64,000 nucleotides of DNA from Bryobacterales bacterium (lineage in GTDB: Bacteria; Acidobacteriota; Terriglobia; Bryobacterales; Bryobacteraceae). The notes under the pieces are model-generated. The model had not been told where the DNA came from. It saw only the letters and a list, made by a program, of their open reading frames with translations, and did not search any database. How positions within the stretch are numbered: the first letter of the stretch is position 1; every line of letters starts with the position of its first letter. Made by a program: the position numbers and the translations under genes. Below are positions 1 through 64,000 of the stretch, piece after piece. The stretch is taken from assembly GCA_019261985.1 (NCBI GenBank), contig JAFAQY010000114.1, positions 1-64,000 on the forward strand. Reading direction: 5' to 3'.

Positions 1-443
1 GGTGTCTGGAGCGTTTGCGCCGAGGGCTTCAGGAAAAGGGCTTCATGTGTGAGAGCTCCATCCGGTGCGGTTCTGGTCGCGGCTGTCCGCCTCGCACAGT
101 TTTGCGAGATCGAAAGTGATGGGGCTGGAAGGCGTTCCTCGAAACAATAGCCTGCTGTATCCCAATGGCTGCGGCTTCTTGGACCCTGAAGCAGGCTCCA
201 CTCGCGGATCGCAGAGAATGCGCGATTTCCCGGTCGTCAGATGGAATTCGGTGACCCGCCGGCATTGTAACCATTTCAGCAAAGCCTTCGACCAGACGAT
301 CCGTCATTTACCTATATTTTTCGGCGATCGCAACAGGTCCTATAAGCAAGAAGGCGCGCCTGAAGAACAACAGTAAATCCCAAGGCCACCCCAGGGCTTA
401 GGGATCCGAAGTGCGCGGACCTTCTTAGATCGCGGAGAGGTTT
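1..443. other. Window edge, no gene supported
   Basis: Short open frames exist on both strands. The longest, on the minus strand over 29-307, has no recognisable motif and no clear ribosome binding site. The stretch may hold the end of a gene or mobile element that begins outside the window, but nothing in it identifies one. Confidence 0.4.
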
Positions 444-680
444 ATGAGTGATTCTAATAAACACTTCAGCGAGGCGGCGTGGTCAGACTTTGTGCGTCAG
501 CTTGTGGCGGCCGATCAGCGCACTGAAATGCAAGCCCATCTGGACGCGGGCTGCGCGGAATGTATACAAAGTTACAATGTCTGGGTTCAGGTTGTTCAAA
601 TCGCTGCCCCTGAGGTTGAAAATGAGCCGCCGCGAGATGGCATTCAGTCTGTGAAATCTAAGTTCCCGCCTTCCAGATGA
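444..680 (+). CDS. Small zinc-finger (anti-sigma-like) protein
   Basis: This 78-residue protein starts at an ATG preceded by GGAGAGG. Residues 30-42 contain HLDAGCAEC, the H-x3-C-x2-C pattern of the zf-HC2 anti-sigma zinc finger, within a predicted helical region. Classical anti-sigma factors of this kind go on to a membrane helix and a periplasmic domain. This one stops at residue 78 with no membrane segment, so it is either a soluble mini-version or a truncated copy. No sigma factor gene is adjacent, so its partner is unknown. The zinc-finger reading comes from the motif alone. Confidence 0.5.
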   Translation: MSDSNKHFSEAAWSDFVRQLVAADQRTEMQAHLDAGCAECIQSYNVWVQVVQIAAPEVENEPPRDGIQSVKSKFPPSR

Positions 681-842
681 GTTTCAGCCGCTGGTGGATT
701 TCCGCGCGGAACCGGCGGTTGTGAACGTTGCGTGACCCGCCGGATGTCTGCCTAGCGGCGGGAACGAGCCGGCATGCGGTCCATTCAATCGCTATATCGC
801 TGATGGTAGCTGCCTCTCGCCCCGGATAAGTCACTTACAACC

Positions 843-925
843 ATTTATTAGACCGATACCTATATTTATTAGACCGCTGCCTGTATTTATTAGATCGCCG
901 CCTATATTTATTAGGCGGTGCCTAT
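843..925. repeat. 21-bp tandem repeat, four copies
   Basis: Four head-to-tail units beginning ATTTATTAG lie at 843-863, 864-884, 885-905 and 906-925. The last is one base short and is followed by a partial unit. They differ at a few positions in the second half of the unit. The array is AT-rich compared with its GC-rich surroundings and lies about 120 bases upstream of the secreted-protein gene at 1043. Confidence 0.85.
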
Positions 926-1042
926 ATTTTTTGCGAGGATGATCGCCTCTTAACAGCCGAACACAGCTTGCGAAGCAAGGTTGCACAGGCAAACGTGCAA
1001 GCTGGAGGCAAACTTTCAGAAAGAAAAAGGAGAATGATTGAA

Positions 1043-2029
1043 ATGTTTCAAATAAAAAGGGCATTGATGTTGCCCATGATGGTGGCCGCCGTAGCGGCTT
1101 GCCAGCCAGCTTTAGCACAGGTGTTGTCTGACTCTCAGGAACCGGGGAGCGTATTAGTATTTCCCTTTTTTCAGGAGGGATTTACGGCCAGTGGCACCAG
1201 CGTAAGCACATTTGCGATCAGTGCCATATGCCCCACAGGAGCGACCTGCCCTATGCACCAACCCGTCTACCTAAAACTCCACTGGGTGGGTCCAGGGTGC
1301 GGCGAGAGAGACTTTTCCGAGACTACCTCCGTCAATGGAACAATTGTGATCACCCCAAACGACGGAGGCACTATTCCCCTCCCAGCCTCCTTTCAGGGTT
1401 TTCTCCTCGTTTGGGTCGTCGACGCAAATGGGAACGCGATCAAGTTTGACGGGCTGATTGGGAAAGCCATCATCCGACAGTTCCCCCAAGCCGACACAGC
1501 CTACAACGCGATCCCGATTCAGGCTGGAGCGGAGCTGCTGAACAACGCCATCATATCCCCACCAAATGGCCCACTGCAATTTGACGGGATCCATTACAAA
1601 GAGGTCACCGGGCAGGTTACGGGGAGTGTGTTCCCCCCCGTAGGAAATTTCGCCACATACTTGATTTTTCTCACCCTGGATGCAATATCCAACCGCCCCA
1701 ACGGTTCCACCTTCGTTGACTTTCGCTTTTCCGATCAGTTTGAAAACTCGATTTCCAGTTCAACATCATTCACTTGCTGGGGTCTTGTATCTATCGCAGG
1801 CCTGGGGGTAACGAGCCCCGGGATCGTCCAGTCCGGTCCCGCGCAAACAGTCACAGGCACACCCGTGACACTCCTCGGACTAATCATGACGCAGGACCTG
1901 TCCGGAGGCGGCACAGGCGGACCGCTCGTGACAACGCATAACATCGTCCCGTTTCTGAATAACAGCGTACCGGTCCCGACCACCTTCTTTCCTGACGGCG
2001 CCCCACTTCCAGTTGCGTCTCAGCAATAG
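1043..2029 (+). CDS. Secreted protein of unknown function
   Basis: The protein has 328 residues. The ATG at 1043 has AAGGAG about ten bases upstream and gives a clean Sec signal peptide (MFQIKRALML...ACQPALAQ) with likely cleavage after AQ. An ATG at 1034 is too close to the same ribosome binding site. The mature part begins with a QEPGSVLVFPFF segment and has several cysteine pairs (ICPTGATCP, GPGCGE), suggesting a disulfide-bonded beta-rich extracytoplasmic fold. I recognise the 'PGSVLVFP' start only as typical of uncharacterised exported proteins in acidobacteria and related phyla. No enzyme motif is visible and no function is assigned. Confidence 0.75.
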   Translation: MFQIKRALMLPMMVAAVAACQPALAQVLSDSQEPGSVLVFPFFQEGFTASGTSVSTFAISAICPTGATCPMHQPVYLKLHWVGPGCGERDFSETTSVNGTIVITPNDGGTIPLPASFQGFLLVWVVDANGNAIKFDGLIGKAIIRQFPQADTAYNAIPIQAGAELLNNAIISPPNGPLQFDGIHYKEVTGQVTGSVFPPVGNFATYLIFLTLDAISNRPNGSTFVDFRFSDQFENSISSSTSFTCWGLVSIAGLGVTSPGIVQSGPAQTVTGTPVTLLGLIMTQDLSGGGTGGPLVTTHNIVPFLNNSVPVPTTFFPDGAPLPVASQQ

Positions 2030-2833
2030 GGACGTCGTGGAAGTTTAGTTCGGTTGTGGCATGCCCGTCCAGGCTTGCCACAGCGGAACTTTGAAATTGG
2101 TCCAATCGGCGGAGACCAGCCACTTCGCGCCGGCCTGCAGGACGACGAACTGCAGGCCGGCCCGCATGTGGGGTGGTTGACCCCGGGTGTTCTTATCAAT
2201 GTCGTGCAACGGAGGGTCTGTGAGCCCACAGCATACCTCCGGGTCTTCAAAAATAACAATCCTCCGTCCGGGCTCACACCGGATACCCGCCTGTCGCTGC
2301 GAGTGGTTAAGCGGTCCTTACTATCCCTGCGCCAGTGTTAGATCCACAGGTCAGTACTCGACCTTGATAAGAGGTAAAGACTACGCCATGCGGGGACAAA
2401 TGGGAAACGCGTATTAAGCGGAATCGAGCCCGAGCCGCACGACCAGCCGCATCTCGCTGCTATCCGCCTTCACAAACTGAGGATCCAGCAATAGGTGGAA
2501 GACCTCACCCCTGAACGTTACCAAGACTATTCTCCAGTCACGCGGTGATTGGCTGCGCGTAGGATGATGCAGGGGCGGCGGAATGTGGAGTGCTGCGCGC
2601 CCACCGCGATGAGCTGCTCTTGCTCGCTATCGGCCGTGGCCTTCACCTGGTTTCGTCTAGCCTCACCTCGCGCGGTCAACTAACCGCGTTAACGGCGTCA
2701 ACCCGTTTATGGGTGAGCATCCGGCTGCACTGGCGCTAGCTACGAAATGCCTACCAGGACGGGCGAGTTTTTCGTGAGGCAGGCGGTCCAGGGCCGAGTT
2801 GCCGTCCGAATGTGATTGTAAGAAATCGGTTAT
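2030..2833. other. Intergenic stretch with a strong hairpin
   Basis: There is no convincing gene in these 800 bases. A perfect 11-bp inverted repeat (gccggcctgca ... tgcaggccggc) with an 11-base loop lies at 2129-2161. A minus-strand frame at 2045-2167 would encode 40 residues ending WTGMPQPN with protein-like composition. It lacks a ribosome binding site and may be the 3' end of a lost gene. Confidence 0.4.
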
Positions 2834-2880
2834 TGGTGGGCGGTCGCAGTCTCGAACTGCGCGCATCCTGTTAGTAAGAG
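2834..2880 (-). pseudogene. tRNA-Val 3' half fragment (att-like)
   Basis: The segment matches the CCA end, acceptor strand and T-arm of the intact tRNA-Val at 4671-4747 in the same orientation. The first 28 bases (tggtgggcggtcgcag / ctcgaactgcg) differ at one position, and similarity weakens through the anticodon arm. The 5' half is absent. A 3'-terminal tRNA copy of this kind is what site-specific integration leaves at the far end of an element. Confidence 0.75.
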
Positions 2881-3036
2881 TCCCGTCAACCGTCAAGAGC
2901 AGCTTCGCGTGAAACCACAATGACCAAGTCTGCGAACAGAGTTCGGGACAGCCCGTCTTCCGAGAAGTGGAACACGGTTCTTCCTTCGGCTCCTTCGATT
3001 TTTCGGGGCTAAGCAAATTCGGACCGACAATGAATT

Positions 3037-4557
3037 ATGGCAATTTTCGGCAAGCCTCCTTGCGATGAAGCCGTGATTGTTTCGGCTCCATGCGCCAGGC
3101 GGGCTCCGTCAGGAGGCAGCTGGATTATAGCGACGACCATCCTCGGTTCCAGTATGGCGTTCATCGATGGCACAGTCGTGAACGTAGCGCTACCGGCACT
3201 GCAGTCGGCCTTCAATGCGACCATCTCGCAGGTCCAATGGGTCGTGGAGGCCTATGCACTTCTTCTTGCGGCACTACTGCTCACGGGCGGAGCCTTGGGT
3301 GATCTGTACGGACGCCGGAAGGTGTTCGCCGCAGGTGTGGCGCTATTCTCTGTAGCCTCGGCCTGGTGCGGCCTTGCGCCGAATATCGGCCAGTTGATTC
3401 TGGCCAGGGGTCTTCAAGGGGTTGGGGGCGCCCTGCTAATCCCGGGCAGCCTTGCGCTCATCAGCGCTAATTTCCCCGAGCAGACACGAGGACGCGCCAT
3501 TGGTACCTGGTCCGGCTTCACATCCATTACGGCCGCGATAGGTCCCGTGCTCGGCGGATGGCTGATCCAGAACGGCTCATGGAGATGGGCGTTCTTCATC
3601 AATCTTCCACTGGGACTGATCGTCCTCATCTTGGCTTTGTGGAAGGTTCCGGAAAGCAAGGCCCCCGGTTCCGGAGCAGAACTTGACTGGCTGGGCGGCC
3701 TGTTGGCCACTATAGGCCTTGGCGGAATCGTCTTCGCTCTGATTCAATCGGCGCTCATCGCCGGCATTCTGGGCATCTTGGCGCTGATTGGGTTTCTATG
3801 CTGGGAAGCCCACACCGCGTCGCCTATGGTCCCGTTTGGATTGTTTCGTTCCAGGAATTTCGCCGGGGCCAATCTTCTGACACTCTTCCTCTATTCCGGG
3901 CTGGGCGGAGTGTTGCTCTTCCTTCCCATGAATCTGATAGAGGTGCAAGGGTATTCGGCGTCGGAAGCAGGCGCTGCTCTTGTGCCTTTTATTCTGCTGA
4001 TGTTCTTGCTATCGCGTTGGTCAGGCGGCCTTCTCGACCGGTATGGCGCAAAGCGTCCTCTTGTGATTGGTCCGCTGGTCGCAGCGGCTGGGTTCGCGCT
4101 GCTCGCCAGACCGGGCATCGGCGGTTTCTACTGGGCGACGGTCTTCCCGGCTGTGCTTGTGTTGGGGCTGGGGATGGCGGTAAGCGTTGCGCCACTGACA
4201 GCGACAGTAATGAACTCTGTGGATCAGGCGCGCGCAGGCACTGCTTCGGGCATTAACAATGCTGTATCACGGATCGCCGCGTTGCTCGCCATAGCCGCAT
4301 TCGGAGCAATGCTGAACGGTATCTTCCATAGCGCTTTGCAAGGGAAACTCGACGCACTCCCGCCGGCGGCGCGCGCAGACATCGACAGGCAGCGGTCCAA
4401 GCTGGCGGCCATTGAAACAGAGGATGTACAGGCGCGGCAAGCCGTCAAAGAATCATTCATCGCCGGGTATCACGCAATAGTGTGGGTTGCGGTCGCGCTG
4501 GCGATTGCCAGTTCTCTGAGTGCAGCCGCATTGATATCGAACAAAAGCAGTCCGTGA
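3037..4557 (+). CDS. MFS drug exporter, DHA2 (14-TM) family
   Basis: This 506-residue transporter belongs to the EmrB/QacA-type DHA2 family of proton-driven exporters. Transmembrane helix 1 carries the signature [13 protein letters not shown] (about residues 44-56). The cytoplasmic loop after helix 2 has [10 protein letters not shown] (motif A). The motif C region [10 protein letters not shown] lies near residue 170. Hydrophobic segments continue to the C-terminus, in line with 14 helices. The substrate cannot be told from sequence. No membrane-fusion partner or regulator is adjacent, so it stands alone. It lies between a tRNA-Val 3' fragment and the intact tRNA-Val, which suggests it arrived as cargo of an integrated element. 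The ATG used has only a weak ribosome binding site. Confidence 0.9.
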
Positions 4558-4670
4558 AATTGACAGACGAGCTCATGTCTATAGCGGGCCACATGCCCCG
4601 GGCGCGGCGGGCCATGTTCGTATGGCCGAACGCACGGGCCTGGCACCGCCTCTGTATCCCTTCATTGGAA

Positions 4671-4747
4671 TGGTGGGCGGTCGCAGGCTCGAACTGCGGA
4701 CCTCCTGCTTGTAAGGCAGGCGCTCTAACCGGCTGAGCTAACCGCCC
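4671..4747 (-). tRNA. tRNA-Val (anticodon TAC)
   Basis: The reverse complement folds as a complete cloverleaf: acceptor GGGCGGT/ACCGCCC, D-arm with GCTC/GAGC, anticodon stem CCTGC/GCAGG around loop CTTACAA (anticodon TAC, reading GUA), T-arm CGCAG-TTCGAGC-CTGCG, and an encoded CCA. The 3' end faces the MFS gene, and part of it is repeated at 2834-2880. Confidence 0.95.
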
Positions 4748-4914
4748 GGCGTAGACAATTCTCATTCTAAACCGACGCGATTGGATGATCGTGATTTAAA
4801 CTCCGCTGGGTGATACGCTGTTCGCAGGATTGGGACTCTGCCAAGGCGCCTCGTGCCGGTTCTATCGTCGTGGCCGGGCTCCTATTTGGCGCCTCAAGGA
4901 AAGTGATCAGGACC

Positions 4915-6042
4915 ATGAGAAACACTGCCGTCGGCCTTTTCCTACTGTGCGCTGTTCAGCATGCCGCTGCGCAAGTCCGCCGCGTGCAAATCCCGCTATT
5001 TGAACCCGACCCTCTCTGGTCGCGAGCTTTGCCTAACAGGTGGGTAACCGGTCAGGTGGGCGGACTGGCGGTCGATGCCCATGACCGCCTGTGGGTATTC
5101 CATCGCCCCATGACAATCCCGGATGGAGAAAAAGCCGCGGCGCTGAATCCTCCTCAAGCCGAGTGCTGCATTCCCGCCCCGTCCGTATTGGAGTTCGATA
5201 CGAACGGAAAATTCATCCAAGCCTGGGGCGGTCCGGCTCAGGGCTATGAGTGGTTCGCATCGGAGCACGGCATCTTCGTAGATCACAAAGACAACGTCTG
5301 GCTGAGCGGAAGCGCGCAAAATGACAACCATATTCTAAAATTCACGAACAAGGGAAAGTTCCTGCTTCAGATCGGCCATGCGGGAAAGAATCGCGGCAGC
5401 AACGACACTGAAAACCTCGGCGGCCCGGCGGGTCTGTTCGTGTACAAGAAGACCAACGAGCTGTTTGTCGCGGACGGCTACTTCAACCATCGAGTTATTG
5501 TTTTTGACGCCGAAACGGGCGCGTACAAACGGCATTGGGGCGCATACGGGAAAAGGCCTGATGACAGCGTGAAGTTTCCCCCGCGCGCGCAGCTTGTTCA
5601 AGGGCCGCCGCCCGAAGGCTTCAACAACCCCGTCCACGCAGTTCTGGTTACGAATGACGATCTTGTCTACGTCGCAGACCGCTCCAACAACCGTCTTCAG
5701 GTGTTTAAGCTGGATGGAACGTTCGTGAAGGAAGCCTTCATCGCCAGGAATACGCTCCAGGCCGAAGGGAGCGTACATGCATTTGCGACCTCGCCCGACA
5801 AAGAGCAGAAGTTTTTGTATGTTGTGGATGGCTCGAATAAAGCCATTCGCGTGCTGAACCGGCAGACGCTGGGAGTGGTTGCATCCATCGGCGGGCACGC
5901 GGGCCACAACGCGCGTGAGTTCTTTCACATTCACAGCTTCGCGAGCGATTCGAAGGGCAACCTGTTCCTCGGCGAAGTGAATAACGGGCAGCGATATTAC
6001 AAGTACTCCTTTAAAGGCATGGGCCCGGCGACTACGGACTGA
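4915..6042 (+). CDS. Secreted NHL-repeat beta-propeller protein
   Basis: The protein has 375 residues from the ATG at 4915, which gives a signal peptide (MRNTAVGLFLLCAVQHAAAQ). Upstream in-frame codons would bury that signal peptide. The mature protein has repeating blades of the NHL type, each with a hydrophobic strand, a D-x-x-G-N/K turn and an 'R-I/V-x-V-F' strand. Examples are VLEFDTNGKFIQAWGG, ILKFTNKGKFLLQIG, RVIVFDAETGAYKRHWGAYG and RLQVFKLDGTFVKEAF. This is a six-bladed propeller related in fold to peptidyl-alpha-hydroxyglycine lyase domains. No catalytic residues can be assigned with confidence, so enzymatic and binding roles are both open. The convergent neighbour at 6046 begins three bases after its stop. 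Confidence 0.8.
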   Translation: MRNTAVGLFLLCAVQHAAAQVRRVQIPLFEPDPLWSRALPNRWVTGQVGGLAVDAHDRLWVFHRPMTIPDGEKAAALNPPQAECCIPAPSVLEFDTNGKFIQAWGGPAQGYEWFASEHGIFVDHKDNVWLSGSAQNDNHILKFTNKGKFLLQIGHAGKNRGSNDTENLGGPAGLFVYKKTNELFVADGYFNHRVIVFDAETGAYKRHWGAYGKRPDDSVKFPPRAQLVQGPPPEGFNNPVHAVLVTNDDLVYVADRSNNRLQVFKLDGTFVKEAFIARNTLQAEGSVHAFATSPDKEQKFLYVVDGSNKAIRVLNRQTLGVVASIGGHAGHNAREFFHIHSFASDSKGNLFLGEVNNGQRYYKYSFKGMGPATTD

Positions 6043-6045
6043 ACT

Positions 6046-7053
6046 TCAGAAAATCGCGATCGGATTTACAGGCGAACCGGTTCCATGCGGGATCGGCAAG
6101 GGAGAGATCGTCAGCATGAACTCCCATCGATTCCGCGCACCGGCGGCCGCGCTTAGCGCCTCGAAATCGCCCCGGTCGAGGATGTGAACCCCCAAAATTT
6201 CTAAAACGAAATTGTGCAACGCGGACTTCGGCAGATCGCCCGCGGGCTGCGGTGAATAGCCGGCTGTCTCCCATCCCAGCAGCGCCACGTCGCGTTTCTT
6301 CAACCATGGAATGCATGAATTATCCAGTCCGGCGGCGTCGTCATTCGCCCACGGACCCACCTTGGCGCGCCGCGCCCATTTCCCCCAGCGAACAATGAAA
6401 GCATCGCCCGGGCCGGCTTTCGCCCCCGATTTCTTCTCCCATGCTTCCAAATCCTCGGGGAAGATGCGCGTTCCCGGCTCCAAATAGTCCACGCCCTTAA
6501 GCTTGGGAATATCGTACAGGACGCCTCGCGTGACGATTCCATTCTTCATCGTCAGTATCGAATTCCTGGCCGCACCGCCCTCCTTGGTGACCAGGGTTCT
6601 CGGAGCGCCATTCCACATTTTTCCATCGAAGAAGACGTGCGCGAACGAATCCAGATGCGTCGTGCCCGGACCATGAATACACGGATAGCCGATTCGGTCC
6701 ATTACCGTGCCTGGCGTATCCATTGTCATCGCCCATTCGATCGGGCATGGATTATCGATTTCCTTGGCGGCGCTTGCGTCGCGAGCGAGCGATACCGTGA
6801 ATCCCTCCTTCACCAGCGCCGCCGCCTGTTTCCGTTTCGCCGGCGTGATCAGGTTCAGCGTTCCTAGTTCATCGTCCTTGCCCCAACGTCCCCAATTAGA
6901 CAGTTCTTTTTGCCAGCGTCCGTACTCTGCTTGCGTCGTCAGCGGGTGTTGAATTGTGGACTGTGCAGCGGCACGCTTGGCGGGAATCGCCAGTATCGCG
7001 ATTGCCACGCCCGGCAAAGCCAGTGCAGCGGAAGAAAGTATTAACCGCTTCAT
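6046..7053 (-). CDS. Exported cyclase-family (kynurenine formamidase-like) hydrolase
   Basis: This 335-residue protein has an N-terminal signal peptide ending near KRAAAQ. Residues 130-145 read HGPGTTHLDSFAHVFFDG, the H-x-G-T-H-x-D-x-x-x-H metal-binding signature of the cyclase family (PF04199). These metal-dependent hydrolases include arylformamidase and actinorhodin-type cyclases. The long insertions around the core resemble the bacterial subgroup of about 300 residues, whose substrates are mostly unknown. Export suggests a periplasmic substrate. It is transcribed alone and converges on the NHL protein gene. Confidence 0.85.
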   Translation of the reverse strand: MKRLILSSAALALPGVAIAILAIPAKRAAAQSTIQHPLTTQAEYGRWQKELSNWGRWGKDDELGTLNLITPAKRKQAAALVKEGFTVSLARDASAAKEIDNPCPIEWAMTMDTPGTVMDRIGYPCIHGPGTTHLDSFAHVFFDGKMWNGAPRTLVTKEGGAARNSILTMKNGIVTRGVLYDIPKLKGVDYLEPGTRIFPEDLEAWEKKSGAKAGPGDAFIVRWGKWARRAKVGPWANDDAAGLDNSCIPWLKKRDVALLGWETAGYSPQPAGDLPKSALHNFVLEILGVHILDRGDFEALSAAAGARNRWEFMLTISPLPIPHGTGSPVNPIAIF

Positions 7054-7170
7054 CGTTCCTCCACTTGAAGGCCGAATTTGGTGCGCCGATTATATCGAAG
7101 ATTTAATAGGAAAGCGGCGCCACGGATCGTTCGGATGAAACATGCTACCGTGTCCTCCAAAGGAGTTGCG

Positions 7171-7562
7171 ATGACCACAAAACATCTGAGCATAGCCACG
7201 CTCGCGGTTTTGGCTGCAGCCGCTTTGCCGACCGCTGCTGAGAGCGCCGTTGAAGGCGAAGCCCAGGACCGCGACGCGACGCGCTGAAGAAGATGATCGG
7301 CGATCTTCGCTGGCGCGCCGCAGAGACGGAAGCCAAGAGCGGTGACAAAAGGTCGCCGATGTATCACGTGATCACCAACATCTATCTGGAATTCGTCGAT
7401 AAGGATCACGCCCGCATGCAGGCCTATTGGATGACCGTCTTTGCCGGCATCGGCCAGAACAAACCCGCTCGCGTAGCCGCGGCCGGGCGCGAGTTAGACG
7501 AACTCGTGCGCCTGAATGGGAAATGGCTGATCAAGGTGCGCGACGTTTTTCCTAAAAACTAG
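7171..7562 (+). pseudogene. Frameshifted SnoaL-like secreted protein
   Basis: An ATG at 7171 with AAAGGAG upstream opens a signal-peptide frame (MTTKHLSIATLAVLAAAALP...) that stops at 7287. A second frame, 7293-7562, continues with residues typical of the C-terminal half of a SnoaL/NTF2-like fold (YHVITNIYLEFVDKDHARMQ, then AYWMTVFAG and ELVRLNGKWLIKVRDV). The usual N-terminal helix of that fold is mostly missing between the two frames. An internal deletion with a frameshift is the simplest reading. The family call is from pattern only. Confidence 0.55.
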
Positions 7563-7579
7563 CCAAATATATTTGAAAT

Positions 7580-7962
7580 TTAGCCCCAGTCTGTAATGCG
7601 GTGAACGGGGTGGCCCAGGATCGTAACGACACGACCGGAGTCCTCGTCGAAATACACGAACGCATCGCCCTCAATTCGGTATTGGTCTTTCCATCCGATC
7701 GCGAACTGCGTGTCCGTCTCTTCGAAATAAACCTCCTCCGGATCGCCATCCCGCGCCAATCTCACGGCAGGTGATCGTCATTGTCGAGCAACCAGGCATC
7801 CCCGGTGTCGGTCGAGAACAGAGCTAGAGGGCCAACCGTTACGAAGCGACCGTTATGCTCAGCGGCGCGATGCTGGATGTATCGGATCTCATTGGCGAGT
7901 TGGAAATTCTTGCCGTCGCTGTGCCGTTTGCCTTGCCCGTGTTTGATATTCTTCCGGCCCAC
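7580..7962 (-). pseudogene. Small conserved protein split by a one-base frameshift
   Basis: Two minus-strand frames abut. 7762-7962 ends FSTDTGDAWLLDNDDHLP, and 7580-7765 begins at a GTG with RLARDGDPEEVYFEETDTQF and runs on to YRIEGDAFVYFDED and ILGHPVHRI. Adding one base at the junction (around 7764) gives one continuous reading of about 127 residues, ...LLDNDDHLAVRLARDGDPEE.... I take this as a single small gene with a deletion. A translationally coupled pair overlapping by four bases is possible but less likely. No function is known to me. Confidence 0.55.
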
Positions 7963-7993
7963 TGATTTCCGCGCCTTTGTATAGTAGATTCCG

Positions 7994-8348
7994 ATGGAAC
8001 AGTTTAACCCGGCTTTTCGAAAGTCTGCTCGTCTTTGTATACCACTGCTTCGACCGCGTAGTCATCTACGGCTATCTCAGCGGGCTGTCCCGGCCCGAAC
8101 AGGTCTCGTCCTGCCCGCGCTGTGCCGCATGGAAAAGCATGCTGCTTACGGCGTGTATTTCATCTTCAAAGCATGGAGCGGAAATAGCAATGGTAAAGCG
8201 GCTGCGCAGATGCGCCAGGATGCGGTCATTGGGTGCTGGTTGGGTACTTTGGTACGGTGATGCGGAAGGTGCGGCCTCCAACAATCTGAGCGATTTCGGG
8301 CGATTGAGGACAGTCCAACTTCCTTGCCGCCGCGTGGATGTTAGCTGA
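7994..8348 (+). pseudogene. Degenerate fragment of a repeated family of unknown function
   Basis: The frame from 7994 starts MEQFNPAFR. The reading then moves to another frame encoding VVIYGYLSGLSRPEQV and returns to PALCRMEKHAAYGVYFIFKA. In the intact proteins I recall from acidobacteria these segments are separated by roughly 70 residues, so this copy has frameshifts and an internal deletion and decays further toward 8348. The family is multicopy in such genomes and of unknown function. This identification is from memory and unchecked. Confidence 0.45.
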
Positions 8349-8396
8349 TTGAATTGAAGTATTCTTGCTTACGATCTTCGATCCAAAAATCTAACA

Positions 8397-9650
8397 TCAC
8401 TTCATGTGCTTCAGCGATTGCTCGTTTTCCAAACAGATTTCGTCCACCAGTTCTGTATCGACCACAATGCGTTCCTTTAACGTCACCGTCCAAGGCTTCG
8501 TGTAAGCCTTCGGGTCGTCCACCGTAACCTGGATTTCAAGATGGCCGAAGTCGGGACGGCGGAACTGCTCCCGCACTTTGGCTGCGGTGGTCAGCACGCT
8601 TCCGTTCCAATCGACCCACGTGTCGTCGCGTATTCCGATGGTTTCCACGAACAAGGTATCGCCGGACCATCTTCCCGAGGAATAGCCTTGCCATGAAGGT
8701 GTGGGGTCCTGGGGCAAAAGCCGCGCGTCCGTGAACACCTGCCTGTATCCCGCGTTCATTTCGTTCAGGACCACCAATAGATTCGGCGTCTGCACGAACT
8801 TCAGCAAATGCGGCAGTCCGTACGCGCGAAGAAAGTTATCGGGCAGGCATTTAATATGCGGATCGTCTTTCGCCAGATTGGCCGTGCGCTCGCTGACGAT
8901 CGGGACCAGCCAGGGTTGATAGGGCAACCCTCCCGGAAAATCGACACCTATATTCGCCATTTGTCGCGAGGCTGTGATGCCGCTGGGGTCGGCCGGAGTC
9001 ACCTCGTCGTTGGCGCGTCCCAAGCCCGTCCCCCGAGCCGGCTCGCCCGTCGTCCAGATTCCCGATAGGTCGGGCTTTCCATCGGCCATGCGCGGCGCGG
9101 GCGCCGACATGTTCACTGCGCCATTCGCCTTACGCGGCACGCCCGCGGTTGGATACTTGAGCCACTGCGCTCCTAAACGAGGCGATGCAAACAGTGTGCC
9201 CAGCAGAACGAGTGCGGCCGCGACGAGCGCTCGCGAGCGTAGCCTGCGCAGCGGGACCAGCGTCCAAAGGCGCTCGTCACGGAGGTAGATTCCCAGCCAG
9301 GCGACCACGCTCGTCGACAACGGAACCAGGACCGGAAACGGCTCGCCCATGCGGGTGTAGCTCGCAATCGCGCCGCCCAGATAGCCTGTCAGCAGAATGG
9401 CCCCCAGAATGGCCGTCTGTGGAATCACATATAAGACGATACAGCCAAGCTGCAAACAGGCGAGAAGCGTCAATGCGCTCTCCGGCCAGCCGATTCGCGT
9501 AAACTCTGCCACATAAAACGGCGACCGGGTCAACTTCCAGGTAGCGCTCGTCAATACAACGAACACGGGCCAGACGGATAGAACGCGGCCAACCCACACC
9601 ACCCAGCGCTTGCGGCTCGATTCACGTATAGGAACATCAACGGCGCTCAT
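8397..9650 (-). CDS. DoxX-like membrane domain fused to a LSGIW-type secreted domain
   Basis: The protein has 417 residues from the ATG at 9650, seven bases after the upstream cytochrome gene. Residues 1-165 contain four hydrophobic helices of a DoxX-like membrane module (WKLTRSPFYVAEF, GAILLTGYLGGAIASYTRMG). After a fifth helix and a linker, residues 200-417 carry the exported domain marked by DGKPDLSGIW, then LPDNFLRAYGL, YRQVFTDARLLPQDPTPSW, GRWSGDTLFVETIG and an ending rich in LVDEICLENEQSLKH. That second domain also occurs in this window at 11437-13005 (two copies) and 50042-50809. Its function is unknown. The fusion anchors it to the membrane. Confidence 0.75.
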   Translation of the reverse strand: MSAVDVPIRESSRKRWVVWVGRVLSVWPVFVVLTSATWKLTRSPFYVAEFTRIGWPESALTLLACLQLGCIVLYVIPQTAILGAILLTGYLGGAIASYTRMGEPFPVLVPLSTSVVAWLGIYLRDERLWTLVPLRRLRSRALVAAALVLLGTLFASPRLGAQWLKYPTAGVPRKANGAVNMSAPAPRMADGKPDLSGIWTTGEPARGTGLGRANDEVTPADPSGITASRQMANIGVDFPGGLPYQPWLVPIVSERTANLAKDDPHIKCLPDNFLRAYGLPHLLKFVQTPNLLVVLNEMNAGYRQVFTDARLLPQDPTPSWQGYSSGRWSGDTLFVETIGIRDDTWVDWNGSVLTTAAKVREQFRRPDFGHLEIQVTVDDPKAYTKPWTVTLKERIVVDTELVDEICLENEQSLKHMK

Positions 9651-9657
9651 AATCGTG

Positions 9658-10611
9658 CTACGGCGCAAGTGAGCCGGCATAGGCCGCCAGCGCAATCATA
9701 TCGTCGTCATTGAGCTTTTCCACCACCTTCTTCATCAGCGCGGCGGCGCTGCTGCTGTTCGCGCCGGTTTGGAAATTATAAAGCTGGCGGACGATGTAGA
9801 TGGGATGAATCCCTGCGAGCCGCGGCACGTCTCCTAAACCCTTTAGGCCGTCGCCGTGACAAATGGCGCAACCGATCGTTTTGCCCGAGCCTCCGCCAGC
9901 CAGCGCTTCGCCCTTCTTTATACTTCCGGGCGGGACATAGGCCATGAAACCCGAGCGCGGGTCGCGCAGCTCCACTCGCGCGGCGTCCTGCGGCATGGTT
10001 ATGATCCGGTTCCCCAGCGGTTCGGTCCCGCCGGATGCCAGCGGAAGCCGCATGCGTCCTCCATTCACCCACGACTTCGGAACGGTCTGCGCTTCCTCCA
10101 CCTTGTACCAGGGGATCGGCTTCAACGCGGCGAACCACTCGATGGCCTTGCGCATTTCTTCATCCGGCAGCCCTGCGGCGATAATGTTCATTCTCGCCGC
10201 CCGGGCGGAAGTCTCATGGATCTTGGGGTCTTTCCGCAAGCCGTTTTTGAAATCCTCCATTTGGCGAATCATGTACGCTTCGGGAAGCCCGGCAAGAGTT
10301 GCGGATTCGGGATGGCCCATGCCCGACATCAAATGGCACGACCCGCAAGCCTGCGCCTGAATGCCCTTTTGAACCACGCTTGGCAGCGGACCGTGTCGAT
10401 CGGGGAACCAGTCGGGCGGATTGAATTGATCATCGATTTGCGCCTGGGTGTAGGACCGCGCGCTGCCTTCCAGCTTCTTGGGCGCGTTATCGGCAGCCGT
10501 TGACGGACTGGGATCGGGAACGGGGTATGCCCAAATCAGTTCCTTGCCGGCTTGCGCGCGAAGGCCGCCAACCAATACCAATGCCGTAAGCGCGCATTCG
10601 AGTTTCTTCAT
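9658..10611 (-). CDS. Diheme c-type cytochrome
   Basis: This 317-residue exported protein has a signal peptide ending near LRAQA. Two heme c attachment sites are visible, ACGSCH (about residue 90) and GCAICH (about residue 255). Each is followed by a PRLAGIHP/ATLAGLPE-type segment and a YI-RQ helix, the layout of tandem class I cytochrome c domains such as FixP- and NorC-like pairs. It probably transfers electrons in the periplasm. It lies in a minus-strand run with a second cytochrome upstream (10 bases away) and the DoxX-LSGIW gene downstream, so co-transcription is likely. Confidence 0.85.
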   Translation of the reverse strand: MKKLECALTALVLVGGLRAQAGKELIWAYPVPDPSPSTAADNAPKKLEGSARSYTQAQIDDQFNPPDWFPDRHGPLPSVVQKGIQAQACGSCHLMSGMGHPESATLAGLPEAYMIRQMEDFKNGLRKDPKIHETSARAARMNIIAAGLPDEEMRKAIEWFAALKPIPWYKVEEAQTVPKSWVNGGRMRLPLASGGTEPLGNRIITMPQDAARVELRDPRSGFMAYVPPGSIKKGEALAGGGSGKTIGCAICHGDGLKGLGDVPRLAGIHPIYIVRQLYNFQTGANSSSAAALMKKVVEKLNDDDMIALAAYAGSLAP

Positions 10612-10620
10612 AAACCCTCC

Positions 10621-11283
10621 TCAGTCCTGTTTCCGCTTGCGATACATCTTCAGCGATTCGAGCTGGCCGCGAACCACATTGTTCGGCTCGATCTCAAGCG
10701 ACTTTTCATAATACTGAATCGCTGTCTCGTCGTCGAACTTGCGCGTGTATGCGTAACCGATGGCCGCGTAACTCCGGGCGGACTTCGGATTGTATTCAAT
10801 ATTCAGATTCAACAAAGCAATGGCGTCATCCGGCCGGCTGGTTGTGATTCGTTGCGCCAGGCTCAGCAGCGTATCTTCGCTGAAGTCGTACGCCTCGCGG
10901 GCATAGAAGCGTTCTCGCAGATCGCGATATTGCGCGGCCGCTGCCGCCGCTCCCTTCGTGCGCAGCGTCTGCATGAGAATGTCGGCGATCTGCCGCGGGA
11001 TGGGAACGCCGTGATGGCAGGTGACGCATTCGACGTTCGCCGATGTGTTGCCGGTGATTTGCTGCACGCGAGTATTCAACTCGCGCGTCATCGTCATCAT
11101 CTGCCGCGCGATGTCCTTCTTCGGCTCCGGCTGCCCGCTCCCGCGCTCAGCCGAATGGCAGTAATTGCACGTGACGCCGAGCGCTTGGGCGATCGAGGGC
11201 ATGGTGGACCCGATATCGGCGGGCGGAGCCTGGGCGCCTAGCAGCCCGCATCCGGCGAACAGGGAAAGCGTAGCCAGCCTCAT
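10621..11283 (-). CDS. Multiheme-type cytochrome c with TPR domain
   Basis: The protein has 220 residues from the ATG at 11283. Earlier in-frame codons lie inside the palindromic repeat and are not plausible. The N-terminus (MRLATLSLFAGCGLLGAQA) is a signal peptide, possibly a lipoprotein signal with LFAGC. Heme sites VTCNYCH (about residues 39-45) and VECVTCHHG (about residues 86-94) show two hemes. The second half contains tetratricopeptide-like helices (DDAIALLNLNIEYNPKSARS, YAAIGYAYTRKF, AIQYYEKSLEIEPNN). It may be an electron carrier or scaffold at the outer face of the membrane. It sits ten bases upstream of the diheme cytochrome gene. Confidence 0.8.
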   Translation of the reverse strand: MRLATLSLFAGCGLLGAQAPPADIGSTMPSIAQALGVTCNYCHSAERGSGQPEPKKDIARQMMTMTRELNTRVQQITGNTSANVECVTCHHGVPIPRQIADILMQTLRTKGAAAAAAQYRDLRERFYAREAYDFSEDTLLSLAQRITTSRPDDAIALLNLNIEYNPKSARSYAAIGYAYTRKFDDETAIQYYEKSLEIEPNNVVRGQLESLKMYRKRKQD

Positions 11284-11320
11284 ACTCGTGCAGAACAGTA
11301 TATCGAGACTTCTAAAAATT

Positions 11321-11429
11321 GTGGGGCAGGTTGCCAACCTGCGCGCGATTGCTAATCGCGCTGGGCGGGGTAGGGAAAAGGTCGGCAGGCGGGTTGGCAA
11401 CCCGCCGCAGGATGGCATCCTGCCCCACA
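11321..11429. repeat. Palindromic intergenic mosaic repeat
   Basis: This is a full-length member of the window's repeat family. It runs gtggggcaggttgccaacct, then gcgcgattgctaatcgcg, a spacer, ggcgggttggcaacccgcc and gcaggatggcatcctgcccc. The ends are inverted relative to each other. It fills the gap between the genes starting at 11283 and ending at 11437. Confidence 0.85.
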
Positions 11430-11436
11430 GAGCCGG

Positions 11437-13005
11437 CTACTTCTTCGCGGCGGCCGCGTCCTTCAGAGCCTTTAGATGCGGCAGATCTTGATCTTCCTCG
11501 TGGCACGCGGATTCGATCAGATCGCCCTTCTGGCGCCGGATCGGATAGGCGATGGTCCACGGCCGCGTATATACTACGGGATCCGTCACGGTTGCCTGGT
11601 AGTTGATGGTGTCGGGACCAGCTGGAGTGAATCGCTCCACAATATGCTCGGCATAGCTTATGACCTCGCCTCCCTCGTTCAGCCAGGTCTTTCCGTTGAA
11701 ATTCGTGGTATCGACAACCAGCGTGTCACCCTCCCACCAGCCGATTGAATCGCCTTGCCATAAACGCATATTTTCCGGCAGGTGAGCGCGGGCATCGAAT
11801 GCCGGCAGAATGCGTACGATGCGCCAAGACACGCGCTCATGTAGAAACACGACGGCATCCGAGGTCTGAAGGATCTGAAACGCCGATGGCACATACAGCG
11901 ATCGCGGAATACCCGCGGGAAAACAATGCGCCGTGGGATCGTCGTACCCGCGCTCCGTCAGGTTGCGGCTCGCCACCTCCTTCACGGCCCACGGCTGCAT
12001 GGGAAGCTTTCCGTCGGGTGGATCGACAATTCCGCGCGTCGCTGCACCATTGCCGCCGCGCCGCGCCTCCAGGCCCTGATTTGCTCCGCCGGCGTTCGTC
12101 TCCCACAAGCCTTGAAAATCCGGCTTGCCGTCGGGCTTGCGAACAACGTTGGCCGCCGCAGCCGCGGCAGCCTGGGGCCGTGCTGCGGTGGCCGTGCTCA
12201 TCGCGGGAGGTTTCGTTCCACCCCCCGGATACCACGTCCGTTCCTCTCGCGTAAACGCGCCATTGGCCTCTTCCACTTCCGCCTGGCAGACGTACTCGAA
12301 GAGCCGGGTGCGATCGGTTCGCCGTTTCAAAGGAACACGGATGGTCCACGGCTTCGTGAACACCTTCGAGTCTTCTATCGTCGCTTCGTACTGGATCGTG
12401 TCCGCATCGCTCATGTGATATCGCTCGACGACTTTGAGCGCATCGCTATGAAAGTCACCTGCCGTGTCGAACCAGGTTTTGTCGTTGTGATTGGTGACGT
12501 TCACCACCAACGTGTCGCCCTCCCAATGGCCGCGTGAATCGCCCATCCAGAAGTTCAGGTCGGGGAACGGTGAACTGCCGTCCGTATAGATCAATCGATA
12601 ATCCAGCGACCACTCGAATGTCATGGCCATCGCCTCAGGCGTCTGGAATATCTGAAACGGAAAATCCATATACATGATCCGCGGAACGCCCGGCATGAAG
12701 CATTTGTTTAACGGATCGGCATTCTGGCGGTTTTTGAAGTTCTCAGCTTTCTTCGCGGCCGCCCACGCCTGATAGGGAATTTCGCCGCCGACCACAACCG
12801 AGCGGCCCGCGAGCATGTTGAAGGCAGCAGCGTGGTCCTGAAGATCCGCCGCCGCAGTGCTCGACGCTTGCCATATTCCGGCAAAATTCGGTTTACCGTC
12901 GGGCGTGCGCGGAATTGACTCCTGCGGAAGGGCGCTTTGCGCGGCGGCGATTAGTCCGCCGGTCAGGGTCGCAACTGCAATGAGCATGAGCTGGCGAGTA
13001 CGCAT
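11437..13005 (-). CDS. Secreted protein with two tandem LSGIW-type domains
   Basis: This 522-residue protein has a signal peptide (MRTRQLMLIAVATLTGGLIA...). Two copies of the same domain follow. Copy one begins DGKPNFAGIW (about residue 36) and includes KCFMPGVPRIMYMDFPFQIF and HWEGDTLVVNVTNHNDKTWF. Copy two begins DGKPDFQGLW (about residue 293) and includes HCFPAGIPRSLYVPSAFQIL and GWWEGDTLVVDTTNFNGKTW. Each copy ends with an acidic/Cys tail. The duplication is in one gene. The single-domain relative at 50042 and the membrane-fused one at 8397 give four copies in this window. Function is unknown and no catalytic motif is recognised. Confidence 0.8.
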   Translation of the reverse strand: MRTRQLMLIAVATLTGGLIAAAQSALPQESIPRTPDGKPNFAGIWQASSTAAADLQDHAAAFNMLAGRSVVVGGEIPYQAWAAAKKAENFKNRQNADPLNKCFMPGVPRIMYMDFPFQIFQTPEAMAMTFEWSLDYRLIYTDGSSPFPDLNFWMGDSRGHWEGDTLVVNVTNHNDKTWFDTAGDFHSDALKVVERYHMSDADTIQYEATIEDSKVFTKPWTIRVPLKRRTDRTRLFEYVCQAEVEEANGAFTREERTWYPGGGTKPPAMSTATAARPQAAAAAAANVVRKPDGKPDFQGLWETNAGGANQGLEARRGGNGAATRGIVDPPDGKLPMQPWAVKEVASRNLTERGYDDPTAHCFPAGIPRSLYVPSAFQILQTSDAVVFLHERVSWRIVRILPAFDARAHLPENMRLWQGDSIGWWEGDTLVVDTTNFNGKTWLNEGGEVISYAEHIVERFTPAGPDTINYQATVTDPVVYTRPWTIAYPIRRQKGDLIESACHEEDQDLPHLKALKDAAAAKK

Positions 13006-13124
13006 AGTTTTCGTCTTCAGAAATTTGTATTTAGAAGTTCAGGCGAACGAGGCCAGCCGTATGGTTACAACGATATCAGATCGCGGGCCGGCCATCGCCA
13101 AAACCCGGTTATCCTCAAAGAAGG

Positions 13125-14954
13125 TTGTCTCCAAGAGTTTCCGAAAAATCTTTAAGGCACGATGTCACCGCGCAGACGCTGAAAATTTTCGGCCGCCACA
13201 CTCTCGCCTACTGGCCGATGCTGCTCCTATGCGCCTCTAGCGTGCTCATCCTTATTGGCTGCGATATCGTATCGCCGCTGATATATAAGCGCTTCTTCGA
13301 CCAGCTCGCCGTCGATCCCCTGCACCCCGCGGCGCGAGCCGGCCTCGCGCAGATTTATCACACGATCCTTCTCATCGCGATCATGTCCGCGATCTCTTGG
13401 ATCGCTTATCGGGCCTGCCATTTCGCGGTGATCCAGTTCGAAAGCCGCACCATGAAGGATCTGACGGACCACTGTTTCGCGTACCTGCAAAACCATTCGC
13501 ACCGGTTCTTCACGGACAACTTCGCCGGCGCGCTGGTGAAGCGGGTGAACCGGTTTGCCGCGTCGTTCGAAATTACTGCCGATCAAATCACGCTCGACAT
13601 CGGCCAGACCCTGCTCCGGATTATATTCGTCGTCGGCGTCCTGTTCTGGCGTAATGTAACGCTCGGGTGCGTTTTTCTTGCCTGGACGATCGCTTTCATG
13701 AGTTTCAATTTCTTCTTCGCCCGGTGGAAATTGAAGTTCGATCTGGCTCGCGCCGAACTGGACACCAAGGTCACGGCGCGCCTGGCGGATACGATCGCCA
13801 ACGCCGTTAACCTGAAACTCTTCGCAGCGATTGACCGGGAGGTCGGGCTATTCAAGAACCTTACCGGTAAACATCAGCGCGCCCGCTCCAAAGCCTGGAT
13901 GCTCGGATGGAACTCGGAAGGGCTTCAGGGATTTTCGATCCGGGCTCTCGAAATCGTCGTGTTGGTCATCGCTGTCCGCTACTGGTTCATCGGGCTTCTT
14001 ACGCTCGGCGATTTTGTCCTGCTTCGTTCGTATCTGTACCAACTGACCGACAACGTGCGCCAGATGGGTCAGGATATCCGCCGCATTTATGAGGCCATGG
14101 CCGACGCGAACGAGATGACCGAAATTCTGCTCGCGCCGCACGAGATTGTGGATGCCGAACCCGCGGCAATCCTCGCCGTTGCCAAGGGAGCTGTCGAATT
14201 CCGCAACGTTCAGTTTTCTTACACCGCGGGCTCGAATCTAGTGCTTCGCGATTTTTCGCTGAAAATTCGGGCGGGTGAGCGCGTGGGCATCGTCGGTCCA
14301 TCGGGCGGCGGAAAGTCGACCGTTTTGAAGTTGTTGGTCCGATTGCACGACGTTAACGGCGGGCACATCCTGATCGACAACCAGGACTGCGCGCTGGTGA
14401 GCCAGAGCAGTTTGCACCAAAACATCGCCTACGTCCCGCAGGACCCGATTCTGTTTCACCGGAGCTTGATGGAGAACATCCGCTACTCCAAACCCACGGC
14501 AAGCGGCGAGGACGTGATTCGCGCCGCGAAACTCGCTCACTGTCACGAATTCATTTCCAGTTTCCCCGACGGATACGAAACGCTGGTTGGAGAGCGCGGA
14601 GTAAAGCTTTCGGGCGGCGAGCGCCAGCGCGTTGCGATTGCGCGGGCCATTTTGATGGACGCGCCGATCTTCATTCTCGATGAGGCCACCAGCAGCCTCG
14701 ATTCCGAGTCCGAAATGTACATTCAGGATTCGTTGGCGAATCTTTTCATGGGCCGCACGGTGATCGCCGTCGCGCACCGCCTTTCCACGATTCGCAAAAT
14801 GGATCGCATTGTTGTGGTGAAGGACGGCCACATCATCGAAGAAGGCAGCCACGATCTGCTGGTAAAGATGGAGAACGGGCTATATCAAAAGCTCTGGAAC
14901 CTACAATCGACCGACGCCCCACCGATGGCGCAAACAGCAGGCTATCTGCAATAG
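13125..14954 (+). CDS. ABC exporter (fused permease and ATPase)
   Basis: This 609-residue half-transporter is of the ABCB/MsbA type. Residues 20-320 hold the six-helix membrane domain. The nucleotide-binding domain shows Walker A GPSGGGKST (about residue 386), Q-loop AYVPQDPILF, signature LSGGERQRVAIARAI (about residue 498), Walker B IFILDEATSSLD and the H-loop AHRLST. It probably works as a homodimer exporting a lipid, peptide or drug. The substrate cannot be told. The start is a TTG at 13125, with no ATG nearby. It is a single gene, divergent from the double-LSGIW gene. Confidence 0.9.
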   Translation: MSPRVSEKSLRHDVTAQTLKIFGRHTLAYWPMLLLCASSVLILIGCDIVSPLIYKRFFDQLAVDPLHPAARAGLAQIYHTILLIAIMSAISWIAYRACHFAVIQFESRTMKDLTDHCFAYLQNHSHRFFTDNFAGALVKRVNRFAASFEITADQITLDIGQTLLRIIFVVGVLFWRNVTLGCVFLAWTIAFMSFNFFFARWKLKFDLARAELDTKVTARLADTIANAVNLKLFAAIDREVGLFKNLTGKHQRARSKAWMLGWNSEGLQGFSIRALEIVVLVIAVRYWFIGLLTLGDFVLLRSYLYQLTDNVRQMGQDIRRIYEAMADANEMTEILLAPHEIVDAEPAAILAVAKGAVEFRNVQFSYTAGSNLVLRDFSLKIRAGERVGIVGPSGGGKSTVLKLLVRLHDVNGGHILIDNQDCALVSQSSLHQNIAYVPQDPILFHRSLMENIRYSKPTASGEDVIRAAKLAHCHEFISSFPDGYETLVGERGVKLSGGERQRVAIARAILMDAPIFILDEATSSLDSESEMYIQDSLANLFMGRTVIAVAHRLSTIRKMDRIVVVKDGHIIEEGSHDLLVKMENGLYQKLWNLQSTDAPPMAQTAGYLQ

Positions 14955-14982
14955 CGTAAGTGTGGGGCGGGGGTCACCTTAA

Positions 14983-15088
14983 GTGGGGCAGGTTGCCAAC
15001 CTGCGGCGGGTTCCCAACCCGTCTGGACGCGGCTTTCAAGAGGTCGGCCGCCGATTTGCAACGCGCGCAGGATGGCCTGGCGGTTGCC
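14983..15088. repeat. Palindromic intergenic mosaic repeat
   Basis: A diverged member of the repeat family (gtggggcaggttgccaacct, then cggcgggttcccaacccgtc) fills the space between two convergent genes. It could act as a bidirectional terminator. Confidence 0.7.
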
Positions 15089-16267
15089 CTACAGCCGCGC
15101 CTCACCCATAATCACCGCCGCCCGCGAAATCTCTTTTACCGCCGGCGTGCCGCACTGCCGCATGGTGAGCGTAAGCTCCGCCCGCAGAATATCGAGCACC
15201 TGCTCCACGCCCTCCTGCCCGAACGCGGTCAAGCCATAAATGTAAGGCCGTCCGATGCCGACCGCGCGCGCCCCCAACGCCAGAGCTTTGTAAACATCCG
15301 TTCCGCGGCGGAAGCCTCCATCCACCAATACCGGGATCTGCCCGCCCGCCGCATCCACGACCTCCGGCAGGCACTCGATGGTCGCGCGCAGAGTTTCCGC
15401 CGCGCGGCCGCCATGATTCGACACGATGATCCCATCCGCGCCGTGCTCGCGAGCCAGCCGCGCGTCCTCCCGATTATCGAGCCCCTTCAGCAGCAGCTTC
15501 ATTTTCGTCAGCTTTCGCAGCCGGTCGAAATATTCCCACGTCGCCGCCGGAGGATTAAACGTCTGCGCGAGCCCGGCGAACATCGGCAGCGCCGCATCGG
15601 GACGGCCGCCGCGATTATTGGTGTGGCAATCCAGGCAATTGCGCGTGTCTTGCCGGCGGAAACGTTCAGCGGTCTCCGTGTTCCGGCCGCCCAGAAGATC
15701 CACCGTCCAGGCCAGAGCCTGACATCCGCACTCCTCCACACGCCTGACCATCTTTTCCGTAGCGTCCCAAGTCGTGGGCATATAGAGCTGATACCAGGGA
15801 GGCCTGCCAAGCGCCTTGCCGACATCTTCCACCGAGGATGTGGTCACCGTCGAAAGAATTTGTATGCTCTTCTTCGCTCGCGCGGCGCGCGCGACCGCGA
15901 TCTCGCCCTCCGGATGAAACATCTTCTGCCCACCGACCGGGCACAAGAAAATCGGCGATTCCCAGGTGGTTCCGAAAAGCTCAATCGAGAGGTCGGTTTT
16001 GGAAACATCCACCAGCCGCCGCGGCCGAAGCTGGATGCGCTTAAACGCCGCCATATTGGTCTTGAGTGTCAGGTCATCGTCCACACCCGAAGCCATGTAG
16101 CCCCAATGCGCCGGAGGCAGCGCTTTATGCGCAGGCTCTTCAAAATCCATCACGCTAAGCGCATCTTTGGCGCTGGAAAGCGTGACCGGAGGCCCCTGCG
16201 CGCGCACATGCGCCAGCAGCGGACTGGCAGCGAGATAACGGAGAAACCTGCGTCGGCTGTCGTTCAT
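15089..16267 (-). CDS. Tat-exported FMN-dependent alpha-hydroxy acid oxidase with CxxCH
   Basis: This 392-residue protein begins MNDSRRRFLRYLAASPLL, a twin-arginine signal. The body is the FMN-dependent alpha-hydroxy acid dehydrogenase fold (lactate oxidase, glycolate oxidase, flavocytochrome b2). It shows the active-site segment GIIVSNHGGR (catalytic His and substrate Arg), VLVDGGFRRGTDVYKALALG and IGRPYIYGL near the C-terminus. Two features are unusual for the family: export by Tat, and a CLDCH motif at about residues 218-222 in the loop after the fourth strand, which could bind a c-type heme. Periplasmic oxidation of an alpha-hydroxy acid coupled to the cytochromes is a reasonable guess. 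Confidence 0.85.
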   Translation of the reverse strand: MNDSRRRFLRYLAASPLLAHVRAQGPPVTLSSAKDALSVMDFEEPAHKALPPAHWGYMASGVDDDLTLKTNMAAFKRIQLRPRRLVDVSKTDLSIELFGTTWESPIFLCPVGGQKMFHPEGEIAVARAARAKKSIQILSTVTTSSVEDVGKALGRPPWYQLYMPTTWDATEKMVRRVEECGCQALAWTVDLLGGRNTETAERFRRQDTRNCLDCHTNNRGGRPDAALPMFAGLAQTFNPPAATWEYFDRLRKLTKMKLLLKGLDNREDARLAREHGADGIIVSNHGGRAAETLRATIECLPEVVDAAGGQIPVLVDGGFRRGTDVYKALALGARAVGIGRPYIYGLTAFGQEGVEQVLDILRAELTLTMRQCGTPAVKEISRAAVIMGEARL

Positions 16268-16387
16268 CGCGGGTCATTGTATCACCCGCGCCGTAACGTT
16301 TTCGCAAAGCCGCCAGGATCGGGAGCAAGATCTCAGCCAAATCTTTCGGCACGGGCCAACTCGTGGCGCAGTTCCGGTTCTAGCGAT

Positions 16388-16496
16388 GTGGGGCAGGTTG
16401 CGAAACCTGCGGCGGCTTGTCAAGCCGCCTGGCCGGGTCCTGTAAAAGGTCGGCAGCGCGATTGGCAATCGCGCGCAGGATAGCATCCTACCCCAT
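16388..16496. repeat. Palindromic intergenic mosaic repeat
   Basis: This is a full-length repeat member: gtggggcaggttgcgaaacc, cggcggcttgtcaagccgcc, gcgcgattggcaatcgcg and ggatagcatcctacccc. The 120 bases between it and the oxidase start hold no gene. Confidence 0.8.
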
Positions 16497-16536
16497 GAGG
16501 CCCGCCTTCGCGATCTTTGCGAAACTGGTCAGCTGA

Positions 16537-17202
16537 TCAATCCACAATATGCCCATCCCGCATCCTCACCGTCCGGTTCGCAAACGTCGCGGCCTCTGGA
16601 TTGTGAGTGATCATCAGGATCGTCTGGCCGAGCCGTTCATTTAATCCGCGCAGCACTCCCAGAACCGCGTCTGAGTTCTCCGTGTCCAGATTTCCCGTCG
16701 GCTCATCCGCCAGCAACAGTGCCGGGTGATTCACGATCGCCCTTGCAATCGCCACCCGCTGCTGCTCGCCGCCCGAAAGCGCGCGAGGCTTGTGGTTCAG
16801 CCGCCCGGAAATTCCAAGTAGCCTTAAAATCTCTTGAAACTGTGGATCCTCTTCAGCCGTCTTGCGTCCGGCGATATGCCGGGCAATCTCGATATTGTCC
16901 CGAGCCGTTAATGTCGGGAGCAAATTATATTTCTGGAACACGAAGCCCACGCTGGTCCTGCGCAGATTAGTTCTTTCGCCATCGCTCATCGCCAGCAGAT
17001 CGCGGCCGTCGATGAACACCGATCCCGAACTGGGCGGCGTCAATCCGCCCAATATGTGAAAGAGCGTCGATTTGCCCGACCCGCTCGGCCCGATCACAGC
17101 GACAAATTCGCCCCGCGCAACGGAAAGATTGACGCCGCGCAGAGCGTGAACATCCACATCGCCTACGTGGAAAACCTTTTTCAGGTCGCGGATCTCAATC
17201 AT
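16537..17202 (-). CDS. ABC transporter ATPase, LolD/MacB type
   Basis: The protein has 221 residues from the ATG at 17202, which overlaps the end of the permease gene by eight bases. It shows Walker A GPSGSGKST, signature LSGGEQQRVAIARAI, Walker B LLLADEPTGNLD and the H-loop ITHNPE. The 'DEPTGNLD' form and the LRRTSVGFVFQKYNLLPTLT Q-loop region place it in the LolD/FtsE/MacB family. Such proteins power FtsX-type permeases that move lipoproteins, or act by mechanotransmission, rather than driving classical transport. Its partner is the gene immediately upstream. Confidence 0.9.
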   Translation of the reverse strand: MIEIRDLKKVFHVGDVDVHALRGVNLSVARGEFVAVIGPSGSGKSTLFHILGGLTPPSSGSVFIDGRDLLAMSDGERTNLRRTSVGFVFQKYNLLPTLTARDNIEIARHIAGRKTAEEDPQFQEILRLLGISGRLNHKPRALSGGEQQRVAIARAIVNHPALLLADEPTGNLDTENSDAVLGVLRGLNERLGQTILMITHNPEAATFANRTVRMRDGHIVD

Positions 17203-18280
17203 ACGCGAGCGCTTCGATCGCATCCTGCCGCGCGGCTTTCATGCCCGGGTATGCGGCTCCGATCAGCGATCCGGCGAGGCCGATCAACCCTGCCCAAGGC
17301 CACCACTCAAATACGATATTGACGGTCATCGTGGGCGCAAAGCGGCTCATCAGCCACCGCGTGCCGTAGGTCATTAATATCCCTGCGATCGTGCCGGCAA
17401 TTCCCAAAAGCGTAGTTTCTCGCAGCAGGATTCCGAGAATATAGCCGGGCGAAGCGCCCAGTGCTTTCAAAATGCCGATCTCGCGCGTGCGCTCCAGCAC
17501 CGCCGTGTACATCGATAGAAACACCATCAAGGACCCGACCACCACCCCGATACCGATCACCACCGCCGTGAACTGGGGCAATAGCGGCGTGTTGTTCACC
17601 GAATACAGCGATGCAAGATCCTCCATTTTGTAGACCTTGTATGTGTCGAGCTTTTGTTTCAACGCATCCGAAATCGCGTCGATATTCGCCGGATTATCGG
17701 CTTTTAAATAAATCGTGCTAATTCTTCCCGCCGGCGGATATATTTCTTGAAGCGTCTTTAAATCCGCGAAGATCCGCGACAACTTGCCGGAAGCGACCAC
17801 CCCCGCAACATGCCACTTCCTTCCGATGTCGAGTGTGTCCCCCGCATGCAGGTGCTTCGATCGTGCCTCTACGTCGTCGATAAGGACATCGTCCGGATTC
17901 TTGAACGGGCCGCCTTCCAGATATTCAAAACCGCCGCTGATGGCGTTGAACTCGTCGAGATTGATTCCGGTGATGAATTCAAAGGCGGTGAGAGGCTGAA
18001 CCAAAGTTCCCGTCGCCAGCGCAACGTGTGGAACGGACCGTACTACGCGAACCACCCCTTCCGCCATCGTCCCGGAGTTTCCCAACAGATTGCTGTCCGG
18101 CGGCCGGACAAAAATATCGCCGCCGCTGCCGCGCGAGCGATCCGCGACATCCTGGAGCATGCCATGGCTGAGCCCCACCAAAGTGAGGATCATCGTGACC
18201 TGAATTCCAATGACAATTGCGCTGAGAACCGTGCGCACCGGCCGGTGCTTGAGGTTTTCAAAGACCAGGCGATATATCAA
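17195..18280 (-). CDS. FtsX/MacB-family ABC permease
   Basis: This 361-residue protein has one N-terminal membrane helix (VLSAIVIGIQVTMILTLVGL), a periplasmic domain of about 190 residues and three C-terminal helices, the FtsX/LolC/MacB layout. TREIGILKALGASPGYIL is the characteristic coupling-loop segment of FtsX domains. With the ATPase at 16537 it forms a two-gene unit. Its start is only four bases from the end of rsmE. It may serve in lipoprotein, peptide or antimicrobial export. The cargo is not evident. Confidence 0.88.
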   Translation of the reverse strand: MIYRLVFENLKHRPVRTVLSAIVIGIQVTMILTLVGLSHGMLQDVADRSRGSGGDIFVRPPDSNLLGNSGTMAEGVVRVVRSVPHVALATGTLVQPLTAFEFITGINLDEFNAISGGFEYLEGGPFKNPDDVLIDDVEARSKHLHAGDTLDIGRKWHVAGVVASGKLSRIFADLKTLQEIYPPAGRISTIYLKADNPANIDAISDALKQKLDTYKVYKMEDLASLYSVNNTPLLPQFTAVVIGIGVVVGSLMVFLSMYTAVLERTREIGILKALGASPGYILGILLRETTLLGIAGTIAGILMTYGTRWLMSRFAPTMTVNIVFEWWPWAGLIGLAGSLIGAAYPGMKAARQDAIEALAYD

Positions 18281-18283
18281 ATG

Positions 18284-19006
18284 TCAGTTTAACAGCCAGG
18301 CCTGCGAGATCACTCCCAGGGCCGTCAAAGCCGCCGTTTCAGCCCGTAAAATCAAGGGTCCCAGCGTAACTCGACTCCAGCCCGCCGCAATAAACGCGCT
18401 CCGCTCTTCCTCCGTCCATCCACCCTCGGGCCCCGTCAAGAGCGCAATCGAATCCTCGCGTTTCCGCTCCGTCGGCAACGCCGAAAGCAGCGGCACGCCC
18501 CCCGGCTCCTCGTCAAGAACATATCGATAACTCGCTGCTTGCGAAAGCGCTGCGTGAAACCGAACCGGCTCTTGAATCTCGGGCAGATGCGCCCTGCGCG
18601 ATTGCTGGCTCGCCTCCAACCCGATCCGCCGCCAGCGATCCAGCCGTTTCTCGGCGGCCCGAGCCAATCCGCGCTCGCTCCGCGCGCTTTCCACCGGCAC
18701 GATCTCCGCAACGCCTAATTCCGTCGCCTTCTCGATGATCCACTCGAAATGATCGAATTTAATCAGCGACGCGCAAAGAATCACGCGCGGCGCGGCGGCC
18801 GGCGGTGGCAGCTTTTCCAGTGTGCGGAAGACGACCTGTTCCTTGCGCGCAGTCTCCACCTCAGCCAAAAATACATTCGAATTGTCCGAGATTTCGTAGC
18901 GCTGCCCGGCCTCCACGCGCAATACGCGCGTCAGGTGGCGCGCCTCCGCTCCGCTGATTTGCGCGTGCCCGTTCCGCACCTGTTCGACGAAAAACCGTCT
19001 CCGCAT
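18284..19006 (-). CDS. rsmE: 16S rRNA m3U1498 methyltransferase RsmE
   Basis: This 240-residue enzyme methylates N3 of U1498 in 16S rRNA using SAM. It begins MRRRFFVEQVRNGHAQISGA, the PUA-like N-terminal domain. The C-terminal SPOUT fold has FDHFEWIIEKATELGVAEIV and the knot segment LLTGPEGGWTEEERSAF (SAM-binding GPEGG), ending in ILRAETAALTAL. Length and motifs match the family. The ATG at 19006 fits family starts better than the GTG nine bases upstream. It is divergent from ruvA, with 31 bases between the starts, and probably leads the minus-strand run into the permease genes. Confidence 0.95.
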   Translation of the reverse strand: MRRRFFVEQVRNGHAQISGAEARHLTRVLRVEAGQRYEISDNSNVFLAEVETARKEQVVFRTLEKLPPPAAAPRVILCASLIKFDHFEWIIEKATELGVAEIVPVESARSERGLARAAEKRLDRWRRIGLEASQQSRRAHLPEIQEPVRFHAALSQAASYRYVLDEEPGGVPLLSALPTERKREDSIALLTGPEGGWTEEERSAFIAAGWSRVTLGPLILRAETAALTALGVISQAWLLN

Positions 19007-19037
19007 TGCCCTCACGAACCCCTGTATCCTTTTTTCA

Positions 19038-19637
19038 ATGATCGCCTATCTGCGCGGCGCGCTTCTTGAAAAACACCCCAATTCAGTGATCGTTGAGGCC
19101 AATGGAGTGGGTTATGAAGTCACGATTCCGGTATCGGCATATTCATCCCTGCCGGACCGGGGGGCCGAAGTGCGGCTGCACATACATACTCATGTTCGCG
19201 AGGACGCGCTTGCGTTGTTCGGTTTTGTTTCGCAAAGCGACAAGGCGCTGTTCGAAAAGCTCATCACGGTAAGCGGCATCGGTCCGAAGCTCGCCGTCAC
19301 GGCCTTGAGCGGCCTCGCCGCGCCCGATCTTACCGCGGCGATTCGTTCGGGAGCGATCGAGCAGCTCGTCCGTATTCCAGGCGTTGGCAAAAAGACCGCC
19401 GAGCGCATGGTCCTGGAACTGCGGGACAAGCTGGACCTTGCAGGCCTGCCCCCCCGTCCCGATGCAGCTCCCGCTAAGCCGTCCTTTGAGCCGGTGGAAG
19501 AGGATGTCATCTCCGCGTTAATGAACTTCGGCGCCGCGCGCTCCGCGGCCGAAGCTGCCGCCACAAAGGCAAAATCAGCCGCCGAGCCCAACGACTTCGA
19601 CGCCCTCTTCCGCCGCGCGCTGAAATTGGTTAGGTAG
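19038..19637 (+). CDS. ruvA: Holliday junction DNA helicase subunit RuvA
   Basis: This 199-residue protein is the DNA-binding subunit of the RuvAB branch-migration complex. The N-terminal OB fold starts MIAYLRGALLEKHPNSVIVE. It is followed by the two helix-hairpin-helix motifs (LITVSGIGPKLAVTALSGL and IPGVGKKTAERMVLELRDK). A flexible linker leads to the C-terminal RuvB-binding three-helix domain (EEDVISALMNFGAARSAAE). Length and order are normal. ruvB and ruvC are not in the window. Confidence 0.96.
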   Translation: MIAYLRGALLEKHPNSVIVEANGVGYEVTIPVSAYSSLPDRGAEVRLHIHTHVREDALALFGFVSQSDKALFEKLITVSGIGPKLAVTALSGLAAPDLTAAIRSGAIEQLVRIPGVGKKTAERMVLELRDKLDLAGLPPRPDAAPAKPSFEPVEEDVISALMNFGAARSAAEAAATKAKSAAEPNDFDALFRRALKLVR

Positions 19638-19676
19638 GGCCGGATGCTATCCGGCGCGCGGTTGCCAACCGCGCCG
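19634..19676. repeat. Short palindromic repeat after ruvA
   Basis: Two back-to-back palindromes, ggccggatgctatccggc and gcgcggttgccaaccgcgc, begin at the ruvA stop codon. They are a short member of the intergenic family and could terminate ruvA transcription. Confidence 0.7.
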
Positions 19677-19772
19677 TTCGCGGCTGGCAGAACCTCCTAC
19701 TAACCAGCAGTCCAGAGGGTTTCACAAGGGCTCTTGTGCACGGGAGTATACTCGGGGCAGAGGTTTGTCATT

Positions 19773-20891
19773 ATGCGGAATGCCAGGTTCGTTCTGCTTC
19801 CCGTGCTCGCTGTGGCGGGATGGCTTCCGGTTTCCGGACAGGCGGTGGTCTCCACCCACTCCGGTTTGGTGTACTTTTTCGAGGGCTCCGTCTTCATCGC
19901 CGATCAGCCGTTAGAGCAGAAGTTCGGCAAATTCCCTGAGATCGGAGAAGGCCGCGAGCTTCGTACCCAACACGGCCGCGCCGAAATTCTGCTTACGCCC
20001 GGCGTATTTTTGCGCATCGGAGAGAACAGTTCCATGCGCATGATGTCCAGTAAGCTTGTGGATACTCAGGTCGAGCTTCTAAGTGGTTCCGCGATCCTCG
20101 AAGCCAACGAAGCGCGGGCGGACAACACCGTCACCCTGTCGCATAAGAACTGGCAAGTGCGCCTTCCACAGAACGGCGTTTACCGAATCGATTCCGATCC
20201 TGCTCAGTTACAGGTTTACAAAGGCAAGGTCGAGGTTTCCTCGAATGACAACACGGCGTTGGTTGCGGTGAAGGAAGGCGAAACCCTTCCGTTCGCCGAA
20301 GTGCTGCTTCCCGAAAAAACGGTCGCCGCCGCGAATGACCCCTTCAAAAACTGGGCCATGAGCCGGAGCCAGACCATCGTAGCCGATAACAACACCGCGG
20401 CAAACATAGTCGACGATCCAAGCAAGCTGGATAACGGCTCGCTCGACGGGATCGGCCTTGACCCCACGATCGCCGGCTCAGGCCTTACATATTTCCCGCC
20501 GCCCGGTATTTCGCCGTTGGGCCTCTCAAGCCCGTACGGCATTAGCTTTTGGAGCCCCTACCAAGCCACGCTAAGCTCCGTTTATTTCTCGCCGTACATG
20601 TACGGCGTGCTATATCCCGGCTGGCCAAACCCGGGGCGCTACTTCTCGGGGACAACTGTAATCCGAGGTGGAATTCCTTCGCGGGCTGGTTCCGGTTTCT
20701 ATTCCGGCGGCATCATCGTGCCGCGCAGCTCGACACCGTACATCCCACCTGTCCGCAGCACGCCGATAGGAGTAGGAGGCTCACGGGTCGGAGTACCCCC
20801 ACCGGCCGTGCGGGGCGTCTCTCCTGCCCCGGCGCCGCATGTGGGTATCACTCCGCATGCCGGAGGCGCGCACGCCGCCGGCCATCGCTAG
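19773..20891 (+). CDS. Secreted FecR-domain-like protein with glycine/proline-rich tail
   Basis: The protein has 372 residues from the ATG at 19773, which gives a signal peptide ending VSGQA. Residues 40-180 show the FecR-type beta fold often found in exported acidobacterial proteins: EGSVFIADQPLEQKFGKFPE, GRAEILLTPGVFLRIGENSS, LSGSAILEANEA and LQVYKGKVEV. The last 110 residues are low-complexity, rich in G, S, P, Y and V, and end GGAHAAGHR. No sigma or anti-sigma genes are adjacent, so a classical iron-signalling role is unlikely. A structural or cell-surface role is possible. Confidence 0.75.
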   Translation: MRNARFVLLPVLAVAGWLPVSGQAVVSTHSGLVYFFEGSVFIADQPLEQKFGKFPEIGEGRELRTQHGRAEILLTPGVFLRIGENSSMRMMSSKLVDTQVELLSGSAILEANEARADNTVTLSHKNWQVRLPQNGVYRIDSDPAQLQVYKGKVEVSSNDNTALVAVKEGETLPFAEVLLPEKTVAAANDPFKNWAMSRSQTIVADNNTAANIVDDPSKLDNGSLDGIGLDPTIAGSGLTYFPPPGISPLGLSSPYGISFWSPYQATLSSVYFSPYMYGVLYPGWPNPGRYFSGTTVIRGGIPSRAGSGFYSGGIIVPRSSTPYIPPVRSTPIGVGGSRVGVPPPAVRGVSPAPAPHVGITPHAGGAHAAGHR

Positions 20892-20931
20892 TGGGGCAGG
20901 TTGCTAACCTGCAGCGGGCTTTAGCCCGCCT
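20890..20931. repeat. Short palindromic repeat
   Basis: gtggggcaggttgctaacct followed by cgggctttagcccgcc lies between the convergent FecR-like and VWA genes. It is probably a bidirectional terminator made from the repeat family. Confidence 0.75.
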
Positions 20932-20952
20932 GAGCGGTTAACCACAAGACCG

Positions 20953-21876
20953 TTATTCGCCAGGCGCGTAATAGCCCAGTCTCCACCGGACCTTTAGATC
21001 CGGTATACCGGCGGGCTTGTTCACCTTCACTTCAACTTTGCGGTAATTGCCGTTTCTCTGCTGGTTTTTCGGCGTGTACGCCAGTACGTATTGATTGCGC
21101 AGCTCGATCCCGATTCTTGCGGCGACGCTCGGCAAATCGTAAGGATCCGACGCGCTGAAAGCGCGCCCGCCGGTTTGTTCCGCGAGTTCGGAGAGCAGCC
21201 GCGGCCCCGAAACTTCTTCCTTGCTCAAACCCAAGAAAATCGTCGGCTCGAAAACACCCATTGCATAGATTTGTACGTCCGCCTCGCGAACCAGCGACTG
21301 AATTTCCGCGGCGGAATAGCGGCTGTTATTGTCGCCGCCATCGGAGACCATCAGGATGGCCTTGCGCGGATTTTTCGCTTTCTTCATTTCACGCAGCGCC
21401 ATTTCGGCGGCGTCCAGCATCGCGGTAAGGCCGCCCGGCTGCACCGAGAGGAGCTTATTCTGAATCTCTTCCGGCTTGCTCGTAAATCCGCTCACGATTT
21501 CGGCTTTATCGCTGAACTGGACCAGGAACGCCTCGTCCTGCGGATTCATCGTTTTCAAAAACTGAGTCACCGCCTGGCGCGATGTCCGCATCTTGTCCAT
21601 CATGCTGCCGCTCGCGTCGAAAACCAGGCCGATCGAAAGCGGCGCATCCTCGCCGGAAAAATGCGTAATCGTCTGCTCCACGCCGTCTTCGAACAGATGA
21701 AAATCGTTTTGCTGAAGCCCGAGGACGAAGCGGTTGGCGGGATCGGTAACCGTTGCCGGGATTAAAACCAGCGTAGTCCCGCCGGTAAAGCGGGCAGTAG
21801 GCTGGTCATTGTCCTGACCCGCGGCCGGAAACATCAGCGCCGCTGCTACGAAAACCAAAGAGCGCAAAGGCGGCAC
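20953..21876 (-). CDS. VWFA-related acidobacterial exported protein
   Basis: This 307-residue protein has an N-terminal signal peptide and a von Willebrand factor A domain with the metal-binding MIDAS start FDASGSMMDKM (about residue 88), the threonine segment QPGGLTAMLDA and the aspartate segment ILMVSDGGDNNSR. The segment before the domain (VLIPATVTDPANRFVLGLQQ, FHLFEDGVEQTI) matches the VWFA-related acidobacterial family (TIGR03436 type). These are common exported proteins of unknown role, thought to mediate metal-dependent protein contacts. It is transcribed alone. Confidence 0.88.
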   Translation of the reverse strand: MPPLRSLVFVAAALMFPAAGQDNDQPTARFTGGTTLVLIPATVTDPANRFVLGLQQNDFHLFEDGVEQTITHFSGEDAPLSIGLVFDASGSMMDKMRTSRQAVTQFLKTMNPQDEAFLVQFSDKAEIVSGFTSKPEEIQNKLLSVQPGGLTAMLDAAEMALREMKKAKNPRKAILMVSDGGDNNSRYSAAEIQSLVREADVQIYAMGVFEPTIFLGLSKEEVSGPRLLSELAEQTGGRAFSASDPYDLPSVAARIGIELRNQYVLAYTPKNQQRNGNYRKVEVKVNKPAGIPDLKVRWRLGYYAPGE

Positions 21877-21910
21877 AACTGAACTCCTGTCTGCGAGTGT
21901 ACCAGTTGCC

Positions 21911-22019
21911 TGTGGGACAGGATGCCATCCTGCGCGCGATTGCTAATCGCGCTGGTCCGCTTTTGTAACACCCGATCAGGCGGGTTGGCACCCGCCGCAG
22001 GTTGGCAACCTGCCCCACA
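21911..22019. repeat. Palindromic intergenic mosaic repeat
   Basis: This is a full-length member: tgtgggacaggatgccatcc, gcgcgattgctaatcgcg, a spacer, ggcgggttggcacccgcc and gcaggttggcaacctgcccc. It lies between the divergent VWA and padR genes, upstream of both. Confidence 0.8.
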
Positions 22020-22043
22020 AATATCAGCCGCCCCCTTGTCATT

Positions 22044-22086
22044 CTAGGAGAGCCGTGATACCATTCTCCTAGTCGATCTAGGAGAA
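22044..22086 (+). promoter_or_regulatory. Probable PadR operator: three CTAGGAG boxes
   Basis: CTAGGAGA (22044-22051) and TCTCCTAG (22065-22072) form an inverted pair. A third direct copy, CTAGGAGAA (22078-22086), overlaps the ribosome binding site of the padR gene at 22091. Binding here would let the regulator repress itself and the downstream permease. The assignment is from position and symmetry only. Confidence 0.6.
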
Positions 22087-22090
22087 CCCG

Positions 22091-22426
22091 ATGCCAACCC
22101 CTTCCGTTGACGTCTTGCAAGGCACGCTAGACATGCTGATCCTAAAAGCCGTGTCCCTAGGACCGTTGCACGGCTACGGAATCCTATTGCGTATTCAGCA
22201 AATTTCCAAAGACGCCCTTCAGATTCCCCAGGGTTCGCTGTACCCCGCCTTATACCGGCTCGAGCACGGCGGTTTTATCGAATCCGAATGGGGCGAGAGT
22301 GAAAATAAGCGCCGCTCCAAGTATTACCGGCTCACCGCCTCCGGGCGCAAGCGGTTGAAGGAAGAAACTGCATCCTGGGGCCGGCTAACCGAGGCAATCG
22401 GTAGTGTCCTGAACGCGGAGGCTTAA
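22091..22426 (+). CDS. PadR-family transcriptional regulator (acidobacterial type)
   Basis: This 111-residue winged-helix regulator starts MPTPSVDVLQGTLDMLILKA, with the PadR segments GPLHGYGILLRIQ, QGSLYPALYRLEHGGFIESE and KYYRLTASGRKRL. It matches the short acidobacterial PadR subgroup (TIGR03433 type) that is usually encoded just before an ADOP permease, as here, with three bases to the next gene. PadR proteins are ligand-responsive repressors. Together with the CTAGGAG boxes upstream, this suggests an autoregulated padR-permease unit. Confidence 0.93.
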   Translation: MPTPSVDVLQGTLDMLILKAVSLGPLHGYGILLRIQQISKDALQIPQGSLYPALYRLEHGGFIESEWGESENKRRSKYYRLTASGRKRLKEETASWGRLTEAIGSVLNAEA

Positions 22427-22429
22427 TCT

Positions 22430-25087
22430 ATGCGCCGGAAACGCGCCCGCTTTGAAGCCGATATGGATGCCGAGCTGCGCGATCATCTTGCAGCTCGCGC
22501 GCAGGATCTTATCTCCCGGGGCATCCCGCCCGCGGAAGCTGAACTCCAAGCCCGCCGCGAATTCGGCGCCATCGAATCCATCAAAGACGATTGCCGCCAA
22601 GCCAAGGGATTCGCGGGGCTCGACGCTCTCGCGCGCGACTTCCGATTCGCCGTCCGCGTGCTGCGCAAAAGCCCGGCGTATACAATCACGGCCATCGCGA
22701 CACTCGCCTTGTGCATAGGCGCCAACACAGCCATTTTCAGCATCGTGGACTCTGTTCTGTTCCGTCCCTTGCCATACCCCGAACCTGATCGCCTCGCTTG
22801 GGTTTCCGAGCTTCAGCACACCCCGGACGGCGACTACGAAGAGACTGCGCAAAACGGCCGCCGCTGGGAGTTCCTCCGGGACAACGTCCGCACGATGGAT
22901 ATCGCGGTCTACGCCTCCGGTTCACAAGGAGTGAATCTGGCCCCGCCGGGAATGGGCGCGCAGTATGTAAAGCAGCAGCGGGTCTCCGCGGGATTCTTTC
23001 GAGTCCTCGGTGTCGCTCCCTTGATCGGCCGCGAAATTCAGCCCGTAGAGGACGTCGCCGGCGGCCCCGCGGTGGCGGTTCTCAGCCATTCGCTCTGGCG
23101 GCGGGCGTTCGCCTCGGACCGCGCCATTGTCGGCCGCAAAATTCTTCTTCGCGGCGAGCCTTACACGGTCATCGGCATCATGCCTTCAGACTTCAGATCG
23201 GTTCCGCCAGCTGAGCTTTGGACTCCCTTGCGCCCTTCCACCACGGGCGAAGGTGGCGGAGCGAACTACTCCGTAATCGCGCGATTGAAGCCCGGTTTCC
23301 GCCGGCAAGATGGGCAAGCGGAACTCGCCGCGCTCAGCGGCCCGCTGTTCTCGCGTCTGCATCTGCGGCCCGGCATTATTCTGCGGATGCATCTGGTTTC
23401 GGTGCAGCGCGGCCTCTCTAATGACTTGCGGACTCCGCTTCTTCTACTGTGGTTCGCCGTAGGCTTGGTTCTCCTGATCGGCTGCGTGAACGTGGCCTCG
23501 CTTGCACTGGCCCGCTCGGGGACGCGCCGCCATGAAATCGCAACGCGGATCGCGCTAGGCAGCGGCCGCGGCGCCATCTTGCGGCAGTTGCTCTCCGAGA
23601 GCTTGCTTATGGCCATCGCGGGCGCCACGGCCGGTCTCGCCATAGGCTATGCTGCGCTGGCCGCGCTTAAAGGACTCCTCTATTCGCTCGATGCCGGCTT
23701 TCCCGATACCAGTTTGCTCAACCAGCCGCTTTTTATGGACGCACGCCTCCTGCTGGTTACCGCCGCTACCGCTCTGCTAACTGCGCTCGTTTTCGGACTT
23801 TACCCCGGAGTCGAAGCCACGCGCGTGGATGTTCGAAACGCGCTGGCATCTTGGGGCCGAACGGCAACCAGGCGCCAGGGCTGGGTTCGGCGAAGCCTGG
23901 TGGTCTGCGAGGTGGCGCTTGGAATGGTTCTGCTGGTGAGCGCAGGCGTTGTGGTGAGAACGTTGGCGCTGTTAGCGGGATTGACGCCGGGATTCGATGC
24001 CGGCAACGTCCTCACCGCCCGTCTTTCCTTACAAGACGCGCGCTACACCACTGCCGCTCAAGTGAATCGCCTGTTCGACGATTCGCTGAGCCGCATTCGC
24101 GATTATCCGGGCGTTGAGGCGGCCGGCATTGGGCTCACTCTGCCGTATGAGAGAGCCCTAAACGAAGGCGCGCGCGTGTTGGATGGCTCTCATCCCATGC
24201 AGAACGCGCAAACCACGAACGTCACCTATGTGACGCCCGGATATTTCGAAACCCTGCGCATCACGCTCCAGCGCGGGCGCCTGTTCGATCAACGCGACAG
24301 TTCCACTGCCGCGCCTGTGGCGATCGTGAACGACGCATATGTCCATCGTTATATCCGCGATTCCGGGCCTGTAGGCATGCACGTCGCCTTCGGGGATGGG
24401 AAGCCGGTCGAGATCGTCGGCGTTGTTGCCGATGTTCAGGAAAAACGTGCCGGTTGGGGTGACTTCGGTCCGATAGGACCAATTCCCGACATCTATGTTC
24501 CCGCGGCGCAGTTCAGCGATGCTGGGTTCCGGATGGTGCACACATGGTTCACGCCGAAGTGGGTTGTACGTGCCTCCGCGCCCCGCGCCGCAATGGAAGC
24601 CGCGATGCAGCAATCGGTAGCCTCCGTCGATCCGCAACTGCCCTTCGCCGAATTCCGCACCATGGACGAAGTCCGTTCCGCCGCATTCGGAATGCAGCGG
24701 CTGCAAACCACTTTGCTGAGCTCCCTTGCGGGCCTCGCGCTGCTCCTTTCCGCTGTGGGAATTTACGGCATCATCGCCCACTCCGTTATCGAGCGGACCC
24801 GCGAATTCGGCATACGCATCGCGCTGGGATCTTCGCATGCCAAAGCGATTTCCGCTGCTGCGCGACCCGGAATCGCGCTCGCGGCCATCGGCGTCGCCGC
24901 CGGTCTTCTTCTCTCGTTTTGGGCCAGAAAACTGATAAGTACTCTAATCTGGGGTGTCCGGCCGGACGACGCCATTACGCTTGCGGGCGTCAGCGCCATT
25001 CTTCTGGCCGCTGCCGTTGCCGCGGCTCTGATTCCATCGCTACGTATCGCGCGTATTGACCCGGCGATGACCCTGCGCGAAGAGTGA
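22430..25087 (+). CDS. ADOP-family (MacB-like) ABC permease
   Basis: This 885-residue protein has an N-terminal soluble helical region of about 70 residues (RFEADMDAELRDHLAARAQD, then QARREFGAIESIKDDC). It is followed by two FtsX/MacB modules, each a membrane helix, a periplasmic domain and three helices. The first starts SPAYTITAIATLALCIGANT. The signature segments TRRHEIATRIALGSGRG and RTREFGIRIALGSS mark the coupling loops of each half. This is the acidobacterial duplicated orphan permease (ADOP, TIGR03434 type), so called because no ATPase is encoded beside it. Function is unknown. It is controlled with the PadR regulator three bases upstream. Confidence 0.93.
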   Translation: MRRKRARFEADMDAELRDHLAARAQDLISRGIPPAEAELQARREFGAIESIKDDCRQAKGFAGLDALARDFRFAVRVLRKSPAYTITAIATLALCIGANTAIFSIVDSVLFRPLPYPEPDRLAWVSELQHTPDGDYEETAQNGRRWEFLRDNVRTMDIAVYASGSQGVNLAPPGMGAQYVKQQRVSAGFFRVLGVAPLIGREIQPVEDVAGGPAVAVLSHSLWRRAFASDRAIVGRKILLRGEPYTVIGIMPSDFRSVPPAELWTPLRPSTTGEGGGANYSVIARLKPGFRRQDGQAELAALSGPLFSRLHLRPGIILRMHLVSVQRGLSNDLRTPLLLLWFAVGLVLLIGCVNVASLALARSGTRRHEIATRIALGSGRGAILRQLLSESLLMAIAGATAGLAIGYAALAALKGLLYSLDAGFPDTSLLNQPLFMDARLLLVTAATALLTALVFGLYPGVEATRVDVRNALASWGRTATRRQGWVRRSLVVCEVALGMVLLVSAGVVVRTLALLAGLTPGFDAGNVLTARLSLQDARYTTAAQVNRLFDDSLSRIRDYPGVEAAGIGLTLPYERALNEGARVLDGSHPMQNAQTTNVTYVTPGYFETLRITLQRGRLFDQRDSSTAAPVAIVNDAYVHRYIRDSGPVGMHVAFGDGKPVEIVGVVADVQEKRAGWGDFGPIGPIPDIYVPAAQFSDAGFRMVHTWFTPKWVVRASAPRAAMEAAMQQSVASVDPQLPFAEFRTMDEVRSAAFGMQRLQTTLLSSLAGLALLLSAVGIYGIIAHSVIERTREFGIRIALGSSHAKAISAAARPGIALAAIGVAAGLLLSFWARKLISTLIWGVRPDDAITLAGVSAILLAAAVAAALIPSLRIARIDPAMTLREE

Positions 25088-25089
25088 AA

Positions 25090-25144
25090 GTGGGGCGGGC
25101 TTCAGCCCGCCATGCACGCGGGTTTAATTAAAGCCCGCTCCACC
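25090..25144. repeat. Short palindromic repeat
   Basis: gtggggcgggcttcagcccg and gcgggtttaattaaagcccg follow the ADOP stop codon and lie between convergent genes. They are likely to terminate transcription. Confidence 0.65.
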
Positions 25145-25208
25145 TGATTTGCGAGTCAATCATGCGCACGGACCGATCGGGCGAAGCCGCCGCCGTCAGC
25201 GGCCGGAG

Positions 25209-28196
25209 CTACTTCTGGCCCGCAACAATATTAGACGGAGAACTCGGTTTGCCTTCCGTTTTCGTAATTATATCCGTGATGAAATACAGGTACACGACAT
25301 TCTTCTCCGCTGTGCCGTCGCAGAAGTTGAAGCTTCCTTGACAGAGCGGAGTGGTGGGTAGTGTCGTTGCGATCTGTACCGGAACGATGCCTGGCCCAAG
25401 CGAACACGGTGAGCCGATCGTCGTTCCAGCGGGACAGGCCGCGCGCCAGATCTCATACTGATCGACGGTACCGGCGCTCGGCGGAGACCATTTAAGATTG
25501 ATGGACTCCAGTCCCGGAGTTGAACTGAGCGTGCTCGGGGAAGGCGGTACGGCCAACGCAGTTTCAAAATCCAGTTCGCCGCCGAGATCGCCGCCTGATC
25601 CCAGATCGCCACCAGACCCTAAATCGCCGCCTGATCCCAGATCGCCTCCGGATCCCAAATCTCCGCCAGAACCTAAGTCGCCGCCCGATCCCAAATCTCC
25701 GCCCGAGCCTAGGTCGCCGCCGGATCCGAGATCGTCGGTCGGGCCGACATCGACCGAGAATCCGAACACGTTTCGCCGGCTGCCTATTTGTTGCAGGTCC
25801 AACGCCGCCCAATCGTTGAATCCGTGGTGCAGCTCGACGATGCTGCCCATAAAGCCAAGATCCTCGGCTAACGGTATGCCAGGCGTAATCGTCCCGTCTC
25901 CATTCCAATCCAACGGACGCCCTTTCGTGTTCGGGGCATCCACTCGGATTACTGTTGCGCCATTGGTAATGGGGCTTCCATCGCAGTGTTTGGTCGCAGG
26001 CGAGGGATTGATAATCGAGCCAAGAAAGCTCGTGCTCAGCGGTTCGTACCACCGGGCCGCGTACGGTAAATTCGTATCTCCAAGCCCGACACCCTCGTCA
26101 AGCGCCATCTCATTCAAAGCCGGCAGCGTTTCGGTCGAATAATTGATGTGCGGAACCCCGTTCGCATCCACCAAGCCGTGAACCTGGAACAGGTAGCTCA
26201 TAATGCTCTGGTAATTGGGTTTGCAATTCGGCTCAAGCGGCGCGCCACCATGACGTAGCGCAAGATTGTGCCCCAATTCGTGCATTAAGGTGGAGGCCTG
26301 AATAAAAGGGGTGCCCACGGAGTTGTCCCAGAGCCCCAGGGTGATGAGGATGTCGCCTCCCAAAAGGTCCGAGACACCGGAAGTACTCTTCGGCAGACCG
26401 TTGTTGACCGCTAAGAGCCAGTTGTTGTACGTGCCCGGAGCCGCCGTGGTGTTGATAATCGCCGTTGTTGGGGACGGAACAGATTGGATGACGTAGGTTC
26501 CATTCAAATTCGAACTGGTGGATGCTCCGCTAATGGTAATGGTGTCCCCGGGATTCATGTTGTGGGCGGAGCCGGTGGTTAATGTCCCCTTGCCGCCGGA
26601 AACGACGATTGAGGTCAAGCTCTTGTCTTCAATCAGGAACTTATAAATTCCTAACGCGTGCCCGAAGAAGGTGTAGTGGAACATGTCCTTTCGAATGGGA
26701 TCGAAATGAGCCGGCAGGCCGTTCAAATCGCCGTCCTTGATGAGCTCAAAACCGGTCTTCCAGGTAATGGTCCCCGGACGGTTGGGAAACGCGCAGGTGT
26801 GCGTCGATGTCGAGACGCAGAAATTTTCCGGCAAGTTTTCTCCGCCCCCGATGCTTCCCGAAAGGCTGGACGCAATAATACAAGGATCGGGCGGCTCGTT
26901 TTGGTAATTGTTGCCCACATCAAAATGTAAATTGATGCCGTGCGCTTTGAACGCGCTACAGACATTGTCCAGAACCGCTTGGGACGGTAGATGCGAGTGA
27001 GGGGGTTCGGTGTCCCCCGGGGCGCTCCAGCCCGGAGTGCTCATGTAATCGATTTCGACAAAAATATCCTTGACGTTGGGATTCGCGCCCATGGCACTCA
27101 GATTCGGGAGAGTCTTGCCGTTCGGATCCCGCAATCCGCTGGTGGTCTCCCACACATCCAACAAGCCATCACGATCTGTATCCTGGACGGTGGTACTCAC
27201 GATGATCGCTGCCCAGGAAAGACACGATGGCGGGGACTGCCCGGGAGACATATGCGTGGTCATCGAAGAATCGTCGCCTCGCATCAAGGAACTGACATTG
27301 AAGGTTAGATTGTCCCAGGCGCCCCCAAGAGCGGCTTGGAAGGGATTGGTGGACGAGAGGCCCGGGGGGACATCGCCGTTAACAGTCAATCTTCCTTGCT
27401 CCGGATTGACCCCGCCGTTGCCAACCAGTTGAGTCATTTTCGCCACGGGACTTGTCTTAGAGGCTTCATAAAAACCCAAGATGGTTTGATTCATTGCAGG
27501 ATTGGTTTTATTCAGCGTGAATCCGCCGTCATAAAATACAATCGCTTTTAACGGCATACCCGCCACGCGGTACAACACCACCAGGCTGGCGCCGGGGATC
27601 AACGTGCCTGAGCTGCCGTCCGGCAGCGCTACGGTCGTCAACGGAAATCCAGCGGCAATCAGATCCGAATCGTTTACCAGTCGCTGGCTGGTCGGCTTGC
27701 CGGTGGGATCTGTGGTGTAAGGCAGATATCTGAGAACGTCCGCCCGATATACACGCAGATATCCAGGCCCGCCGCCCGCCGCGCAGCTGGGGATGTTCGC
27801 CGGCGGGGCGCCCATGGGGGCGGTGATTTCCAATCCGCCGATTTTAAAGCCGCGGAATGTGCCGCCGGATGAAGACGGCATCGGGGAGGATTCCAGGGCT
27901 TGCCAGTAAAGGAACGCGCCCATCAGGTCGGCGCCCGCAGGCACGCCGCTGTTATGAATGGTTCCGGTCGCATACGATGTATTGCTGCCGCCGACGATGC
28001 CCGCCGTCACGGGATCGGGCTTGCCCTTCCCCTGGAGGCCGACTCCCTCCACGACGTAATCGCCCGTCAAAAAGTAGTTCTTGAAGTAATTCAGCGCATT
28101 CGCTGCTTTACCGTAGGCGGCGAATAGCGACACAAATACGAAACAAATGATCGCGGTCCGCGGCCGCGCGGTGAGGCGGGAAAAACGGTTGTACAT
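25209..28196 (-). CDS. Large secreted metzincin-like metalloprotease
   Basis: This 995-residue exported protein has a signal peptide near residues 15-33. The zinc site LMHELGHNLALRHGG (about residue 645) fits HExxHxxxxxH of metzincins, and SIMSYLF about 24 residues later fits the Met-turn. Upstream is a long beta-rich region with DTDRDGLLDVWE, an EF-hand-like calcium loop. Near residues 815-870 there is a run of eight GSGGDL units. The C-terminal 110 residues look like a fibronectin type III module (SINLKWSPPSAGTVDQYEIW). It is probably an extracellular, calcium-stabilised protease for scavenging protein. It is transcribed alone. Confidence 0.8.
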   Translation of the reverse strand: MYNRFSRLTARPRTAIICFVFVSLFAAYGKAANALNYFKNYFLTGDYVVEGVGLQGKGKPDPVTAGIVGGSNTSYATGTIHNSGVPAGADLMGAFLYWQALESSPMPSSSGGTFRGFKIGGLEITAPMGAPPANIPSCAAGGGPGYLRVYRADVLRYLPYTTDPTGKPTSQRLVNDSDLIAAGFPLTTVALPDGSSGTLIPGASLVVLYRVAGMPLKAIVFYDGGFTLNKTNPAMNQTILGFYEASKTSPVAKMTQLVGNGGVNPEQGRLTVNGDVPPGLSSTNPFQAALGGAWDNLTFNVSSLMRGDDSSMTTHMSPGQSPPSCLSWAAIIVSTTVQDTDRDGLLDVWETTSGLRDPNGKTLPNLSAMGANPNVKDIFVEIDYMSTPGWSAPGDTEPPHSHLPSQAVLDNVCSAFKAHGINLHFDVGNNYQNEPPDPCIIASSLSGSIGGGENLPENFCVSTSTHTCAFPNRPGTITWKTGFELIKDGDLNGLPAHFDPIRKDMFHYTFFGHALGIYKFLIEDKSLTSIVVSGGKGTLTTGSAHNMNPGDTITISGASTSSNLNGTYVIQSVPSPTTAIINTTAAPGTYNNWLLAVNNGLPKSTSGVSDLLGGDILITLGLWDNSVGTPFIQASTLMHELGHNLALRHGGAPLEPNCKPNYQSIMSYLFQVHGLVDANGVPHINYSTETLPALNEMALDEGVGLGDTNLPYAARWYEPLSTSFLGSIINPSPATKHCDGSPITNGATVIRVDAPNTKGRPLDWNGDGTITPGIPLAEDLGFMGSIVELHHGFNDWAALDLQQIGSRRNVFGFSVDVGPTDDLGSGGDLGSGGDLGSGGDLGSGGDLGSGGDLGSGGDLGSGGDLGSGGDLGGELDFETALAVPPSPSTLSSTPGLESINLKWSPPSAGTVDQYEIWRAACPAGTTIGSPCSLGPGIVPVQIATTLPTTPLCQGSFNFCDGTAEKNVVYLYFITDIITKTEGKPSSPSNIVAGQK
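25580..25735 (-). repeat. 18-bp in-gene tandem repeat encoding GSGGDL
   Basis: Eight consecutive 18-base units encode the hexapeptide GSGGDL inside the metalloprotease gene. Third positions vary between units, so the array is old or under protein-level selection. It forms an acidic, flexible, possibly calcium-binding linker between the protease part and the C-terminal module. Confidence 0.85.
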
Positions 28197-28399
28197 GGGA
28201 ACCCTCCGTTATAGCATCTCATTCCCTTTTACTTTTGCCCAGTGCCGCTTCGACTAGTACCAGGTAATTGGACCTAGACGAAGCAATTCAAACACCAGTC
28301 GGGCACACTGCGCCGAAGGCGCGCTTTTTCTCTACTGCATCGAAAACCGATAACTGTTATGTTAGCCGAAATAACTGAAACGTGAGTGAGCGTGTTGGC

Positions 28400-28507
28400 C
28401 GGACGCAATCCAGGTTGCAATCCCGCGCTGGTTGCCAACGCCCTGATGGACCTTGGCGCCCGTTGCGCGATTGGCAATCGCGCGCAGGTTGGCAACCTGC
28501 CCCACGC
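28400..28507. repeat. Palindromic intergenic mosaic repeat
   Basis: A partly diverged member contains gcgcgattggcaatcgcgcg and caggttggcaacctgcccca. It lies in the 430-base gap between the divergent protease and coiled-coil genes. The rest of that gap shows no gene. Confidence 0.7.
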
Positions 28508-28624
28508 GGCTCCGTGTAACCGGCGGGGGACGGCATCCATCTCACGTTCCAGAGATTCCGCAGCCCCGGGTGCTATGATTGAGACTTAACGCTCGGAGGT
28601 TCAAACCCCTCAAGGAGATACAGC

Positions 28625-29734
28625 ATGGGTTCCATTATCGGCATACCGCTCAAAGATCCGGACCCGACGCCCCAGAATCAGCCTCCTGCTCCTGCTCCGC
28701 CGCAGTATCAACAACCGCAGTACCAGCAGCCACAGCAACCGCCGCCGTACCAACAGCCGCCGCAATACCAGCAGCCGCCGCAGTATCAGCAGCAATATCC
28801 ACAGCAGCAGCCGGTTTATCAGGCGCCGCCGACTTATCAGGTCGGCGCGCCGCAGCCGAGCGGCGGATGGAAGATTCCGTTTTTGCTGGCTGCCGTCGCA
28901 GTTCTCCTGGCGGCTAGCGCCGGTATCTTTTATTACTTCAATTCGCAGCTAACGCAGCTCCGCGCCGATATTACCGACCGCTTCGATTCGGTCCAGCAGC
29001 AGATTGCGAAAACCCAGGAAACGTCCGCGGTCTCTACGCAAACCAGCCGGCGGAATATTGAAACCCTTCAGAAAGAGCTAGCCGCCGCCCGCGCGCAAGC
29101 CAACCAGGCTGCCGGCCAGGCTAAAGCCGATGCGACCAAGCACGCCGAAGAGCTCGCGGCCAAGCTTCAGCAGGCGCAAGATCAACAAGCGCAGCGGGTG
29201 AATGCCGTCACGGCCGATTTGTCCCAGGTTAAAGACCAAGCCTCCGCTACGCAAGGCAAAGTCGGCGAAGTAACCGAACAAGTCGGAAGCCTTAAACAGG
29301 AACAGGCTTCCACGCGCACCGAGTTGGATAAAACCATCGCCGACCTCAAGCGAACCAGCGGTGACTTGGGCGTACAGAGCGGCCTGATTGCGACCAATGG
29401 CAAGGAGCTGGCGGCGCTGAAGGCCCTCGGTGAGCGCAATTACACCGAGTTTAAGCTCGCGAAGGAGAAGAAACCCACTAAGGTCGGCGATGTCCAGATC
29501 CAACTGAAGAACGCGGACCAGAAACGGAACCGCTACACGATAGAACTGGTCGCCGATGATAAAACGGTCGAGAAAAAAGATCGAACGGTGAATGAGCCGC
29601 TCCAGTTTTATCTTTCCCGGGCGGCGCAACCCTACGAGCTCGTCGTCAACGAAGTACGCAAGGACATGATCGTAGGCTACATCTCGGCGCCCAAAGTTCA
29701 GCAAGCGCGCCCGAAAGCCACTGCATCCAACTGA
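28625..29734 (+). CDS. P/Q/Y-rich membrane protein with long periplasmic coiled coil
   Basis: This 369-residue protein starts at an ATG behind AAGGAGA. Residues 15-75 are almost entirely P, Q and Y in repeats of the PPQYQQ kind. One membrane helix follows (about residues 84-107, IPFLLAAVAVLLAASAGIFY). Residues 108-270 form a long alpha-helical coiled coil rich in A, Q, K and E. The last 95 residues form a small beta-rich domain (GDVQIQLKNADQKRNRYTIE, VEKKDRTVNEPLQFYL). It may be a cell-envelope spacer or scaffold. No family is recognised. Its stop overlaps the start of the aldo/keto reductase gene (TGATG). Confidence 0.75.
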   Translation: MGSIIGIPLKDPDPTPQNQPPAPAPPQYQQPQYQQPQQPPPYQQPPQYQQPPQYQQQYPQQQPVYQAPPTYQVGAPQPSGGWKIPFLLAAVAVLLAASAGIFYYFNSQLTQLRADITDRFDSVQQQIAKTQETSAVSTQTSRRNIETLQKELAAARAQANQAAGQAKADATKHAEELAAKLQQAQDQQAQRVNAVTADLSQVKDQASATQGKVGEVTEQVGSLKQEQASTRTELDKTIADLKRTSGDLGVQSGLIATNGKELAALKALGERNYTEFKLAKEKKPTKVGDVQIQLKNADQKRNRYTIELVADDKTVEKKDRTVNEPLQFYLSRAAQPYELVVNEVRKDMIVGYISAPKVQQARPKATASN

Positions 29735-30792
29735 TGCAATACGCGCGGCTCGGCGATACAGGGTTAATCGTTTCACGGCTGGCGTTCGGCGCCATGACCT
29801 TCGGCACCTCCGACGGGATATTCGCGGCGGTGTCGAAGGTGGCTGGTCAGGATCTCGCCAACCAGCTTGTCCACAAAGCGCTGGACGCGGGCATCAACCA
29901 CTTCAACACGGCTGACGTTTACACCGCCGGGCAATCCGAAACAATGCTGGGAAAGGCGCTGGGCGCGCGGCGCCAGGATGTGGTGATTTCCACGAAAGTG
30001 GGGTTCCGCACCGGGCCCGCGCTGGTGCATCAGGGCTTGTCGCGCCATCATATTCTTGCCAGCGCCGAAGATAGTCTGCGGCGGTTGGGTACCGATTACA
30101 TCGACGTCTACCTTGTGCATCGCCCGGATTTGTTCACTCCGATCGAGGAGACCCTGGAGGCATTGGACACGCTGGCGCGTACAGGCAAGGTACGATATGT
30201 AGGCTTTTCCAACTGGAACGCGTGGCGCGCGGCGAAAGCTGTCGGTTTGCAGATTCAAAATGGCTGGGCTCGCTTTCGTGCCGCCGAGATGTATTATTCG
30301 CTGGTCGGCCGCGATGTGGAGCAGGAGATCGTTCCCTTCGCTCAGGACGCAGGCATCGGCATTCTCGCGTGGAGCCCTCTCGCGGGCGGTTTTCTGAGCG
30401 GCAAATACAGCCGTGAAAACCCGCAGGGCGACGGCGGACGTCTCGCGGCGATCGACTTTATCCCGCGTGATCAAGAAAAAAGCTACAACGCAATCGAGCG
30501 CTTGCGAACCATCGCTTCAGCGCGTGGCGAATCGGTTGCGCAGATCGCCTTGGCGTGGCTACTGGCGAAGCCGGCCGTTTCATCTATCTTGTTGGGCGCG
30601 AACAAGGTTTCGCAGTTGGAAGATAATCTGGGAGCCGCCGATCTCAGTCTTTCAAGCGAGGAAATCGCCAGCCTGGATGAACTCACCGCGCCGGCGCTTG
30701 TATATCCGAACTGGTTCGCCGCGCGGGCTGCCGTCGATGTGCCCGTTCGCGACGCGCTCACGGGGCAAAAAGAAATTCAAACTGGGGCTTGA
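29734..30792 (+). CDS. Aldo/keto reductase
   Basis: This 352-residue NADPH-dependent (beta/alpha)8-barrel oxidoreductase has the family signatures GLIVSRLAFGAMTFG, the catalytic Asp/Tyr segment FNTADVYTAGQSETMLGKAL, the Lys segment VVISTKVGF, the His segment DVYLVHRPD, and cofactor-binding LAWSPLAGGFLSGKY and ILLGANKVSQLEDNL. It resembles the YghZ/Tas-like AKR group. It probably reduces an aldehyde or ketone, with substrate unknown. It is translationally coupled to the preceding gene by a one-base TGATG overlap. Confidence 0.92.
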   Translation: MQYARLGDTGLIVSRLAFGAMTFGTSDGIFAAVSKVAGQDLANQLVHKALDAGINHFNTADVYTAGQSETMLGKALGARRQDVVISTKVGFRTGPALVHQGLSRHHILASAEDSLRRLGTDYIDVYLVHRPDLFTPIEETLEALDTLARTGKVRYVGFSNWNAWRAAKAVGLQIQNGWARFRAAEMYYSLVGRDVEQEIVPFAQDAGIGILAWSPLAGGFLSGKYSRENPQGDGGRLAAIDFIPRDQEKSYNAIERLRTIASARGESVAQIALAWLLAKPAVSSILLGANKVSQLEDNLGAADLSLSSEEIASLDELTAPALVYPNWFAARAAVDVPVRDALTGQKEIQTGA

Positions 30793-30818
30793 TTTATTCG
30801 CCTTTTCTTCTCTATAAT
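30789..30818 (+). promoter_or_regulatory. Sigma-70-like promoter for the DUF72 gene
   Basis: TTGATT (30789-30794) and TATAAT (30813-30818) are separated by 18 bases. The -35 box overlaps the stop codon of the aldo/keto reductase gene. The GTG start at 30849 lies 30 bases after the -10 box. Confidence 0.6.
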
Positions 30819-30848
30819 AGCGGAGAAAGGACGAATACGGAGGCTGTT

Positions 30849-31748
30849 GTGTCTTCCCTTTACATCGGAACCGCCGGTTGGGCGTACCCGCACTGGAATG
30901 GGGTGGTGTATCCGAAAACGTCCGGCGCTGGCCGCCATCCGTTGGACATTATCGCGAAGTACCTTGACGCGGTGGAGGTGAACAGCTCGTTTTACCAGTT
31001 CCTCCGGCCCGAGCTCGTCCGGTTATGGCTCAAGAAGGTAGAGGCGAATCCCCGCTTCCTTTTCACCGCGAAATTACATCAGCGCTTTACGCACGCCCGG
31101 ATTCTCGATCCCAAGGAAATTTCGAGTTTTAAAGACGGTCTTATCCCGCTACTTGGAGCGAAGCGGCTGGGCGCGGTGCTGCTGCAATTTCCGTGGTCCT
31201 TCCGCTTTACCGCGGAAAACCGGGATTTCCTGATTCGCCTCCGCCGCGAATTCCACGAGTTTCCGCTGGTGGCGGAAATGCGCCACGATAGCTGGATGGC
31301 AGAGGAAGGCATCGGAACTTTTCTCGACTACCGGATCGGCTTCTGCAATATCGATCAGCCCGAGTACACGCGCGCCATGCCACCCCCCTCTTTCTTGACG
31401 TCCGGGATCGGGTATGTGCGCCTGCACGGACGAAATCCGAGGAATGCCTTAGGCGCCTTCGACCGCGGCGCCGTGCGGTCCAAACAGCACGATTACCTAT
31501 ATTCCGAACCCGAGCTTGGCGAATGGGCGCGCCGGATCGAGCAGGTTCAGCGCTTCGCCGAACGCACGGTGGTGATCTTCAACAATGACGCGGGCGGCAA
31601 GAGCTTTGTTAATGCGCTTCAGCTCCGCGCGCTTGTTACCGGTGTGCGCGGGTCTGCGCCAAAGGATTTGCGGCGGAGGTATCCTGTCGAGCTTTCCGAG
31701 TTCGGCCCCGCCTATGCGGAGCAGCAGTGCCTGTTCCCGGCGGCCTGA
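30849..31748 (+). CDS. DUF72 family protein
   Basis: The protein has 299 residues from a GTG at 30849, which has GGAGG six bases upstream. Earlier in-frame codons overlap the promoter. It belongs to the DUF72 (YecE-like) TIM-barrel family. Visible features are LYIGTAGWAYPHWNGVVYP at the start, YLDAVEVNSSFYQF, FLFTAKLHQRFTH, LGAVLLQFPWSF and YVRLHGRN. Conserved Glu, Lys and Arg residues line the barrel mouth, but the reaction is unknown. Some members are found near DNA repair or Fe-S genes. Nothing here supports a specific role. Confidence 0.9.
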   Translation: MSSLYIGTAGWAYPHWNGVVYPKTSGAGRHPLDIIAKYLDAVEVNSSFYQFLRPELVRLWLKKVEANPRFLFTAKLHQRFTHARILDPKEISSFKDGLIPLLGAKRLGAVLLQFPWSFRFTAENRDFLIRLRREFHEFPLVAEMRHDSWMAEEGIGTFLDYRIGFCNIDQPEYTRAMPPPSFLTSGIGYVRLHGRNPRNALGAFDRGAVRSKQHDYLYSEPELGEWARRIEQVQRFAERTVVIFNNDAGGKSFVNALQLRALVTGVRGSAPKDLRRRYPVELSEFGPAYAEQQCLFPAA

Positions 31749-32615
31749 TCACTCATATAAGAATTTGGGATAACGGGTGACCGGCAGCGCAGATCGTTTT
31801 CGAGCGATACAGTAAATCTGCTCACCGCGAAACTCGGCCGAGAATCCATTGCGCTGAAGGAACTCTTTAACCCATTTCTCGGTCCCGTAGCCAGGGATCA
31901 CTTCCGTAAACACGTTGACGGTCTCAAACCCCGCCGATTCGATCGCCTCCCGCAACTCGGGCACCGTGTATTCGCGAACATGCGGCATCTCCGTCTCCGC
32001 GAACTCGCCGCGCGGGTCGGCGTATTTTGAAAATAGCTGTGGATTAGCGCTGTTTTCAAGCAGCCGCGCGACGGCTGTGTAGCTCGCGACGTTGGGCGTG
32101 GTAAGGACCAGCGTCCCGCCTTCCCCCAGCACCCGCCTGATCTCGAGGAGCATGTGCATCGGATCGTGCAGGAGATGCTCGAATATTTCGCAGGCCAAAA
32201 CGGTCTCGAAGCGGCCGTCTTCATAAGGGTAGCGGTCTTTCTCGGCGTCGAACAGATCCACCAAACAGCGGAAGACTTCCTTTCCTCCGGCGGTGATGAT
32301 CTTTTTATCTGTGCGGCCGAGAGAACCGTAGTAAGCGCCGCGGACCTCTTTGTAGCCAAGAACGCATTGGAGCGCGGGCGTCATTTGCATGTAGGCCCCC
32401 ATCTCCAGCACCCGCCCAGAGCTTTTTGGAGCCGGCGTCAAGCCGAGCGTCCGCGCGATGCGCGGGATGTGAATCTCCAAATACGTTCTGGCGGCCTCAT
32501 CCGGCTGATCGAGTGTGCGGAGAAATGCCGCGATCTGTTCATACCTGTGGGCAGGCGGGATAACCTCGCGATGGTGCGGCTTCGCAAGTGCGGGTTGTGA
32601 TTTGGCGTCGAGCAA
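31749..32615 (-). CDS. Class I SAM-dependent methyltransferase
   Basis: This is a methyltransferase of about 288 residues. The SAM-binding fold shows GRVLEMGAYMQMTPALQ (motif I), the acidic VDLFDAEKDRYPYEDGRF, VLACEIFEHLLHDP (motif II) and VLGEGGTLVLTTPNVASYTA (motif III), as in Methyltransf_11/23 proteins acting on quinones, sugars or lipids. The start is unclear. The frame is open to 32747, but the first 35 codons would lie inside a palindromic repeat. A TTG at 32615 just after the repeat is my choice. Substrate unknown. Confidence 0.8.
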   Translation of the reverse strand: MLDAKSQPALAKPHHREVIPPAHRYEQIAAFLRTLDQPDEAARTYLEIHIPRIARTLGLTPAPKSSGRVLEMGAYMQMTPALQCVLGYKEVRGAYYGSLGRTDKKIITAGGKEVFRCLVDLFDAEKDRYPYEDGRFETVLACEIFEHLLHDPMHMLLEIRRVLGEGGTLVLTTPNVASYTAVARLLENSANPQLFSKYADPRGEFAETEMPHVREYTVPELREAIESAGFETVNVFTEVIPGYGTEKWVKEFLQRNGFSAEFRGEQIYCIARKRSALPVTRYPKFLYE

Positions 32616-32639
32616 AACTTCAGGATCGCATTGGCCAAA

Positions 32640-32748
32640 GTGGGGCAGCTTGCCAAGCTGCGGCGGGTTGCTAACCCGCCTGCCGACCTTTCCACCACGC
32701 CGCGCAGCGCGGTTGGCAACCGCGCGCCGGATGGCATCCGGCCCCACT
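32640..32748. repeat. Palindromic intergenic mosaic repeat
   Basis: This is a full-length member: gtggggcagcttgccaagct, cggcgggttgctaacccgcc, gcgcggttggcaaccgcgcg and ccggatggcatccggcccca. It runs from the methyltransferase leader to the stop codon of the upstream gene. One methyltransferase reading frame passes through it. Confidence 0.8.
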
Positions 32749-34513
32749 ACGGCTCGAACTCGATCGCGCGCGCGGTCCCATCCGAACCGGGTTCGATCGC
32801 CGGCGAATATTCAATTCGAACTTTGATGGGCTTTTGATCGCCGCAGGTCAAGTCGATTTTACCCCCATCGCGTCCAGACACCACAATTTTGTCAGGGTCG
32901 CGAATCACGAAGGTTTTGTTCCCGGATGGCGTAGAGATGACCATCCGGGGCGGGTCTCCACATACAAATTGGGTGAATTGGCCTGAAACCGCGGGGAGTT
33001 CCCGGCGCGTGGTCACGCTCGTCACAGTGGTCTGCTGCGGAACGCGCCGGAGCACCGGAGCCGCGCCCTCCCCGGTCGCGATCGTTGTCGTTGCTGCCGG
33101 CGCGCCCTTTCCGGCCGCATAGTCAAGCAACTGCTGCGCACGGATCCTATCGTCTTCGGTCTTCGCGTATTTGAGGAACTGCTCCGCCGATTTCTTCGCA
33201 TTATCGCGATCGCCGAGTGTAAGCTGAACCCGCGCCTCGACATCGAATAGCCGCGGCGCATCCTTCGGCGTGACGGTTTTGATCTCCTTCAAAACCCCAA
33301 GCGCATCGTTAGCCCGATTTGCATTCAGAAAAGCATTGGCAAGCTCAATGCGGACCTCCGCTCGCGCTGGCTGCTGCTTTATCAGTTCGTTCAACGCGAG
33401 CGCCGATTTCGAGGGATCGCTCTGTTCCGCCATTCTTCCGTAATCCCAAAGCAAGCGCGGGCTGCGGCTGCCGAGTTCGAACGCCTTCGCAAAATCTTCC
33501 GTTGCGGCATTCGCGTCTCCGTGGCGCCATAGGAAGTAGCCGAGTTCGGCGTAGGGCTCGGCTCGATTCGGCTGCTCGGCAGAAAGCTGCTGGAGTTGTG
33601 CGCGCGTCGCGGCGTCCTTACCAGGGCGATTCGTCAAACCGGCTAACACCAGCCTCACGTCGAACGCCGGGACTGGCTCGGGGGTTAGCGTGGCGCTCTG
33701 CTTCTCCAGCTTTTCCGGGACAATTGCGGCCAGAAACTGATCGCTCCGTATGTACGCTTGCAGGTCCCGTTCGATTTCGGCGAGAGGCTTTCCATAGATA
33801 CTCGTCAGGGCGGTAATCGAATCCTGCCCGCGCGCAATCGCATCCAAAAACGCTTGGGATTTTGGGCGGTACTCCCTGGTCAATAGGATCATGTGAGTCA
33901 ATGCCCAGCCTTCGTTGTACAGGCTTCCCGCTTTATTCTTCTCGTTGTAATAGGGGGAGTTTGCATCAGCCGTTAAAATGACCGGCAGCGGAGCCCATTT
34001 TTCCTGCCGCAACGCCAATAACCGCCCGGGGATAATATCGCCGATCACAACTTTATTTCCACGTTGCTGCAGCGTCGAATAATATTCCGCCAAACCCTCA
34101 TTTAGCCAGGGAGGGACGACAATGCCGAAGTGTTCGATAACGAGATGAACATATTCATGTATAGCCACCGGAAAAGTTTCGCTTCCGATATGGCTCATGA
34201 CGATAGTGTCGTGCTCACCGCCTGCGTGAAAGTAGGCAATCGCGACCTCGTTCGGCCGGTAAGGCTCGTATTCCTTCAATGAATTGAAGACGATAATCCG
34301 CACGGGCACCGGTTTATCATTCTCATGGCCCATGGCTTGCACAAAGAAGCCGCGGACTTGCTCGAATTGCCGTACAGTATCGATCGTGGCCCGCTCACCC
34401 CCGGTCGAATAGATTTCGAAATTTGCGGATTGAACCCGGATCCACCGCGGATCCGCCGCCTGTGTGCTGCTGAAACAATAGAGACACAAAATGACCGCAG
34501 TGGCCGGACGCAT
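32747..34513 (-). CDS. Exported peptidase-MA-like protein with TPR repeats
   Basis: This 588-residue protein has a signal peptide (MRPATAVILCLYCFSSTQA). Residues 20-260 form a gluzincin-like domain (Peptidase_MA/DUF1570 type) with the zinc motif PVAIHEYVHLVIEHFG (HExxH, about residue 118) and a downstream WLNEGLAEYYS that supplies the third ligand. Residues 300-480 hold tetratricopeptide repeats (EPYAELGYFLWRHGDANAAT, VRIELANAFLNANRANDALG). The last 110 residues form a beta-rich tail with two cysteines. It probably cleaves or binds proteins in the periplasm. It is likely co-transcribed with the methyltransferase downstream. Confidence 0.8.
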   Translation of the reverse strand: MRPATAVILCLYCFSSTQAADPRWIRVQSANFEIYSTGGERATIDTVRQFEQVRGFFVQAMGHENDKPVPVRIIVFNSLKEYEPYRPNEVAIAYFHAGGEHDTIVMSHIGSETFPVAIHEYVHLVIEHFGIVVPPWLNEGLAEYYSTLQQRGNKVVIGDIIPGRLLALRQEKWAPLPVILTADANSPYYNEKNKAGSLYNEGWALTHMILLTREYRPKSQAFLDAIARGQDSITALTSIYGKPLAEIERDLQAYIRSDQFLAAIVPEKLEKQSATLTPEPVPAFDVRLVLAGLTNRPGKDAATRAQLQQLSAEQPNRAEPYAELGYFLWRHGDANAATEDFAKAFELGSRSPRLLWDYGRMAEQSDPSKSALALNELIKQQPARAEVRIELANAFLNANRANDALGVLKEIKTVTPKDAPRLFDVEARVQLTLGDRDNAKKSAEQFLKYAKTEDDRIRAQQLLDYAAGKGAPAATTTIATGEGAAPVLRRVPQQTTVTSVTTRRELPAVSGQFTQFVCGDPPRMVISTPSGNKTFVIRDPDKIVVSGRDGGKIDLTCGDQKPIKVRIEYSPAIEPGSDGTARAIEFEP

Positions 34514-34737
34514 TTGAAAATTATAAACGAAAACGGCTGCCGACGGATTCTGCGAGCGTATTTATTGTCGTACTCTTCCATCCACACCATCTGATTCGCT
34601 CCAACTCGCTTCGTTCGACTTCAATCGGATCGTCGAAGCCGTCGAGTTCCGTGATCCAGTTGTGGACTGCCGGCGAACCGGATCGTGGCAGAGTCGATGT
34701 CCGGGAACTTATCGTAGAGCGCCACTGCAATGTCATG

Positions 34738-34815
34738 AACTCCGTATGTACGCTGCAGGTCCCCTTCGATTTCGGCGACCGGTTTTCCCTAGATACGCGT
34801 AAGAGAGGTAATGAT
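34738..34815 (-). pseudogene. Fragment duplicated from the peptidase-MA gene
   Basis: About 78 bases closely resemble 33736-33815 inside the peptidase-MA gene, the part encoding IYGKPLAEIERDLQAYIRS, in the same orientation. Several base changes and a stop are present. It is the only recognisable part of the 460-base gap between 34514 and 34974. The remainder shows nothing I can identify. Confidence 0.6.
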
Positions 34816-34974
34816 CGTGCATCAAGGGCGACATTGGGTTTTGAGTTGCAGGATGCCTTGCTGCCGTTGTCCGAATCGCGGCCGTGAGCGTTACCCGATG
34901 TTTGGATGGAACGCGGCGGAATGTACTCCGCGGGAGCCAAGCCTCGGAGGCGTCCTCTCGCAACCTCCGTTACG

Positions 34975-36122
34975 CTACTCCACAGCGCCCCAGGCCCTAA
35001 GTAGCGCGACGGTCTTCGTTCGGCTTTCACCGCCAAAAAGCAATGCATATCCTAGGGGCGTACATTCCACGATCTCGCCCGGCCGGTCGTAGTCCCCTGG
35101 AATCTTCACACGAAGGCGGCGCCAGCCTCATCCACCGCTGCGCGGGCATTGATGCCGGCCCCGCGGTCGAGGAGCAGCGCGGCGGCTGCAACATTGCCGT
35201 ATTCCGCCGCGACATGCAGAAGCGTTGCTCCCTGCAGCAGGAGGGACCGTCCGCCGGTGTGGCCGCAATCGAGCTCCGGGAAAAGCTGATTCACGATTCC
35301 GGGCTCGGCATCCATTAGCTTTTCCAACTCATCCAGCCGTCCGCGGAGTACTGCCAATACAGCCGGCCTGTTGTACCTGGTTTCCGCGCCGGCCTGCACG
35401 AGGACGTCGATGCAGGCGCTCAGCCGTTCCGGGGAACGGGCGTAGCTCGCAATGAGATAGTCAAGGGCGGTACCCGGATATGCGTGGCCGCCTACCTGGA
35501 ATCCATGGTCGCGATAATTCGGATTTGCGCCATGATCGAGGAGCCATTTAAGAGCGTCCGGGTCCAGGTTCTCGCACGGCGCAAAGATGATGGGGAAAGT
35601 TCCGTGCCAGAGGGCGTTTACATCCGCGCCGTGCGTTATCAGAAGCTCCATCATCGGGATGCGATCTGCGTTAAGCGCGGCCCGCATCAAGGGTCCGTCG
35701 CCCGCTTGGTGCACGTCCGAACCATGCGCGATCATCCATTGCGCCATCGCTAGTCTCACGGGACTCGGCGGTTCCCAAGGTACACGGCATTCGGCAACCC
35801 AGGTGAGCGGCCCATCCTTTCCGTAGCCAAGCGCGGCCCGGTGCAGCGCCGGGTTGCGCGTCATCATGGTCCGGACACTCGCGAAATCGTTAGTATCGAT
35901 CGCCTGCTTGAGTTGCCCGACCTCCTCGAATGACTCGACATGAGCCTTGAGCTTGGGCCAACTCGCAAACCCGTAGAGGCGTGCGATCTGGAACTGCGCA
36001 TCGGCGAGTGATGCCGCCCGGCCCGCTTTAAACAGGTCCTTGGCTTGGTTCTTCAGATGGGGGAGATTGGGACGATCCGGAAGAGCCGGCGCACCGTTTG
36101 GTTCAGCGCCCGCCGTCCGCAC
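34975..36122 (-). pseudogene. Ankyrin-repeat protein gene with internal deletion
   Basis: The 5' part (36122-35106) encodes 338 residues with ankyrin units such as MAQWMIAHGSDVHQAG, MMELLITHGADVNAL and LHVAAEYGNVAAAALLLDRG. It stops abruptly after ARAAVDEAGAAFV. A different frame starting just before that stop continues KIPGDYDRPGEIVECTPLGY and ALLFGGESRTKTVALLRAWG to a stop at 34975, which reads as the natural end of such a protein. At least one repeat is missing between the two parts. I read this as a deletion with a frameshift. The truncated product could still be made. Confidence 0.65.
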
Positions 36123-36426
36123 AATCGGGCTGAAAGAAGGTTGCTGAGAGTTGAGACGGAAAGGTGGGCTTCTGCCCTTTCCGCGGACCGGATACGTCCT
36201 TCACGCTAATCACAGCCTATCAAACGGTAAACGGTGGAGTGGCAGGTGTTCTATCCACCTCCTAGATCTGATCCCCGGCCCCCAGCCGCATAACCGCCGC
36301 GAATCTGAGAAACCTGCTGGAAGACATCATGAGAATGTCAAAGGGGGATTGCGGCGCATTACAACTGGTAACCGTAGGAACCGCGCGTCCAATCCGCAGC
36401 TTGCGCCATCAAACGACCGGCGCGGA

Positions 36427-38790
36427 TTACTCCCACCGCAGCGCCGTCAGGGGATCGACCCGGCCGGCGCGGCGTGCGGGGAGATAGCATGCCGCCAGCG
36501 CGACCGCGAACATCACGGCGGCGGCCCCACTGTAGATCAGAGGATCGGCCGCGGTTACTTCGAAAACTCGGCTCGCCCAGAACCGGCTGAGCGCCAGCGC
36601 GCTGACGACGCCGATCGCGAGGCCAAGCGCACTTAACCTGATTCCTTGAACTAGAATTTCGCGGGTCACCTCGCGCGAAGACGCGCCCAGAGCCACACGG
36701 ATGCCGATCTCTTTCGTCCGTCTCGTGACCGACCATGACAGCACGCCGTAAATCCCAATTAACGCCAGCACCATCGCCAACGTGGCGAAGGACGCGAGCA
36801 GAGTCATCGTCCATCGTCGCGACGCGGCTGAGTCATCGACAAGCTGGTCCATGGTCCGGATTTCTGAGACGGGGAGCTCCGGATCGATTGCTTGAATAGC
36901 CGCGTAGACGGGTGCAATGAGCGATTCGGGATGGCCCGAGGTGTGGATAAGAATCGTCGCCGGGAAGAGCGAAGGGAAATACTCGTCGAGGCTTGACTCG
37001 GCATCGAGTCCGAATTGCTTCACATCGCCGGCAACGCCGATGATCGTGGACCAGGTAGGATTTGTCCCCCATGGTCCGGTGATAAATTTCTCGCCGACGG
37101 CATTCTTCCCCGGCCAGAAACGGTTGGCCATGGTCCGATTGACGATCACCACCGGCTGAGTGAGGTCGCGCTCCTCGAACGCACGACCAGATTCGATCGG
37201 GATCCGCATCGCGGCGAAGTAATCGGGGCTGACAAGCCGGAGCTGCGCGGCGGGCAGCGAATCAGGATTGATCAACGGGTTCCCTGGTACGTTGAAGCGG
37301 CCAGCGTTGCCGTGGTCGGGATTCAAGGGCAAGACATTGATCGATGCGAAGCGGTCCACGCCAGGAATCTGCTTCACGCGTTGCTCGATACCGCGGAACA
37401 AAATATCGGGCTTACGCGATCTCGGAAAAGCGATGCGCATCGTCAGCAGGCCTCGGGGGTTAAAACCAGGGTTGACGTGTACCAGCCTCACGAAGCCGTT
37501 GACGAGAATCGCCGCGGCCGCAATAAGTACCATCGCCAGCGCAAATTCGGCGACAACCAGTGCCGACGGCATTCCGCTGGCGCCCCGCGTCACCGAAGTA
37601 GCCTTGAGGATTACGTTGGTGTCGCCGCGCAGCGCTTGTAGGATAGGCGCGAGTCCGAAAATGAGACCCGTGGCTAGCGAAATCGTGAGAAGATATGCCA
37701 CAACTCGCAAATCAAGCTGCGTTTCGACCGGCGAAAGGAGTCTGAGCCCAAGTTCCGCAAAACCGAGTCCGGCGGCTCCGCCGAGAACGGCCAGAAGAAC
37801 GCTTTCGGTAAGCAATTGCCGTGTGAGCCGCCAAGCTCCTGCGCCAAGAGCGCCGCGCGTCGCAATTTCGCGCGATCGCCCGTTGGCGCGAGCGAGCATT
37901 AGATTCGCCACATTGCTACAGGCGGTCAGCAGGACGAGCGCGACCGCGCCGAAGAGCATCAATAGCGCAGAGCGAATATTCGCGGTGAGGTCATCCTGAA
38001 GAGCCGAAACGCGCATGCCCCATCCGGTGCTCGTCTTGGGATTGTCGGCAACCAGGCGCGAAGAAAGCGCCGTAAGCCGCGTTTCGGCCTGCTGCATGGT
38101 CACGCCGCGATTCAGCCGCCCGATGAATCCGGCCGCGTGGCGAACCGGGTTGGTTAGCTCGTCACCAATTAGCGGACCGGGCGGAAGCCAGACATCAGCC
38201 CAATCGGGAAATTTGAAATCCGCGGCCATGACACCGATTACAGTGAAGCCGTCGTCATTAAGACGAATTGTTTTTCCGACGATACCCGGATCGGAGGCGA
38301 AGCCGGTGCGCCATATGTGCTCGCTGAGCAGGACGGAATTCGGTGGTTCGTGGTCCGCGAAGGCGCGTCCAAGCACCGGCGCGACGCCCATCACCCGCAG
38401 AAAGTCCGTTGAGAAAAAATCGCCGCGGACGCTGAGTGCCCCCGAATGCGGGGGGATCAGACTGAATTCGGAAGGGACATAGCGATACCAAGCGGTGTCT
38501 TGAAAAATATCATTCTGGCTCTGCCACAGATCCAGTTCGCGAGGCGAAACACCTATTTTGGGAAACGCCGGAACGAAACTATCCTGCGGCAGATAGCTGT
38601 CCCATGCGATGACGAGGCGGGAAGGATCACGATAGGGGAGCGGTTTGATCAGAACACTATCAACTAGGCTGAAGATCGCGGCATTGGCGCCGATACCCAG
38701 CGCCAGCGTTGCGACGGCAACTGCCGTGAATCCAGGCGCGCGCAGCAAGGTGCGGGTGGCGTAACGAAGGTCCTGAAGAAGAGCGCCCAT
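36427..38790 (-). CDS. MacB/ADOP-like ABC permease
   Basis: This 787-residue protein has two FtsX-type modules. It starts [20 protein letters not shown], then [20 protein letters not shown]. Coupling segments [20 protein letters not shown] and [20 protein letters not shown] mark each half. It ends [14 protein letters not shown], typical of the MacB-like C-terminus. It lacks the 70-residue N-terminal region of the ADOP protein at 22430. No ATPase or PadR gene is adjacent. The 300-base gap on its 3' side and the 160 bases before the sigma-28 promoter hold no gene. Confidence 0.9.
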
Positions 38791-38949
38791 ATCCGTAGTT
38801 TAAGACCCGATCTCCGCAAAGGGCAGGACGATATTTTTCGCCAACAATTCGGCCTTACGTTAAAACCGCTAGCTGTTTGCGGGCGTCGGGGCATATTACC
38901 ATCCCAACCGGACCGGAATTAACTGACCCAAACAGCCGTTCCGTTAGCC

Positions 38950-38976
38950 TAAGGTACCGGTAGGAACCGCCGATAG
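38950..38976 (+). promoter_or_regulatory. Sigma-28 (FliA) promoter for the flgMNKL operon
   Basis: TAAGGTAC (38950-38957), an 11-base spacer and GCCGATAG (38969-38976) fit the sigma-28 consensus TAAAGTTT-N11-GCCGATAA. The -10 box differs at one position and the -35 at three. It lies about 40 bases upstream of flgM, where a late flagellar promoter is expected. Confidence 0.75.
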
Positions 38977-39017
38977 ACAATATGAGAGGTTTAGCCCCTC
39001 AAAGGCACTCGCTCAAC

Positions 39018-39308
39018 ATGAGAGTAAACGATCCCAACCTTTCTTCGCTTGCAGGGACGGGCGCGTCCCGAACGCTGGATACTAGCCGGGCGGGCCAAAG
39101 CGGCCCTAACAGCCCGGGGGCGGGCACAGCCGGCGCTTCCGACGATGTCCAGGTATCAGAGCTTGCGCGAAGCCTCCGGTCATTGGCGGGGGATTCCCCG
39201 GACCGCCAAGCCCAAATCGAGCAGATCGCACGCGATTACGCGAACGGTTCCTATAAGGTGGATGCCGCAGCCACCGCTTCGAAGATCATCGATGACGCCA
39301 CTCAGTGA
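39018..39308 (+). CDS. flgM: Anti-sigma-28 factor FlgM
   Basis: This 96-residue protein starts at the ATG at 39018. The N-terminal half is low-complexity (G, S, A, T, P), as expected for the disordered part of FlgM. The C-terminal half has the conserved sigma-binding helices VQVSELARSLRSLAG, then RQAQIEQIARDYANGSYKVD and ATASKIIDDA. FlgM holds FliA inactive until the hook is finished and is then exported. Its location ahead of flgN, flgK and flgL and behind a FliA-like promoter supports the call. Confidence 0.9.
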   Translation: MRVNDPNLSSLAGTGASRTLDTSRAGQSGPNSPGAGTAGASDDVQVSELARSLRSLAGDSPDRQAQIEQIARDYANGSYKVDAAATASKIIDDATQ

Positions 39309-39624
39309 TGTTCGGGGCCGGATCGCCGCTTTGCGATCCGCGCTGTTCGAGAACGATGCGGAGGCGCTGCGCAAACAACTCCCACTGCTGGAGGCTGCTG
39401 CGGAACAGATGAAAGTGGTGGCAGACGCTGGCGCGCGCGCCGATCAGTTGAAAGAGTTGAACGGCTTGTCGCGCGATCTGGCAAGTTGCCGCAAGCTGAT
39501 CGACCAAGGCTCGACAACCGCCCGGATACTGGCGAGTATTCTGAGTTCCGGTTCGGCCGGCTATTGCCGCAACGGAGCGCCGCCAGCGGTTGAGACGACG
39601 GCTACAGTGTTGCTGCGGGGTTGA
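39292..39624 (+). CDS. flgN: FlgN-like flagellar export chaperone
   Basis: The protein has 110 residues, starting at an ATG inside the end of flgM (17-base overlap). It is almost wholly helical: RGRIAALRSALFENDAEALR, LPLLEAAAEQMKVVADAGAR, LKELNGLSRDLASCRKLIDQ. That pattern and size fit FlgN, the chaperone that delivers FlgK and FlgL to the export gate. Sequence identity in this family is low, so the call rests mainly on position between flgM and flgK. Confidence 0.75.
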   Translation: MTPLSDVRGRIAALRSALFENDAEALRKQLPLLEAAAEQMKVVADAGARADQLKELNGLSRDLASCRKLIDQGSTTARILASILSSGSAGYCRNGAPPAVETTATVLLRG

Positions 39625-39631
39625 AGCCGAA

Positions 39632-41002
39632 ATGGGAAGCCTTACCACCTCCCTATTGAACGCCAGCGGCGCGCTGAACGTCTATGGCCGCGCGCTGAAT
39701 GTTATTCAAAACAACATCTCCAACGCCAACACGCCTGGGTATGTTGAACAGGATCAAACGCTGATCGCCGAGCCGTTCGACGGAACCAACCGGACCGCGG
39801 GCGGCATCATTGCAGGCCCGATCCAGAGCGCCCGATCGGAGTATCTCGAGCAGAACGTCCGAAACCAGGCGCAAGTTTTGGGTTACGCGCAGCAGCGGGC
39901 GAGCGATCTTGGACAGGTTCAGCCGGTGTTCAGTCCGACATCAACCTCATCTATTTCGGCGATGCTCAATAAATTCTTCAGCTCGTTTTCGCAATTGAGC
40001 GTGAATCCGAACGATCCCACTGAGCGGCAGAGCGTGATTAATGCGGCTGGCCAAGTTGCTGAAAGCTTTAATCAGGCAGCAACGGGAATTCAGCAAGTTT
40101 CTTCCAATGTCGACAGCCAAACGCACGACCTTGTGCCGCAGATCAATAAGGTCCTTCAACAAATCACGGCACTGAATCAGCAGTATGCGGCCGATGCATC
40201 CTCTACACAGGACGCGGGACTCGACGCCCAGATGCATTCGGCGCTCGAAAATCTATCGACCATGGTGAATTTTTCGCTGGTGAAGTCCAACACCGGGCAA
40301 TACAACGTGTTTACAGGAGGAACACCGCTCGTGGTCGGAGATCACGAATATCCCATATCCGCCGATTTCTCCTCGCCGCAAACCGTCATTCGGGATGCGC
40401 AAGGCAACGACATCACTTCGGAACTCACGGGCGGCCAATTGGGAGCATTGCTAGGCGAGAAGAACACCACGTTGCCGCACTATATGGAGCTACTGAATAG
40501 TCTGGCGGCGACGTTCGCCGATGAGGTGAATCAGCAGCTTTCCCAGGGCGTCGATCAGAATGGCCAACCGCCGTCAATGGGACTCTTCACGTATCGCCAG
40601 ACGTCCAACGCGGCGTCAACCCTTGCGGTGACCAACATTGCTCCGGATCAGATCGCGGCGGCCTCGGCCGGCTCGCCGGGGGGCAATGGAAACGCAATCG
40701 CCCTCGCGCAGCTGGCATCGGCCCCGTTAGTAAATGGCTTCACCTTCACTCAGGCGTACGGAAATTTAAGCGCTCAGGTTGGCACGGATGTCGCGCAGGC
40801 GCAGCAGGATCAAACGGACGATAAGGATTTGCTGACACAGGCGCAACAGACACGATCACAGCAGACGGGCGTCTCACTGAACGCGGAGGCGGCGAAGCTG
40901 CTCCAAGTGCAACAGACCTATGACGCGATCGGAAAGCTTATTAGCACGATAAGCGACTTGACGCTGAACGTCATTAACCTGATACCGCCGGTGACATCGT
41001 AA
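39632..41002 (+). CDS. flgK: Flagellar hook-associated protein FlgK (HAP1)
   Basis: The protein has 456 residues from the ATG at 39632. The N-terminal flagellin-like helix contains LNVYGRALNVIQNNISNANT followed by PGYVEQ, the rod/hook family signature. The middle is the variable FlgK region. The C-terminal helices (SLNAEAAKLLQVQQTYDAIG, KLISTISDLTLNVINL) pack against the N-terminal helix. FlgK forms the junction between hook and filament. It is exported by the flagellar type III system, so there is no signal peptide. It starts eight bases after flgN and ends four bases before flgL. Confidence 0.95.
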   Translation: MGSLTTSLLNASGALNVYGRALNVIQNNISNANTPGYVEQDQTLIAEPFDGTNRTAGGIIAGPIQSARSEYLEQNVRNQAQVLGYAQQRASDLGQVQPVFSPTSTSSISAMLNKFFSSFSQLSVNPNDPTERQSVINAAGQVAESFNQAATGIQQVSSNVDSQTHDLVPQINKVLQQITALNQQYAADASSTQDAGLDAQMHSALENLSTMVNFSLVKSNTGQYNVFTGGTPLVVGDHEYPISADFSSPQTVIRDAQGNDITSELTGGQLGALLGEKNTTLPHYMELLNSLAATFADEVNQQLSQGVDQNGQPPSMGLFTYRQTSNAASTLAVTNIAPDQIAAASAGSPGGNGNAIALAQLASAPLVNGFTFTQAYGNLSAQVGTDVAQAQQDQTDDKDLLTQAQQTRSQQTGVSLNAEAAKLLQVQQTYDAIGKLISTISDLTLNVINLIPPVTS

Positions 41003-41006
41003 ACAC

Positions 41007-41912
41007 ATGGTTTCCAGTCTTAATCCGAACTTGCAGCAGTTTGTCGACAGTTTTAACGGCATCACAAATTCACTGCAGCGAACGCAGCTTGAGATTTCGA
41101 GCGGCCTGCGGATAAACCAGCTCTCGGATTCGCCGGACACCATCTCTACACTGTTGACAGCCCGGGCCAGTCTGAGCTCGGTCCAGCAGATCAACTCCAA
41201 TCTTGGGCGCTTCCAATCCGAGGCGAATGGGGGGGAGCAGGCCCTTGAAACAGCCGTGCAGCTCTTCGATCATGTCCAGACCTTAGGCGCGCAGGGCGCG
41301 ACGGACACTGTGGATGCGGCCACGCGCGCCAACCTCGCCACTCAGCTTGGATCTATTCTTCAGCAGATGGGGGGTCTTGCCGCAACTCAAGTGGAGGGGC
41401 GCTATATTTTCTCCGGCGATTCGGATCAGCAAACGCCTTACATCATCGATCTCACGCAAGCCAATCCGGTCAGCGCTTATATGGGGTCGGCGTCCACGCG
41501 CCTGGCGCAATATCCGGATGGAACCACATTCCAAGTCGCCGAAACGGCGCAAACGATCTTCGATTCAAACGACCCGACGACGAACGTGTTTCAGGCGATC
41601 AACGATTTGCGAACAGCGTTGGCGAGTAATAGCGATATGGCAATTCAAACGGCTGTGAGCGGGCTTTCAAAAGTCAGCTCGTATTTGAACGCCCAATTAG
41701 CCTTCTACGGCAACGTGCAGGACGAGGTCACGAACGCTACCAACGAGGGCCAGAATATGCAGACGCAGCTTCAAGCGCAGATCAGCGGGCTACAGGACAC
41801 CGATATGACGGCAGCGATTTCGCAGCTTACGCAGGAGCAAACGCAGGAGCAGGCCGCGTTGCAGTCGGAGGCGTTGATCCCGCGGAACACCTTATTCGAT
41901 TATTTGAAGTAA
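41007..41912 (+). CDS. flgL: Flagellar hook-associated protein FlgL (HAP3)
   Basis: This 301-residue flagellin-like protein has N-terminal SFNGITNSLQRTQLEISSGL and RINQLSDSPDTISTLL, and C-terminal VTNATNEGQNMQTQLQAQIS followed by DMTAAISQLTQEQTQEQAAL. It forms the second layer of the hook-filament junction, next to FlgK. It is the last gene of the operon. A palindromic repeat begins right after its stop and was later split by a group II intron. Confidence 0.94.
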   Translation: MVSSLNPNLQQFVDSFNGITNSLQRTQLEISSGLRINQLSDSPDTISTLLTARASLSSVQQINSNLGRFQSEANGGEQALETAVQLFDHVQTLGAQGATDTVDAATRANLATQLGSILQQMGGLAATQVEGRYIFSGDSDQQTPYIIDLTQANPVSAYMGSASTRLAQYPDGTTFQVAETAQTIFDSNDPTTNVFQAINDLRTALASNSDMAIQTAVSGLSKVSSYLNAQLAFYGNVQDEVTNATNEGQNMQTQLQAQISGLQDTDMTAAISQLTQEQTQEQAALQSEALIPRNTLFDYLK

Positions 41913-41942
41913 GTGGGGCGCGTCGGGCAGACTGCAACAAGC

Positions 41943-41963
41943 GTGGGGCAGGTTGCCAACCTG
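41943..41963. repeat. 5' half of a palindromic repeat split by the intron
   Basis: The repeat-family palindrome from gtggggcagg to caacctg at 41943-41963 is cut one base before its end. The next block of the same repeat, cgcgcgattgccaatcgcgc, resumes at 43819. The two halves join as in the intact copy at 11321, which fixes the intron ends to the base. Confidence 0.85.
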
Positions 41964-42373
41964 GTGTGCTCAGTATGACTTGTAATTCAAGGGGTGAAAG
42001 TCCCCCATGGACCGTTAATGACCGGAACCATCCGTCTAGGCAAGGGTGTCCGCCGCGAGGCGGAATCTGAAGAAAGCTGATGACGAAATCGCGGATTCGA
42101 CGTACAGGAAGCGGATACAAGGCCTTGCAGCGTGGGGTCACCCGGCCAGGGACGGGGAAGCCCAATAGTCATTCGGAACGCGGCGCGGTAGATCCGACGA
42201 GTCTGCGCGAAGAAGACAGGTCTTACCTGAGGAGATCTTTGCTGTGGTCCGTACACACCGGACTACCGCACGGGCAACCGGGCGGGATAGCAGCAGAGAA
42301 GTCAGCAGAGGTCATAGTAGCCCAACCCGGCGAAGGACCGAATCTTTAATGCAAGGAGCAGAGGGAAATTTCG

Positions 42374-43745
42374 ATGAACGTGGGGCAGCAGAAAGGCCAG
42401 GAGCACCACGACGACCAAGAGGCGGACGGAACCCGTCCTCCCTCGTCGGGGACGCAGCAAACGTTCACGGCATTCGACTCACAACGAGCCTTGACAGTCC
42501 ATTTGAGCAGATATGCGACCCCAAGAACCTTGTTCGCGCCTACCGGCGGGTTCGCTCCAACAAGGGAACGCCAGGCGTGGACGGCATGACCGTTGACGCA
42601 CTGGCCGACTGGCTTCGGCAACACAGTGCGGCGTTGACGGCTTCGCTAGCAGAAGGGACCTACCGGCCCCAACCCGTACGCGGAGTGCAGATCCCGAAGC
42701 CGGGAGGAGGACAACGCCAGTTGGGCATCCCCACGGTTGTGGATCGTCTGGTTCAACAGATGATTCTGCAAGTACTGGAGCCCATCTTCGATCCCACCTT
42801 TCCCAACTCGAGCTACGGAATCCGTCCGGGACGCAGCGCCCACATGGCGCTGGAACAGGCGCGGCAATACGTAAATCGGGAAGGACGCGAGTTTCGTGGA
42901 TCTCGACCTGGAGAAGTTCTTCGATCGGGTGAATCACGATATCCTCATGTCCCGAATCGCGCGCAGGATCGGCGACAAACGCCTGCTCCGGATCATTCGG
43001 CGCTTTCTCCAGGCCGGCCTGATGCAGGAGGGGGTGTGCGTTACCCGCGACCAGGGAACTCCACAAGGTGGGCCGCTCTCCCCTTTGCTGGCCAATCTCC
43101 TGCTTGACAATCTGGACCAGTTGCTGGAAACCCGGGGACATCGCTTCTGCCGCTACGCCAACGGTGCAACATTTATGTGCGTCACTGACGGCAGGTCAGC
43201 GAGTGATGGAATCGGTGATACGGTTTCTGGAAGGAAAACTCAAGCTCCGAGTGAACCGGGAAAAGAGCGCCGTGGCGCCGGTTGGGCAACGCAAGTTCCT
43301 CGGCCATCGGATTCTCTTGAACGGTAAACTCGGGATCTCGTCCCAAAGCGTTGATCGCGCCAAGGACAAGATCCGGCAGATTACTCGTCGCGACCGGGGC
43401 GTGAGCTTGGCGCAGGTCATTGTCGAACTGAATTCGTTTCTGCCTGGATGGATCGCCTACGACCGCCATGCGGCCTGTCGGTTCCAACTCCAATGCCTGG
43501 ACGAATGGATTCGGCATCGTCTGCGTTGCTACCGCCTCAAACAGCGCAAGCGCGGTCGCTCGGTGGCGGGATTCCTCCGCTCACTCGGCGTGTCCGCGAT
43601 GCACGCAGCCCGTCTGGCCTCCTCCGGAAAGGGTTGGTGGCGTTTATCCAACTGCCCACCGGTCAAAGCGGGGTTGTCTAACGCATGGTTCCACTCCCAG
43701 GGTCTCGTTTCCCTGGTCCTCAAGTATGACTCGTTACACCATTAA
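42374..43745 (+). pseudogene. Inactivated group II intron reverse transcriptase/maturase
   Basis: A start at 42374 (MNVGQQKGQEHHDDQEADGT) has a GGAG box upstream. The protein then runs through different frames. RAYRRVRSNKGTPGVDGM and FPNSSYGIRPGRSAHMALEQ lie in one frame. VDLDLEKFFDRVNHDILMSR and TPQGGPLSPLLANLLLDNL are in a second frame, after a shift near 42890. RVNREKSAVAPVGQRKFLGH and the maturase domain (WWRLSNCPPVKAGLSNAW) are in a third, after shifts near 43170-43190. The catalytic YADD box reads YANG at 43154-43165, so the active-site aspartates are lost. No endonuclease domain is seen, as in class C enzymes. Confidence 0.88.
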
Positions 43746-43749
43746 TGAA

Positions 43750-43818
43750 ACCGCCGTATACACACAAGTACGTACGGTGGTGTGGGAGGACGGGGTCGCG
43801 AGGCCCCTCCTACCCGAT
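43750..43818 (+). ncRNA. Group II intron domains V and VI
   Basis: Domain V is the 32-base hairpin at 43750-43781 with triad CGC and loop around cacacaag. Domain VI is the hairpin gggaggacgggg/ccccTCCTaCCC at 43784-43815, with the unpaired branch-point A at 43812. Both look structurally intact although the protein gene is broken. Confidence 0.8.
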
Positions 43819-43951
43819 CGCGCGATTGCCAATCGCGCCGGCACACAAAAGGTCACCGCAATAATTTCCGCACCTCGGCACACCAGAGGCACACAAGCCA
43901 ACGAAGGAATCAACCCACCTTCATCGACTTCCCTGTAAGTATTGAATCTTT

Positions 43952-43973
43952 GGTGCTGGAGGTGGGGTCGAAA
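43952..43973 (-). repeat. tRNA-Leu 3' end copy (att-like site)
   Basis: tggtgctggaggtggggtcgaa repeats the CCA end, acceptor strand and T-arm start of the tRNA-Leu at 46926-47014, in the same orientation, lacking one G of the run of five. Similarity stops immediately after. It marks the left end of the island. Confidence 0.8.
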
Positions 43974-44148
43974 GCCGGAACGCCTCGAAACCAAGGAAGC
44001 TTCTGTTCTAAAGACGGACAGAAAAGCCGAAAGCGCTGGACAGGCAGATCTGTCGCACGTGTACCGCAGACCACCACTGATATACATGTTAACGGCACCC
44101 GAAAAACTGGAAGTTTTGAATCTAGCGAACCTCTGGCCACGGCATATC

Positions 44149-44493
44149 TCAGAATCCGGTTCTTACGCACTTGTCGCTGACAACTCGATTCCCATCGCGG
44201 AGGGCGTATCCGAGCTTGATGAGAATAGCTACCGTCTTCTCGTTGGGGCTTTCAACGAGGAACCGGTCTCGAATTGCATCGGCATACGATTCAACCCAAT
44301 ACTTCACAGCGGTGCTCGCATGTCCCTTGCGGCGCTCTTTTGGAACGATGTAGATCTGGTTAAGGATGCAGATCTTGTTTCGTAGCGATCTTCTGTCAAA
44401 TTCCCGAGCAAGTATCCGAGGTACTTGGACCGGGCGATACTCAAGAACGTGCTGGGAGAATCCCGCAAAATTGCGAAAGTCACGGTTACTTGC
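44149..44493 (-). pseudogene. GNAT acetyltransferase-like fragment
   Basis: In the same frame as the end of the DUF262 gene, and directly after its stop, a frame of about 114 residues runs to 44149. It includes LEYRPVQVPRILAREFDRRS, LNQIYIVPKERRKGHASTAV, KYWVESYADAIRDRFLVESP and ILIKLGYALRDGNRVV. The V-P-x-x-R-R-K-G-H-A block fits the acetyl-CoA loop (R/Q-x-x-G-x-G/A) of GNAT enzymes. No start codon is evident, so it is either the 3' part of a lost gene or starts in another frame. Confidence 0.5.
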
Positions 44494-45391
44494 TTATGGC
44501 GTCGCGGCGGCTTGGCGGGCGAATTTGCTAAACCGACGCGTTAGGCTCCTAAAGCGTCCCTCGTGGCTTTTGACGTCGCCCGTGCTGCGGTTCAATCTGT
44601 CGTATTGCAGAAGCTCCTGATCAAGGTCCTCGTCATTCGGATCGGCGGTCGCCCGGGCTCGGTTTGCGCGACGCTCAGAATCAAGGCGGACTAGAAATTC
44701 GCGAATGAAGGGAAAGTCCCCGGTGGACCTGCTGCGAATGAACCAGTAGTAAACGGCGAAAACTCCGGCCGAGCTCAGCAGCTTGTCACCAGGCAGGAAA
44801 ATCTCGCTCATGCTGTCGAGAACGTCTACGACCTTACGGGCGGCGAGTTCGAGGCCCTTTGTGTCTCGGACGCTATCGGTCACAAACTGGTCAAGGCTCC
44901 CCTTTTTTGTTTCTTTTGTTGCGCCAGAGTACTCGAAGTATAAGAGCTTGGCCGCCGCGTTCAAATCCTGCCCGCGCGTCATGGTGAATGCAACGTTCTC
45001 AAGAAACAGGTCGTGTCTTGCTATTTGGCGGAAGAGCTGAGGGGCCGGCCCCGACATCGCATTGCGGATCTCTGCGCCGGTGAGCGGCTTGCTGGGGTTC
45101 AGCCGCACAAACAGTTCGTGAATCGGAACGTCACTTTTGCCAACGACCCGCATAGCTTCTGGCTGTGAAGCGGTGAATCTCCCCAAGTAAAATCGGCCAC
45201 GTAGATCTTGGGGACGTCGAATCCGTTCAATATGGAATCGATCAAATACTGCTTGTCGGTCACGGACCAAGGCGGCCTCGTCTTTGATATGGCGGGTCCA
45301 TATCAATTTTGTCTTGCCGGTTGCGCCACCACGTCAGCGTGTGGGGCTCCATCTGTTCAACCTTAAAATCTTTCTTTTGTATTTCTGCCAT
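44494..45391 (-). pseudogene. DUF262 (GmrSD-type) protein gene, frameshifted and internally deleted
   Basis: The start MAEIQKKDFKVEQMEPHTLT at 45391 leads to MDPPYQRRGRL, the N-terminal DUF262 signature. A shift near 45265 puts WSVTDKQYLIDSILNGFDVP and KIYVADFTWGDS in another frame. After a further shift and the loss of the region that should hold DGKQR, the third frame gives HELFVRLNPSKPLTGAEIRN and AARKVVDVLDSMSEIF to the end. DUF262 is the nucleotide-dependent, ParB-like part of modification-dependent nucleases such as GmrSD. This copy cannot be functional. It starts four bases after the FRG gene. Confidence 0.75.
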
Positions 45392-45395
45392 CGAA

Positions 45396-46234
45396 TTAAT
45401 ATTCGAACCCAAAATCTCGCTTGATGTCCTTGGACAGACCCTCAAGGTCCGGAAAAACGACGGATTCGGTAATACCATTCTTCAGAATGGATCTGCGCAT
45501 CGCAGGCAGCACATCGCGCCTGAGCATAACCTTTTGGAGGCATGAAGCTGGAAAAGGCTCCTGCTCGTAGGCGTCCTCCATGGCTTGGGTGCTCTGCCCG
45601 AAGATGACGAAGCAACCGCGCTGAGCGACGATTCGGGGACTGTTGTGAGCACCATAAATCGCGACCGGATGCACGTTCATGTCCGGAAACCGCGTAAGGG
45701 GCTTATAGCTCTGCAGGGCTTCTCTGATGGCATCAGAATGCCGCGATCGAAACGTCGCTGTCTCAACGCATGCCTATTCCAGGCGACCGGATCGAGTATC
45801 CACACAGCGGCATCGGAAGAAAATGTCAGCACCGGGTTGGCACCCGCCAGCTTGCCGGAAAAGGGGCTGGACATTATCGCAAAATATAAGCCGATCAGAG
45901 GGTTCTCCGTCCAGTCGAGTAGCCGCGTCGGGATTCCGTAATGCTGCATGAAGAAAAGATGGTCCCAGTTGTCGGCCAAGGCACGAGTCATAAATGGGAT
46001 GCTTCGCTGCTGGAATCGCATCATCAGGTTTCGCTCAAGCAATTCGAGGTCAACCACAGCATGTTCTCGGGCATGACGGTAAAGAGTGGGAAGCAGGTTA
46101 TATGTTGCCTTGCCCGCACCGCGGAACCATAACGGGCCCTCAGCGCGCTGGCGACGTTCGACTAGCCTGACAAAGTCCTGGAACGAATTTGGGCACATTT
46201 CAGGCACGGTGTGCGCTTGTGTATTGCTACTCAC
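45396..46234 (-). pseudogene. FRG-domain protein gene with a frameshift
   Basis: The frame 46234-45677 encodes the FRG core: PLWFRGAGKATYNLLPTLYR (the Phe-Arg-Gly motif), MQHYGIPTRLLDWTENPLIG and LYFAIM, AVWILDPVAWN. It ends 185 residues in. The frame ending at 45396 supplies the expected C-terminal part (VAIYGAHNSPRIVAQRGCFV, ILKNGITESVVFPDLEGLSK). It is open upstream to about 45720 and overlaps the first. One indel near 45720 would restore a protein of about 279 residues. FRG proteins are of unknown biochemical role and occur in accessory regions. Confidence 0.8.
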
Positions 46235-46539
46235 GTTTTTCAGGCCAGTTTAACATTGCCCCAAGCGGCAAGGGCAAGCAGGAATCGAAATCACTAAATC
46301 AACCGCGTTCTTCACCAGTGGAAATTTCGTACGTAATCGCTGACAATCTGCTTCAACTCGCATTCCAGTCAGCAGCGGTGAGCTGTCTAAAACAGAATTG
46401 CTCACAAATGTATTATGCCGCCCCAAGACATGATGAGGTGGAGGCTGGGCGGTTGAAACTCCAAGTGATACGAGTATTCCGGTTGTGGTGGGCGCAAAGG
46501 TCACTGGCGAAGCGATCTGCCGGGTGGATCCGGATATCA

Positions 46540-46840
46540 ACGCAGCGAATCGATTCAATGGCCGCGAAGTGCCTCAAATGCGTTCCGCTGCCTGCTGGCA
46601 CATCCGCCGAGACAGAATGTTTTTTCGGGACCGGCCTAGGTGCGCGGGATGGCCATATCAAAACCGTGCGCTCGTTCAAAGCGATACTTTCCAAAACGGA
46701 GTTGCGAACGCCCATGCTCACGATTTCCGCCATACCGCGGACACGGAAATCCTCGCGAAGGGTGGTGCCATCTTTGGGCGACTCGCCCCAGATCATTCGC
46801 AAGCACTACATAAATGATCGCGCGAATTTTAGACCCGGAC
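46540..46840 (+). pseudogene. Tyrosine recombinase (integrase) C-terminal remnant
   Basis: Three frame segments line up with the catalytic end of a tyrosine recombinase: CFFGTGLGARDGHIKTVRSF, then NAHAHDFRHTADTEILAKGG (the H-x-x-R box), then LGDSPQIIRKHY (the nucleophile Tyr). They lie in two alternating frames, so at least two indels are present. The N-terminal part is not recognisable. Its position 90 bases from the tRNA-Leu 3' end fits the integrase of the element that used this tRNA as attachment site. Confidence 0.65.
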
Positions 46841-46925
46841 GAAGGCGATTTTGGCTCAAGTTCATGGCGCGTACACGTATCCCGAAATTTAACGCGCGCA
46901 ACTCCGATTTTTGCAATACATCCGA

Positions 46926-47014
46926 TGGTGCTGGAGGTGGGGGTCGAACCCACATGACCAGTGAAGGTCGCGGGATTTTGAGTCCCGTGCGTCTGCCAGT
47001 TCCGCCACTCCAGC
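46926..47014 (-). tRNA. tRNA-Leu (anticodon CAA)
   Basis: The reverse complement gives an 89-base class II tRNA: acceptor GCTGGAG/CTCCAGC, anticodon stem CGGGA/TCCCG around CTCAAAA (anticodon CAA, reading UUG), a long variable arm, T-arm GTGGGTTCGACCCCCAC and encoded CCA. Its 3' end is the attachment site of the neighbouring island. Confidence 0.95.
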
Positions 47015-47173
47015 TAGATAACGTTGAAGGATCTGACGGTCACGATTATAGCAAGCACGTGCCGCTGCTCGGACGTGTGGGTTTGGACTTTTTCGCTGAC
47101 ATGAAAGGGTGAGTCAAGTCGACGGGCGATGAGCTACGAAGAGGTGATCGTACGCGAGGGGTTTTAAGGGGAA

Positions 47174-47196
47174 GGGGGTTGCGGCCGACAACCCCC
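47174..47196. terminator. Strong hairpin downstream of the small peptide gene
   Basis: GGGGGTTG and CAACCCCC form an eight-base-pair stem with a seven-base loop. It lies 54 bases beyond the stop of the minus-strand peptide gene and upstream of tRNA-Leu. A T-run is not clear on either side, so terminator function is only likely. Confidence 0.45.
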
Positions 47197-47249
47197 AAAA
47201 ACGAACTTTTCAATAATGCGCCCTTCCGGACGCGAATCGCTGGTCGTGA

Positions 47250-47393
47250 CTAGTGGGCCGCCATCACGATCGGAGCGGCATAATCATCGCAGGGCCAGCA
47301 GTCCGGCGTCGGGCCATCGGTCACGGCGACCACGATACCCAACAACGGAAGCGCGAACACGACGGTTCGCAGGCGCAGCAGCTTCTTAAGCAT
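47250..47393 (-). CDS. 47-residue secreted or membrane peptide
   Basis: The gene starts at the ATG at 47393 with GGAGGG about ten bases upstream and encodes MLKKLLRLRTVVFALPLLGI followed by VVAVTDGPTPDCWPCDD and a short tail. The basic start and hydrophobic stretch form a signal peptide or single membrane helix. The remaining 22 residues carry a CWPC pair that could form a disulfide or bind metal. An operator-like TTCTG-N4-CAGAA lies in its upstream region, as it does upstream of the neighbouring XRE gene. It could be a secreted signal or envelope peptide. No family is known to me. Confidence 0.55.
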   Translation of the reverse strand: MLKKLLRLRTVVFALPLLGIVVAVTDGPTPDCWPCDDYAAPIVMAAH

Positions 47394-47484
47394 TTGGTTC
47401 TAATCCCTCCCTGGAATCTGTCTTACTTCCTGACTGGGCCAGAATACGGGGATTTTGAGCTGGATTAGAACCTTAAAAGAACCT

Positions 47485-47500
47485 TTTCTGGAATCAGAAC
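47485..47500. promoter_or_regulatory. Operator-like inverted repeat upstream of the peptide gene
   Basis: TTTCTG-GAAT-CAGAAC fits the same TTCTG-N4-CAGAA pattern as 48437-48450. On the minus strand it is followed by two copies of AAGGTTCT, a word also present beside the other operator. It lies about 95 bases upstream of the peptide start. Confidence 0.5.
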
Positions 47501-47544
47501 ATCTTCGCAGAAAGTGTACCGTTTTGTTTCTCGGTAACCGGATG

Positions 47545-48378
47545 CTATTCAGTGCGATGCCGGCCGTGAAGAGCGTGTTCCAAACTCATCGCCACCTGGG
47601 TCACCTGGCCGATCACCTCGATCTCCGAAGGGTATTCGTAAGTTTCGGGATCGCACGAAGATGCCGGATGAGGCTGAAGCGTAAGCCGGCCGCCTCTGAG
47701 CGTGCACCACCGGCAGGCGTACCCATCGCGGTGCTCCAGGAAGTAGATCGGGCGCTCGAACTCGGTGCGCCAACCGGAAGAGCGAATACGCCGCGTGTCA
47801 TCGATCACGACCAGCGATCCCGGCGGGATGATGGGGAACATCGACCAATCGTCCGTGCCGATGAGTCCATATCGGCGGTTGCGCACGTCCATGTGTTTCA
47901 GGAGCATCAACGGAAGCTTGCCCCATCTTTGGATCATGCGGCTCAGAAAAACGGTCTTACCGAGGTCGATCCCTGGATCTAACGCGAGCGGAACCTGGAT
48001 TTCGCCCTCTTCCTTAGGCTGAAATCCGATAGGGTGCGTCCGGGCAAGGTGGACAAGAGCAGCGTCCGCCGCAAGCTCGCCAAGCGCAATTCCGTACCAG
48101 GAAAGCACTTCATTCAAATCCAAGCGGTAGATGGCGCATAGTGAGTAGAGCCGGTAAGTGCTCGGCATCGTGCCTTTGTTCTCGATGTCGGCCAGCCGGC
48201 TCAGCGCGACGGTGTACTCGTCATTTTCATGCGCGGCGGCAATCTTCGCGCTGGCCTCTTCCACGTCTCGGTACTTGAGGCCCAGGCGTTCGCGAACCTT
48301 CTTGAGTTTCTGTCCGGCTTCCTCCATGATGGAAGTTCGGGTAGCGGCGCTCGACCGGCTGGAGGTTGCAAAAGCCAT
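47545..48378 (-). CDS. XRE-family regulator with S24/LexA-like C-terminal domain
   Basis: This 277-residue protein has a helix-turn-helix at residues 18-95 (GQKLKKVRERLGLKYRDVEE, SRLADIENKGTMPSTYRLYS). The C-terminal half resembles peptidase S24: DDWSMFPIIPPGSLVVIDD holds the Ser-Met nucleophile position, followed by RPIYFLEHRDGYACRWC and EIEVIGQVTQV. The lysine expected in the partner strand is not evident, so self-cleavage is doubtful. A start at 48327 (MEEAGQKL) is an alternative. The promoter and operator directly upstream suggest autoregulation. Confidence 0.85.
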   Translation of the reverse strand: MAFATSSRSSAATRTSIMEEAGQKLKKVRERLGLKYRDVEEASAKIAAAHENDEYTVALSRLADIENKGTMPSTYRLYSLCAIYRLDLNEVLSWYGIALGELAADAALVHLARTHPIGFQPKEEGEIQVPLALDPGIDLGKTVFLSRMIQRWGKLPLMLLKHMDVRNRRYGLIGTDDWSMFPIIPPGSLVVIDDTRRIRSSGWRTEFERPIYFLEHRDGYACRWCTLRGGRLTLQPHPASSCDPETYEYPSEIEVIGQVTQVAMSLEHALHGRHRTE

Positions 48379-48398
48379 GAAAGCGAAAGCCGAAGTTA

Positions 48399-48428
48399 AT
48401 TATAGCTGTTCGAACGGGAGCTTTTCAA
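48399..48428 (-). promoter_or_regulatory. Sigma-70-like promoter of the XRE gene
   Basis: On the minus strand, TTGAAA (48428-48423) and TATAAT (48404-48399) are separated by 18 bases. The start codon at 48378 follows 20 bases after the -10 box, leaving a very short leader. Confidence 0.65.
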
Positions 48429-48434
48429 GGTTCT

Positions 48435-48452
48435 TGTTCTGATTTCAGAACA
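48435..48452. promoter_or_regulatory. Palindromic operator of the XRE regulator
   Basis: TGTTCTGATTTCAGAACA is a perfect eight-base inverted repeat around TT, placed just upstream of the -35 box. A protein bound here could repress or activate. The related site near 47490 suggests the peptide gene is in the same circuit. Confidence 0.65.
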
Positions 48453-48508
48453 GGGGATTCGATAATTGGTGCTTTTGGAACGGCCTGGAAACCGGGGATT
48501 CTGCTAGC

Positions 48509-49126
48509 GTGCGCTCCTCCCCAAATTTACGTCTAGTCGTTGCCGTCACGGGCGCGAGCGGCTCCATTTACGGCTGGCGATTACTCGAAAAGTTACAAGC
48601 ATGGGAGGGGATTGAAGTACATCTGGTTCTTTCGCGCTCCGGCGAGCGTACCGCGCATTTGGAGCTCGGGAAATCGGCGGCGGATTTTAAGGCCTTGGCC
48701 GATTGCTCCTATTCGCCCGAGGATATCGGATGCCGGCTCGCCAGCGGCTCGTTTCTAATGGCCGGAATGGTGATCGCGCCTTGCTCGATCCACACTATGT
48801 CCTCGATCGCGCATGGCATCAGTTCAAACCTGATTGTCCGCGCCGCGGACGTGACACTGAAAGAACACCGGAAGCTGGTGCTGATGGTCCGTGAATCGCC
48901 GTTCCACTTGGGGCATCTGCGCTCGATGACGGCGCTCGCCGAGATGGGCGCCATCGTCGCGCCCCCCGTTCCCGGCTTTTATCATCGTCCGGAGACGGTC
49001 GCCGACATCGTGGAGTACAGCGTGGACCGCGTGCTGGACCTTATCGGGCTCCCCTCGCCGGAAACTCGGCGGTGGGACGGACCCGCGCGGCCGGCCGCCG
49101 GAAGTCCTGCCAGGGGCTCCGAATGA
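48509..49126 (+). CDS. ubiX: Flavin prenyltransferase UbiX
   Basis: This 205-residue protein starts at a GTG. It attaches a dimethylallyl group to FMN to make the prenylated cofactor of UbiD-type decarboxylases. The flavin-binding start VVAVTGASGSIYGWRLLEKL, the middle segment GMVIAPCSIHTMSSIAHGIS, and LVLMVRESPFHLGHLRSMTA followed by PPVPGFYHRPETVADIVEY all fit the family. No ubiD is in the window. Its last codons overlap the pheA start (ATGA), so the two are co-translated. Confidence 0.95.
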   Translation: MRSSPNLRLVVAVTGASGSIYGWRLLEKLQAWEGIEVHLVLSRSGERTAHLELGKSAADFKALADCSYSPEDIGCRLASGSFLMAGMVIAPCSIHTMSSIAHGISSNLIVRAADVTLKEHRKLVLMVRESPFHLGHLRSMTALAEMGAIVAPPVPGFYHRPETVADIVEYSVDRVLDLIGLPSPETRRWDGPARPAAGSPARGSE

Positions 49127-49956
49127 AAGCCGCGTTTCAAGGCGAGTTGGGCGCGTTCAGCCAGGACGCCATCCGCCAGCTTTTAGGATCGAAAGCGCAG
49201 CCGGTCCCGTACCCGCAATTCGATGAGGTTTTCGACGCTCTTGCCCATGGCGACGTCAACGTCGCGGTGGCGCCCATCGAAAATACGCTGCATGGCTCGG
49301 TGCACAAAAATTACGACCTGATGTTGAAGCATGATTTCATCATCACCGCCGAGACGAATGTGCGCATTGTTCATAATCTGATCGCTCCGCCTGGCACGCG
49401 GTTTTCGCAAATTCGCAAAGTCTATTCGCACGAAGTGGCGCTTAATCAATGCCTGGAATTTTTCCGCCGCCACAAAAGCGTCGAGAACGTTCCGTTTTAT
49501 GACACCGCGGGCAGCGTAAAGATGGTTATGCGGGATCGGCCGCCGGGCGCCGCCGCGATCGCCTCGGAACTGGCGGCCAAAATTTACGGCGGCGAAATTC
49601 TCAGGCGCGAAATTGAGGACGATCGCCGAAACTACACGCGCTTTTTCCTGCTGGAGCGAAAAGGCGCGAAGCCGCGCAAGCCTCAGGGATCCGATCGCAA
49701 GCTGTGGAAAACATCGCTGGTGTTCTCCACGCGCAACGTCCCGGGCGCGCTGTTCCGGGCGTTAAGCGCGCTGGCGCTGCGCGATCTCAACCTGACCAAG
49801 CTCGAATCGAGGCCTCTTCGGGGCCGTCCCTGGGAATACATGTTTTACCTGGATCTTATCGGCCGGCAGGATGACGCGGTGGTCCGCAACGCCCTGGGAC
49901 ACTTGGGCGAGGTCGCCGATTTTTTGCGCGTGTTGGGCACCTATCGCGCTGCCTGA
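49123..49956 (+). CDS. pheA: Prephenate dehydratase
   Basis: This 277-residue protein converts prephenate to phenylpyruvate for phenylalanine synthesis. The catalytic domain starts MKAAFQGELGAFSQDAIRQL and has VNVAVAPIENTLHGSV, HEVALNQCLEFF and the Thr motif region RRNYTRFFLLER. The C-terminal ACT domain (TSLVFSTRNVPGALFRALSA, NLTKLESRPLRGRPWEYMFY) contains GALF and ESRP, the phenylalanine-sensing motifs, so feedback inhibition is likely. There is no chorismate mutase domain. It overlaps ubiX by four bases. Confidence 0.95.
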   Translation: MKAAFQGELGAFSQDAIRQLLGSKAQPVPYPQFDEVFDALAHGDVNVAVAPIENTLHGSVHKNYDLMLKHDFIITAETNVRIVHNLIAPPGTRFSQIRKVYSHEVALNQCLEFFRRHKSVENVPFYDTAGSVKMVMRDRPPGAAAIASELAAKIYGGEILRREIEDDRRNYTRFFLLERKGAKPRKPQGSDRKLWKTSLVFSTRNVPGALFRALSALALRDLNLTKLESRPLRGRPWEYMFYLDLIGRQDDAVVRNALGHLGEVADFLRVLGTYRAA

Positions 49957-50041
49957 AACTTAGTCTCCTGCCTCTCGGGACGGCTTAAGTACTGGGTAGC
50001 ACGGGCTGCCGGAAAATGGCGCCCCTTTTTCCTTCCACCTT

Positions 50042-50809
50042 TTATTTGCCCACCAGGTGCTTCAAGTCCTTCTCATTCTCGTCGCAGACGTACTCGATTA
50101 AATCTGTATCCGGATTCGCGGCAAGCTCAAGGTTTACGTTCCACGGCTTGGTATAGGCCTTGGGATCGTCGATCGTAATTTTCAAGTCGATGTGGCCCCA
50201 ATCCCGGCGGTGAAAGCGCTCTGTCAGGTGAAGCGCTTCCGTTCCCGGATGGCCGTTGTTGTCGAGCCAATTATTGTCAACGAAGCCTGACGACTCTACA
50301 ACCAGCGTGTCGCCGTCCCATTTGCCGATCGAATAGCCCATCCAGGTGGGGTTAGGATCTTTGGGCAGCGGCCGTCCATCCATGAAGATCTGCCGGTAAC
50401 TGTGCAGCGCTTCATACAGAATGACTATCATTCCGTTCGTGGTGTTCACGATTTTGAACGGATATGGCACTACGTTTTCGCGCGGCACGCCGGATAAAAC
50501 GCAATACGCCTGCGGATCTTCGCGGCTGAGCGTATCCAGGCGATGCTTATATAAAGTCTCCGCCCAGGGTTGAAACGATACCTCGCCGGGCTTTAGGTCT
50601 CTCGCGATGTTGCCGGTGTAGCCGGCGCGCGTGACCCAGACGCCGGAGAGATCGGGTTTACCATCCGGCTTTTTGGGCGCGGGCGCGGCGAGGTCTGGCT
50701 TTCCATTCGGCAGGCGAGGCACGCCGGGCTTGGGAAAATCGGTCCACTGGGCGAAAGCCGCCGTGGAAACGGTAAAGGCGAACACAATGGCAACGGTTGA
50801 GAGCTTCAT
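50042..50809 (-). CDS. Secreted single LSGIW-type domain protein
   Basis: This 255-residue protein has a signal peptide ending AFAQ. It has one copy of the domain seen at 8397 and 11437: DGKPDLSGVWVTRAGYTGNI, YCVLSGVPRENVVPYPFKIV, YRQIFMDGRPLPKDPNPTWM, GKWDGDTLVVESSGFVDNNW and an acidic end, LIEYVCDENEKDLKHLVG. A short duplicate of the leading motif (NGKPDLAAPAPKKPDGKPDL) precedes it. Function unknown. It is transcribed alone. Confidence 0.8.
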   Translation of the reverse strand: MKLSTVAIVFAFTVSTAAFAQWTDFPKPGVPRLPNGKPDLAAPAPKKPDGKPDLSGVWVTRAGYTGNIARDLKPGEVSFQPWAETLYKHRLDTLSREDPQAYCVLSGVPRENVVPYPFKIVNTTNGMIVILYEALHSYRQIFMDGRPLPKDPNPTWMGYSIGKWDGDTLVVESSGFVDNNWLDNNGHPGTEALHLTERFHRRDWGHIDLKITIDDPKAYTKPWNVNLELAANPDTDLIEYVCDENEKDLKHLVGK

Positions 50810-50866
50810 ACTGATCCCGATTACTCCATCGCTTAGTGTACGCTTCTAAACTCTCCCGCACCACAA

Positions 50867-51049
50867 GTGGGGCAGGATGCCATCCTGCGGCGGCTTGCCA
50901 AGCCGCTAGCGCCGCTTATTTCCTAACGTCCGACCGATTGGTTACCTGGAGTACCTTTCTGCAGGCCAGTTTCTAAGGCCCGCAAGCCAGTCCCTCGGCC
51001 GCCCAGCGCGATTGGCAATCGCGCGCCGGTTGCCAAACCGGGCCCACAA
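50867..51049. repeat. Palindromic intergenic mosaic repeat, long version
   Basis: gtggggcaggatgccatcct, cggcggcttgccaagccgct, a spacer of about 95 bases, gcgcgattggcaatcgcgcg and ccggttgccaaaccgggccc. It lies between the divergent LSGIW and histidine kinase genes. The spacer shows no gene. Confidence 0.7.
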
Positions 51050-51154
51050 ACAAGATTTGAAACATTAGGCCAACCACATGCCTCCAAATCAACGGGAGGG
51101 GTTTACCTCCAGGTTGGCGCACGTACTATGTTCAGACTGGTGCTACGTTGAAAG

Positions 51155-54100
51155 ATGGTAGGGAAACCGCAAACCACGCGGCGGCCTGAAGGCGAATTAA
51201 TGCTAGCGGCTGGTAGCGAAAGCCGGACGGATTTCCTGGTTGGCTCCGGCGAGATGGGCGCGTTGATCCGCGCCTTCGATTGGAGCCTGACCCCACTCGG
51301 CCCCATCGACTCATGGCCGCAGGTTCTCAAGACCTCCATCAGCCTTATCCTGAGCTCTCGCCATCCCATGTGGATTGGTTGGGGCCCGCGGATGACGTTT
51401 CTGTACAACGATGCGTATCTGCACGTTCTCGGCCCCGCTAAGCATCCCCACGCATTGGGCCGGCCGGCTTCCGAAGTTTGGTCGGAAATCTGGGATGTTT
51501 GCGGTCCGCTCGCCGACAAAGTGGTTAAAAGCGGCGAAGCGAGCTTCGTTGACGATGTGCGTCTGTTCATGGACCGGGGCGATTTCCTGGAAGAAACCTT
51601 CTATTCGTTCTCCTATAGCCCGATCCGCGATCATACAGGCAACGTCTGCGGACTCTTTTGCCCTTCTACCGACGTTACCCCAAAGGTCCTGAATGCGAGG
51701 CGCCTCGCTACGCTATCCGAGCTAGCAGCCAACGCTCTAGTTGAAAAGACCATCGCCACGGCCTGCGCTAGCGCGGCCCTCACGCTCGAAAAGAATCCCG
51801 ACGACATTCCGTTCGCCCTTCTTTATCTGGCGGACGAGACAGCGGGCCACGCTTCGCTGGAACAAGCCGTCGGCGCGTTCGGAACGGAAGTCCTCCAAAC
51901 CAACATCGTTGATCTCAACCGCATCTCCGCGTCAAGTCCGTGGCATATTGCCGAAGTCTTTCGCGCCGCGCACCGGCGCGTAATTCCGGTAGAGGCGCTG
52001 GAATGGCTGCCTCTCGGGGTAGCCAACAAACGAGTTGCGGAAGCCGTGGTCCTCCCGGTGACCTCTAGCGGCGAGCACCGCCCGTATGGCGTCCTGATTT
52101 GCGGAGTGAATCCGTGCCGCCGCTTGGATGCGGAATACACCACGTTCTTCGAGTTGGTGGCGGGCCAATTCGCCGCGGCCATCCAGAACGCCAGCGCAGC
52201 CGAGGAGGAGAAAAAACGCGCGGATGCGCTTGCCGAGCTGAACCGTGCCAAAACAGTTTTCTTCTCAAATGTCAGCCACGAGTTCCGCACGCCCCTCACC
52301 CTCATGCTTGGCCCTCTCGAGGCCCTGCTCGCGAAGGCGCCAGACCTGAATAGCGACGATCGCGAACAACTCTCGATCGCGCACCGTAATAGTCTGCGGC
52401 TTCTCAAGCTGGTGAACTCGTTGTTGGACTTTTCGCGTATTGAAGCGGGCCGCATCAAAGCCTGGTATACGCCGGTCGATCTTTCTGCGTTAACGGCGGA
52501 GCTTGCGTCCAATTTCCGCTCCGCGCTGGAAGCCGCGGGGTTGAAGTTCATCGTGGAGTGCCCGCCGCTGCGGAAGCCCGTTTACGTGGACCGCGAAATG
52601 TGGGAGAAGATTGTGCTGAATCTTCTCTCAAACGCGTTCAAATTCACCTTCAAAGGCAGCGTGACCGTGCGGATGGAAGCGGCGGATGATGCAGCCGTTC
52701 TGCACGTCTCCGATACCGGCATCGGCATTTCCGAGGCTGACCTGCCACGGCTGTTTGAGCGCTTTCACCGCATCGAAGGCGCCAGGGGCAGAACCTATGA
52801 AGGCACCGGTATCGGCCTCGCCCTCGTCCAAGAGCTCGTTAAATTGCATGGAGGCCATATTTCGATTTCGAGCCGCGTAGGCGAAGGCAGCACGTTTACC
52901 GTTTCGATTCCGTTCGGCAAACAGCATCTGCCAAAAGAGCAGGTGGGGCGCGGCGAAGCGCGCCCGATTTCCTTATCGCGGCTGGAAAGCTACACCGGGG
53001 AGGCGTTGACGTGGCTGGCTTCGAACAGCAACCCCGCAGTCGCCACCCAGTTGGGTGCGACGAGCAAAAAACGAGCATGCGTCCTTATCGCCGAGGACAA
53101 CGCCGACATGCGGGAGTATGCCTCCCGAATTCTTGCCGCTGATTCCGGATACGAAATCTTAACGGCGCCGGATGGCGAGAAAGCTCTTGAACTGATACGG
53201 CGGAATCCACCGGACTTGCTGATCGCCGATACGATGATGCCGGCGCTGGATGGCCTCGGTCTGCTTAAGGGCGTTCGCGCCGATCCCGCAACGCAAAGTT
53301 TGCCCGTAATCCTTTTATCGGCGCGCGCCGGCGAGGACGAGCGCGTCGAAGGCCTGGAAGCGGGAGCGGACGATTACCTGGTCAAACCGTTCGCCGCTAG
53401 CGAGCTTCGCGCGCGCGTTGGCACCCACATTCGTCTTGCGGCGCTCCGCCGCCAGGCGGCTGAACGCGAGGCGGCGCTTCGCGCGGACGCCGAAGCGCAG
53501 CGGGATCGTGCGATCAATATTCTCGAGAACATGTCGGATGGCTTCTTCGCGCTCGATCGCGATTGGCGTATAACCTACGCCAACGCCGAAGCGGAGCGGC
53601 TCACCGGTATGCGCCGCGAGGACATCGTCGGCAAGAGGCAATGGGAGCTTTTCGCGTACGCCGTGGGCACCCCCGCATACCAGGAACTTCAGCGGGCAGC
53701 CGCCCAGAGAGTGGCAGTCAACTTCGAGACCTACTACGAGCCGTGGAAACGCTGGTTGCATCTGAAGGCGCAACCTGCTTCCGAAGGCGGCATGTTCTTT
53801 TTTTTCGAAGACATCACCGAGCGCAAGCGAGCCCAGGAGGCAGTGCGCGAAAGCGAGGAAACTTTCCGGGCCATCGTCGAGACCACTCCCGAATGCGTCA
53901 AGCTCGTGGCCGCCGACGGCACCGTCCTGCACATGAATTCTTGGGGTTTGAAAATAGTCAGCGCGGAACATCCCGAGGATGTCATTGGGCATAGCGTCTA
54001 TCACCTGATCGCGCCCGAGTTTAAAGAAGCCTATCGCGCATTTAACGAAAAAATTTGTTCGGGGGAGCGCGGCTCGCTTGAATTCGAAATTGTGGACCTG

Positions 54101-56170
54101 AAAGGTGTCCGCAAGCAGATGGAAACTCATGCCGCCGCGTTGCGCAGGCCGGACGGAACCGCGGTTCAACTCGCGATCACGCGAGATGTTTCGGAACGTA
54201 CGGTCCGTGAACGGGCCAGCCTTCTGCTGGGCTCTATCGTCGAAACTTCCGACGACGCCATCATCAGCAAGGATCTCAACGGCATCGTTACAAGTTGGAA
54301 CAAGAGCGCCGAACGCGTGTTTGGGTACACCTCCGAAGAAGCGCTCGGAAAGCCGATTACTATCCTTATTCCCGAAGATCGGCAACACGAAGAGCCGGAG
54401 ATTCTGACGAGGCTCAGACATGGTGACCGCGTCGACCACTTCGAGACGATCCGGCGCCGGAAAGACGGCGTCCTGCTGAATGTGTCCCTGACGATCTCCC
54501 CCATTAAAGATTCAACCGGCAAGATCGTCGGCGCGTCTAAAATCGCCCGCAACATCACCGAGCGGAAACGCAATGAGGCTGCGATTCAGCAATTGAACAC
54601 GCAGCTGACTCTGGAGCTTTCGGCGATGATGCGGATGCAGCAGCTTAGCACCCGTCTGGTCCGGACAGCCGATTTTCAGGAGCTTCTTGGAGAAATTATC
54701 GATGCGGCCTTGGAGATTACCGGCGCGGAGATGGGCAATATACAGTTGCTCGAAAATGACGCGCTGAGCATCGTCGCGCAACGCGGGTTTGACGCGCCGT
54801 TCCTGGAATTCTTGAACGGCGCGGGCCAGTCCGCATGCCGCGGAGCAATGCAGGCCGGCGAGCGCGTGATTATCGAGGACGTAAACACAAGTCCTGAGTT
54901 CGACGACCGGGCCCGCGAAATCATGCTTGAAGCCGGAGCCAGGGCGCTACAGTGTACGCCCTTGGTCAGCCGCTCGGGGCAACTCTTCGGAACGCTTTCC
55001 ACCTACTACCGCGCGGCCAAACGGCCTGGAGATCGCGATCTGCGTTTCCTTGACCTTTTGGCCCGCCAGGTTGCCGATTTGATTGAGCGGGACCGGGCGC
55101 AAGCCGAGTTGCATGCCAGCGAGGGCAGGTTCCGGCAGCTTGCCGATTCGATGCCGCAGATTGTGTGGACGGCCCGGCCCGACGGTTACGTCGATTATTA
55201 CAACCAGCGATGGTATGAGTTTACGGGCTTCGCCAAGGATCAGTTCGGAGATGCAAGCTGGCAGCGCGCCCTGCATCCCGAGGATGTGCAGCGCTCCCGC
55301 GAATATTATTACGCTTGTATCGGGAGTGGAAGACCCTATCAGATCGAATACCGTTTTTGGGACCGGCATGACCGGCGCTGGCGCTGGTTCATGGGGCGAG
55401 CTCTTCCGGTGCGCGACGAGTACGGCTCTATTGTGAAGTGGTTCGGCAGTTGCACGGATATCGACGATCAGAAGCGGGTGGAAGAGGAGCTCCGGCGTGC
55501 CAATAGCGACCTGGAGCAGTTCGCTTTTTCGGCCAGCCATGACCTTCAGGAGCCTTTGCGCAGCGTAAAGATTTACAGCGAGCTGCTAAGTAACAGGTAT
55601 CGCGATCAGTTGGACGGGCCGGCGCTTCAATTTTGCGATTACATGCGCGAGGGTGCAACGCGCATGGAGCAATTAGTGCGGGATCTTCTCGCCTACACGC
55701 GAGTGTCGAAACTCGAAGCACCCACGGGGGAAACGGATGCCAACGCCGCGCTGGGCGAGACGCTGGCGAATTTGAATTTGGCAATCCAGGAAAGCGGCGC
55801 TCAAATTACTAGCGACTCGCTGCCGCCCGTGCGCGTCCATAGCGCGCATATGCAGCAGCTATTCCAAAACCTGATTGGGAACGCGATAAAGTATCGCGGC
55901 CCGGACCGGGTTCCTGTAATTCACGTCAGCGCTCAAAAACAAAGCGAACAGTGGGTCTTTTCGATCCAGGACAATGGGATCGGGATCGACCCCCAATACA
56001 AGGAGCGGATCTTTGGTTTATTCAAGCGATTACACACAGGCGACCAATATTCCGGTACCGGTATCGGTTTGGCCATCTGCCAGCGGATCGTGGAGCGGTA
56101 TCATGGCCGGATCTGGGTCGAATCCAATCCGGGGCACGGATCGACGTTTAGGTTCAGTCTCCCCGTCTAA
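51155..56170 (+). CDS. Hybrid sensor histidine kinase with two kinase cores
   Basis: This 1671-residue soluble protein has, in order: a PAS-like sensor (about 25-180), a GAF-like region (180-345), HisKA with SNVSHEFRTPLTLMLGPLEA (phospho-His near 375) and its HATPase (N box MWEKIVLNLLSNAFKF, G box GTGIGLALV), and a receiver CVLIAEDNADMREY with phospho-Asp near 692 (LIADTMMPALDG) and Lys in DDYLVKPF. Three PAS domains (780-1140), a GAF (1165-1310) and a PAS (1318-1438) follow. A second HisKA with SASHDLQEPLRSVKIYSELL (His near 1462) and a second HATPase (DNGIGIDPQYKERIFGLF) end it. No membrane helix is seen. Two transmitter units in one chain suggest integration of several signals. The second probably serves the overlapping response regulator. 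Confidence 0.92.
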   Translation: MVGKPQTTRRPEGELMLAAGSESRTDFLVGSGEMGALIRAFDWSLTPLGPIDSWPQVLKTSISLILSSRHPMWIGWGPRMTFLYNDAYLHVLGPAKHPHALGRPASEVWSEIWDVCGPLADKVVKSGEASFVDDVRLFMDRGDFLEETFYSFSYSPIRDHTGNVCGLFCPSTDVTPKVLNARRLATLSELAANALVEKTIATACASAALTLEKNPDDIPFALLYLADETAGHASLEQAVGAFGTEVLQTNIVDLNRISASSPWHIAEVFRAAHRRVIPVEALEWLPLGVANKRVAEAVVLPVTSSGEHRPYGVLICGVNPCRRLDAEYTTFFELVAGQFAAAIQNASAAEEEKKRADALAELNRAKTVFFSNVSHEFRTPLTLMLGPLEALLAKAPDLNSDDREQLSIAHRNSLRLLKLVNSLLDFSRIEAGRIKAWYTPVDLSALTAELASNFRSALEAAGLKFIVECPPLRKPVYVDREMWEKIVLNLLSNAFKFTFKGSVTVRMEAADDAAVLHVSDTGIGISEADLPRLFERFHRIEGARGRTYEGTGIGLALVQELVKLHGGHISISSRVGEGSTFTVSIPFGKQHLPKEQVGRGEARPISLSRLESYTGEALTWLASNSNPAVATQLGATSKKRACVLIAEDNADMREYASRILAADSGYEILTAPDGEKALELIRRNPPDLLIADTMMPALDGLGLLKGVRADPATQSLPVILLSARAGEDERVEGLEAGADDYLVKPFAASELRARVGTHIRLAALRRQAAEREAALRADAEAQRDRAINILENMSDGFFALDRDWRITYANAEAERLTGMRREDIVGKRQWELFAYAVGTPAYQELQRAAAQRVAVNFETYYEPWKRWLHLKAQPASEGGMFFFFEDITERKRAQEAVRESEETFRAIVETTPECVKLVAADGTVLHMNSWGLKIVSAEHPEDVIGHSVYHLIAPEFKEAYRAFNEKICSGERGSLEFEIVDLKGVRKQMETHAAALRRPDGTAVQLAITRDVSERTVRERASLLLGSIVETSDDAIISKDLNGIVTSWNKSAERVFGYTSEEALGKPITILIPEDRQHEEPEILTRLRHGDRVDHFETIRRRKDGVLLNVSLTISPIKDSTGKIVGASKIARNITERKRNEAAIQQLNTQLTLELSAMMRMQQLSTRLVRTADFQELLGEIIDAALEITGAEMGNIQLLENDALSIVAQRGFDAPFLEFLNGAGQSACRGAMQAGERVIIEDVNTSPEFDDRAREIMLEAGARALQCTPLVSRSGQLFGTLSTYYRAAKRPGDRDLRFLDLLARQVADLIERDRAQAELHASEGRFRQLADSMPQIVWTARPDGYVDYYNQRWYEFTGFAKDQFGDASWQRALHPEDVQRSREYYYACIGSGRPYQIEYRFWDRHDRRWRWFMGRALPVRDEYGSIVKWFGSCTDIDDQKRVEEELRRANSDLEQFAFSASHDLQEPLRSVKIYSELLSNRYRDQLDGPALQFCDYMREGATRMEQLVRDLLAYTRVSKLEAPTGETDANAALGETLANLNLAIQESGAQITSDSLPPVRVHSAHMQQLFQNLIGNAIKYRGPDRVPVIHVSAQKQSEQWVFSIQDNGIGIDPQYKERIFGLFKRLHTGDQYSGTGIGLAICQRIVERYHGRIWVESNPGHGSTFRFSLPV

Positions 56171-56630
56171 CGAGCCAGAGCCGACGGCGCCTTACCACAT
56201 TTTGATCGTGGAAGATAATCAGGCGGATGTCTTCCTGATTCGCGAGGCAATCGACGGCGCCAAGGTCAATGCCGAAATCCATGTGGTTTATGACGGAGAA
56301 CAGGCCACGCGTTATTGCGCGGACATCGCGGCCGACGATAGCTTGCCGGCTCCCGCGCTCGTGATCCTCGACATTAATCTTCCCAAGAAGCAGGGCGGCG
56401 AGGTTCTGGGGGACATGCGAAAAAGTGAAAGGTGCAAGGATGCGCTGGTGCTTGTGGTCACTTCATCGGATTCCGATGCCGACCGCGTGGAAATGGCTCG
56501 TCGCGGCGCGAATGGGTACTTCCGGAAGCCTTCCGATTTCGAGGCATATATGAAGCTGGGCGGCATTGTGAAGCAACTCCTGGAGAGCAAAACCGCGCCC
56601 CCCAGCCCAGACCGCGCCGGCCTAGCTTAA
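56103..56630 (+). CDS. Single-domain response regulator (Rcp1-like)
   Basis: This is a receiver protein of about 175 residues. YHILIVEDNQADVFLIREAI provides the acidic pair, LVILDINLPKKQGGEVLGDM the phospho-Asp, VLVVTSSDSDADRVEMARRG the Thr/Ser switch and YFRKPSDFEAYMKLGGIVKQ the Lys. The KPSDF form and the lack of an output domain fit the Rcp1 type that partners phytochrome-like kinases. The start is uncertain: an ATG at 56103 overlaps the kinase gene by 68 bases, and later non-ATG starts are possible. It is likely the partner of the kinase upstream. Confidence 0.85.
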   Translation: MAGSGSNPIRGTDRRLGSVSPSNEPEPTAPYHILIVEDNQADVFLIREAIDGAKVNAEIHVVYDGEQATRYCADIAADDSLPAPALVILDINLPKKQGGEVLGDMRKSERCKDALVLVVTSSDSDADRVEMARRGANGYFRKPSDFEAYMKLGGIVKQLLESKTAPPSPDRAGLA

Positions 56631-56668
56631 GTCGTTTGTATTAATAGACTCTGGTTTGTTTGCGCGCT

Positions 56669-56742
56669 GCGGGGCAGGATGCCATCTTGTGGGGCAGGAT
56701 GCCATCCTGCGGCGATTGCCAATCGCGCTGGACGGGCCGTCC
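56669..56742. repeat. Palindromic intergenic repeat with a doubled first block
   Basis: gcggggcaggatgccatctt is followed directly by gtggggcaggatgccatcct and cggcgattgccaatcgcg. The first palindrome is present twice in tandem. It lies between convergent operons. About 85 bases after it show no gene. Confidence 0.75.
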
Positions 56743-56827
56743 CAAACAGCAGCTAGTGGTTACCATGCGCCAGCAAAATCATCAGCTGCCAGACCTTTTC
56801 AAGCAACCCATTAAAACTAGCGCAGCG

Positions 56828-57112
56828 TTACGACCAGCGACGGCCGATGTAGTCCGTGATCGTCAGCGAGACGAGTATCAGAAACCAGATCACTCCCCCG
56901 GCCAGGGCGACCCGCACCAGCTTGCCCTCATATAGCGCGTGCATGAAGAACGCCGCGATAAGCGAAGCTTTCACGGCGGCAATCCCCACAGCCACGACGA
57001 CATTCATCGGACCCATATCTATGAAGCCAAGCAGAGTAGTCAAGGCTGTAAGCGCGAGCAGGCCCCCGAACGTATATGCGTATGTTTTTCTCGAGACAGC
57101 AGGTTGAGCCAT
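56828..57112 (-). CDS. Cytochrome c oxidase subunit IV
   Basis: This 94-residue protein has three membrane helices (TFGGLLALTALTTLLGFIDM, VVAVGIAAVKASLIAAFFMH, WFLILVSLTITDYIG). The AAVKASLIAAFFMH segment is typical of the small bacterial subunit IV family (prokaryotic CyoD/CtaF-like), which stabilises the oxidase. It is the last gene of the operon, three bases after subunit III. Confidence 0.9.
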   Translation of the reverse strand: MAQPAVSRKTYAYTFGGLLALTALTTLLGFIDMGPMNVVVAVGIAAVKASLIAAFFMHALYEGKLVRVALAGGVIWFLILVSLTITDYIGRRWS

Positions 57113-57115
57113 AAG

Positions 57116-57775
57116 TCACAATTTGTGCAAGTGCAGCCCTTCGACATAGAAGATGGCGAACAGGAACACCCAGATAATATCCACGAAATGCCAGTACAAA
57201 CCCGTCAGCTCCACCGGCGTATGATATTCGGCGGAAAACGACCCGGCGCGATTGCGAATCAGCATCGCAGTCAAAATGCCTTCTCCAACGAACATGTGCA
57301 CCGCGTGAAGGCCGGTCATCAGGAAGTACAGGAGAAAGAACATCTCCACCTGCCCGGGATTCGGACCGCGGTAATCGAACCAGATACCCGGCGCGCGATG
57401 CTCCTGATAGTGTTGATAGTATTCCGTAAACTTGATTCCCAGGAACACCAGTCCTAGAAACATGGTGGCTAGCAGAAATATAGAAAGCATCCGCCGGTTT
57501 CCGGTTTCCGCGCTAAACACGGCGAGAGCCATGGTAAAGCTGCTGCCGATCAGCACCGCCGTGTTGATAGCCCCCAGCGTGATGCTCATATCTCCGCTGC
57601 CCACAATGAAGGACTCCGGAAATTTCATCCGGTAAACGGTAAACGCCAAAAATAGCCCGCCGAAGAGCATCACTTCGGTCATAATGAAGATCCACATGCC
57701 GAAAGTGGAGCTTTCGCGCTGCTGAACCGGATTGTTGTACTGCTCGCGAAGAAGAAGCGCGGTGGGATCAGCCAA
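57116..57775 (-). CDS. ctaE: Cytochrome c oxidase subunit III
   Basis: This 219-residue protein has the seven- or five-helix pattern of bacterial subunit III. It shows [40 protein letters not shown] (the conserved T-G-x-H-x-x-H) and [20 protein letters not shown] at the end. It stabilises proton pumping by subunit I. It overlaps the end of ctaD by eight bases. Confidence 0.95.
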
Positions 57776-59393
57776 GTCGCAGTTCCTCCCTCAAGCCTCC
57801 GAAGTCGTACGGCCCGCGTGTTACCACCGGAGTTTCTTCGAAGTTCTCGCGCGGCGGCGGCGAGGGCGTCTGCCACTCCAGGCCCGTGGCACGCCACGGA
57901 TTGGGACCGGCGGGCTTGCCATACCTCCACGACCAAGTGAGATAAAGCAGAGGCAGAACATATCCTACGCCCAAAATCGACGCGCCGGCCGTCGACAGCA
58001 CATTCAACATGTGGAATTCCGGCGCGTAGGCCGCATACCGCCTCGGCATTCCCATGTAACCCAGGATGAATTGCGGAAAGAAAGTCAGATTGAACCCGAG
58101 GAATACGATCAATGCCGAAAGCTTAGCCAAAGGCTCCCAATACAGTTTCCCCGTAATCTTCGGCCAGAAATAATGCATGCCGCCCAAATATCCCATCACT
58201 GTGCCGCCCACCATGATGTAGTGAAAATGCGCGATTACAAAGTACGTATCGGTAACGTGCACGTCGATACCGAGCGCGGCTAAGAACAACCCGGTCATTC
58301 CGCCGACCGTAAACAACCCGATGAAACCGATCGCGTACAGCATCGGCGTGTCCCAGGAAATGGAGCCTTTGTACATGGTTGCGCTCCAGTTGAACACCTT
58401 GATCGCAGATGGCACCGCGACCAAATAGCTCAAGAACGAGAACGCCAAGGCCGAATACATCGACTGGCCGGCGACAAACATATGATGTCCCCAGACCAGA
58501 AATCCGATGGCGGCAATGGCGATGCTCGCGAACGCGACGAACTTGTAGCCGAAAAGAGGCTTGCGCGAAAATGTGGGAACCAGCTCGCTGATCACAGCCA
58601 TCGCCGGCAGCACCATGATGTAAACGGCCGGATGCGAATAGAACCAGAACATGTGCTGGAACAGGACCGGATCACCGCCCAAGGCGGGGTCATAAATACC
58701 GACCCGGAAGATTCTCTCGACCATTACCATCAGCAGCGTAATAGCCAATACCGGCGTCGCCAGGACCAGAATGATGCTGGTGGCGTAATGCGACCAGATG
58801 AACAGGGGCAGTCGAAACCAGGTCAGGCCCGGCGCGCGCATGCGGTGAATGGTGACGATGAAGTTCAGTCCGGTGAGAATGGAAGAAAAACCCGAAATGA
58901 ATACGCCCAGCGCCGCTGTGCTCACGTACGTGGTCGAAAAACCGGTACTGAAAGGCGTGTAGAAAGTCCAGCCTGTGTCGACCCCGCCGCGAATCATCGA
59001 GTACAGAGCCACAAATGCGGCGAGATTAAAGATGTACCAGCTCAGCAGATTCAGTTTCGGGAAGGCAACGTCTTTCGCGCCGATCATCATCGGAATGAAG
59101 AAATTTCCCAGCGTGTTGGGTATAGAAGGAATCAGGAAAAACCACACCATGATGATGCCGTGCATGGTGAACAGCTTGTTATAGATCTGGGGCCCTACCA
59201 GCCATCCGTATGGCTCTAAAAGCTGCAAGCGCATCAGCAGCGCGAAGAATCCGCCGATGAAGAACAACACTGTGACGGATGCGACATACAACAATCCGAT
59301 GCGCTTATGGTCGAGAGTAAGCAGCCAGGATTTGATGCCGGTTTCGGCATCCAGATAATTTCTTTCAACAGGGACTTCAACCGCAGGTGTCAT
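57768..59393 (-). CDS. ctaD: Cytochrome c oxidase subunit I, A2-type
   Basis: This 541-residue catalytic subunit starts at the ATG at 59393 ([20 protein letters not shown]). It has twelve membrane helices. [13 protein letters not shown] holds a heme a ligand, [10 protein letters not shown] the CuB His pair, and [14 protein letters not shown] the C-terminal ligands. Helix VI reads [16 protein letters not shown]. The Glu of the usual GHPEVY is absent and Tyr-Ser precede the His, which is the mark of A2-type oxidases. It reduces oxygen and pumps protons. Between it and ctaC lie three tandem repeat units that each carry a copy of its first codons. Confidence 0.96.
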
Positions 59394-59750
59394 AGTTGTG
59401 GGGCAGGATGCAATCCTGCGCGCGATTGCCAATCGCGCCTGGCGATGATAGAAAAACCGTCGAAGCGGGTAGCAACCTGCCCGACCGGACTTGAACAGCA
59501 GGTGTCATGGTTGTGGGGCAGGATGCCAATCCTGCGCGCGATTGCCAATCGCGCTGGGCGATGGCAGAAAAACCGTCCAAGCGGGTTAGCAACCCGCTGC
59601 AGGTTGGCAACCTGCCCCACATTTGAACAGCAGGTGTCATATTTGTGGGGCAGGATGCCAATCCTGCGCGCGATTGCCAATCGCGCCTGGCGATCGTCGA
59701 AAGGCATCGAAGCGGGTTAGCGACCGGAGTTGCGTAGCAGGTGTCATAAT
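59394..59750. repeat. Three tandem repeat units duplicating the ctaD start
   Basis: Three units of about 107-132 bases each begin gtggggcaggatgc and contain cctgcgcgcgattgccaatc. The word gcaggtgtcat, the reverse of the first codons of ctaD (ATGACACCTGC), ends at 59508, 59640 and 59747 as well as at the true start 59393. The outermost copy lies three bases from the ctaC stop. TTGAACAGCAGGTGTCAT flanks the middle unit on both sides as a perfect 18-base direct repeat. Confidence 0.85.
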
Positions 59751-60821
59751 TCACCGCACCCCCGGTTCTGTGTTCGCGTTGCCGGTTGCGCCGACGCCTC
59801 CGATTCCCGGCTGGATTCCATAGCTTTCGGGAGTGCTGCCGGAACTGGTGGGCTGCTCGGCGCCGGGCGCCGGACCAAGCGCTTTGATATATGCGAGCAG
59901 CGCGACTAGCTGATCGTCAGAAATCTGGCCCTCGAAAGTGGGCATGATATCGGCGAAACCGAGCACGATTTTCGCCTTGGGTTTAAGAATGGATTCCCGG
60001 ATGTAGGAATCGTCGGCGATAACGGTTGGACCGTCCGTGATCTGGACTTCCCTGCCGTAAAGGCCGCGCAGGTCGGGACAGGGGCCGTGACCGTCGAAAT
60101 GATGACAATTCGCACAACCGAATTGATGAAAATACTTTTCGCCTGTCGAGGCCAGCGATCCCTCCGGGGCCCCTTCAGCCAACCACGTCTGGAAATCCTG
60201 GCGATTCATCGCGTAAACCCAGCCGATCATCCCGGAGTGCTTCGTTCCGCAATATTCCGCGCAGAACAGGTGAAATTTGCCGGGCTGGTCGGCCTGGAAC
60301 CAGATGTTCGTGTAGCGATTCGGGAGTACGTCCTGCTTGATTCGAAATGCCGGGACGAAGAAACTGTGGATCACATCCTGTGAAGTCATTACCAGGTTGA
60401 TGGGCGTGCCCACAGGCACGTGCAGCGTGTTGATTTCGCGCCGGCCATCCAGGTACTGCACCTTCCACATCCATTGCTTCGCGACCACGTATACGTCTTG
60501 GGCGTCGCGAGGCGCGCGTTGGAGATCGAAAAAGAGGAACGCGCCCCAAACAAACATGCCCATGAAGATCCCGAGCGGAATCACGGTCCACGTAAGCTCC
60601 AGGAAAATGCTGCCCTGAATTTGCGGCGGAAGCTCATCCGGATCGCGCCGCCGGTATCGAATCGCCGAGTACACGACGAAAACGGCGATCGCGAGCGTAA
60701 CCGTGCCGCACACCACGACCAGCGCCCAAAACAGCCACTCGTACTGACGCGCGATGGCGGACGGAGCGCCGGAGAAGAACTGAAGGTTTGGGCGAAAGCT
60801 AAATTCGCGCATCTGGAACAC
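59751..60821 (-). CDS. ctaC: Cytochrome c oxidase subunit II with fused cytochrome c
   Basis: This 356-residue protein has two N-terminal helices (WLFWALVVVCGTVTLAIAVF, LTWTVIPLGIFMGMFVWGAF), then a cupredoxin domain with the CuA site DVIHSFFVPAFRIKQDVLPN and FCAEYCGTKHSGM. A C-terminal class I cytochrome c (GCANCHHFDGHG, axial Met in DIMPTFEGQI) makes this a caa3-type subunit II. It accepts electrons from the alternative complex III cytochromes. The start lies inside the end of the SCO gene. A later ATG at 60812 is also possible. Confidence 0.95.
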   Translation of the reverse strand: MFQMREFSFRPNLQFFSGAPSAIARQYEWLFWALVVVCGTVTLAIAVFVVYSAIRYRRRDPDELPPQIQGSIFLELTWTVIPLGIFMGMFVWGAFLFFDLQRAPRDAQDVYVVAKQWMWKVQYLDGRREINTLHVPVGTPINLVMTSQDVIHSFFVPAFRIKQDVLPNRYTNIWFQADQPGKFHLFCAEYCGTKHSGMIGWVYAMNRQDFQTWLAEGAPEGSLASTGEKYFHQFGCANCHHFDGHGPCPDLRGLYGREVQITDGPTVIADDSYIRESILKPKAKIVLGFADIMPTFEGQISDDQLVALLAYIKALGPAPGAEQPTSSGSTPESYGIQPGIGGVGATGNANTEPGVR

Positions 60822-61704
60822 TCCCGGACCGGGTCAGCCACCAGAACCCGGCCCCCATGGCGATCATGATCAGAACCGCGCTTGCGCGCAGAATATTCAT
60901 TACCGCCACCGTGTATTTGCCGGTGGTTGGGTCATAGTGGCTGCAGAACAGCAGAATCCTGTCCGCCGGCGAACCGATCTTATTGCGCGAAGATTCCATC
61001 AGCCCGAGCTCCAGATCCTTAGGCTCGTACTCGACGCCGTAAAAGTATCGGGACATCTTTCCTTCCGGTGTCGCCATCATGATTGCGCTGGCATGGAAGT
61101 ACATCTGCGTGGCCGGGTCCCAGCGGTAGTGAAATCCGGCGGCCTCGGTGACGGCTTTGATGGACTCGGGCGAACCCACCAGGAAATGCCAGCCCGGGCT
61201 GCCGGCGCGCCCGGAATAATTTCGCGTATATTCATCGCGCTTCTGCGCGGCTTCGGCGGGCGTTTCGCTGGGATTGATGCTGATCGCAACCACGTTGTAA
61301 TCGCGTCCCGCTTTGAGGTTGAGCGGCCTTAAGCCCAAAACAGCGCCGGTCATGATGCGGCTGCAGAGCATCGGGCAGCGGTAATATACAAGCGCCAACA
61401 CCACTGGCTTTTCTCCGAAGAAACTGCCGAGCGTCACGGTTTGGCCGTTCTCGTCTTCGAACTGCGCATCCAGCGGAAGCTGAGCGCCCAGATGCTGTTC
61501 GATAGTGATGCCTTGGAGTTGCGGAGGCAGTTTCGGCAGATCCGCGCCAAAGATGGATGACGCTAGCAGCAACGATAGGGCAGTCCACTGTGGGGCAGGC
61601 TTTAGCCTGCGGCGGGCTTTAGCCCGCCTAGGCAGTAGCGGGACCAAAGTCCCGCGCAGGCTAAAGCCCGCCCCCCTTTGCACCAAAGCGATTCGCCGTG
61701 TCAT
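60799..61704 (-). CDS. SCO1/SenC copper chaperone with interrupted signal region
   Basis: This 301-residue protein delivers copper to the CuA site of subunit II. Copper ligands are YRCPMLC (about residue 112) and the His in MYFHASAIMM. The fold includes LVYYRCPMLCSRIMTG and PSETPAEAAQKRDEYTRNYS. A C-terminal membrane helix (ASAVLIMIAMGAGFWWLTRS) is present. The N-terminus is odd. MTRRIALVQ and TALSLLLASSIFGADLPK would join into an ordinary signal peptide, but about 30 Arg- and Pro-rich residues encoded by a palindromic repeat lie between them in frame. It is between the small membrane protein gene and ctaC, overlapping both. Confidence 0.88.
   Translation of the reverse strand: MTRRIALVQRGAGFSLRGTLVPLLPRRAKARRRLKPAPQWTALSLLLASSIFGADLPKLPPQLQGITIEQHLGAQLPLDAQFEDENGQTVTLGSFFGEKPVVLALVYYRCPMLCSRIMTGAVLGLRPLNLKAGRDYNVVAISINPSETPAEAAQKRDEYTRNYSGRAGSPGWHFLVGSPESIKAVTEAAGFHYRWDPATQMYFHASAIMMATPEGKMSRYFYGVEYEPKDLELGLMESSRNKIGSPADRILLFCSHYDPTTGKYTVAVMNILRASAVLIMIAMGAGFWWLTRSGSVPDARI
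61590..61679. repeat. Palindromic repeat inside the SCO coding region
   Basis: tggggcaggctttagcctgc, ggcgggctttagcccgcc, gcgggaccaaagtcccgc and gcaggctaaagcccgccc make about 90 bases with mirrored ends. It keeps the SCO frame open and adds about 30 codons to the signal-peptide region. Confidence 0.8.
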
Positions 61705-62186
61705 CTCGGCTCAGGCTCCACTTTCCCCTCAAATCCCGTCTCTCGCGTTCCTGCCTGCGGCGGGTAATACATCGAATTGGCCGGCGCCTTTTGCGCCGGA
61801 ATCCCGCGCTGTACGGTCATCTGTATCGCCTGCTCGATTGGAATCCCCACGACTCCGTTCTGCTTGTCGATCCAGCGGAAGCTATGCAACTGCGCATCTT
61901 CGGAAGCGCGCATTTCCTCGAGGTCCGCCCGCGGAGACGACTGCAAGCGCGGCTCAGGTGGCACTTGCGTGCGTCCCTGCGCGCGCGGAAGTGGAGGCGC
62001 GCCCGCCTCCTCGCGGTAGTGCGTTAGAAACTGAAAGAAAAAGTACAAGAGCAAAGCGGAAATCCAAGCGCCGAGCAGAATCCAGATGCCCGTCCACACC
62101 ACATGGCGCGAGTTGATATCCGAATGCTCATAACGAACCTCCGGATTCGACGGAAATCGCGCGCCTGTTTCCTCAATCCTCGCCAT
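61701..62186 (-). CDS. Small single-pass membrane protein of the respiratory operon
   Basis: This 161-residue protein has one helix (TGIWILLGAWISALLLYFFF, about residues 31-52). A proline-rich periplasmic part (REEAGAPPLPRAQGRTQVPP) follows, then a region ending QLHSFRWIDKQNGVVGIPIE and QAIQMTVQRGIPA. Similar small proteins sit beside SCO and alternative complex III genes in other genomes, where their role is unknown. An assembly role is an inference from position. It overlaps actF by 14 bases and the SCO gene by four. Confidence 0.75.
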   Translation of the reverse strand: MARIEETGARFPSNPEVRYEHSDINSRHVVWTGIWILLGAWISALLLYFFFQFLTHYREEAGAPPLPRAQGRTQVPPEPRLQSSPRADLEEMRASEDAQLHSFRWIDKQNGVVGIPIEQAIQMTVQRGIPAQKAPANSMYYPPQAGTRETGFEGKVEPEPR

Positions 62187-63357
62187 GGTCTATTGCCTGC
62201 TCCAAATTTGGCGCCCCCAGCGGAAGCAGCGGACGTTTCTGCAATTGCCACAAAAATGCCGCGATCCACAGTCCGCCCAGCGCGAGCGGCACAGAAAAAT
62301 TCATCCAGTTGATGTGAAACCCCTCCAGGTGATAACTCGGCATCACGATCCAGAACAGATCCACAAAGCGCATCACGATGATGATCGCTACGACTCCACA
62401 CAGCGCGGGTGGATTCCGTTTCAACGGACGTGATAGCAGCAGCAGAAAAGGAATCAAAAACTGAACCACAATCAGCGCCACGCCGACCCATCCCCAAGTA
62501 GTCCCGAACGTCGGCAGATACCAGGGAATTTCCGTTGTGAGATTGCCCGACCACACGATCAAAAGCTGCGAGAACTCCATATAACCCCACAGCATGATGA
62601 ACATGAACAGCAGTTTTCCTAGATCGTGAAAATGATTGGGGTTCACAATGCCCGCGAGCGGCGGTCGCTGCGAGAACAGCGCGACCGCGACGATCGCGAA
62701 CGACATCGCCGTCAGCCCTTGTCCGACTACGAAGATGAATCCCCAGATCGTGGAGAACCAGTGGGGCACCAGCGATTGCGCCCAATCGACCGATGCGAAC
62801 GTCATCGTGAACACATACACCAGCAGCCCCGGAGCGCTGATCGCCGCCAGCCGGTTGGTCTGATCGCCTGCCCGGTCCTCTACCGCGGACCATTTGTTAA
62901 GGAAATAGGCAAAGGTCAACCAAGCAGCGAAATAGACCACTGCCCGTGCGATGAACATGTACGGATTCATGTAGGGCGCGCGGTGCGCCAGCACGGGATC
63001 GCTGCGCACCTGATCGGCGTGCGCCCATGTGTACAAACGCGGAATCCCGATCAGAATCGGAATAAACAGCACGGCCAATACCGGAAGCGTGCGCATTGCC
63101 GATTCAAGCAGCCGCCGCGTAACCACGCCCCACGCCCCGCCCGTGAGGTACTGAATCATCACCAGCGCCATCGAGCCTAAAGCCAGCCCGATCCAGAACA
63201 AGTAGCCCATCAGGTACGAGCGGAAGAATTGCCCGGGATTGAAGAACGCTCCGATGATTGAGAGGATGAGCAGAATTCCTCCCGCGATCAGGGCTGGGCG
63301 CTGCCAGCGCTGCAAATCGCGCCCGAGATCGCCGGGGATAGCAAACGAAGGCGTCAT
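62173..63357 (-). CDS. actF: Alternative complex III subunit ActF
   Basis: This 394-residue integral membrane protein has about ten helices. It includes FRSYLMGYLFWIGLALGSMA, LVMIQYLTGGAWGVVTRRLL, FMIMLWGYMEFSQLLIVWSG and IVMRFVDLFWIVMPSYHLEG. It is the quinone-binding subunit 2 (ActF) of the quinol:cytochrome c oxidoreductase known as alternative complex III, related to but distinct from NrfD-type ActC. It replaces complex bc1 in donating electrons to the caa3 oxidase genes downstream. It overlaps actE by four bases (ATGA). Confidence 0.92.
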   Translation of the reverse strand: MTPSFAIPGDLGRDLQRWQRPALIAGGILLILSIIGAFFNPGQFFRSYLMGYLFWIGLALGSMALVMIQYLTGGAWGVVTRRLLESAMRTLPVLAVLFIPILIGIPRLYTWAHADQVRSDPVLAHRAPYMNPYMFIARAVVYFAAWLTFAYFLNKWSAVEDRAGDQTNRLAAISAPGLLVYVFTMTFASVDWAQSLVPHWFSTIWGFIFVVGQGLTAMSFAIVAVALFSQRPPLAGIVNPNHFHDLGKLLFMFIMLWGYMEFSQLLIVWSGNLTTEIPWYLPTFGTTWGWVGVALIVVQFLIPFLLLLSRPLKRNPPALCGVVAIIIVMRFVDLFWIVMPSYHLEGFHINWMNFSVPLALGGLWIAAFLWQLQKRPLLPLGAPNLEQAIDHGED

Positions 63358-63929
63358 TGAACCCCCAATTGCGACCGGTTCTGCGCGGGAACATCCGCGA
63401 CCGTCGCGCTACGGCTCAACTGCAACGCGCGAATATAGGCGACGATTGCCCAGCGGTCCGCCGCGGGAATCTGGTCGCGATGATCGGGCATCGCTCCATA
63501 GCCGTTGCTGATTACTTGGAACACGTAACCGGGCGGCGCTTGGCGGATGCGATCCGAATCCAAATCCGCGGGGATTTTGAAGCCGCGCCGCTCGATCATG
63601 CCGTGCCCGGTGCCGAGGCGGTCATGGCACGGGCTGCAGAAGATATCGAAACGCTCCTGCCCGCGCTGAAGCAGCTCCGCGGTGATGGGCGTTGGAATCG
63701 TGTCCATGAAGTTCGCGGGATCGTTGCCGGTATAACCGGTGTAGAACGGATCCGTATTTTGCAATTCATCGATCGCGACGGTTCCCGCCGGAATCGGACG
63801 CGCGGAACGGCCGTCGGGAAAAAATTCGCTAGCGGCAAGCGGCTTGTATCGAGGCTGGTCATGCATATCCTGCCGGCACCCCGCAGCAATCATCGCGAGC
63901 AGCAAGGTGGAGCAGGCTTGAGCCTGCAA
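63354..63929 (-). CDS. actE: Alternative complex III cytochrome c subunit ActE
   Basis: This monoheme c-type cytochrome lipoprotein has about 190 residues. STLLLAMIAAGCRQD is a lipobox with Cys near residue 18. IPAGTVAIDELQNTDPFYTG and TGNDPANFMDTIPTPITAEL precede FDIFCSPCHDRLGTGHGMI (heme site), and AMPDHRDQIPAADRWAIVAY ends the fold, matching ActE. The start is uncertain. The only nearby codon is a TTG at 63929 inside a palindromic repeat, and the frame stays open to the window edge, so the true start may lie beyond it. Confidence 0.88.
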   Translation of the reverse strand: MQAQACSTLLLAMIAAGCRQDMHDQPRYKPLAASEFFPDGRSARPIPAGTVAIDELQNTDPFYTGYTGNDPANFMDTIPTPITAELLQRGQERFDIFCSPCHDRLGTGHGMIERRGFKIPADLDSDRIRQAPPGYVFQVISNGYGAMPDHRDQIPAADRWAIVAYIRALQLSRSATVADVPAQNRSQLGVQ

Positions 63930-63948
63930 CCGAGGCTTCAGCCTCGGC
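63908..63948. repeat. Palindromic repeat in the actE leader
   Basis: gcaggcttgagcctgc and ccgaggcttcagcctcgg are two adjacent palindromes of the repeat family. They occupy the sequence that should encode the actE start and the first part of its lipoprotein signal. The 50 bases beyond show no other gene. Confidence 0.7.
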
Positions 63949-64000
63949 CTGGCCGGCAGTCCGAAGTGCCACCGGAGGCCCGCGCCACTGCTACTCTTCC

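Follow-up and report, generated by a model that had tools for sequence, protein, structure and literature searches.

The window examined here is a 64,000-nucleotide stretch of a Bryobacterales genome (contig JAFAQY010000114.1). In it, broken pieces of an FRG gene and of a DUF262 gene lie side by side within about 3 kb adjoining a tRNA-Leu(CAA) gene. The question raised by this locus is whether these two genes form a unit that recurs elsewhere with intact frames and, if so, what such a unit might do.

The decayed element at tRNA-Leu(CAA)

The features recognised, with the closest intact sibling (L162) as reference for the lesions in FRG and DUF262, are the following.

43951-43967, minus strand: partial copy of the tRNA-Leu(CAA) 3' end, distal attachment-like repeat (repeat search and sequence)
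44152-44493, minus strand: GNAT-like C-terminal fragment, weak (PF00583, E 0.024, below cut-off)
44521-45177, minus strand: DUF262 pseudogene, C-terminal piece with FxRLN motif and helical domain (51% identity to L162 residues 137-357, E 9e-71)
45153-45269, minus strand: DUF262 pseudogene, middle piece (69% identity to L162 residues 42-80)
45269-45391, minus strand: DUF262 pseudogene, N-terminal piece with PPYQRRG (54% identity to L162 residues 1-41)
45396-45722, minus strand: FRG pseudogene, C-terminal piece in a second frame (46% identity to L162 FRG residues 166-272; PADLOC PDC-S15, E 7e-16, in the frame 45396-45680)
45731-46234, minus strand: FRG pseudogene, N-terminal piece, which contains the FRG domain (PF08867, E 1.3e-22 within 45677-46234, 81 bits against a cut-off of 25)
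46519-46809, plus strand: tyrosine-recombinase C-terminal remnant in two frames (HDFRHT, LGDSPQIIRKHY; tblastn with the intact recombinase ORFs L178-L181)
46926-47014, minus strand: intact tRNA-Leu(CAA), element boundary (ARAGORN, Rfam)

The intact tRNA that the original prediction placed at 46926 was found there by ARAGORN, and Rfam agrees with a tRNA spanning 46929-47014. The repeat search returned an exact direct repeat of its 3' end of 17 nt (43951-43967 and 46926-46942), after which one base is missing and five further bases match. The 22-base copy first described is thus right if one gap is allowed, and starts at 43951. Beside the tRNA, the segments HDFRHT and IIRKHY are read in different frames. 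Both have matches among recombinase ORFs of 371-463 aa that are intact in members of the same bacterial family, one frame with 68% over 25 aa and E 6.6e-9 and the other with E 3e-6 to 5e-5, values that refer to a search space of only 701 bases. The two of these four ORFs that were checked, L178 and L180, belong to the Phage_integrase family (PF00589). The PF00589 profile itself had no match on the window, the homology being found through the family relatives instead; most rows of one comparison with such relatives are at chance level. The suspected recombinase remnants are therefore homologous to integrase-family ORFs, and frameshifted.

The FRG domain of the window belongs to PF08867 above the curated cut-off, as do the FRG proteins of L028 and L029. 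The FRG stop codon (45396-45398) and the DUF262 Met codon, which ends at 45391, confirm the four-base spacing on the same strand that had been noticed. The DUF262 gene runs through three frames and lacks about 56 codons relative to L162, residues 81-136 being without counterpart; in relatives this segment bears DGxQR and holds the nucleotide-binding motif. Since FRG is frameshifted and this DUF262 segment has been lost, the window system is, judging from its reading frames, dead.

An element that targets a tRNA is recognised by an integrase gene with a direct repeat of the 3' end of that tRNA beside it, and here we find the 17-nt repeat together with a recombinase remnant adjoining the tRNA. 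The approximately 3 kb from the tRNA-Leu 3' end to its partial copy are best explained as a decayed integrative element, which agrees with the dead copy originally proposed. No second copy of the island was found in the window's own genome, and among five genus relatives the neighbours of tRNA-Leu(CAA) differ and offer no comparable junction for an empty-site comparison. It had also been claimed that all four genes are broken and that the core genes around them are not. Breakage is borne out for FRG, DUF262 and the recombinase. On the right flank, the ORFs of an HTH regulator and a UbiX-like flavoprotein are open, but on the left flank a group II intron has an ORF that is broken too.

Recurrence of the FRG-DUF262 pair

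About 85,000 species' genomes were scanned with DUF262 alone, without reference to FRG, and 80 of the 97 DUF262 relatives matched were examined. In 79 of these 80 loci an FRG gene lies directly upstream on the same strand, L139 being the single exception, and in 54 of the 79 pairs the two genes overlap by 4 bases. The search seeds L028 and L029 reappear as L066 and L063 (identical DNA), which leaves 77 of 78 other loci with FRG. Chance adjacency is rejected by this result. Going by their record titles, the loci come from 13 named phyla of bacteria, and intact pairs are present in soil or freshwater non-pathogens such as Granulicella aggregans, Polaromonas sp. JS666 and Mucilaginibacter hurinus; moreover, FRG lies directly upstream of DUF262 in all eight viral-contig loci (seven distinct), and one annotated plasmid carries the pair. 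The FRG ORF measures 230-300 aa in 71 of the 79 loci, so that most are full-length frames, and in a few loci (e.g. L071 and L121) FRG is split into two frames or cut at a contig end. The distances among FRG proteins and among their DUF262 partners correlate (r = 0.90; none of 2000 permutations as high in a Mantel test that ignores host kinship). The main guess of the original prediction, that the two genes belong together, is strongly supported: FRG-DUF262 is a recurrent two-gene unit.

Relatives of the window DUF262 are rare: apart from its own genome, four of 200 genomes from the order and one of 396 from the phylum have one, as does one plasmid record. FRG genes are common, with relatives in 134 plasmid records against that single plasmid record for DUF262, yet they are annotated only by a three-letter motif. 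In related bacteria, 19 further FRG loci were checked, and none has this DUF262 within about 1.5 kb. FRG is not dependent on a DUF262 of the present kind, and this counts against the explanation that we favour below. No paper naming both FRG and DUF262 was found in the collection of literature searched, and neither member of the pair had a match in NCBIfam.

A GNAT-like gene had been counted as a third member of the set. The frame exists, with the weak likeness given above. Among the families listed for 77 downstream and 74 upstream nearest neighbours (25 families each, from which only families present in at least two neighbours can be judged) there is no acetyltransferase, and none adjoins the pair in L162. 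The GNAT-like gene was rejected as a third module gene and stands outside the recurrent unit.

Conserved motifs and predicted structures

The QR, DGxQR and FxxxN motifs are invariant in all 74 aligned DUF262 rows, and in 71 FRG rows the R of the FRG motif and TRLLDW[ST] are invariant or nearly so. The DUF262 proteins of L028 and L029 contain the domain PF03235 (E about 1e-17), which is the NTPase domain of GmrSD-type enzymes, and gave no match to the nuclease domain DUF1524 at E values up to 5; the modelled DUF262 protein stops after the helical region.

The FRG model (pLDDT 91.5) resembled ADP-ribosyltransferases (ARTs): all 27 entries listed at Z of 5 or more have a fold that we take to be of this class, the best being TreX (6.2) and Tpt1 (6.1). 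These values are modest, the best Z being below 8, and a non-ART entry appears at rank 44. The DUF262 model (pLDDT 93.5) was closest to BrxU (Z 8.0, likewise modest, with rmsd 10.9) and SspE (Z 7.5), followed by ParB/Srx proteins. Foldseek returned nothing at E of 0.001 or less for either model, and sequence searches of solved structures gave nothing useful for FRG or DUF262. R51 of the FRG motif is level with what is presumably the catalytic arginine of known ARTs, if an ungapped start is assumed from the starts of the alignment ranges. The canonical catalytic glutamate was not located in FRG; near its expected position lies the invariant Q201. Within these modest Z values, FRG is predicted to have an ADP-ribosyltransferase-like fold, and DUF262 models as an NTPase that resembles BrxU and SspE but lacks the DUF1524 nuclease.

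FRG was said in the original prediction to have no known activity. An activity has in fact been predicted in print: in PMC9503650, Frg is placed in the ADP-ribosyltransferase superfamily, among signal-generating enzymes, as a possible NADase. The modelled fold agrees with this.

Proposed mode of action

We hypothesize, with somewhat better than even confidence, that intact FRG-DUF262 pairs are an anti-phage or anti-plasmid system made of a sensor and an ART-fold effector. The island cargo would be a two-gene operon, FRG then DUF262, whose products may form a complex. DUF262 would be an NTP-dependent sensor of the ParB/Srx type, the kind present in GmrSD, BrxU and SspE, with no nuclease of its own, and may respond to how DNA is modified or structured. 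Contact with foreign DNA would cause it to release or activate the separately encoded FRG, which could then consume NAD+ or ADP-ribosylate a target and so arrest the infected cell. The proposal is built on the conserved operon, the invariant NTPase motifs, the fold resemblance of both proteins, the matched divergence of the two genes and, at some of the loci, a link to C5-methyltransferase restriction genes. Elsewhere, DUF262 genes are partnered by SIR2, HEPN, kinase or DUF3696 genes, so that DUF262 has the look of a sensor whose effector can be exchanged. According to PMC10952713, systems in which DUF262 works with a separate effector are antiviral; PD-T4-2 is described there as DUF262 with HEPN and Menshen as DUF262 with an OLD nuclease, and mutation or deletion of DUF262 abolishes resistance in Menshen and Dazbog.

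The tight operon with its overlap would also suit a toxin-antitoxin or addiction unit, in which FRG acts as a toxin of the ADP-ribosyltransferase kind, DUF262 serves mainly to neutralise it, and mobile elements or restriction systems are retained with no sensing of phage. Occurrence on a plasmid, on viral contigs and on an integrative element fits this, as does the frequent company of restriction-modification genes. However, a mere binder would not need the NTPase motifs kept in every aligned row, DUF262 genes elsewhere work with several effectors that are unrelated to each other, and the loss of resistance in Menshen and Dazbog speaks against it too. We consider this explanation unlikely.

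Restriction genes near the pair

The flanks of the 80 pairs contain a C5-methyltransferase in 23 loci, an Eco29kI family gene in 13 and a Vsr gene in 11, with any of the three in 24. About 0.2 C5-methyltransferase loci would be expected from a background of 22 host genomes (28 genes in approximately 117.7 Mb, hand-merged and including pair-linked ones; pair flanks total 756 kb). The Vsr label was borne out by Pfam in the three checked of 11 members. Neighbour genes were called by longest ORF and some are spurious; a small gene at 10125-10673 of L029, taken as DUF4065-like, was not borne out on checking. In L066, L067, L070, L072 and L074 the methyltransferase, endonuclease, FRG and DUF262 genes follow each other on one strand.

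This company could mean that the pair works with the neighbouring C5-methyltransferase and Eco29kI enzymes, for example by punishing cells with lost methylation or inhibited restriction, the signal being a hypomethylated or anti-restriction state and not the chemistry of phage DNA. But no such gene, nor Vsr, occurs in 56 of the 80 flanks (6 kb at most, shorter where a contig ends), nor close to the copy in the window or to its siblings L162 and L163, and the methyltransferase is not obligatory, because its label needs at least nine changes on the tree. A role as a restriction accessory is thus rather improbable. The defence-island context is itself partial, because of these 56 loci and because the nearest neighbours of many pairs are housekeeping genes. 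Processing of RNA or DNA ends, with FRG acting like Tpt1/KptA on phosphorylated ends in a non-lethal repair or end-modification unit, is very improbable: Tpt1/KptA structures are among the best FRG fold matches (Z 5.0 to 6.1), but toxin-type ARTs match equally, several other DUF262 partners are SIR2 or HEPN effectors, and DUF262 is linked to restriction genes.

Returning to the sensor-effector system, a bolder generalisation is offered only tentatively. DUF262 without DUF1524 might be a general cassette for sensing DNA modification whose killer is interchangeable (FRG/ART, SIR2, HEPN, kinase or OLD-type), comparable to effector swapping in CBASS, with FRG-DUF262 as its widespread ART arm; in the clade linked to restriction-modification the pair might guard C5-methylation restriction systems, the ADP-ribosyltransferase being switched on when restriction is breached.

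Comparison with known systems

FRG is already a PADLOC candidate (PDC-S15), and the FRG proteins of the pair match the PDC-S15 models. They also share the ART-like fold with the Frg of PMC9503650, whose available text does not mention the near-constant DUF262 partner; the 19 other FRG loci, in turn, do not have this partner within about 1.5 kb. A near-constant partner with a known mechanism class gives one branch of FRG a concrete, testable function, and the operon, present in 13 phyla, is directly clonable.

PD-T4-2 is similar in having DUF262 without DUF1524 and a separate effector, and PADLOC PD-T4-2_A matches the DUF262 of the pair (E 4.6e-13). The effector of the pair is the ART-fold FRG, upstream, whereas HEPN was downstream in the DUF262-HEPN plasmid pairs seen. 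Among the 25 families listed for each side of the pair, no HEPN family occurs in at least two nearest neighbours, against 79 of 80 loci with FRG as partner. Separate tallies with PADLOC cover 25 of 118 and 25 of 214 families of the nearest neighbours.

In PADLOC, the DUF262 matches NsnA best (E 4e-27), a gene name that presumably belongs to Menshen. The pair differs in that an OLD-type nuclease is not its usual neighbour: AAA_15 or AAA_21 is matched by the nearest downstream neighbour in only 2 of 77 loci, and by no more than one of 74 upstream neighbours. Some DUF262 genes outside the pair do have a DUF262-DUF3696 arrangement.

With GmrSD, BrxU and SspE the pair shares the ParB/Srx NTPase domain with its QR, DGxQR and FxxxN motifs, and differs in having a DUF262 without the DUF1524 nuclease and, as effector, a separate FRG protein. 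If our reading is true, the DUF262-based defences would gain an ADP-ribosyltransferase arm, and the sensing of modification would be coupled to NAD+ chemistry and not to the cutting of DNA; the Eco29kI-type genes near part of the loci suggest layered restriction and cell arrest. Compared with these systems, FRG-DUF262 looks like an undescribed phage-defence switch, in which a GmrSD-type DNA-sensing protein is joined to a separate ADP-ribosyltransferase-like effector.

Recurrence of the FRG-DUF262 pair

The DUF262 proteins (PF03235) of three relatives were aligned and used as the query for a scan of a public genome collection, with no FRG sequence included in the query. The pattern was matched by 160 stretches, 97 of which encoded a DUF262 relative; the best 80 of these 97 were kept and FRG (PF08867) was sought around them afterwards by an FRG profile. 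FRG was located directly upstream of DUF262 and on the same strand in 79 of these best 80 of 97 loci, with a spacing of -4 in 54 of the 79 and of -11 to +9 in 74. Judging by record titles, these 80 span 13 named bacterial phyla, with one further, unplaced record whose title calls it an archaeal bin; many are metagenome bins, and L066, from a public Bryobacterales bin, is identical in DNA to L028 of a same-family genome. A viral-contig collection held eight loci with a DUF262 relative (L154-L161), all with FRG upstream and two of them identical, leaving seven distinct, and the pair is also present in the annotation of a Hymenobacter volaticus plasmid. The original prediction that the two genes would be adjacent elsewhere is thus borne out, and from the viral-contig loci the pair may also travel in phages or prophages.

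The dependence is one-sided, FRG being also found without this DUF262. At 19 other FRG loci in 61 related genomes, no DUF262 of the paired kind lay in the surrounding 1.5 kb or so (a shorter stretch at contig ends), and FRG relatives occur in 134 plasmid records. Within the pair, FRG and DUF262 distances across 69 shared loci were correlated (r = 0.90; 0 of 2000 permutations as high), which is compatible with a shared host history.

Neighbouring genes

When the genes around the pair in the best 80 of 97 loci were clustered, 24 of the 80 had at least one of three kinds of gene: 23 had a C5-methyltransferase, 13 an endonuclease of the Eco29kI family and 11 a Vsr endonuclease. The next-largest cluster consisted of mixed transporter-like ORFs (9 loci) and the remaining ones had at most 4. 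Pfam confirmed RE_Eco29kI in L028 and L030, and likewise Vsr in all three proteins of that cluster that were checked. RE_Eco29kI was recognized in 6 of 74 nearest upstream neighbours, where it was the sole Pfam family in at least two among the matches listed, and in 4 of 77 nearest downstream neighbours, which among the matches listed also included DNA_methylase (3) and AAA_15, AAA_21, HATPase_c and HAMP (2 each). Since 22 host genomes contain about 28 C5-methyltransferase genes (merged by hand) in about 118 Mb and the flanks total 756 kb, about 0.2 C5-methyltransferase loci would be expected versus the 23 observed.

None of the three genes was found in the flanks of 56 of the 80 loci (for 48 of the 80, each flank was 5 kb or longer), and these 56 pairs look like stand-alone two-gene units. 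In a quick tree of 77 rows, a clade of 17 (support 80) had a C5-methyltransferase nearby in 15, and a clade of 52 (support 87) comprised mostly stand-alone pairs. The tree requires nine changes of the methyltransferase label and five of the endonuclease label, so the link with restriction genes was gained or lost several times.

Convergently downstream of the intact pair in locus L029 (10125-11986, minus strand) lie an HD-domain gene (PF01966) and a small gene with no Pfam match, possibly another conflict system.

Decay of the window copy

The island and its left neighbour contain the following features:
42049-43745, plus strand: group II intron next to the island on its left, with D1D4 domains recognized by Rfam at 42049-42227 and 42263-42338 and a maturase/RT ORF split over several frames
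43951-43967, same orientation as the tRNA: exact repeat of the last 17 bases of tRNA-Leu(CAA), 2975 bases away (repeat search)
45269: one frame switch in DUF262
45723-45731: approximate position of the frame switch in FRG
46519-46809, plus strand: recombinase remnant
46926-47014, minus strand: tRNA-Leu(CAA) (ARAGORN)

Beyond the 17 nt, five further bases of the repeat match after one missing base; a given 17-mer would occur by chance within 3 kb about 2 times in 10 million (hand estimate, even base use). In five genus relatives the tRNA has other neighbours, and no empty site was found among these five.

The closest intact sibling found, L162 of the same phylum, encodes adjacent FRG (273 aa) and DUF262 (366 aa) proteins. 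Compared with these, the window FRG lies in two frames and the window DUF262 in three, with no counterpart of L162 DUF262 residues 81-136, which include the DGKQR motif. The recombinase remnant resembles, in two alternating frames, the C-terminal region of recombinases from relatives, whose ORFs are 371-463 aa long; both ORFs tested (L178, L180) are Phage_integrase. The suspected kinship with integrases and the broken state of FRG, DUF262 and the recombinase were thus upheld; the GNAT-like frame gave a weak match (E 0.024). Because of the frameshifts, the lost DUF262 segment and the alternating frames of the recombinase, the island is a decayed element, and its cargo is dead. The genome is a draft (138 contigs, 6.49 Mb) and could contain sequencing errors, but real decay is far more likely, since 3 kb hold several lesions that are independent of one another, one of them the loss of a segment.

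In the tree the window piece groups with L162 and the Hymenobacter plasmid, all three added to the set, as a deep group (support 100) separate from the clades of 17 and 52 rows, the depth of this group being unsure because of long rows (L103, L163) and of long branches meeting at the window group.

Protein folds and motifs

AlphaFold models were built from 71 FRG and 74 DUF262 sequences (pLDDT 91.5 and 93.5, respectively). Foldseek alone was weak for the FRG model. Its residues 44-246 align, at modest Z, with TreX (6.2), Tpt1 (6.1) and toxin-type proteins (4 to 6), structures with the fold of ADP-ribosyltransferases (ARTs). Invariant in the 71 rows are R51, H105, T110, R111, D114 and Q201, and position 116 is always Ser or Thr. 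From the starts of the alignment ranges, R51 of the FRG motif presumably corresponds to the arginine that binds NAD in several ARTs; no position was found in FRG for a catalytic glutamate. An ART-like fold is supported by the model despite the modest Z, since the matches listed belong nearly all to one superfamily and Frg has been placed there in print, where it is counted with the signal-generating enzymes and also named as a possible NADase effector (PMC9503650).

For DUF262 the best structural match was BrxU (Z 8.0 at rmsd 10.9), followed by SspE (7.5); ParB/Srx proteins and DndI (5.2 at rmsd 15.6) also matched. QR, DGxQR and FxxxN are invariant in the 74 rows, and no DUF1524 domain was found by Pfam in the two proteins scanned.

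One FRG protein of 386 aa (L031, 663-1823, minus strand) carries a C-terminal SET domain (PF00856, E 5e-10), a fusion standing without DUF262.

Comparison with known DUF262 systems

Relatives of DUF262 occur in 74 plasmid and phage records (68 plasmids, 6 phages), 23-38% identical to the FRG-paired kind in those sampled. In the annotation of 21 of them, a hand-picked sample and no census, the same-strand partner was FRG in 1, SIR2 in 2, a HEPN-type nuclease in 4, a protein kinase in 2, DUF3696 with another gene in 3, and other or nothing clear in 9. FRG precedes DUF262, whereas the SIR2, HEPN, kinase and DUF3696 partners come after it. DNA methyltransferases also adjoin several of the sampled genes. 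From its partners, DUF262 looks like a sensor whose effector can be exchanged.

In Sinorhizobium and Hymenobacter plasmids (L186, 3965-5867; L190, 3965-5843) the SIR2-family gene begins one base after DUF262, an NAD-consuming type of partner instead of FRG. In Asticcacaulis and Pseudanabaena plasmids (L195, 2450-4592; L199, 2441-4685) the kinase gene overlaps DUF262.

DUF262 with separate effectors is already known: according to an excerpt of PMC10952713, the DUF262 of PD-T4-2, Menshen and Dazbog lacks DUF1524, and two of these systems lose protection when the DUF262 gene is mutated or deleted, and GrwAB is, in an excerpt of PMC12137116, a two-protein DUF262 system. FRG as a partner of DUF262 was not found in the literature searched, which leaves most subscription papers outside its scope, nor where FRG, ADP-ribosyl and phage co-occur; the pair may already be described elsewhere. 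FRG alone is listed in PADLOC as PDC-S15. As both DUF262 systems and FRG are known and the pair was not found, we rank FRG-DUF262 as a variant of the known DUF262 systems.
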